Source: a virus | DNA length: 29,389 bases | IMG/VR virus record: IMGVR_UViG_3300009597_000105 | Location: 1 to 29,389 of that record | Direction: 5' to 3' (one strand) | In this document: in pieces, positions 1 to 29,389 of the stretch | How the letters are laid out: each line of letters starts with the position of its first letter | Position numbering within the stretch: the stretch's first letter is position 1 | Translations under genes and position numbers: made by a program | The notes under the pieces: model-generated | Seen by the model: only the letters and a program-made list of their open reading frames with translations | Database searches by the model: none | What the model was told of the DNA's origin: nothing

Positions 1-690
1 CCAGAGATATTTTACTCTGAAGTGCTCAATGATGAGGAAGCAGGAACTGTAGCAGGTCTCGATACTGCTAAAATTCCGCCATTTCCTCCCTCCTTAGAAC
101 ATATTGAACCCCAAGGTGGCTTTATCATTATTGATCCTGCCTCTGGTAAGATTACGGGTAACGACGTAGCAGTAGGACTGTTCCACCTTTATGATGCAAT
201 GCCAGTACTTTCAAAAGTAGTATCTAAGAAGATGTCTCCTTTTGAAACAATTCAGCTTGCATTGCTTTGGGCAGTGCAGAATGGAATACAGGTAATTGCA
301 GTGGAGTCTCATGCTTACCAGTACACTTTGCTGTTTTGGTTCCAGTTTGTATGCACCCAACTAAAGATTGAAGGTATACATTTTGTGGAGTTGGAAAACA
401 ACGCGTACTCTAAGAACGCAAAAATCAAAGATATGATACAGCAGTTGGTGAAGGGTGAGATTCTCCTGCGCCCGGAAGTGCGCGCGGAGGTGGTTACTCA
501 GATAATTCACTGGAATCCTCTGAAACGTGATAACGTGGATGACATTCTAGACTTGTTAGCTTGGTGTTATAGGGCTATTGACAAGTATGGAACCCTGATG
601 AGTTTGAATACTTTTGTCGAACGCCTTGCTTTAGATCTTTCGCCGCAGGCAATGACAGAAGTAGAAATTGCAGAAGCACTTCCATTTTAA
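1..690 (+). CDS. Terminase large subunit, C-terminal nuclease part (5' end outside window)
   Basis: This is the C-terminal part of the DNA-packaging motor. It carries the RNase H-like nuclease that cuts the concatemer during headful or unit-length packaging. The frame is open from base 1, so the ATPase half and the true start lie to the left. Visible nuclease landmarks are an acidic residue at the end of a hydrophobic strand (IIIDPASG, Asp codon 133-135), a second acidic residue after another strand (IAVES, Glu codon 304-306), and a late acidic cluster (DDILD, codons 538-552). These match the three-acidic-residue pattern of the terminase nuclease fold. The portal gene follows after 18 bases, the usual terminase-portal order. 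The family assignment rests on this pattern and on the context, because the Walker motifs are not in the window. Confidence 0.85.
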   Translation, partial: PEIFYSEVLNDEEAGTVAGLDTAKIPPFPPSLEHIEPQGGFIIIDPASGKITGNDVAVGLFHLYDAMPVLSKVVSKKMSPFETIQLALLWAVQNGIQVIAVESHAYQYTLLFWFQFVCTQLKIEGIHFVELENNAYSKNAKIKDMIQQLVKGEILLRPEVRAEVVTQIIHWNPLKRDNVDDILDLLAWCYRAIDKYGTLMSLNTFVERLALDLSPQAMTEVEIAEALPF

Positions 691-708
691 CTTCTGGAAA
701 CCCACACA

Positions 709-2631
709 ATGAGCCAGCCAAACACGCCGTATAAAGTCGACAACCCGCGCCAGCAACAAGCAATAGTAAAGTACTGTCAAAATTGTGTAGAAAGTCTTAC
801 TACTACTTGGAACCTTCGTGCTCAATTTTTGGAGCGTGATCTCCAGTACCAACGAGAGATGGATCGTAGCATAGAACAACAACGTGCTCTCCAAGCAAAC
901 AAATCTGGAGATCCATTCAAGCTCCAGAATATGAATGTTCCAGTAGTTCTCCCGCAGGTGGAAAGTGCGCTTGCCTACCTTGCTGGTGTATTTCTTACCA
1001 GCTATCCAATTTTCGGTGTAGTTACTAGTCCAGCTCTTGCAAACAACGCATTGATGATGGAAACAGTAATTGCAGACAATTCAATCCATTACGGTTGGGC
1101 GCGCGAACTTGCAATGTTTTTGCGCGATGGTCTTAAATACAATTTCGGTGCAATAGAAGTTGCATGGAAGAGAAGCAGAGTTCCGTCAATCACCAATGAT
1201 CCTGCTGCGAACCTTCGTACTGGCACGCCTACTACTGAAACCTACTATGAAGGAAACTGTCTCCGCCACCTAGATGTTTACAATCTGATCTGGGATAAGC
1301 GTGTTCTTCCTACGCGCGTGCATACAGATGGAGAGTTCATAGGTTACAGCGAAATAATGTCTCGTATTCAGCTAAAGCAACTTCTGCTAAATTTGAATAC
1401 AGATTTTACCATGAATGGTAAAGAAGCATTTGAGTCTGGAACTCCTTCAATAACCCTTAATGGTTCAGATTCTTGGTACTACATGCCGCAGATCAATCCT
1501 TCCTCCTTTGTAGGCTCCACTCAAGCATACCCTACTACCAATTGGCTCTCTTGGGCCATGATAGATGGAAATGCTAATGGGAAGGAAGGTATTGAATATC
1601 ATAACATGTATGAAGTTACTACCCTCTACGGTCGCGTAGTTCCTCAAGATTTCCGCATTGCAGTTCCGCGCCGGAACCAACCACAGATTTGGAAGTTTAT
1701 ACTTGTAAACAGGAAAATACTAATCTTTGTTGAGCGCCAAACAAATGTGCACAACATTCTTCCAATTCTAATCTGCCAACCTAACGAAGACGGTCTAGGG
1801 TATCAGACAAAATCTTTCCTCGACAATGCTGTTCCATTCCAGAGTATGAGCACAAGTCTTTGGAATGCCGCAATAGAAGCTAAGCGCCGCCAAGTGTTTG
1901 ATAGGTTGCTCTACGATCCTTCGAGAGTGCGAAAAGAAGATATAGACAAAGTATCTTCTGTTGCTAGAATTCCTGTGAAACAATCTGCGTATGGTAAACC
2001 TCTTTCTGAGGCTGTTTACCAGATACCTTTTCGCGATGATAACATTGCATCGACACTTCAAATGGCAGAGAATGTAAACAGTATGGCAGATATTGCTAAT
2101 GGTCAAAATAAAGTAGATCGTGGGCAGTTTCAGAAAGGAAACAAAACACGAGCGGAATTTACTGAAACTATGGGGAATAGCAACAGCCGCCAGCAGCTTG
2201 GTGCTCTTGTTTTAGAACACCAAGTATTCGTTCCAATGAAAGAAATGCTGAAATTCAATATTCTCCAGTATCAACCTGCAACAGAATACTACAATGCAAG
2301 TTCCAAACAACTCGTAGCAATCAAACCCCAGGAATTACGTCAAACTGCAATTCAGTTCAAAGTTTCTGATGGGCTTCTCAACAGTGAGAAACTTCTGAAT
2401 CCTGAACTGCTCCAAGTATTCATGCAAACGATACAAACTTCACCTCTTATGCAGGCAGAGTTTGATATTGTTGGCGCGTTTACCTACTGGTGCAAGATGC
2501 AAGGTGCTCAGTGGTTTGATGACTTCCGCAGAACCCCTCAGGAAAGAGACACAATTCTTAAGCAGATTACTGCTATGGAAAATGCTGGTAAACCCGATGC
2601 TGCAAGACCCCAAAATCAAGTCCAACCATAG
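709..2631 (+). CDS. Portal protein
   Basis: The 640-aa product is probably the dodecameric portal at the capsid vertex, through which DNA is packaged and ejected and to which the terminase docks. It has the size usual for podovirus portals and lies directly between the terminase and a scaffold-like gene. The N-terminal 70 residues are highly charged and helical. They are followed by a segment rich in Pro and aromatics (VFLTSYPIFGVV), then a long mixed helical region with a Gln- and Asn-rich C-terminal half (near residues 460-500). No signal peptide or membrane segment is seen. The start has only a weak ribosome binding site, but it leaves an 18-base gap to the terminase and no other in-frame start fits better. 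The call is by position, size and general composition rather than by a diagnostic motif. Confidence 0.78.
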   Translation: MSQPNTPYKVDNPRQQQAIVKYCQNCVESLTTTWNLRAQFLERDLQYQREMDRSIEQQRALQANKSGDPFKLQNMNVPVVLPQVESALAYLAGVFLTSYPIFGVVTSPALANNALMMETVIADNSIHYGWARELAMFLRDGLKYNFGAIEVAWKRSRVPSITNDPAANLRTGTPTTETYYEGNCLRHLDVYNLIWDKRVLPTRVHTDGEFIGYSEIMSRIQLKQLLLNLNTDFTMNGKEAFESGTPSITLNGSDSWYYMPQINPSSFVGSTQAYPTTNWLSWAMIDGNANGKEGIEYHNMYEVTTLYGRVVPQDFRIAVPRRNQPQIWKFILVNRKILIFVERQTNVHNILPILICQPNEDGLGYQTKSFLDNAVPFQSMSTSLWNAAIEAKRRQVFDRLLYDPSRVRKEDIDKVSSVARIPVKQSAYGKPLSEAVYQIPFRDDNIASTLQMAENVNSMADIANGQNKVDRGQFQKGNKTRAEFTETMGNSNSRQQLGALVLEHQVFVPMKEMLKFNILQYQPATEYYNASSKQLVAIKPQELRQTAIQFKVSDGLLNSEKLLNPELLQVFMQTIQTSPLMQAEFDIVGAFTYWCKMQGAQWFDDFRRTPQERDTILKQITAMENAGKPDAARPQNQVQP

Positions 2632-2639
2632 GTGCTTCT

Positions 2640-2930
2640 ATGCCAAAACCGAAAGCAACACGTTTTACTGCATTTGAATTTACAGACGATGAAATGTTTG
2701 CAGCAACGCGCTTTTCTCAACTATCTCTCATGCTTATCCAGTCTCTTGCTGCTGATGCAATAGAAAATAAAGCACAACTTAAAATTGATCTCCAATCAGG
2801 TAAACCTTTAGCTGAAGCTAATATCGAATTCATGCAACGAGAAGCAGAACTTAGTGGTGAAATTGGTGCTTATGAACACCTTTTACTTTTAGCAGCAGAA
2901 ACCGTAGTTCCTCAAACCAGTAACTCTTAA
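2640..2930 (+). CDS. Small helical protein of the head operon, unknown function
   Basis: The 96-aa product is mainly alpha-helical, with a Glu/Ala/Leu-rich second half (residues 45-88) that could form a coiled coil. It begins with a short basic stretch. It lies 8 bases after the portal and 11 bases before the scaffold-like gene, so it is translated in the head-assembly operon. I do not recognise the family. Genes in this slot are often assembly chaperones or head-completion factors, but nothing in the sequence decides between these. Confidence 0.7.
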   Translation: MPKPKATRFTAFEFTDDEMFAATRFSQLSLMLIQSLAADAIENKAQLKIDLQSGKPLAEANIEFMQREAELSGEIGAYEHLLLLAAETVVPQTSNS

Positions 2931-2941
2931 GGAGTCTCACA

Positions 2942-3775
2942 ATGGCACAAGATGGCGGAAGTGGATTGAACTTTAACATTGGAAATCTTTTTCGCAGCAG
3001 AACGCCTGCTGCAATAGGTACAACAAATCCTGGTGCTGTAAATCAACCAGCACCAGCTCCAGCACCAGCTTCAGGCATGGAAGTAGCTAATCCTTTAGCT
3101 GATCCTGGTGCTCCGAACAGAACAGCTGCACCTGGTACTGGCGCAGCTGGTGTCGAGGGAGTAACTGATCCTAATAAGAAAGTTAACCCTCTCGATTCTT
3201 TTACAGACTTGTTTAAGATAACAGAAGATGATAAGAAGAACGCACCAGTTGATCCTTTTGGTGAGCCACTTCTTACTTTTGATGCAAAGAAATTTGGTGA
3301 AGCAGCAAACAAAATGAATTTTGCTGCTGGTATTCCACCAGAACAGATGCAAAAAGCTCTCAGTGGTGATCAACAAGCTTTCACCGCTATATTAAACCGG
3401 GTTTCACAATCTACGTTTACTGCTGCTGCTCAAGTATTCACAGGAATAATGGAGCAGAGTTTCAAAAAGAACAATGGACGTTTAGATGCAGCATCAGAAT
3501 CCCGGTTTAAAACACTTCAGTTAAACTCAACCCGCCCTACCAATTCCGCACTTCAACATCCTGCTGCTACCCCAATAGTAGAAGCTCTTAAGGCTACTAT
3601 TGCAGCTAAAAATCCACAATTGCGTCCAGATGAAGTTGTTGCACGCGCTGAAGAGTTTTTCGGTGTTTTTGCAGAATCTTTGGTGAGTGCGCGACCGCCG
3701 AAAGATGGTGACAGAAAAACTGGCCCAGTTGAACCTGATTGGACGAAGTATCTGGAAGAAGTGGCGGGTTCTTAA
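2942..3775 (+). CDS. Scaffold-like head assembly protein
   Basis: The 277-aa product probably acts as the internal scaffold for procapsid assembly. The N-terminal third is disordered, with a Pro/Ala-rich stretch (near residues 36-45) and many Gly, Asn and Thr. The middle (about residues 95-170) is helical and rich in Lys, Glu and Gln. The C-terminus contains a helix with REF-type charged residues and ends in an acidic-aromatic tail (WTKYLEEV). A disordered N-terminus with a helical, charged C-terminus located just before the capsid genes is the usual scaffold signature. A good ribosome binding site (AAGGAG) precedes the ATG. No protease domain is seen, so a scaffold-protease fusion is unlikely. 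The call is based on context and composition. Confidence 0.65.
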   Translation: MAQDGGSGLNFNIGNLFRSRTPAAIGTTNPGAVNQPAPAPAPASGMEVANPLADPGAPNRTAAPGTGAAGVEGVTDPNKKVNPLDSFTDLFKITEDDKKNAPVDPFGEPLLTFDAKKFGEAANKMNFAAGIPPEQMQKALSGDQQAFTAILNRVSQSTFTAAAQVFTGIMEQSFKKNNGRLDAASESRFKTLQLNSTRPTNSALQHPAATPIVEALKATIAAKNPQLRPDEVVARAEEFFGVFAESLVSARPPKDGDRKTGPVEPDWTKYLEEVAGS

Positions 3776-3811
3776 CATCTTTAACCTTTCAATTTTTGGA
3801 GAATCTTTCCT

Positions 3812-4459
3812 ATGTATTCACGCGCACGAGTTGATGGTTCTGGGCTAGGTGACAGGGCTGCTCCTGGTCAACCTATTCTGGACCAATTGCAACCACAAAC
3901 CAACGTAACAGTTGGTGCTGCGACTCTTACTGCTGCACAAGTTCTTAGTGGGTGGTTGCAGCGAAGTGGTCCAGTTGCAGGTTTCATTGACACCTTCCCA
4001 TCAGCAGATTCTATCATTGCTGCAATGACTGCTGGTGGGCTTGGACCTCAAGTTGGTGACTGTTTCAAGTTTGTCTACCAGAATACTGTAGCACAGGCGA
4101 TGACTTTTGCAGCTGGTGCTGGCATTGTTTCTGGTGTAGGCACTCTTAACGTAGCTGCCAGTGTAACACGCACATACTTCCTCACACTGCTGTCTACCAA
4201 ACCAACAGTAGTTCTTGTTGGAACCACAACCAACACCACTCTCATTCTTTCTGGCTTTACTGCGGCACAAGTCGCGCAGGTAATGCCGGGAATGGGAGTC
4301 ACAGGAGTTGGTATTGGTGCGGCAGCTATCGTTACTGGTGTATCACCGGATGCAGGAACGATCAACGTTTCTGTTGCCAGTACCGCAACTGCTGGAAACA
4401 TCGCAATCACGTTCAATCCGCGCATCCGCCTTGATTCAATCGGCACACAAGCAGCCTAA
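3812..4459 (+). CDS. Putative head decoration or capsid-accessory protein
   Basis: The 215-aa product is rich in Ala, Gly, Thr and Val and looks all-beta. It contains two parts. Residues about 30-125 resemble the small capsid-associated proteins that often precede major capsid genes (a VGD..KFVYQNT stretch followed by a beta-rich segment). Residues about 130-205 form a Gly/Val/Thr-rich repeat-like beta domain of the kind found as add-ons on virion proteins. It lies directly upstream of the major capsid gene with its own GGAG ribosome binding site. A decoration (cement) protein is the best guess. It could also be a minor head fibre base. Confidence 0.55.
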   Translation: MYSRARVDGSGLGDRAAPGQPILDQLQPQTNVTVGAATLTAAQVLSGWLQRSGPVAGFIDTFPSADSIIAAMTAGGLGPQVGDCFKFVYQNTVAQAMTFAAGAGIVSGVGTLNVAASVTRTYFLTLLSTKPTVVLVGTTTNTTLILSGFTAAQVAQVMPGMGVTGVGIGAAAIVTGVSPDAGTINVSVASTATAGNIAITFNPRIRLDSIGTQAA

Positions 4460-4496
4460 TCTGCGATCCCTTCAACTTTGAGTAGGAGATACCTCA

Positions 4497-5708
4497 ATGC
4501 CTGGCGTTACTGGAGTTTTTAATACATCGCAGATTACGCAAGATCTAGCAAAGAAGTCATTTGCGGCGATGATTACGAGGCTTATGCCTAACGGCACTGC
4601 CCCGTTGTTTGGTCTTACGGCACTTCTGAAAGAGGAAACAGCGTATCAGTTTGAGCATGGGTATTTTTCCAAAACCATGATCTTTCCGTCGCTGCAACTC
4701 GATGGTGCCATACTTGCAGCAGATTCCACGCTTACTGTGGATACTACTGTAAACGTTCTTCCTGGTATGATTATGCGTATGGATTCTACCAATGAGAACA
4801 TTCTGATTACTAACGTGATAGACGCAACGCACGTGGGTGTTCAGAGAGCAGTTGGTACTGTGTTTGCACAAAACGCTGCGGATAACGTGCAACTGTGGAT
4901 GGTTGGAAATGCTTACGAAGAAGCGTCTCTCCGCCCGCAGAGCATGGTAATCGTTCCTACGCGTATTACCAACTACACTCAGATTTTCCGCAATACCTGG
5001 GCACTCTCCAAGACCAATGCTGCGACTAGCACTATCGCTGGTGCTGGAAATACAGCAGAAAGTCGCCAAGACTGTGCTGCGTTCCATGCTGCTGACATAG
5101 AGAAAGCACTGTTCTTTAGTCAGAAGTTCCTGGGAAGCAGAAATGGTCAGCCCTTTCACACAATGGATGGTCTCATTTCCATTATAACCCAGAACGCTCC
5201 TGGCAATATCACAACTTTGGGGGCTACTACTAACTGGACTCAATTGGAAGCTGCTCTTGATCCTGCTTTCAACCAGATGACAGACCCAAAAGTTCCCAAC
5301 ATGAGAGTATTTTTTGTTGGTGGTACTTCGCGCCGGGTAATTCACAATATCTGCCGTCTAAACAGCACCTACTTTATTCAAGGAAATGAAACTTCCTGGG
5401 GCTTGCAGTTTGATACAATCAAAACCCCGCGCGGAACCTTCAATATCGTAGAACATCCGCTGTTCAATGCCTTCGGTTCTGCTTCTACCTGGGCACGTAT
5501 GGGGATTGGTGTTGATCTCTCTACTTTCAACATGGCTTACCTGCAAGGTCGCCGCACGGAAAATGCAGAGTTTAACGGAACAGGTCAACAAGTTGACAAC
5601 GGGATTGATGCAGTTGGTGGAACTCTTACAACGGAGACTACCTGCCTCATTAAGAATCCTGCTGCTGACGTAATTCTGTTGAACTTCACGGCTGCTGCGG
5701 TAGGGTAG
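4497..5708 (+). CDS. Major capsid protein, SU10/DUF5309-like
   Basis: The 403-aa product forms the icosahedral shell and probably has the HK97 fold. The family resemblance is in the central part: a stretch of the form RPQSMVIVPTRITNYTQIFRN followed by WALSKT, then an acidic/helical part (ADIEKALFFSQKFLG) and TMDGLI. This order (IxNYTQIFR, then a helix with xDIEKALxF, then a GxxxTMDGL turn) is what I know from the DUF5309/SU10-type major capsid proteins. The length is normal for that group. A strong AGGAG ribosome binding site precedes the ATG, and a possible terminator follows the stop, both as expected for the most abundant virion protein. No N-terminal delta domain or protease site is evident, which agrees with a separate scaffold gene upstream. 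Confidence 0.85.
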   Translation: MPGVTGVFNTSQITQDLAKKSFAAMITRLMPNGTAPLFGLTALLKEETAYQFEHGYFSKTMIFPSLQLDGAILAADSTLTVDTTVNVLPGMIMRMDSTNENILITNVIDATHVGVQRAVGTVFAQNAADNVQLWMVGNAYEEASLRPQSMVIVPTRITNYTQIFRNTWALSKTNAATSTIAGAGNTAESRQDCAAFHAADIEKALFFSQKFLGSRNGQPFHTMDGLISIITQNAPGNITTLGATTNWTQLEAALDPAFNQMTDPKVPNMRVFFVGGTSRRVIHNICRLNSTYFIQGNETSWGLQFDTIKTPRGTFNIVEHPLFNAFGSASTWARMGIGVDLSTFNMAYLQGRRTENAEFNGTGQQVDNGIDAVGGTLTTETTCLIKNPAADVILLNFTAAAVG

Positions 5709-5719
5709 GTATTTCTGGT

Positions 5720-5760
5720 TGGCAGATCCTCAAAACTGCCACTTTCCCCTTTTTCTTTTT
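5720..5760 (+). terminator. Possible factor-independent terminator after the capsid gene
   Basis: A 6-bp stem (TGGCAG at 5720-5725 pairing with CTGCCA at 5736-5741) encloses a 10-base loop and is followed by a pyrimidine-rich stretch ending in T runs (5743-5760). The stem is short and the T run is interrupted by C, so termination would be partial. Partial termination after the capsid gene would let capsid message exceed that of the tail genes. Confidence 0.4.
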
Positions 5761-5771
5761 GGAGATTCACA

Positions 5772-6179
5772 ATGGTTCTGAAAACATTTCACCATCGGAC
5801 TGCTGGTGCCTGTTTTATTATGCCCAATGGTCAATCACTATCTTTTGCTGGCGGGAAAATCACAACTTCTGACCCTGCTGTTATCACTGAGCTTGAAAAG
5901 ATAGCAAATATGCCATCTTCTCAAGTATACACAGTTTCTCCTGTTACGGGAATGGAAGAAGCTGCGGTGCGTGCAGAAATTGAGAAAAGTGCGACAGCTT
6001 CTTTTGATGCAGCACATAATATCACTGGCCATGCAGAAACTGTCAGAATTCCTGTTCAACCTGATCTGCGCCCAGTGTTAAGTCAGCCGCGGCCAGCACC
6101 TTCTCCTCAAGATTCAGTGGAAAAAGCAAGAGCAGCCCTCGCAGCTAATGCAGCTGCTAGCAATTCCGCAAAGAAGTAA
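5772..6179 (+). CDS. Small protein between capsid and adaptor genes, unknown
   Basis: The 135-aa product starts with a compact beta-like region (residues 1-50, including a PNGQSLSFAGG turn) and ends in a disordered, Pro/Ala/Ser-rich tail (from about residue 90) with a basic C-terminus (NSAKK). It has a clear GGAG ribosome binding site at a normal distance and lies between the major capsid gene and the adaptor gene. Genes in this place often encode head-completion or capsid-binding proteins. I do not recognise a family, so the role is open. Confidence 0.65.
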   Translation: MVLKTFHHRTAGACFIMPNGQSLSFAGGKITTSDPAVITELEKIANMPSSQVYTVSPVTGMEEAAVRAEIEKSATASFDAAHNITGHAETVRIPVQPDLRPVLSQPRPAPSPQDSVEKARAALAANAAASNSAKK

Positions 6180-6194
6180 CTCTCGGAGCTGCAA

Positions 6195-6815
6195 ATGTCA
6201 CTCTTTAGTGATACGATAGCAGAGGTTTATACTCTTACAAATAGACCTGACTTGGTAGCGGAAACAATACTTGCAGTTCGCCAAGCTACTCTGTCTGCTC
6301 ATCGTTCTGATTACTACTTCCGTGACATAACAGAGGCAGTTATCACCCCTACACCTGCCTCTGTTTTTCAATTCGATATTCCTACCTGGTTTCCAAGATG
6401 GCGAGCCTTTTCTTACATTCGCCCATACGACACGCTGACAGGAAGTCTTGCTTCCTACTTGGTAGACTTCCTAAAGCCAGAAGCCATCTTTGATGAATAT
6501 CTAATTGAAAAGCAAAACGTAGCATACGTTGCTGGAACCAACTTGAATGTGAAGATGCAAGCTAATGTTGGTGGATTCATAGTTGGCTACTACCAGAATC
6601 CTGTTCTTATCCCAGAAGCTAACTACAATTCTTGGGTAGCAACAGATCACAACAGTATTGTTGTGATTGATGCAGCAATTCGTGTGCTTGCAGCGATTGG
6701 TTATGAGCAAGCTGCAAGTATTTTGCGAAAGCTTCTTTACGATCCTAGTCCTGATGGTGGGCCTAGTGAATTCAACAAATTCAGAGGATCGAATCTTGAA
6801 GAACATGGACGGTAA
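6195..6815 (+). CDS. Head-tail adaptor (tail tubular protein A-like)
   Basis: The 206-aa product is likely the ring that joins the portal to the tail nozzle, the counterpart of T7 gp11. The N-terminus (LFSDTIAEVYTLTNRPDLV, then an alternating helix with RQATLSAHRSDYYFRD) matches the typical start of podovirus gp11-like adaptors: a helix ending in TNRPDLVAET, then a K/R-A-T-L-x-A-H-x-S-D-x-Y-x-R-D pattern. The length of about 200 aa is normal. It is followed after 2 bases by the fibre-like gene and later by the nozzle-like gene, consistent with a tail operon. The start has a GGAG ribosome binding site. Confidence 0.75.
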   Translation: MSLFSDTIAEVYTLTNRPDLVAETILAVRQATLSAHRSDYYFRDITEAVITPTPASVFQFDIPTWFPRWRAFSYIRPYDTLTGSLASYLVDFLKPEAIFDEYLIEKQNVAYVAGTNLNVKMQANVGGFIVGYYQNPVLIPEANYNSWVATDHNSIVVIDAAIRVLAAIGYEQAASILRKLLYDPSPDGGPSEFNKFRGSNLEEHGR

Positions 6816-6817
6816 CA

Positions 6818-8650
6818 ATGGCTATTAATATTTGGGCAGTAGTAGGCACTGTAACAGGGTTCATTCCGGTAACTGCGCTTATTGGCACCGCAGGTCAACT
6901 GTTTGGGATGAATGAAGCTGGAGCAGTTGCTACCTGGAAGAACTGGTTGGTACTTAATGATCAACTTCAGGGGCCTGCTGGAACTGTTGGAGCGCCAAGC
7001 ATTGCTTTTGTTGGAGATCTTTCCAGTGGTTGGTATAGACCTGCGGCAGATCAGTGGGCACTGTCGATTGCAGGTGTTCAGGCACTTCTGGCGCAGAGCA
7101 CAAAGTTTACTTTCAAGAAAGATGTAGTTCTTGACCAGAAGCTGCTCCAGACCGATAAAGGTGCGAACATTGCTGCTGCTGCAACTACTGATCTTGCGGC
7201 TGCTACAGGCAATACCCTCGATATTACCAATGCTGCTGGAAACATCAACCTTGCATCTCTTGGCGGTGCTACCATTCCAGCAGGAACTGCCATTGAAACC
7301 AAGTTTGTAATTATTGGTGGCTCCGTAACTCTAATCCACGATGCAGCAAGTCTTATTCTTCTTAGCGGTGCAAATATCCTTCTCCAGACTGGAGACTTTA
7401 TCCGTTGGAGAAAGATCAATGATGCTGCTGCTAACTGGGAAATGGTAGGATTCCAGAGAGGAACAGCTTCTGGTCAGATTACTACTAAGGGTGGTTGGCT
7501 TGTTGGTTCTCTTAGTGGTGCAAATATTGTTCCAGTAGAGAAGATCGCACCTGCTAACAGCAATATCCGATTTGCAGACTCTACTGCTGTTGATGGTTGG
7601 ACAGATGATACGTTTAGGAAGAAGAACAAAATATACAATGGTTCTTGGAGATTTGATCAGATAAATGAAGGAACATTATATACAGCGGGAGCCTTAATTC
7701 AAACTGTTGATGGTTGGACTGCTTCTCTTATTGGTGTTGGAGTATTTAAAGTTCGGCGACTTACTGACCCAGACTTTCCAAGTCAATTTTGCTTAGAAGT
7801 TACCTGCACTACAATAGATGCTGCTATTACTGCTGGGGATTACTACATTCTCAAGCACGCGGTTGAAGGATACGATGTATCTGATCTCCGTGCTGGAACA
7901 GCTACAGCCAAACGGATTACAATATCTTTTGATATGAAGTTTTCTGTTGCTGGAGTATATGGGATTGCAATTCAGAATAGTGCGGCAAACAGGTCTTATG
8001 TAGGAACTGTTACACAAAATGCTGCAAATGTCCGAGAATCTAAGACTGTTACTCTCACTCTTGATACAGCGGGCACTTGGCTGTATACACAGGGTATTGG
8101 ACTTCAACTATCTTTCTGTCTTGCTGGGGGTTCTGGATTCCAAGCTGCTGCTGCGGGTGTTTGGGGAGCAGGAGCTTTCTATACAATTGCTACTCAAGCA
8201 AACTTTATGTCCAATGTGGCTAATATTGGTTACATTGGACAAATACAACTTGAGAAAGGTGCCGTAGCGACGGAGTTTGAGGATTTGAGCTTTGCGGAAG
8301 ATTTAGCGAGAGTGCAGAGATACTACACTAAAACTTTTGACATTGGGCAAGCGGCGGTGCAGGCTTCTGGAACATTTGCAGGGTCGATAATAAGCGACTA
8401 TGCTTATTCTTCGGGGGTAGGTTGTATAGGAACTTTTCAGTTTCCGGTAGTGATGCGAGCAACCCCAACGGTTATAACTTATAATCCAACGCAGGCGAAC
8501 ACAAATTGGAGAAACCAAGGAAATAGTGCCGACACCAACCAAACAGATACAGGTAGTTCGACTAGATCAATAACTCGTCAAGCAGATGTTTCTACGGTAG
8601 GTGGTAATTCTTATAGGCTACATGTCACAGCAAATGCGAGGCTTTCCTAA
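6818..8650 (+). CDS. Tail fibre-like protein with carbohydrate-binding-like region
   Basis: The 610-aa product is probably a receptor-binding fibre or tail appendage. Residues about 1-100 contain a GPAGTVGAPSIAFVGD..SGWYRP motif, a common start of phage fibre repeats (alternating Gly with a G[FW]YRP turn). Residues about 110-215 form a Gly/Ala-rich beta region. Residues about 260-470 show the pattern of the phage fibre binding domain: a W near VDGW, then EGY..SDLR.GTA.AKRITISFD, then a GTW..TQGIGL turn. About residues 474-508 hold the QLEKG..ATEFED...EDLARVQRYY linker typical of fibres, and the end is a beta domain starting FPVVMRATPTV. It overlaps the next gene by one base (TAATG). It is unusual that it lies between adaptor and nozzle genes rather than after the tail genes. 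The substrate of the binding region cannot be read. Confidence 0.72.
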   Translation: MAINIWAVVGTVTGFIPVTALIGTAGQLFGMNEAGAVATWKNWLVLNDQLQGPAGTVGAPSIAFVGDLSSGWYRPAADQWALSIAGVQALLAQSTKFTFKKDVVLDQKLLQTDKGANIAAAATTDLAAATGNTLDITNAAGNINLASLGGATIPAGTAIETKFVIIGGSVTLIHDAASLILLSGANILLQTGDFIRWRKINDAAANWEMVGFQRGTASGQITTKGGWLVGSLSGANIVPVEKIAPANSNIRFADSTAVDGWTDDTFRKKNKIYNGSWRFDQINEGTLYTAGALIQTVDGWTASLIGVGVFKVRRLTDPDFPSQFCLEVTCTTIDAAITAGDYYILKHAVEGYDVSDLRAGTATAKRITISFDMKFSVAGVYGIAIQNSAANRSYVGTVTQNAANVRESKTVTLTLDTAGTWLYTQGIGLQLSFCLAGGSGFQAAAAGVWGAGAFYTIATQANFMSNVANIGYIGQIQLEKGAVATEFEDLSFAEDLARVQRYYTKTFDIGQAAVQASGTFAGSIISDYAYSSGVGCIGTFQFPVVMRATPTVITYNPTQANTNWRNQGNSADTNQTDTGSSTRSITRQADVSTVGGNSYRLHVTANARLS

Positions 8651-8910
8651 TGTTCAAACTTACAAATACGGGTGGTATTATTCGTCTTTCCGATGGTGCA
8701 AATCTTCCTGTAACTTTCAAAGATGGAAAATTGGAAGAGTTTGATGAACATTCTCCATTTGTAAAAGAACTTCGCAGTTGGATAGCTGCTGGAAATGTGC
8801 CAGAACCAGCAGATCCGGTAGTTGTTCCTCCTGCACCAAAGTCTCTGGTAGATGAACTTATTGACCATCCAGACTTTCCGCGCTTGAAAGGTGAACTTAG
8901 GAAGCCATGA
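8650..8910 (+). CDS. Small protein between fibre and nozzle genes, unknown
   Basis: The 86-aa product begins with a beta-hairpin-like stretch (GGIIRLSDGANLPVTFKDG), then has an acidic helix, a Pro/Val linker (residues 55-65) and a charged C-terminal helix. Its ATG overlaps the fibre stop (TAATG) and its stop overlaps the next start (ATGA), so it is translationally coupled on both sides. The coupling fits a fibre-assembly helper or a small tail protein, but no family is recognised. Confidence 0.65.
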   Translation: MFKLTNTGGIIRLSDGANLPVTFKDGKLEEFDEHSPFVKELRSWIAAGNVPEPADPVVVPPAPKSLVDELIDHPDFPRLKGELRKP

Positions 8911-10484
8911 GTTACGATACCTACACCATTGCTCTTAACGTCGCTGAATTCCCATTTGTTAGTGAATTCTTCCAGCGGAGTATCACACTCCCTGGATTAG
9001 ATGTTCCGCCGCGTGTTCCTAAGACAGACCTTGGAACTTTTGAATCCAAGACGCCTGAACTTATACAGCACTTCTATGCTGAGAATGTAATGCCAACAGC
9101 AGAAGGATTGATGAGTGTAGGATTCAGGCAGATTATTCCCGGAATTGTAGGTGCTACTGATTTTGATGAAGCAATAACTCTTCGGGATGTGGATGAAAAC
9201 GTATTCATCTACTCTCCTGCTATGGGAAAGAATTACATTTACAGGGAAGATGCTGGAGTCTGGGGATCAAAGAATTCCTTTATAGCTGCACCTAATACTC
9301 TTGTTTCTCGTGCATTTGTAAATGGACGCACATTTGTAGGTTTTCAGCGTCAGAATGTCTACGAGTATGATACTGCTGCTGATACCTTTTTACCTGTAGC
9401 ACTTACAGGAATAAATGTTCTTGACATTGATGGTATTAGTGCTAGCAACAACTATCTTCTTGCATGGAGCAACATACAGATAAGCTGGAGCAGTTTGATT
9501 GATCCTACAGATTTTATTGCAAGCATCTTTACAGGCGCTGGGTTTGCTACGCCCCAAGATGTGCGTGGGCCAATACGGAATATTGTGCCTATTAGTGGTG
9601 GATTTATCGCGTATACTACACGAAATGCAGTAGCTGCTCTTTATACTAATAATGCAAGAGCGCCGTGGGCGTTTAAGGAAATTTCCAACACAGGGGGTAT
9701 TATTCATCCGGAAGAAATTTCCTTAGAAGCTACACTTGGTTTCCACTACGCATTCACCAATACCGGACTTCAGAAGATTACTGCAAATACTAGTGAACCT
9801 ATAAGTGGGGCTGTTACAGATTTTCTTGCAGGAATGGTGTTTGAATCCTTTGACTTTACAACTAACACATTAACAACTCAGCGACTGTCTGCACGACTGA
9901 AGGTAAAGATAGCTTATGTTAGTGGTCGATATCTTGTTATCAGCTACAGTAAATCTCTCCCTACTTTTACTCACGCATTAGTTTTTGATACTGTACTTAA
10001 GCGGTGGGGAAAGCTGAAGATTGATCACGTAGACTGCTTTACCTATCCTTATCCTAACATCGTTGGGCAAATTTCAGAAACTCCTGCAAAGCAAAGTATG
10101 GCCTTTCTTGCAAAGGATGGAACGGTAAGTCTCTGCATACTAGATTATAGAGACTTCCAAGACCAAGGAGTGTTGCTTCTTGGAAGATTCCAACTTGTGC
10201 GCCAGAAGGTTGCAACATTCCAAACTTTGGAGCTAGAAAATTTGCTTCAAGCCTACGCTCCAAATGTGTATTTGATGATTAGTGCAGACGGTAAGAACAA
10301 CAGTGCTCCTGCACAGCTATCTATTATTTCGGATTCTGGTAATCGGAAGACATATGGTGCTCCTGCTTACAGTGGTTCTGGTGCTCCACTTGGAAGAACA
10401 GGAAAAAACTTTTGCATACTTATTACAGGCACATTTGAACTTTCTACCTCTGTTATCAGCATAACACGCCATGGAAATAGATAA
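8907..10484 (+). CDS. Tail nozzle-like protein (tail tubular B/stabilisation-like)
   Basis: The 525-aa product is probably the tube or nozzle of the short tail, next to the adaptor ring. The N-terminal 60 residues carry a positive and Pro-rich segment that sets up the base, followed by a long all-beta region made of repeated Tyr/Trp/Gly-rich strands, as in the beta-propeller nozzle proteins of podoviruses (T7 gp12-like, P22 gp10-like). The strands around residues 110-330 include repeated turns such as GRTFVGFQRQN and GRYLVISY. The length is shorter than T7 gp12 but close to P22 gp10. It is coupled to both neighbours (ATGA and TAATG). The assignment is by fold pattern and position; a hub protein with a similar propeller is the alternative. 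Confidence 0.6.
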   Translation: MSYDTYTIALNVAEFPFVSEFFQRSITLPGLDVPPRVPKTDLGTFESKTPELIQHFYAENVMPTAEGLMSVGFRQIIPGIVGATDFDEAITLRDVDENVFIYSPAMGKNYIYREDAGVWGSKNSFIAAPNTLVSRAFVNGRTFVGFQRQNVYEYDTAADTFLPVALTGINVLDIDGISASNNYLLAWSNIQISWSSLIDPTDFIASIFTGAGFATPQDVRGPIRNIVPISGGFIAYTTRNAVAALYTNNARAPWAFKEISNTGGIIHPEEISLEATLGFHYAFTNTGLQKITANTSEPISGAVTDFLAGMVFESFDFTTNTLTTQRLSARLKVKIAYVSGRYLVISYSKSLPTFTHALVFDTVLKRWGKLKIDHVDCFTYPYPNIVGQISETPAKQSMAFLAKDGTVSLCILDYRDFQDQGVLLLGRFQLVRQKVATFQTLELENLLQAYAPNVYLMISADGKNNSAPAQLSIISDSGNRKTYGAPAYSGSGAPLGRTGKNFCILITGTFELSTSVISITRHGNR

Positions 10485-11062
10485 TGGCAACTATTGTTGG
10501 TAGTAAGCTTCAGACTGGACTTCCTCAATTTCCATCTGGAGTTCCAGACGCGCTGTATAATCAGTTCTTTTCTATCTATCAGGCGATTAGCAATCTTGCT
10601 AGACAAGTTTCAGAGTTTACTGGTATTGATGCTGAAGATCAAGAGGTTTGGAATCAGCTTACAGTAGATCAGACTGTTTGGCAGATAAATCCTGGCAGGC
10701 TTTATGTAATACAGAATGAGGCAATGGCATTTGGTGAGTGTGCATCACTCATTTTGGTAGGTGCAGAAGTTCAGGTAAGAAAAGCTAATGCAACAGATAA
10801 TACACGTCCTGCGTATGGTTTTATTTCTAGTATAAACCATGCGTCTAGTGTGGGAAGTTTCTGTGAGGTAACTCTTGGAATTGGAATGATTACCGGAGTT
10901 GGTGGTTTGGCGGCGCCTCAGAGGTACTTTCTCAGCACCACATCTGGAGTGATTACTAATGGCGCTCCCGTTGCAGCAGGCAACATTGAGCAAGTAGTTG
11001 GTTTTGCTCTTGCTGGAAATCGACTTCTTATGAATATTACAATGAATTGGATACAGCACTAA
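10484..11062 (+). CDS. Tail-associated beta-rich protein, unknown
   Basis: The 192-aa product follows the nozzle-like gene with a TAATG overlap. It has a helical N-terminus (residues 20-50) and a beta-rich remainder. The part from about residue 100 has alternating Gly and hydrophobic residues (EVTLGIGMITGVGG), ending in a hydrophobic strand. It lacks a signal peptide and membrane helices. The repeated beta and turn pattern resembles small virion or fibre-tip proteins of tail operons, but I cannot name a family. The neighbours suggest it is part of the tail. Confidence 0.6.
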   Translation: MATIVGSKLQTGLPQFPSGVPDALYNQFFSIYQAISNLARQVSEFTGIDAEDQEVWNQLTVDQTVWQINPGRLYVIQNEAMAFGECASLILVGAEVQVRKANATDNTRPAYGFISSINHASSVGSFCEVTLGIGMITGVGGLAAPQRYFLSTTSGVITNGAPVAAGNIEQVVGFALAGNRLLMNITMNWIQH

Positions 11063-11358
11063 TGGAACAGAAATCTCACGACATAATTGCTGAGGTTACT
11101 GACAGTGTTATGTGTCAGTATTCTGACCCTATTGTAATTATAATCTTTGGTAAAGAACCTGGGGTGGAAGATAGTCAGGAGATGGAAGATGAAATGCCAT
11201 TGGAAACTGACAATTGGTTTTCTGAAGCGTTTTGGGATTCCATTATGGGTGGAGGTCCTACAGAAGTAGCAGGTGGAGGCGGTGGAGGTGGGAGCAGTGA
11301 TTCACAATATGAGTCTCACATTCCATTTGCTGCAAATATGGCTCCACAAGGATTTTAA
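11062..11358 (+). CDS. Small acidic protein with a poly-glycine linker
   Basis: The 98-aa product starts at the ATG that overlaps the previous stop by one base (TAATG), matching the other junctions here. An in-frame ATG at 11047 would lie inside the preceding gene and is less likely. The N-terminal half contains a short hydrophobic strand (IVIIIFG). It is followed by a strongly acidic stretch (residues 35-50) and a tract of seven glycines at about residues 71-77, then a short aromatic tail. The Gly run looks like a flexible linker between two small segments. No family is recognised. The position suggests a small virion or accessory protein. Confidence 0.6.
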   Translation: MEQKSHDIIAEVTDSVMCQYSDPIVIIIFGKEPGVEDSQEMEDEMPLETDNWFSEAFWDSIMGGGPTEVAGGGGGGGSSDSQYESHIPFAANMAPQGF

Positions 11359-11363
11359 CCTTT

Positions 11364-11370
11364 AGGAGGA
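11364..11370 (+). promoter_or_regulatory. Ribosome binding site that selects the GTG start at 11377
   Basis: AGGAGGA lies 6 bases before the GTG at 11377. This is one of the strongest sites in the window and supports the GTG as the true start of the first GC-rich gene. Confidence 0.75.
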
Positions 11371-11376
11371 TTTGGC

Positions 11377-11838
11377 GTGACGTTTCCTTCAAACACAGGC
11401 ACAAAAAGCGATGATCTTGCTGGTGCATGGGAACTTGCACGACGCACTGCTGGAGGCATGAAGTCTGTCGCGCAGTCAACGCGCAATCAGTCCGCTGCTA
11501 GCACTCTTACCGGCTCCAGCATTATCAACGTTACGGCTGGATTCGCTGCTGCGAAAACGATATTGCAGCGGGTTGCTGCGGTGCCGGGTATCGGTGCTTA
11601 CGCTCAGAACCAGGTCAACGATCCAACGCTTGTTATCGGCACTGAGTTTACCGCAATGGTGAACGCGCTCACTTCCTGCATTGATTGGGTGGTGGCGAAC
11701 TATCCCAAGGACGGGAGTGGATTCCTGCTGGTGCAGACCATACTTCCATCAGGTCTGACACAGGAGCGAATCTTCACCGCCGCTGCGACTGCTGGATTGA
11801 GAGTGCAGCTTGATGCGCTGATCGCCGCAATCGACTGA
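11377..11838 (+). CDS. GC-rich island gene 1, probable virion-associated protein
   Basis: The 153-aa product starts at a GTG preceded by a strong ribosome binding site. It is Ala/Thr-rich, with helical segments around residues 20-40 and 55-75, a central part with Trp and Val, and a C-terminal amphipathic helix (TAGLRVQLDALIAAID). No membrane segment or known motif is seen. The base composition is clearly GC-richer than the genes on either side from about 11440 onward, and codon choice favours GC ends. Together with the next gene it looks like a transferred unit. Size and position suggest a small tail or virion protein, but the function is unknown. Confidence 0.6.
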   Translation: MTFPSNTGTKSDDLAGAWELARRTAGGMKSVAQSTRNQSAASTLTGSSIINVTAGFAAAKTILQRVAAVPGIGAYAQNQVNDPTLVIGTEFTAMVNALTSCIDWVVANYPKDGSGFLLVQTILPSGLTQERIFTAAATAGLRVQLDALIAAID

Positions 11839-12485
11839 GGGGCGTAAGTGACCGCTCCGACCTTCGTAAACCATCAGCAGTCGGTTTGGAATACCTCAGG
11901 CGCGACCAAGGCCGTCACGATCACGGTCCAGACCGGGGATATTCTAGTTGTCGGGTGCGTCGCGGCGGACTCAAACAGCGCCGTGTTCACCGTTCCGACT
12001 AACGATGGAACGGGACTCAGTTGGTCGAACCGCATCAGCTTAGTCTCCGCAAACAATGTAGAAATGGGGGTGTGGACTGCGCCGGTTGACTCCAATAGAA
12101 CGATAGTTATCACGGGGCATGAAACCACCCTCGCCACCTTTTGGGGAATGTTTGCAAGGGCGTGGCGGGGGTCTGATGGAGTTGGCGCGGTTGGTTCTAT
12201 CGAAGGCGATACCACCGCCAACTTTTCCGCGAACATTACGACTACGCAGGCGAACTCCGCAATTGACTCTGTGCAAGGCGATTGGAGCGCTGTATCGGGC
12301 GCACGCACCGCTCTTGCAGGGGCGGGGGCGTGGACCGAAAAAACAAACGTCAATCTTTCTACTCAATACAACATCGTCACCGGCTACCACGCCGACGCTG
12401 GGGCGGCGGGGACTTACGCAGTAGGCTCCAGCGCGCCGAGTGGGCAAGACTTGTCGATTGGCCTAGTTGAGATCAAGGGCACAGC
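11440..12485. other. GC-rich island within a lower-GC phage region
   Basis: Base counts show the change directly: 11881-11940 has 37 G+C of 60 and 12241-12300 has 35 of 60. For comparison, 10741-10800 has 23 of 60, 12541-12600 has 25 of 60 and 12901-12960 has 28 of 60. The change begins about 60 bases into the gene at 11377 and ends near 12485, inside the 3' end of the gene at 11848. No transposase, inverted repeats or target duplication are seen at the edges, so a recombination-type exchange is the likely route. Confidence 0.65.
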
Positions 12486-12525
12486 AGCAGGTGGAGATAC
12501 TATAATGGCACAAACATTACTATGA
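11848..12525 (+). CDS. GC-rich island gene 2, beta-rich structural-type protein
   Basis: The 225-aa product starts at a GTG 9 bases after the previous stop. It is rich in Thr, Ala, Gly and Val and looks all-beta, with a repeated V/T strand pattern (GDILVVGCVAADSN, then MGVWTAPVDSN, then TIVITGH) and a C-terminal strand ending in SIGLVEIKG. This jelly-roll-like pattern is common in phage tail, fibre-tip and other virion proteins. The GC-rich composition runs through most of the gene but ends near 12485; the last 13 or so codons are AT-richer. The stop overlaps the zinc-ribbon gene start (ATGA). A signal peptide is not evident. The function is probably structural, but this is not certain. Confidence 0.6.
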   Translation: MTAPTFVNHQQSVWNTSGATKAVTITVQTGDILVVGCVAADSNSAVFTVPTNDGTGLSWSNRISLVSANNVEMGVWTAPVDSNRTIVITGHETTLATFWGMFARAWRGSDGVGAVGSIEGDTTANFSANITTTQANSAIDSVQGDWSAVSGARTALAGAGAWTEKTNVNLSTQYNIVTGYHADAGAAGTYAVGSSAPSGQDLSIGLVEIKGTAAGGDTIMAQTLL

Positions 12526-12884
12526 GCTCACTTAAACGCTTTGAAGGCTACTTATTAATAGATCACAGTAATAGTCCTGGGCTTACGGAAGCACAGACAC
12601 ATGCTATGGGACTTCCACCAGGAGCTGGCCAAGGACTATTTGAATCTGCAACTATTACTTGTTCTCACTGTCAAGTAATTGTAATTAAGAATCCTGAGCG
12701 CAATCGAGAACGTGCTTACTGTTCAAAGTGCGGTCGTTATCTTTGTGATGCTTGTGGTGCTCTTTATGGACTTACTAAAGAATGTAGGAATATCTTTAAA
12801 CAACTAGATGTAGCACAAGAAGTAGCTGAGAAACAAAATTCTGAGTTTTTACTGTCCTTGCCATTAACTAAATTAGGAGATTGA
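12522..12884 (+). CDS. Zinc-ribbon protein in structural operon
   Basis: The 120-aa product contains three CxxC pairs: C47-C50 (CSHC), C67-C70 (CSKC) and C75-C78 (CDAC), plus a lone C90. The pairs at 47/50 and 67/70 could hold one zinc, and the third pair with another Cys may hold a second. The N-terminus contains an LIDHSNSPGL stretch and a Gly-rich turn; the C-terminus is helical. It starts within the end of the previous gene (ATGA) and its composition returns to that of the main genome. Zinc ribbons of this size in phages often bind nucleic acid or stabilise small virion proteins. I cannot decide which from the sequence. Confidence 0.7.
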   Translation: MSSLKRFEGYLLIDHSNSPGLTEAQTHAMGLPPGAGQGLFESATITCSHCQVIVIKNPERNRERAYCSKCGRYLCDACGALYGLTKECRNIFKQLDVAQEVAEKQNSEFLLSLPLTKLGD

Positions 12885-12885
12885 A

Positions 12886-13395
12886 ATGGGAAAGCGTGTT
12901 TACTCTCTTAGCACTGTAACACCAACTGCTACTGCGGATACTGCCAACTTGGTAGATGCTACCTATGTTGGAGCTTTTAAAGGTGGTTCTGCTACTCAAC
13001 GAACAATTATTGATGAAATTGTTCTAACAGGTCAAGCTGCTGCAAGTGCTCCAACCTTAATGGAATTAGCCAGAGATTCCACCGTTGGCACTGGAGCACA
13101 AACTGGTGGTAATGATGCGCCACTTGATCCTGCTACTGCTGCATTGGCTGCTCCTGTAGGTGTTGGTAATGCTTTTGCAACTATTAAACCTCAGCGTGAT
13201 GTTGCTGCTCAACTCTTGAATTGTGGTTTCAATGCTTTTGGTGGAATCTACAAGTGGAAGTCTCTGGCAGTTGATCGCAGTGATTCTCCGGTGCTACTTG
13301 GTCAAGCTGCTTCTTTTGGTGAAATGTCATTGTCAGCCTTTACAGGTGGAACTCCTGGAGCAATGGGTGCACACATAATATACGAGACTCTGTAA
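12886..13395 (+). CDS. Virion-like protein, unknown
   Basis: The 169-aa product is all-beta in pattern, rich in Ala, Gly, Thr and Val. It starts with a strand region (VYSLSTVTPTATADTANL), continues with a turn-rich middle (residues 55-95) and ends with a segment with Trp and several Gly (KWKSLAVDRSDSPVLLGQ). It has a good ribosome binding site (AGGAG) and lies one base after the zinc-ribbon gene stop. The composition resembles small capsid or tail decoration proteins. There is no signal peptide or membrane segment. Confidence 0.6.
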   Translation: MGKRVYSLSTVTPTATADTANLVDATYVGAFKGGSATQRTIIDEIVLTGQAAASAPTLMELARDSTVGTGAQTGGNDAPLDPATAALAAPVGVGNAFATIKPQRDVAAQLLNCGFNAFGGIYKWKSLAVDRSDSPVLLGQAASFGEMSLSAFTGGTPGAMGAHIIYETL

Positions 13396-13409
13396 GACAG
13401 GAGTAACAA

Positions 13410-14363
13410 GTGGCTATTATTTTTAGACCTCCACTTTATACTCAAAGGTCTAAAGCTAGAAAAAGGTCTGATTTTGATGTTCCAAATCTACTGTTAACAG
13501 TTCTTGCTGTTGCAGTAGTTGCTGTTCCATTTAGTCAAGAAGATTGGCCAAATCGAAAGCGTTTTGGAAGGGTTGGTGTTGTAGATGTTGCACCAAATTT
13601 ACTTCTTACAACACTTGCAACACCAACGCCTACTCCTTTTAAGCTGATAGATTTACCAAGTAGGCAAAGGTTTAACAAGCGTAATATAGACTGGAATCAA
13701 AATCTTTTAGCTACTACGCTTGCACCAGAAATAGTAGCAGACCCGCTACCTTTTGTACAAAACAACTTTCCAACTAGATCTATTCGGAAAGTATATGCAC
13801 AAGAAGATGTACCAAACTTACTACAAACTACTCTTGCTGTAACTGTTATTCCATTTTCACAAAATGAGTTTTTATATTTACGGAAAATTGGTCGTCACAG
13901 TATAGATTTTTCACCAAATCTTCTTCAAACAACATTAGAGCCAGTTGTAGAAGTTAGGCCTTTCGTTTCTTTTGACTGGAATTGGATAAGACCTACACAA
14001 CGAAAACAGTATGATGTAGATTTTCTACAAAACCTACTTAATACTGTTCTCGATCCTACTATTGTAGTAACTTGGGCAGAATACGGTGCTCCATTTATGT
14101 TTACTGCTGCAAATTGGACAGATCCAAATCCATTTTTTGAAGTTTATATGCGTGCAACTATTGGAACTGTGTATGCGCGCGTATTTGATATTACTGACGG
14201 GCTTCCAGTAGTAAATTCTGAACTTAGTACTATGCTTGGAGTTTTCCAGCGTATACGATCAGTAGAGTTGCTGCTTACAGATACACATGAATATAAACTT
14301 CAAGTTGGTAAATTAGCAGCTCATAGTGGTGAAATAATTTCTGGTAGATTAATTATTATTTAG
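13410..14363 (+). CDS. Six-repeat PNLL protein with C-terminal beta domain
   Basis: The 317-aa product starts at GTG 13410 with an AGGAG site upstream. Residues about 22-216 contain six copies of a degenerate 34-38-residue repeat. Each begins with [PQ]NLL.T.LA, followed by a Pro/Val stretch and an aromatic/charged part of the form PF....P.R. The Asn-Leu-Leu starts lie at residues 26, 63, 98, 136, 170 and 208. The C-terminal part (about residues 217-317) is a beta domain with a WAEYGAPFMFT start. No catalytic motif is seen. The regular spacing suggests a repeat solenoid or a multi-valent peptide array on the virion. I recall similar NLL-type repeats in other phage proteins but cannot name a family, so a novel or little-described family is possible. 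Confidence 0.7.
   Translation: MAIIFRPPLYTQRSKARKRSDFDVPNLLLTVLAVAVVAVPFSQEDWPNRKRFGRVGVVDVAPNLLLTTLATPTPTPFKLIDLPSRQRFNKRNIDWNQNLLATTLAPEIVADPLPFVQNNFPTRSIRKVYAQEDVPNLLQTTLAVTVIPFSQNEFLYLRKIGRHSIDFSPNLLQTTLEPVVEVRPFVSFDWNWIRPTQRKQYDVDFLQNLLNTVLDPTIVVTWAEYGAPFMFTAANWTDPNPFFEVYMRATIGTVYARVFDITDGLPVVNSELSTMLGVFQRIRSVELLLTDTHEYKLQVGKLAAHSGEIISGRLIII
13473..14057 (+). repeat. Six tandem protein-level repeats (PNLL type)
   Basis: Six degenerate copies with NLL starts spaced 37, 35, 38, 34 and 38 residues apart. The core is NLL.T.LA followed by a PF. The DNA of the copies is not near-identical, so the array is old rather than a recent tandem duplication. Confidence 0.75.
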
Positions 14364-14372
14364 GAGAATGCA

Positions 14373-14549
14373 ATGACAATCTTAACAGTTATTCTTCTTG
14401 TTCTTTTGATTTTAGCTCTTACAGGCCAATTTGGATCTGCTCCACCTGCACCAAATGTTGTGTGGGTAATTGTTGTTGTTGCTCTTATTCTTTGGTTAGC
14501 TGGTGATGCAACTGGCTGGCATTCTGGACGTTTCTGGGGTCATAGATAG
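14373..14549 (+). CDS. Two-TM holin-like protein (DUF3309-like)
   Basis: This 58-aa product is short. Its ATG is preceded by AGGAG 6 bases upstream, overlapping the stop of the previous gene. It has two hydrophobic segments (about residues 2-17 and 28-43) separated by a short Gly/Pro/Ala turn (TGQFGSAPPAP), and a basic, His- and Trp-containing tail (GWHSGRFWGHR). The shape resembles the DUF3309 family of tiny two-helix membrane proteins. Position at the start of a module with a peptidase endolysin makes a holin role plausible. The family name rests on pattern only, and a structural or accessory membrane protein is possible. Confidence 0.72.
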   Translation: MTILTVILLVLLILALTGQFGSAPPAPNVVWVIVVVALILWLAGDATGWHSGRFWGHR

Positions 14550-14558
14550 GGAGAGTTT

Positions 14559-14915
14559 ATGAGTGACGAACACAAGGAAGAAGAAAATAAAATCGGTGAG
14601 GGTATTCGGCGACAAATTAGTTGGCAGTATGTAATTCTTACTATTACTCTTGCTCTTATATCAGGTGGTCCAACTTTTATTATGGCTTGGAAAGCTGAAA
14701 GTCAAGCTACCGAAGCTAAAGATCAGTCAAAAGAAACACATGATGCTGTCAATAGTAGACTTGATGAGTTTATAAAAACCTACAAGCAAGCTGCTACTGA
14801 TGCAGCACTTCTTAAAGAACGTAAAGACGTTAGTGATAGGAAAGAGAAAAAAGATCACGAAGAAGAAATGCTCCCAAATGCAGTAGATACTAGTAGACAG
14901 AGGAAAACCAAATGA
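14559..14915 (+). CDS. One-TM coiled-coil protein, possible holin or spanin-like
   Basis: The 118-aa product has a charged N-terminus (residues 1-19), one hydrophobic segment (about 20-44, with a central GGP) and a long, highly charged helical tail (residues 45-105). This is the layout of an inner-membrane spanin (Rz-type) or of a single-TM holin. The tail is probably a coiled coil. It lies 9 bases after the two-TM gene and overlaps the GH5 gene by 4 bases (ATGA). A spanin would need an outer-membrane lipoprotein partner, which I do not find nearby, so the role stays open. Confidence 0.65.
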   Translation: MSDEHKEEENKIGEGIRRQISWQYVILTITLALISGGPTFIMAWKAESQATEAKDQSKETHDAVNSRLDEFIKTYKQAATDAALLKERKDVSDRKEKKDHEEEMLPNAVDTSRQRKTK

Positions 14916-16120
14916 GTGACACGATTAAGCTACTTGTAAATGAGAAGGAAGTCTTTAAGCACATTTGTGATGTGCCAATACCTCCTATTCCTCCCGTTCC
15001 AGTTCCAACACTGGGGGGTTATACTGTCAAGTCTGGTAAAATCTTTACACCTGAAGGTATCAGACTTCGCATAAAAGGTGTTTCTCACTTTGGATTCAAT
15101 GTTGCTAAAACACTTCAACCACAATGGATGTGGGGACAGAATTGGAAAGTTCAACTTAAGCAAATACTTGATGCTGGCTTTAATGCTGTTCGTGTTCCAT
15201 TTATTCCAGATACACTCTACTCGCCTGCTTCTGCTCGTGGATATGTTGATCCAGGAATAAATCCAGGAATAGAAACAGTAACACCACTACAGTTTTTAGA
15301 CTTTTGGATGGCAGAAGCAAACAGGCTTGGTCTTTACATCATGCTTGATTTCCATTCTGTTAGTGGAAGGTCTCTTTACTTCCATTGGTTTGTGGGAGAA
15401 CCTTTGCATTATGGGGCCGGTCGTTGGGTAGAAACTTGGAATCAACAACCCTATAGTGAAGCCAATTGGATTCGTGATCTTGTATTTGTTGCAAAGCGTT
15501 ACGCACACCTTTCTAAGTTCTTTGCGATTGATATCTTCAATGAGCCACATGATCTTGTAACATGGGGTAAACCAACACCTGGTAAAGTCTCATGGAAAGA
15601 TGCAGCAGAAAAAGCAGCAGCTGCAATACTTGCTGCAAATCCAAATCTGTTAATCTTTGTTCAAGGAATCAGTGACAACTGGGAAGGGCCAGAAAAGAAC
15701 ATTCCAATCAATTGGGGTGAGAACTTTCAACCTCAATTACGTGCACCACTTCTTATTCCATCAGAAAAACTTGTTCTTTCCCCTCACTCATACGGCCCAG
15801 ATGTTTACTATGAGAATGAGTTTGACGCTGCTAACTTTCCAGATAATCTCCCAGAAAACTGGGAACAATTGTTTGGCCAATTCTATCCAAACCATGCTGT
15901 AGTTGTTGGTGAGTGGGGTGGGCGTTATGGCGTTGGTGGTGTAGGAATCAAAGATAAACAATGGCAAGATAAGTTCGTTGATTATCTGATTAGCAAAGGT
16001 ATGACAGATACCTTCTACTGGTGCTGGACTCCTAATAGTGGCGATACTGGTGGTATTCTTGATGATAATTTGAATGTGCGAGCTGATAAGATGGGATTAC
16101 TTGGGAGACTATGGAGATAA
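14912..16120 (+). CDS. Glycoside hydrolase family 5 endo-beta-1,4-glucanase
   Basis: The 402-aa product is predicted to cut beta-1,4-glucan chains by a retaining mechanism in a TIM barrel. Conserved GH5 residues are in order: R94 (NAVRVPF), H148 (DFHSV), N210 and E211 (FNEPH, acid/base; Glu codon 15542-15544), H292 and Y294 (SPHSYG), E334 (VVGEWGG, nucleophile; codon 15911-15913), and the W372 region (FYWCWTPNSGDTGG). The last motif is close to the bacterial cellulases of plant pathogens such as Xanthomonas. Residues 1-21 are a short hydrophilic start and residues 22-36 are a Pro-rich linker (PIPPIPPVPVP). No signal peptide is seen, so export must rely on cell lysis or on the virion. It overlaps the previous gene (ATGA) and sits in the lysis module. 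All key residues are intact, so it should be active. Confidence 0.92.
   Translation: MSDTIKLLVNEKEVFKHICDVPIPPIPPVPVPTLGGYTVKSGKIFTPEGIRLRIKGVSHFGFNVAKTLQPQWMWGQNWKVQLKQILDAGFNAVRVPFIPDTLYSPASARGYVDPGINPGIETVTPLQFLDFWMAEANRLGLYIMLDFHSVSGRSLYFHWFVGEPLHYGAGRWVETWNQQPYSEANWIRDLVFVAKRYAHLSKFFAIDIFNEPHDLVTWGKPTPGKVSWKDAAEKAAAAILAANPNLLIFVQGISDNWEGPEKNIPINWGENFQPQLRAPLLIPSEKLVLSPHSYGPDVYYENEFDAANFPDNLPENWEQLFGQFYPNHAVVVGEWGGRYGVGGVGIKDKQWQDKFVDYLISKGMTDTFYWCWTPNSGDTGGILDDNLNVRADKMGLLGRLWR
16113..16116 (+). promoter_or_regulatory. Ribosome binding site that selects the GTG start at 16122
   Basis: GGAG lies 5 bases before GTG 16122 and just inside the end of the GH5 gene. It favours this start over an in-frame ATG at 16074, which would lie within the GH5 gene. 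Confidence 0.6.
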
Positions 16121-16121
16121 C

Positions 16122-16358
16122 GTGAGTAACGGGAATAGAATTAAAGAACATCTAGTCACACGTTTTGAAGCAGTTTATAATGAAAATATAAAAAAGTGGC
16201 GTGGACAGATTGTAAATACAGCAAATAACGAAGTTTTATGGCTTACTCCAGAATTAAGTAACCAAGCAGCCTGTTTAGCTACTATCGAAACAGCTAGACT
16301 CACAAATACTTACACTGTAACTAAAATTGTTACAACTAAAGGTGCAACAACCAAATGA
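16122..16358 (+). CDS. Small protein between glucanase and endolysin, possibly DUF1508-like
   Basis: The 78-aa product (from the GTG start) has an alpha-beta pattern: a basic helical start (RIKEHLVTRFEAV), a strand containing W (KWRGQIVNTANNEVLWLTPEL), a helix (NQAACLATIETARL) and a Thr-rich tail. The arrangement of strand, NxEVLW, then a helix with QAAC..IE slightly resembles the DUF1508 repeat. It overlaps the endolysin gene by 4 bases (ATGA). There is no signal peptide. A role as a regulator or partner of the lysis enzymes is an inference from position only. Confidence 0.6.
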   Translation: MSNGNRIKEHLVTRFEAVYNENIKKWRGQIVNTANNEVLWLTPELSNQAACLATIETARLTNTYTVTKIVTTKGATTK

Positions 16359-16723
16359 TGACACTTGGAGAAAAACAGCGTTTGTTTGTTTACCTACAGG
16401 GAGTTTTCATCCTGTGGTGTTATGCTAATGACTATGAACTAAGTGATGGAGAAGCACATAGACCTCCTGAACTTTCTGCACTTTATGCTAAACAGGGCAG
16501 AGGAATAAGTAATACGTTGCACGGAATTCGACTTGCAAGAGATTGGAATCTTTTTAAAGATTTATCTCTGCCAGGTGATGAAGATATTTACCAAAAAGAT
16601 TCAGAAGCATATCGTCCTCTTGGAACTTTTTGGAAATCACTACATCCACTGTGTAGATGGGGTGGAGATTTCGCAAACAAAGATGGGAACCATTTTTCAT
16701 TGGAACATGAAGGAGTAAAATAA
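16355..16723 (+). CDS. M15-type peptidase endolysin
   Basis: The 122-aa product is probably the endolysin that cuts the peptide stem of peptidoglycan at lysis. It has the M15/VanY zinc-peptidase pattern: an ELSDGEAHRPPEL start, then H56 and D63 in LHGIRLARDWNLF (in place of the usual H..GLA.D), a central EAYRPLGTFW stretch, a CRWGG turn and H113 in DGNHFSLEH. The three zinc ligands are H56, D63 and H113. The length is near that of the T5-type single-domain endolysin and there is no separate binding domain. It is the last gene of the lysis module, coupled upstream by ATGA and downstream by TAATG. No signal peptide is seen, so export depends on a holin. Confidence 0.85.
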   Translation: MMTLGEKQRLFVYLQGVFILWCYANDYELSDGEAHRPPELSALYAKQGRGISNTLHGIRLARDWNLFKDLSLPGDEDIYQKDSEAYRPLGTFWKSLHPLCRWGGDFANKDGNHFSLEHEGVK

Positions 16724-18432
16724 TGGCTGGCGAACGTGCTCCAATAGCTTATGAATCTTCACTTCCTGCAATTTTGCAGTTCATGCAAAATGCAATGGGG
16801 AGTAAAGAGACTAAAGAAAGTTCTGCAAACATTGATCCACTCATGCAGATTTTTGGTCAGCAGAATGATCCTGCTGCTCTAGCTAATCTTGTTGCACAAC
16901 TTTTCCAGAGTGGTGCAGCTCAAGTTCCTCAGCTTACTACACAGTTTGCAAATGCCACTGGCACTAGAACTACTAACAATTCAATGCTTGGCAACAGTCT
17001 GGCGCTGCTAAATCAGAACATTGCCCAAGCTATTGCTCAAAGTGTTGTTCAACAACAAGCTAATGCAAGTGCTACAGCGGGCCGAGTAGCAGATGCTACG
17101 CGCAATGAAACACGAGTAACTAAGCCTGCTAAGAATCCCTATGGTGTTTTTGGGCTTGCTACTCTTGGCGGTTCTATTCTTAACAAGGTTGGTAAGAATA
17201 CAGGATTTGGTGCAGATGAGGAAGTAATCCCTGGTGGAGCTTCTCCATCGTCTGTAGGTGTAGAGGCACCTACACCATTTCCTGATGTATTTTCTTCTCC
17301 TGCTCCATTTGTAGGTTCTCCCATAGAAACTTCATTAGACCCTATTTTTACATCTGGAATAGGTTTTGATGGAGGCGTAGGACTAGGTGGAGGAGTTGGA
17401 GAAGGCTTAGATATGGGTAATGGCTTTGGAGAAAGTATAGCTGATCCTACATCTTTCCAAGATATAGGATCAGTTGTGGATCTCCCATTAGATGATATTC
17501 CGCTAGACGATTTTGGTGGCTTTGAAGAGTTCTTTAGTGACTTTGGTGGCTTTTTTGCTGATGGTGGCAGAGTGCCTAGCTACGCTGATGGTGGGGCTGT
17601 TAGAAACAGAGCTAACTTTGGTGCTTACCCAGAAATACCGCTTACAAAAGCAATCACACTAAACAAACAACTAGTTAATAACAGAATTGCTAATCCTCTA
17701 CCTTCTGCACCTAAAAAGCGTAGTGGTGGGGTATCTGATATAGATGTTCCTGGGACAAATTCTCCCGGAGCTACTACCGGGGGTGCTCCTGAGGGTATTG
17801 CTGGCGGGCCTCCGGGTGGTTTTGGTGGACTTAGTATAGGACAAGCAGTAGCAATTGGGATTGCTACCATAACTGGTGGGCCTCTAGCAGGAGTAACAGC
17901 TCTTGGTAAAAGTCTTGGTATAAATGCTCTTACGCAAGGTCTTGCTGGACTTAACAATACAGTAGACTTAGAAGCTATTGATACTTTTGATATGGAGCAG
18001 GGTGCTTTGATGGGGCAGGGACTTGGATTTGGAAATGTGGGAGAAATTGATATGTCCTCTCCCGCAGTTGATATGTCTGGAATGGATACTTCTGAACCTG
18101 ACGCTGACCCCGGAACTTCTGATTTTGGTGGTAGTGAAGCTGGAGACGCGGATGCTGGGGATGGTGACGCAAGTGGCGGTGACGATGGTGATTCTGGTGG
18201 CGACGATGGTGGTGATGGTGGCGACGGTGGCGACGGTGGAATGGCAGATGGTGGTATCATTTCACATAAAAGTGCTAAGAAGAAGCCACGGGTATTAGAT
18301 TCAGAAACAATTAAAGCTACGCCAGGAGAGTATGTTCTTCCTGTGGATGTTGTAGAATTTATTGGAAAGAGCACGCTAGATGACTTGGTGAAAATGGTGC
18401 ATACTCCTGTAAGGACTGGCACACATGGCTGA
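16723..18432 (+). CDS. Internal virion protein with ADGG motifs and Gly/Asp tract
   Basis: The 569-aa product begins with a helical part (residues 1-130, Gln/Asn/Ala-rich), followed by a Gly-rich, low-complexity middle. ADGG occurs at residues 279-282, 288-291 and 508-511. A hydrophobic Gly/Ala segment (about 370-400) could insert in a membrane. The C-terminus has the pattern KATPGEYVLPVDVVEFIGKS, then LDDLVKMVHTPVR. This ADGG-plus-GEYVLPADVV ending is frequent in podovirus internal or tail proteins. The gene starts at a TAATG junction with an AGGAG site and overlaps the next gene by 8 bases. It is likely the first of three ejection proteins, similar in position to T7 gp14, although it is much larger. 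Confidence 0.7.
   Translation: MAGERAPIAYESSLPAILQFMQNAMGSKETKESSANIDPLMQIFGQQNDPAALANLVAQLFQSGAAQVPQLTTQFANATGTRTTNNSMLGNSLALLNQNIAQAIAQSVVQQQANASATAGRVADATRNETRVTKPAKNPYGVFGLATLGGSILNKVGKNTGFGADEEVIPGGASPSSVGVEAPTPFPDVFSSPAPFVGSPIETSLDPIFTSGIGFDGGVGLGGGVGEGLDMGNGFGESIADPTSFQDIGSVVDLPLDDIPLDDFGGFEEFFSDFGGFFADGGRVPSYADGGAVRNRANFGAYPEIPLTKAITLNKQLVNNRIANPLPSAPKKRSGGVSDIDVPGTNSPGATTGGAPEGIAGGPPGGFGGLSIGQAVAIGIATITGGPLAGVTALGKSLGINALTQGLAGLNNTVDLEAIDTFDMEQGALMGQGLGFGNVGEIDMSSPAVDMSGMDTSEPDADPGTSDFGGSEAGDADAGDGDASGGDDGDSGGDDGGDGGDGGDGGMADGGIISHKSAKKKPRVLDSETIKATPGEYVLPVDVVEFIGKSTLDDLVKMVHTPVRTGTHG
18142..18255 (+). repeat. Gly/Asp-rich coding tract
   Basis: Residues 474-511 of the ADGG-motif protein consist almost only of Gly, Asp, Ala and Ser, mostly as GDGG-type units, ending in MADGG. 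The DNA is built from GGT/GAC/GAT codons and is repeat-like, so it may vary in length between related phages. Confidence 0.75.
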
Positions 18433-20698
18433 AGCTTCAGAAGTGGTTGGTGTTACTGCACCAGAGAATATTCCAACGCGTGTAATCTTTGAGTACATTG
18501 ACTCTGTTGCATCTAAGTATGGTGTAACTCCTGAACTTGCTAAGCAAATTTTTCTTAGTGAGAATATGCAGAAGAAGGAGGGTCGATACATTGCCCCTAT
18601 TTCCGTTCCCCGCGGACAAGTAAGTAATAAAGAAGCGCGCGGGTTAATGCAAGTAATGCCTTCTACGCATTCATCCCTTGTCCAGCAAGGTTATTTACCT
18701 GCTGGTCATAAACTTGATACTTGGCAAAGTGAAGTAGACGCAGGACTCGCAGCGTTGAAAGCTAAACAAAAAGAACAAGGAACTACTGATCCTTTTATCA
18801 TTGCTGCGGCTTATCAAGGTGGCCCACCTGCTGCAAAACTTGTAAAAAACGATAAAGTTGAATCTCTTGGACCTGAAGGTAGAAACTACCAAGAGAGAAT
18901 TGCTGCTGCTCAAGGAATTCTTGGACTCCCAGAATTTATAACTTCCAGGACTCCCGGCGCAGTTCCTGGCCAACCTACTCGTGCAGTTTCTCGTACAGTA
19001 GAGCAGGGTATTGAAGCTTACCAAGCTACGTTGGAAGATAATGGTAGAATACTGCGCCAAATTACCGAAACCATTACAGGATCTACAGAGAAAGCAGTGG
19101 CTGCAAGAACAGCAGAAGCAGCCTCTTTGCGGCAAGCAGGAGAAGCTGCGGGAGCTGCTGCTACTATTACTGGCACAATCGAAGCTGGACAAGCCAGCAT
19201 GCGTGAGAGAATTCTTAATATTCTTAACCTGAATACCACCAAAGCAGACAATCTTGTTTCCACGGAGCTTGCAAAGCAGCAGCAGTTGGAATCTGCTATG
19301 GAACCTCTTAACAAGGAGATTTCTAGCAGAATGGGTGTTGGATTTCTTGACAACCCTCTTGCGTGGTTAGTAAATGCAACAGTTCTTCCTGGTGCTGTTA
19401 GTCGCTACAATGCAATGACCCGCACTTATAATGACAGTCTGCGGAAGGTTACAGGTGCCCAGAATGTTGTAACCAATCAACAACAGATTGATGTAGCTGG
19501 TGTTGCAGATATTCTTGCTGAACGTGGTGTAGCTATGGCTAAAGCAGGAGTTGCCAAGGCTAACGCACAAGCTGCAAGCGCAGATGCTGAAGCCGCAGGA
19601 ATGCGAGCTGCTAGCGCACTTCAACTTGGCAGACTTGCTGGACAAGTTGCTGATGACAAGGTGCGTGGTATTGAATTTGGTATTCGCCTGGAAGAACGCA
19701 GAGAACGAGGCGCTGGAAAAGCTGAAGATCAGGTTATTCTTGATGATATGAATAGGCAGTTAGGACTAATCTCTACTGCTATTGGTGCTCCTGGTATGAC
19801 AGTAGCAAGTCTAAAGACTAAAGGTAAAGCAATCCAAGATATGTGGGACACAGCACGTCGATCCAACTCTGCTGGTCCTAACTTTTCACAATCTATGGCC
19901 TTTATTGAGTCGCAAGGATCTCTCCAAGGTATGCAGCATTCTGGCAGAGCAGAGTTTGCAAAGCTGCAAGAAGCTATGCAACATCAACTTCGCACGGATG
20001 CTCATGAACTTGGAACAAACTGGGGAATCAGATACCCAGGTTCCAAAGCCCCAAACAGGCAAGGACTTGCTGATATTGCTGCTGATGAAATGGAAAAGAA
20101 ATTCTACGCAGAATCTAAGGCTGATATGAGTCGAGCCAGCAACTACAATCCTTACAAAGTAAACCATGCTTACACTGTGAAGGGTTGGAAAGGTAATCCA
20201 GACAATCCAGTAAAAGCTTTCGTTGAAGCTCAGATTGGCAAAGGTGTATCTATCAACGATCAAATTCTGTTGAATACACTGCGGAAACAAATAAAAGCTG
20301 GAGTAGTACTTCCAGCAGTTGCGGCGCAAGCACTCGTTGAGTATTATCAAGAAGCTATTGATAGGAACAACAGAACGCGTGATTTTAACTTCATGAGTCT
20401 TAACAGCCAAGATAGTTACATCATTCGTCCTATGGCCAGCAAGGTTTCCACATTGGATCTTACTAACAGTCTGAGTGTAGAGAAGTTTCTTACCAATGAA
20501 GTTATAATAAGTAGGGGGGGAGAACTCGCAGCCCGCTTTGGCAGTAATCGAGCAACTACTTTGGGTCTTGGGGGTGCAGATATAGAGTCTAATACAAATA
20601 CCCAAGAAGAAATATTTACTGCACCAAAACCAAAACCAAAACCAGAGCGTAAACAAACTCCTACTTCTGACGTTGGTATGCAGGGCATTAGAGGTTAA
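18425..20698 (+). CDS. Internal virion protein with lytic transglycosylase domain
   Basis: The 757-aa product carries a lytic transglycosylase (SLT-type) domain at residues about 15-175. Landmarks are the catalytic Glu at E46 (FLSEN), GLMQVMPST at 73-81, AYQGG at 129-133 and a YQERI helix near 170. These match the E..., GLMQxMPxT, AYNxG and Y..RV order of the family. The rest (about 180-720) is long, helical and Ala/Lys/Glu-rich, ending in a Lys-Pro repeat (KPKPKPE) and a basic tail. In T7 the transglycosylase domain is on gp16; here it is on the middle protein of the three. It likely opens a small hole in the peptidoglycan during DNA entry. A run of seven G (20514-20520) is read through in frame. 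Confidence 0.85.
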   Translation: MAEASEVVGVTAPENIPTRVIFEYIDSVASKYGVTPELAKQIFLSENMQKKEGRYIAPISVPRGQVSNKEARGLMQVMPSTHSSLVQQGYLPAGHKLDTWQSEVDAGLAALKAKQKEQGTTDPFIIAAAYQGGPPAAKLVKNDKVESLGPEGRNYQERIAAAQGILGLPEFITSRTPGAVPGQPTRAVSRTVEQGIEAYQATLEDNGRILRQITETITGSTEKAVAARTAEAASLRQAGEAAGAAATITGTIEAGQASMRERILNILNLNTTKADNLVSTELAKQQQLESAMEPLNKEISSRMGVGFLDNPLAWLVNATVLPGAVSRYNAMTRTYNDSLRKVTGAQNVVTNQQQIDVAGVADILAERGVAMAKAGVAKANAQAASADAEAAGMRAASALQLGRLAGQVADDKVRGIEFGIRLEERRERGAGKAEDQVILDDMNRQLGLISTAIGAPGMTVASLKTKGKAIQDMWDTARRSNSAGPNFSQSMAFIESQGSLQGMQHSGRAEFAKLQEAMQHQLRTDAHELGTNWGIRYPGSKAPNRQGLADIAADEMEKKFYAESKADMSRASNYNPYKVNHAYTVKGWKGNPDNPVKAFVEAQIGKGVSINDQILLNTLRKQIKAGVVLPAVAAQALVEYYQEAIDRNNRTRDFNFMSLNSQDSYIIRPMASKVSTLDLTNSLSVEKFLTNEVIISRGGELAARFGSNRATTLGLGGADIESNTNTQEEIFTAPKPKPKPERKQTPTSDVGMQGIRG

Positions 20699-20709
20699 AG
20701 TAAAATACA

Positions 20710-23700
20710 ATGGCTAATACTCCTGACAACCCATTCATGGTGGCTGCTGACATAGCTAATATGCAAGCAGGTGCATCAGAATCTATTACAGACAACATTG
20801 GCAGCTTTACCCACGCTGCGCTTGTCTCTGGTTTCGCCAGCATCTACAATACGGGCGCTGACCTTATCAATGTTTTCGGTGGAGATATTGAAAAGATTGA
20901 TGTAGCAAAAAATCTAACTGATAACGATTCTGACCTTGGTGCTTACTACAAAGAGAACAAGAATGCTATTGATGTTGTTGGCTTTGCAGTAACTAGTCTT
21001 GTTCCTGGAGGACTAGCACTTAAGGGTTTGCAGATGGCTAAAGCAGGAACTCTTATTGGCCCCTATGGCCGCGCGCTGGGTTTCTTTAGTGACAACAGAA
21101 CGAAGTACTTAAATGCTGCTATTGAGGATCTAGCATCCAGTGGTGGCACCATCTACGGTCAGATTAATCGGAATAAGCTTCTTGCTATGGGTTGGGGTGC
21201 AGCCGACCAGATTCTACAGGTTGCCGCCTTTGAAACAGCCGTAGCTACTACCATGAAGCAGTCCCCACTCTTGGAGAAAGATGAATTTTCTACAGTTGTT
21301 GGGAACATAATTAAAAGCAGCGTAGCTTTTGGTCTGCTTGGTGGTGGTATTGAAGCTATTGCCATCCACAGTGCATTCAAAGGTGCTAGCAAGATTATTG
21401 ATTCAGATATGCGGAAGTATGACATACTTAAGCATACACAAGGTGACATGCCAGAAGGACACAAGGCATACTACCTTCTCCAGTCTATGCTGGAGCTGCC
21501 GAAGGAAGGCAAGAACCTTGAATACATGCACAGATTTCTCCCAGAAGGAGAGAAGATGGTGCTCCCAACTAAGGAAGCTTTTGAAGCTGCGAGAGAATCT
21601 GCAACTCGCAGAGGGTGGGGAGAATTGCGGGAGATGAGTAGCAAGATCGCAGGAGGTGATACTCCAATTGCTGATGCTTTTGCCCACTTTATAGAGAAGA
21701 AAGTGGTGGAAATGCAGCAAGCAGGAACACCTGATGACCAGATTCTAGACCTCATGCAGGGATATCTACTGAATGTTAGCAAAGTTAACAGAGTAGAGAA
21801 GGGTGCTGCTGATGGTTTGGGAAAGATTGGATATGTTACTGGGCAGCTTTCCACAGAAGCTCTTGCAAAGATACGAACTACTGATGACTTCCTTGCTGCT
21901 ATTGTTACTCGCGCCCCAACCTCTGATACTCTCTCCAAGACTCCATACGAGTTTGTAGGAGAAGCAAGAAACATTAAGATTGGACTTGTAGGAGAGAGTG
22001 CATCTGCGCCGGTAGAGGGAAACTTTGCTCGCTTTCTTAACCCTAGTGAGGCATTTGACGCAGGCTTTGATGCTGTGATGCTCAGAAATGGCACTGTTAG
22101 AATCAATCCAGAAAGCAAAGTGATTGTGCATCGTGCTGACCCCATACTTCTTCCTCGCCAGTACTTCCACATACCTACTGGTAGTTTCTCCTTCACTGCT
22201 TTTCCAACCATTGCTGACCTTGCAACCAGTGCCAGACCTCTTTCCCTTGTAGGTAATAAGGATGCAGTAGTCGCAGGACTGGAAGGTGTGAAAGTAATGA
22301 AGCAGTTTGATGAGTTTCCACTCTCGGAGATTGACAGTATCCGCGCAAGTTCTCGATACGCTTGGGTTGCTTTCCAGAGTGGCAGAAAAGAAGAGTTTAT
22401 AACGCAGGTTCCCGCGAAAGTAGCAGCTACTGACTTTCCTATGCTGGAGAGGATTTTCCAAGAAGGTGCATCAAAACATCTGACTGTGGAAATTGTAAAT
22501 GCGGATGGAATTTCCAGGACGGTTGAAGATATTCTCAACTTTGGAACTTGGCTACGTGGGCAGAAACTCTCCAGTCTCCAACAGCACCTAGCAGAAAATG
22601 GTGCGGAGGACTTGCTTTCTCTTGGTGTGAAACTGAATGTAGAACCTAACTGGATTGGACGAGCAATAGCTTCCAATTTTGTAAACTCTGAAGAAGTTGC
22701 CGCAGGTTTCTCTATACCTCTGCACCGCTCCTTGTTTCCAGCCAACGTAGAAATGCGTTGGGACTTCTCAGGAAACATCAAACTTTCCAACGAGTTGGTG
22801 GCCAGCAATCCTGCTCCAATAACAACAGTTATAGGTGGGAAGGAAGTTAAGGCTGTAACCAAAGATGCTGCAAATGTGATGGTGCAGCATCTTCCTGATG
22901 GTGCTGGAAACAGTATCTACGGTATTCTTGGTGCGGAGTATGCTGTCAAGATTGGAGAGCAGCAAGCAAATGATGCTTTTGGTGCTGTGTTTGGTGCAGA
23001 GAAGTTGCAGAGAATTGTGAAACTAGATGCAGATGCAGCTATCAAGATTGCAGACCAGAGAGGCGCTGGACCTTCTACTTTTGGCTTTGCTAACGCCGAC
23101 TACGGTGATCCTCTGCGTGCTACACTCCAGTATGATGGACAACTTGTAAACATTTGGACGAAGGAACGCAGTAACGCTAGCCTTACAGGATTCCAGGCAG
23201 GGTTTATAAAGATTGCTGATAACAAAGAAGCTGCGGCAGAACTTGGAATTCTTGATACTGCACTTAGAAAATCAGCTGAACAGTTTACAGTTCACCCAGA
23301 AAACAGTAAGATAATTATCAACATTAAAGCACTTGTTAAGAATGAAGATGGACAGAAGGTTGTTTCTAAAGAGAAATTAGAGAGCCTTAAGAAAGCTGGT
23401 ATAAGGACTACATTTGAAATAAAGAATGATGATGTAGCAGAACACATAAGTCGCTTCGTTGACATTAACAGGCGGTGGGTAGATGAAAGAAAAGTGCTAT
23501 ACGCTTCCAGAGGTTGGAACCTAAACTGGAATCCAGATGTTATCCATGTTCCTCCTGTAGATACAGGGCGCTTTCCTTTCTTTGCTTTTGTTCGCCAGAA
23601 ACCTGGATTCATTGGTGCAAGCAGTGAAGTTTCTATGATTACGGCTCGCACAGAATCACAGCTCCGCGCGCTTGCTGCGGAAGTTCCAATTAATGAGTTT

Positions 23701-25947
23701 GAGGTTATCTTCAAGTCTGAGACTAAGGATTTCTACAAGGCGAAAGATAGCTACGATTATGCTCTTACAATCAAGGAACCACAGATAAATTCTGCTCTGG
23801 AGAAAGTTGGCAGACTTGCTAACTTTTTCCCAGAAACTAGTGCTGCGAATGTGATTGAGGATTACGTGCGCCACATTCAGAAGCAGGAAGCTTCCATCGT
23901 GCGCCTTGGTATGGAGACTGTGCGCTCTCAACTTTATGCTGACCTGCGCAGCCTTGGAAAGCAGTTTGAACAGATTGGAACCAGCAAAGCACAAGCTGAT
24001 GTAAAGAAATTCAAGTCCCAGATTGAGAACCCATTTGAAGAATACATAAAGATGGGATTGGATATTAGCAAGCGTAGTGAATACACACTTATGCACGAAG
24101 CTAATGAGTTTACAGAATCTCTTGGTAAGACTGCATACAGAGTGTTTGGAGAGAACAAAGAGAAAGCTCTCCAAAAGTTGCTGCCTTGGGAAGAAGCAAA
24201 CAAGTTGGCTGAACGCTATGGTATTGCTGGTCCTTACAGAGATGCAGATGCTTACATTGCTGCTAACTCGCCAGCAGATAAGAGTCTGACGAAGGAGTTT
24301 GTAGCAAAAGCGAATATGTTTATGGTGAATTTCACCCTGCGTCTGGATATGGCGCAGAGCCTTATTAACATCATCTCTACACCCGTTTTGCTTTCTACAG
24401 AAATGGCAAGTATCCGGAACCTGGTAGCGAACGACTCTGCACTTGCTGGGAAGTTGAATGAACTCAGAAGCATTGCGGTTCCTGGGGAAAACTTCCGCGT
24501 TCCTTCTACTGTAGGACTCATTGCTGGAGCAATCAAAGAGTTTTGGGGACCAGAAAAAAATGCTCTTATTGCTCGGTACACCAGCATTGGTGCTATCAAA
24601 GATACAATGAGCAAGTATCATGAAATGATAGACCATCTTTCTGTGGTTCCAGGACAGGCTGTCAGTAAGTACAAGGAGCTTGGAGACAAGGCAGTAGAAA
24701 TTGGTGCAAAATTCTCTGGTAATCTTTGGTCCGAAGAGTTTACACGCTTTGTAAGTGCCAATGTGATGCACCGCCTTACCGATCCTATTGTTGCTGCTGG
24801 AAAAATGAGCAAAGCAGAACAAGATGCCTACATGAGTATCTTTGTCAACCGTGTGCAGGGCAACTATTTAGCTTCCCAGCGCCCAATTGCATTTCAAGGT
24901 GTGCTAGGTGCAGCAGTTTCCCTCTTTCAAACCTACCAGTTTAACCTGCTACAGCAGTTGTTCCGCCATGTGGAGAACCAAGACAAACGGGCTGTGTTTA
25001 CCCTGATGGGTATGCAAGGTGGACTCTATGGAATGAATGGAATACCATTCTTCGAGGCTACTAACAACTACCTCATTGGCCAGAGTAGTCTTAATCCTGC
25101 GCACAGAGATGCGTATTCTGTTGCAGCTACAGGTTCCACAGCAATCACAGGTGGAACTGCAATGGGTGAGTGGATGATGTATGGAACTGCCAGCGCATTT
25201 CCTTTCTGGAGTTCTAATGCACCTGCACTCTACACCAGAGGGGATATTAACCCGCGCCATGTGACGATTCTGCCGATACTTCCTACTGACATTGTAGCTG
25301 TTGATGGTAGTATTCGGCTTGTGAAGAATCTTTGGGATTTGGGAAAGAAACTTGGTGGTGGTGCTGACATTTCTGGATCACTTTTAGAGGGGCTTGAACA
25401 CAATGGAATTAACAGACCGCTTGCGGGGTTCGCGCAGATTGTCACAGGACGGAGTACGACGAGTAAGGGTGGTATCATCAGTGCCAATAATGACTTCTTC
25501 TCTATTGCAACCCTTTCCAGGTTGGCAGGTGCTAAACCGATGGATGAATCTTTGGCGCTTAATACCTACTTCAGACTTCATGGATACCAAGCAGCAGACC
25601 AGCAGAGATTGGAGGAACTTGGTGAGGTAGTAAAGACGAAGCTGAGGAAGAATCAGATGCCTACGCCTGAGGAACTAGGGGAGTTCCAGCGCAAGTATGC
25701 TGCAAGTGGTGGAAGAATTGAAAATTATGGAAAGGCGATACAACGGTGGAGTGTGGATGCGAATACATCCATTGTGAACAAGCTAATCCAGCAACACCAA
25801 AGTACTTACAGCAAGAGGATGGTTGAAATTATGGGCGGAACTACTCTGCCAGATTACAGGAATTCTAGCAGAGTAGCCCGCACACAGCAAGCAGCCGGGA
25901 CAGTAGGTGCGCTTGCATCGGAAGAAGAAGCTGAGGAAGTTCAGTGA
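20710..25947 (+). CDS. Giant internal virion (ejection) protein
   Basis: The 1745-aa product is likely the largest part of the DNA-ejection apparatus, the positional counterpart of T7 gp16 (about 1300 aa). No enzyme motif was found. There are two hydrophobic segments near the N-terminus, about residues 87-117 (AIDVVGFAVTSLVPGG) and 196-226 (NIIKSSVAFGLLGGGIE), which could insert in the host membrane. The middle is mixed alpha-beta and charged. The conserved-looking stretch near residue 1405 (ASLFQTYQ-type, seen as AVSLFQTYQFN) is typical of large podovirus internal proteins. The C-terminus is acidic (EEEAEEVQ). The start has only a weak ribosome binding site, 11 bases after the previous stop. 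The stop overlaps the end of a - strand gene. Low enzyme content fits a channel-forming structural protein. Confidence 0.78.
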   Translation: MANTPDNPFMVAADIANMQAGASESITDNIGSFTHAALVSGFASIYNTGADLINVFGGDIEKIDVAKNLTDNDSDLGAYYKENKNAIDVVGFAVTSLVPGGLALKGLQMAKAGTLIGPYGRALGFFSDNRTKYLNAAIEDLASSGGTIYGQINRNKLLAMGWGAADQILQVAAFETAVATTMKQSPLLEKDEFSTVVGNIIKSSVAFGLLGGGIEAIAIHSAFKGASKIIDSDMRKYDILKHTQGDMPEGHKAYYLLQSMLELPKEGKNLEYMHRFLPEGEKMVLPTKEAFEAARESATRRGWGELREMSSKIAGGDTPIADAFAHFIEKKVVEMQQAGTPDDQILDLMQGYLLNVSKVNRVEKGAADGLGKIGYVTGQLSTEALAKIRTTDDFLAAIVTRAPTSDTLSKTPYEFVGEARNIKIGLVGESASAPVEGNFARFLNPSEAFDAGFDAVMLRNGTVRINPESKVIVHRADPILLPRQYFHIPTGSFSFTAFPTIADLATSARPLSLVGNKDAVVAGLEGVKVMKQFDEFPLSEIDSIRASSRYAWVAFQSGRKEEFITQVPAKVAATDFPMLERIFQEGASKHLTVEIVNADGISRTVEDILNFGTWLRGQKLSSLQQHLAENGAEDLLSLGVKLNVEPNWIGRAIASNFVNSEEVAAGFSIPLHRSLFPANVEMRWDFSGNIKLSNELVASNPAPITTVIGGKEVKAVTKDAANVMVQHLPDGAGNSIYGILGAEYAVKIGEQQANDAFGAVFGAEKLQRIVKLDADAAIKIADQRGAGPSTFGFANADYGDPLRATLQYDGQLVNIWTKERSNASLTGFQAGFIKIADNKEAAAELGILDTALRKSAEQFTVHPENSKIIINIKALVKNEDGQKVVSKEKLESLKKAGIRTTFEIKNDDVAEHISRFVDINRRWVDERKVLYASRGWNLNWNPDVIHVPPVDTGRFPFFAFVRQKPGFIGASSEVSMITARTESQLRALAAEVPINEFEVIFKSETKDFYKAKDSYDYALTIKEPQINSALEKVGRLANFFPETSAANVIEDYVRHIQKQEASIVRLGMETVRSQLYADLRSLGKQFEQIGTSKAQADVKKFKSQIENPFEEYIKMGLDISKRSEYTLMHEANEFTESLGKTAYRVFGENKEKALQKLLPWEEANKLAERYGIAGPYRDADAYIAANSPADKSLTKEFVAKANMFMVNFTLRLDMAQSLINIISTPVLLSTEMASIRNLVANDSALAGKLNELRSIAVPGENFRVPSTVGLIAGAIKEFWGPEKNALIARYTSIGAIKDTMSKYHEMIDHLSVVPGQAVSKYKELGDKAVEIGAKFSGNLWSEEFTRFVSANVMHRLTDPIVAAGKMSKAEQDAYMSIFVNRVQGNYLASQRPIAFQGVLGAAVSLFQTYQFNLLQQLFRHVENQDKRAVFTLMGMQGGLYGMNGIPFFEATNNYLIGQSSLNPAHRDAYSVAATGSTAITGGTAMGEWMMYGTASAFPFWSSNAPALYTRGDINPRHVTILPILPTDIVAVDGSIRLVKNLWDLGKKLGGGADISGSLLEGLEHNGINRPLAGFAQIVTGRSTTSKGGIISANNDFFSIATLSRLAGAKPMDESLALNTYFRLHGYQAADQQRLEELGEVVKTKLRKNQMPTPEELGEFQRKYAASGGRIENYGKAIQRWSVDANTSIVNKLIQQHQSTYSKRMVEIMGGTTLPDYRNSSRVARTQQAAGTVGALASEEEAEEVQ

Positions 25948-26486
25948 GTCCCAGCAGCAGGAGAATTTGCAACCTTTTGAGCCTTTACAATAGTATCAAA
26001 CTGTTGCAGCATTCCTAGAATATTCGGCGGAATCCAGCCTTCAGGCTTGAGAATCTTTCCATCTTCCCGCCGCACGACTTCATCCTTTACCTTCCTCATG
26101 TTTGCTTCCTGCACTAGGGAGAATGCAGTGTCGAAGGGAAGTCCCAACTCTACACAAACTCCCATAGTGACGTAGCAGAGGTCAGCACAAGAGTCTAGCA
26201 CCTTTGCTAGATTTTCCATGCTGTAGTCGGTGGATAGAGCAGTAAGTTCCACCAACAGCTCCTGTTCACATTCCTCCACTATCAGACGTATCCGGCGCGT
26301 TATATCTTCAGGAGTAGCTTTCTCTCCGAAGCCTCGCGCAGGTAATCCTGCTAGTATGTGGAATACTCTTACCATATCGAACATGGTAGGATACTGTACT
26401 TCAGCTCTGCCCGACAGTGGGACATTTTGTACTTCTGCCCACTTCGGATTAGTTCCAGGCATTTTGCGATCTTGATTGTTAATCAA
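25941..26486 (-). CDS. MazG/HisE-like nucleotide pyrophosphohydrolase
   Basis: The 181-aa product should split a nucleoside triphosphate or related nucleotide into the monophosphate and pyrophosphate. It shows the all-alpha NTP-pyrophosphohydrolase pattern: an acidic helix (RLIVEECEQELLVEL) supplying the first metal-binding Glu pair, and a second helix with LDSCADLCYV that supplies the Asp pair. A conserved LPFDTAFSLVQEANMRKV helix and a REDGKILKPEGW tail typical of phage HisE/MazG-like proteins follow. The start is a TTG at 26486, chosen because AGGAG lies 6 bases upstream; an ATG at 26462 would give a shorter form. It is the last gene of the - strand block and its stop overlaps that of the + strand giant gene. 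It may clean the nucleotide pool or lower alarmone levels; the substrate is not known. Confidence 0.85.
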   Translation of the reverse strand: MINNQDRKMPGTNPKWAEVQNVPLSGRAEVQYPTMFDMVRVFHILAGLPARGFGEKATPEDITRRIRLIVEECEQELLVELTALSTDYSMENLAKVLDSCADLCYVTMGVCVELGLPFDTAFSLVQEANMRKVKDEVVRREDGKILKPEGWIPPNILGMLQQFDTIVKAQKVANSPAAGTH

Positions 26487-26492
26487 TTTTTT

Positions 26493-26497
26493 CTCCT
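26493..26497 (-). promoter_or_regulatory. Ribosome binding site selecting the TTG start at 26486
   Basis: AGGAG on the - strand lies 6 bases before TTG 26486. The next in-frame ATG (26462) is 30 bases from this site, too far, so the TTG start is preferred. Confidence 0.65.
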
Positions 26498-26503
26498 AAT
26501 ATC

Positions 26504-26827
26504 TTATAGTGTGTTAAGTAACATTGCACTTGTACCTTCATTAACTGCGTTGCTTTTTTTCCTGTTGTGGTGCCTGTCAAGTTTTATCAACGCCAGAATA
26601 AACACTTTGTTGAAATCTTTTTTCCCCCAAAATGTAACAGCACTGGAGTCATCATGCAAAGGTCGATGCTTGAATGGTCCGCGCAGTTGGTGACTACCAC
26701 TACCATCTGATACTGTTACTGGTAGTTCTAGGTAGAAACGAACACCTGTAAATGTTTGTCCATCAATATACTTCTCCACAATTTGAATTCGATCTGTTAT
26801 TTCTTCTGCATACACATTAACTCTCAT
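26504..26827 (-). CDS. Conserved phage protein of unknown function (MRVNVYAEE type)
   Basis: The 107-aa product begins MRVNVYAEE and has a beta-rich first half (residues 1-45, GVRFYLELPV). A polar part and an SAVTFWGKKDFNKV segment follow, then a basic tail. I recall this type of protein as widespread in phage replication blocks, without a known function. The ATG at 26827 is chosen over a GTG at 26833 because AGGAG lies 8 bases before the ATG and only 2 before the GTG. It starts 2 bases after the preceding stop and ends 17 bases before the pyrophosphohydrolase start. Confidence 0.75.
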   Translation of the reverse strand: MRVNVYAEEITDRIQIVEKYIDGQTFTGVRFYLELPVTVSDGSGSHQLRGPFKHRPLHDDSSAVTFWGKKDFNKVFILALIKLDRHHNRKKSNAVNEGTSAMLLNTL

Positions 26828-26829
26828 GT

Positions 26830-27006
26830 TCACTGCTCCTTATATTCCTTCAAAAGTTGTAAATTTTTCCAACAAGATTCTGCTTCTTCTTTACTGTTAA
26901 AACGACCAATAAATTTTCGAGGAATAGATTGTTCAAGTCTCCATAATTTACTCCTAGATTCAAACCAAATATATTTATCTTTTATATTAAAAGTTCTGTT
27001 AATCAT
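26830..27006 (-). CDS. Small basic-aromatic protein, unknown
   Basis: The product is 58 aa from the ATG at 27006, or 68 aa from a TTG at 27036. It contains several aromatic and basic residues (KYIWFESRSKLWRLEQ, then a short KFIGRF strand) and ends in a Glu/Lys helix. The W/F-containing strand pair followed by a helix may be a small alpha-beta fold. Neither start has a good ribosome binding site, so the start is uncertain; I prefer the ATG. It lies between the helicase-like gene and the MRVNVYAEE-type gene in the - strand operon. No family is recognised. Confidence 0.55.
   Translation of the reverse strand: MINRTFNIKDKYIWFESRSKLWRLEQSIPRKFIGRFNSKEEAESCWKNLQLLKEYKEQ
26836..26840 (-). promoter_or_regulatory. 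Ribosome binding site selecting ATG 26827
   Basis: AGGAG on the - strand lies 8 bases before ATG 26827 and 2 bases before the in-frame GTG at 26833. Normal spacing supports the ATG. Confidence 0.65.
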
Positions 27007-27047
27007 ACTTTGGTGAGTTGTAGTCCAGTTCGTCAACTAAAATATTA

Positions 27048-28295
27048 TTAAGCATCTCTATATTCTTTTAATAAAGAATAATCTACGTAAAGCATCTTGC
27101 GATCAAGAGGTCGCTGACGCGGCAAGAATCCTTCACCTTTCACTACTTGAATCTTATCTGCATTCTGCAAATTCACCAGCAAGTTACTCAGATCACTTAC
27201 CTTTTCCAAGTCATTACTTACTACCTTCCACAAAGATGGAAGTCCCAACGGCTTCTTTGTATCGTAGAGCACACTCATTATTTTATTAGCAGCTTCTGCG
27301 TTACGTGATTTGCCAAACTCTCCGAGTGCTTTAGGCATGGAGGCTTCTGTATATGTGAGCAAACTATTCGCGAGCAGGATATCCTGCATCTCAAGAACGC
27401 GTGATAGTCTTGAGGCTCCACAGACAATACACAGCTTAAGTAAATGCGTGAATCGTCGAGTAGAGTAGTGCTTAAACCGTTGATCTTCAAGATCATGCCA
27501 GCTCCTATAAATTATATCAAGTGCTCGCCGCGCATCTTCACGGATAACAATTGTGCCTGTTATTTTCTCTCGTATCTGCTGAAACATTGCTATCATTTCC
27601 GCACGTAACTTCTCATCACCAGAATCTAGGAAGGTAAACTTCTTGCCACTAGGTTCAGAGTAGACAAGGATTTCCCTGCTGATTATTCCCTGACCTAAAG
27701 ACTGTGGGGGAAACATTTCCTGAAAGCCTGTATGTGTATTGCCCCCAAGCTGTGAGATTGTAGGTTGGTAAATCTTCACACTTTTACTATTCTTTAGTCT
27801 GTAGGTATAGAACATCTTAGGCTTGTCCCAGTCCCACAGGTCGCCAAGGTCAGAGAGAAACTCAAGGTCTCCTTTTGGAAGAAAGTTGTTGAACTCTGGT
27901 GCTACTATCAGTACTTCTTGTGGATCATGACCAGCAGTTTCAATAGCATCACTTCCAAAAAGATTCTCAAATACAGCATCTGTTCCTTTCTTCCCTTCGC
28001 GCTCACCTTCCAAATCCATTAGAAACTTTTCTTTCCTGGTTTTAGTCGCACTGAAAGTAGTGTACCCTGCATCAAACAAGAGACTCATGACTGTATTTGT
28101 TGCAGTGTTTTTTCTTGTTCCAGGGTTTCCAATGAGCATTACATAGTGATTAGGGAAAACTCTGAAACGCCCCATGTCTATTAGTGCCCGGCGCCCGATG
28201 AAGGCACCAATAGCAACGACTAAACTCCACCGATAGTATATCAGCGGAGGTTCCGTTTTCTCTATATACTTAAAGAACAGGTCAAACAGATTCAC
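27048..28295 (-). CDS. Replication ATPase, DUF3987/helicase-like
   Basis: The 415-aa product is probably a replicative helicase-like ATPase. It has a P-loop (GNPGTRKNT, residues 56-64) after a hydrophobic strand (YVMLI). The residue after the Lys is Asn rather than the usual Ser/Thr. A second strand (VLIVAPEFNNFL) is in the place of a Walker B, with the acidic Glu in APEF. A later block with TISQLGGNTHTGFQ, then GQGIISREILVYSE, is the pattern of the DUF3987-type phage ATPases, where a Gly-rich turn leads to an arginine. The C-terminus is a winged-helix-like basic region. It starts at a GTG without a strong ribosome binding site. Position next to the polymerase gene supports a replication role. 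Helicase activity itself cannot be shown from the sequence. Confidence 0.72.
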   Translation of the reverse strand: MNLFDLFFKYIEKTEPPLIYYRWSLVVAIGAFIGRRALIDMGRFRVFPNHYVMLIGNPGTRKNTATNTVMSLLFDAGYTTFSATKTRKEKFLMDLEGEREGKKGTDAVFENLFGSDAIETAGHDPQEVLIVAPEFNNFLPKGDLEFLSDLGDLWDWDKPKMFYTYRLKNSKSVKIYQPTISQLGGNTHTGFQEMFPPQSLGQGIISREILVYSEPSGKKFTFLDSGDEKLRAEMIAMFQQIREKITGTIVIREDARRALDIIYRSWHDLEDQRFKHYSTRRFTHLLKLCIVCGASRLSRVLEMQDILLANSLLTYTEASMPKALGEFGKSRNAEAANKIMSVLYDTKKPLGLPSLWKVVSNDLEKVSDLSNLLVNLQNADKIQVVKGEGFLPRQRPLDRKMLYVDYSLLKEYRDA

Positions 28296-28319
28296 GGCAG
28301 TAGCCGCAGGTGGCAGTAG

Positions 28320-28523
28320 CTACTTCCGCAGTTTGTGTATCCAGAATCTAACTACTGTTTTCCCTTCTGCGTCCACAAAAGTAGACTGTCTAACTTCAAT
28401 GTTCTCTGGCTTTGTATCTGGGTGCCGTTTGAAGTACTGTGCTACCAAACAAGTTATGTTTTGGCTAAGTGTGTCAGATGCTTGTTTTGCTATTTCTGAA
28501 GGTGTTAGTGCTGCTGCTGTCAT
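28320..28523 (-). CDS. Small replication-block protein, unknown
   Basis: The 67-aa product has an N-terminal helix (TPSEIAKQASDTLSQN), a second helix ending in KRHPDTKPENI, and a C-terminal beta-hairpin (STFVDAEGKTVVRFWIHK). Its ATG overlaps the polymerase stop (ATGA), so it is translated with the polymerase. It ends 24 bases before the helicase-like gene. Small coupled proteins at this place may act as polymerase or helicase accessory factors, but no family is recognised. Confidence 0.65.
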   Translation of the reverse strand: MTAAALTPSEIAKQASDTLSQNITCLVAQYFKRHPDTKPENIEVRQSTFVDAEGKTVVRFWIHKLRK

Positions 28524-29389
28524 TTTAAATCACTCCATCGTTTTCCACCGGAAGCCATGCCTATTGGTATGACCATTGTGCGCTTCACTTTGTCTGCACC
28601 AACAATCTCTACTGGAACTGTAAACATCTTCTTCACTTCTGTATTTACCCACTCTGCCCCTTCCTTATACTGGTAAGGAGTAGAATCATGGATGTTGGCC
28701 TTGATGCGAACTACACCTATGAACTTCCCATACACTTGTTCCCACCAAAGCTTGTAGAAGTTTCTATTGGTAATCATCCCAGAAAGATTCTGGGGTTTGT
28801 GTGCTACCATTGAGTTGAAGTAGTGGTGGTTATTCTTAGGATCACCAAAACACCAGCGAGTATGGCCTAATGGACTGGTAAGCCGTTTAGTAATCTCAAT
28901 CTCTGTTACTACTGACTGGTAGAATAGCCCCTTTACTTGTGGGTATGCTGCCGCAGATCGCTTCAACAGCAAAGCACACACCGCCTTTAGTGTCATCTTT
29001 GGATCAAGTCGCAACAGCAGTTTCGCCTTCGTTACATTCTTTGGCCCCATTGTATTTAGCAGCGTATTTTCCTTCATGTTGTAATTATCCCCATGACCAA
29101 TACGCTTTGCTAGGTAGCGAATGCCATCTGCTTCCTTATCTACAGGCTTCTCAGTTTTTTGATCCCATATTTTTTCATAAGGTATCCCGAAAAACTCTTT
29201 AACATTCCAAGCATGAAAATCTTTTCCTGACTCGACAAGCCAGAGAAGCTTGGAGTCTCCCGATAAATAAGCGACACACCTAGCTTCGGATTGCTTACAA
29301 TCGGGTTCTGAAAGTAACCATCCACTATCGCTAACGAGGAATTGTTTAATGCTATCTCCCCGTGGAATGTTCTGGATTTGAAATCCCAA
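28520..29389 (-). CDS. Family A DNA polymerase, C-terminal polymerase domain (5' end outside window)
   Basis: The visible 289 residues are the palm and fingers of a family A replicative polymerase. The frame runs to the window edge and the first visible residues (FQIQNIPRGD) are an internal conserved stretch, so the N-terminal exonuclease part is outside. Motif A is EPDCKQSEARCVAYLSGD, with the catalytic Asp at visible residue 30. Motif B is RYLAKRIGHGDNYNMK, where R91 and K95 match the usual R...K pair and Y103 matches the late Tyr. The position usually Phe or Tyr (E. coli 762) is His (visible residue 99). Motif C is NIHDSTPYQ, with D235 followed by Ser instead of Glu. The P-Q motif (HKPQNLSGM) is present. 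It is the first gene of the visible replication operon, coupled to the next by ATGA. Confidence 0.88.
   Translation of the reverse strand: MGFQIQNIPRGDSIKQFLVSDSGWLLSEPDCKQSEARCVAYLSGDSKLLWLVESGKDFHAWNVKEFFGIPYEKIWDQKTEKPVDKEADGIRYLAKRIGHGDNYNMKENTLLNTMGPKNVTKAKLLLRLDPKMTLKAVCALLLKRSAAAYPQVKGLFYQSVVTEIEITKRLTSPLGHTRWCFGDPKNNHHYFNSMVAHKPQNLSGMITNRNFYKLWWEQVYGKFIGVVRIKANIHDSTPYQYKEGAEWVNTEVKKMFTVPVEIVGADKVKRTMVIPIGMASGGKRWSDLK

Follow-up and report, generated by a model that had tools for sequence, protein, structure and literature searches.

A free-standing, predicted GH5_1-like endoglucanase among the lysis genes of an uncultured short-tailed phage, with a conserved N-terminal head that may tether it to the virion

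The IMG/VR virus record IMGVR_UViG_3300009597_000105, which was analyzed over its whole length of 29,389 nt (hereafter the window), contains on the plus strand at positions 14912–16120 an ORF that, judged from its sequence, is a complete and intact GH5 enzyme of the GH5_1-like type. We favor, with a probability of about 0.45, the interpretation that this is a bacterial-type GH5_1 enzyme adapted to phage use, which is tethered to the virion and cuts a cellulose-like exopolysaccharide at entry. According to this model, the protein would be produced in the cytoplasm and fold there with neither a Sec signal nor disulfides, would exit the cell only along with the progeny, and would ride on the virion tethered by a 21-residue N-terminal head via a flexible proline linker. 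By cutting the cellulose-like exopolysaccharide around the next host, it would let the tail reach the cell surface. We infer the substrate, the virion attachment and the entry role; the target is probably a cellulose-like coat around the host cells.

The ORF runs from an ATG to a TAA codon, encodes 402 amino acids and has a Shine-Dalgarno-like AGAGGA sequence 5' of its start. It matches the Pfam Cellulase profile PF00150 (E = 2.6e-37; 129.3 bits against a curated cut-off of 23.5), and its closest solved structure by sequence is XcCel5A (4TUF; E = 2.8e-85). An AlphaFold2 model of the protein (pTM 0.83) predicts a GH5 barrel, for which the best PDB match was again 4TUF (TM score of 0.91, by target length), followed by EGPh and E1. 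All eight residues typical of GH5 members (the two catalytic glutamates plus R, H, N, H, Y and W) are present, and R94, H148, N210, E211, H292, Y294, E334 and W370 are identical in the phage protein and in 30 of 30 bacterial homologues. The catalytic acid/base E211, which lies in an NEP motif (codon at 15542–15544, plus strand), and the catalytic nucleophile E334 (codon at 15911–15913, plus strand) are invariant across the aligned bacterial and phage GH5 proteins. The original prediction of an intact GH5 with its catalytic residues in place thus holds, and the catalytic substitutions that would have spoken against it were not found. XcCel5A (4TUF), EGPh (2ZUM) and E1 (1ECE), which we take to be GH5_1 enzymes, share the fold and the catalytic residues of the phage protein (XcCel5A and EGPh at 38–45% identity) and were the best matches both by sequence and by fold, with other GH5 groups far behind; the GH5_1 assignment rests on these matches. 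Endo-β-1,4-glucanase activity is predicted for the protein.

The phage enzyme lacks the features that mark bacterial cellulases as secreted, namely a signal peptide, conserved cysteine pairs and, in many cases, a CBM. Most bacterial homologues are secreted, with a hydrophobic signal-like N-terminus, and many have a C-terminal extension, whereas the phage protein has neither a hydrophobic N-terminus or signal peptide, as had been predicted, nor a C-terminal or CBM-like extension. Four cysteines (positions 98, 152, 259 and 277) are invariant in the 30 aligned bacterial enzymes, where they presumably form two disulfides as in E1-type enzymes, and none of the four is present in the phage protein, an absence that fits folding in the reducing cytoplasm. 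In addition, the loop after the active-site H148 (approximately residues 154–173; 15371–15430, plus strand) carries a 17-residue insertion specific to the phage pair, i.e., this protein and its counterpart in the comparison lineage L003 (contig 3300012179_000117). The insertion was found in none of the 30 aligned bacterial enzymes and is a low-confidence part of the AlphaFold2 model. The phage pair also deviates at approximately 36 positions where the bacterial enzymes show conservation of at least 90% (for example, HGLW to QWMW and E63 to N). Given the insertion and these changes, the substrate may be other than cellulose.

The N-terminal head MSDTIKLLVNEKEVFKHICDV (21 residues; 14912–14974, plus strand) is followed by the proline-rich linker PIPPIPPVPVPT (14975–15010, plus strand), which was delimited by alignment with L003 and by low pLDDT; model pLDDT is below 50 over residues 1–32. 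The head has the same protein sequence in L003, although 8 of its 21 codons carry synonymous differences; the linker, in contrast, differs between the 2 lineages in both sequence and length. At the replacement rate of the GH5 protein itself, approximately 1 to 2 changes would be expected in the head and none was seen, which is suggestive, but not proof, from two sequences, of a constraint at least as strong as that on the catalytic domain. A conserved head joined to a variable linker is what a docking peptide with a spacer would be expected to show, and it favors docking of the protein. The head is not a signal peptide, and the GH5 protein has no evident exit from the intact cell. Action outside the cell would require that it be carried on the virion or set free by lysis. 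Several observations count against tethering: the head has no detectable relative in phage records or in 209 compared loci, the conservation argument rests on 2 lineages, the protein has no recognizable virion-anchoring domain, and the gene sits among lysis genes.

The carrier is an uncultured short-tailed phage of the same kind as PaP2, Tiera and EBPR podovirus 3, and its GH5 gene is accessory. Its portal is 33–36% identical to those of the Pseudomonas phages PaP2 and PaMx41, the Polaromonas phage Tiera and EBPR podovirus 3, and its relatives have the same gene order, from terminase through portal, scaffold-like, capsid, tail and lysis genes to those for internal virion proteins. Tiera and EBPR podovirus 3 resemble it also in the capsid protein and the large internal virion protein but, unlike it, have no GH5 annotated in the compared stretches. 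GH5 was absent from 39 of the 40 related IMG/VR records searched, some of which are fragments, and L003 was the sole carrier; an IMG/VR search for further GH5 proteins of the present type returned only the 2 known lineages. Two other candidates, L191 and L192, were discarded as false matches arising from an unrelated non-GH5 protein. A tRNA search found none in L005 or L111. Elsewhere in the window, positions 11377–12525 are a compositional outlier (GC of 51–59% against 44% for the window) that includes an ORF at 11848–12525 with a GC3 of 0.61 and no family match; this stretch is possibly a recent acquisition in a variable region 5' of the lysis genes. The ORF at 13410–14363 (317 amino acids) contains approximately 6 copies of DVPNLLLTTLA-type segments and has no family match either. 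In related phages, the stretch between the tail genes and the internal virion genes is hypervariable (L114:20334–21071, L111:11358–12698, L140:10366–10995 and L116:18131–18919) and is occupied by fibre-like genes, genes for concanavalin-like lectins (PF13385 in L140) and genes that, by eye, resemble glycosyltransferases.

The GH5 gene lies in a lysis-type neighborhood, all members of which are on the plus strand. A 58-amino acid protein with 2 hydrophobic stretches (14373–14549), which matches DUF3309 weakly and below the cut-off (E = 0.0064), is a holin candidate. It is followed by a 118-amino acid candidate Rz-like inner-membrane spanin (14559–14915), which has a single N-terminal hydrophobic stretch followed by a charged helix and matches the Rz-like spanin phrog_739 weakly (E = 0.001); a 61% identical counterpart is located directly 5' of GH5 in L003. 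A search for an embedded Rz1 lipoprotein gave only lipobox-like strings in short unlikely frames. The stop codon of the Rz-like gene overlaps the GH5 start (ATGA). On the 3' side of GH5 is a 78-amino acid ORF with a GTG start (16122–16358; an alternative 94-amino acid frame from 16074 overlaps GH5), and then a 122-amino acid M15-type endolysin (16355–16723). The latter matches PF13539 just below the gathering cut-off (E = 1.1e-4), shows by inspection H56, D63 and an HFSLEH motif, and is approximately 50% identical to phage proteins annotated as endolysin or M15 peptidase that adjoin holins. The originally predicted placement of GH5 in coupled frames between a membrane lysis-type protein and M15 is thus correct in that the frames from the Rz-like gene to M15 overlap or abut, but GH5 is not adjacent to M15 because the 78-amino acid ORF intervenes. 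This small ORF has no Pfam match. Its predicted β-β-β-α-β fold is weakly similar to HVO_2922 (E = 0.05; rmsd of 1.4 over 49 columns), and an assignment to DUF1508 was rejected, as Pfam gave no support for it and this structural likeness is weak. In L111 and L139, GH5 is lacking and M15 comes immediately after a membrane protein, which indicates that GH5 and the 78-amino acid ORF are an extra pair at that place. The GH5 protein itself is only a neighbor of the lysis genes: it has no hydrophobic segment, the GH5_1 fold is not a muralytic family, and it does not have the peptidoglycan or membrane target of a phage lysis protein.

L003 has the same genes in the same order from the Rz-like gene to M15, which allowed the 2 lineages to be compared gene by gene. 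The GH5 proteins are 94% identical (dS of 0.45), and their dN/dS of approximately 0.08 (0.038/0.45) indicates purifying selection that keeps the enzyme functional. M15 is 97% identical in L003 (dS of 0.33) and 99% identical in L007, and the 78-amino acid ORF is only 55% identical with a high dN/dS of approximately 0.66, though both its neighbors are strongly conserved. In contrast, identity is 57% for the major capsid proteins (MCP; dS of approximately 1.9) and approximately 35% both for the tail protein that was compared and for the product of the gene 3' of M15. The tail fibre (6818–8650 in the window, L003:3465–4631) is conserved in its C-terminal region from approximately residue 268 (71% over the aligned part), while its N-terminal 267 residues are mostly missing from L003. 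GH5 and M15 are far closer than the flanking virion genes and were thus exchanged much more recently than those diverged, so that GH5 moves together with the endolysin between phages with structural genes that are 35–71% identical. That the two phages share GH5 and M15, and less markedly also the C-terminal region of the tail fibre, fits a host-surface function.

Capture of the gene from a plant pathogen, as had been predicted, was dropped on the basis of identities and tree. The best PDB match being XcCel5A of Xanthomonas campestris could suggest a recent origin in a Xanthomonas-like bacterium, but the bacterial relatives of the phage enzyme (42–50% identical) are spread over several phyla, and the Xanthomonas and Acidovorax enzymes (approximately 42–46%) are no closer than those of Dadabacteria, Thiotrichales, Methylococcaceae and Chloroflexota (42–50%). 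Moreover, in the tree a long stem leads to the phage pair, which falls outside the Xanthomonas clade, and the GC and GC3 of the gene match the phage, which makes such a capture very improbable.

Phage GH5 enzymes and their action against cellulose are already known, and the novelty implied by the original prediction does not hold: GH5 was found in 34 phage records. What is new is the free-standing form; in the other phage GH5s examined, the enzyme is one domain of a larger protein. In the other phage GH5 loci (sets of 6 and 17, partly from the same phages), 95–539 residues precede GH5 when start codons are chosen mechanically, whereas the present protein has only a 36-residue head plus linker. 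It thus departs from the architecture that defines the S6-type enzymes, although it may act in a similar way. The S6-type enzymes compared are gp095 of Erwinia phage vB_EamP-S6 and its relatives (PEp14 cel, Klebsiella LASTA/SopranoGao, Serratia Parlo, Pseudomonas Skulduggery and Henunavirus). S6 gp095 and its relatives have the same core active site and, like the present protein, lack the 2 complete cysteine pairs, but are only 24–29% identical to it. The tree splits the present GH5 from the domain-fused phage GH5s (support of 100/98); however, branches are long and a single phage clade is not rejected by the AU test (p = 0.515). For this reason we do not claim convergence, although the domain-fused proteins also lack both complete cysteine pairs. 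A very large virus record (L206; contig 3300009709_000002, 360 kb) encodes an S6-type GH5 after 527 other residues. Phage S6 shows that GH5 on a larger phage protein is an established entry device, which supports tethering by analogy: cellulose is its first receptor, it requires bacterial cellulose, and gp095 degrades a carboxymethylcellulose-type substrate (PMC9544554).

A realistic, if not probable, alternative is that soluble GH5 accumulates in the cytoplasm and is freed at lysis together with M15, loosening a cellulose-like matrix so that the progeny spread. It agrees with a free-standing enzyme without signal peptide or known virion domain, with its location between the Rz-like protein and M15 where L111 and L139 have a membrane protein and then M15, and with the joint travel of GH5 and M15 between phages with divergent capsids. 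However, release at lysis leaves the strictly conserved head and the proline linker unexplained, and position is a weak argument because phages of this kind have their lysis cassette within the cluster of virion genes, where M15 overlaps the gene that follows it. S6 likewise has its GH5 gene a few genes away from the endolysin, yet S6 virions are reported to have cellulase activity, so that the position near lysis genes does not separate the virion route from the release route. The originally predicted role in the lysis module is thus supported as to the cassette and a plausible cellulose-like target, but the position does not imply release, and head and linker suggest tethering instead.

Under either route of delivery, the substrate of the barrel could be something other than cellulose, for example a glucan that is modified or mixed, a glucomannan or a different glycan of the host. 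The GH5 family as a whole covers many substrates, and the remodeled loop and the changes at conserved positions may point in this direction; the eight core residues and the overall fold fit endo-β-1,4-glucanases, and we consider a non-cellulose substrate realistic, though less likely. An auxiliary metabolic role, in which GH5 breaks down plant polymer from the environment as food for the infected host or for the community, is improbable. A soil-virus GH5 with confirmed endomannanase activity, likewise virus-encoded and from a metagenome, was read as carbon-degrading (Emerson et al. 2018, PMC6786970), but that enzyme is mannan-specific, whereas the present one is GH5_1-like and located inside a lysis cassette. 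Besides, without a signal peptide, evident pre-lysis export or a CBM-like extension, unlike its secreted homologues, it would yield products only once the host is dead.

The preferred reading remains that of a virion-tethered glucanase acting at entry. In a bolder form, which we put forward tentatively, the protein would be a minimal phage glycanase: a secreted bacterial cellulase would have evolved into a cytoplasmic enzyme free of disulfides, with a 21-residue peptide and a proline tether for docking on the virion, and together with the endolysin it would make up a mobile host-envelope cassette that is exchanged among otherwise divergent podoviruses. The protein is small and single-domain, which makes head and tether directly testable. 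In the literature searched, cellulose as a phage receptor is a single system, that of S6 on Erwinia. If a small stand-alone GH5_1 serves another, distinct phage lineage, this would suggest that β-glucan coats are a wider barrier to phages, and also that bacterial cellulases can be converted into phage enzymes that do without signal, disulfides and CBM.
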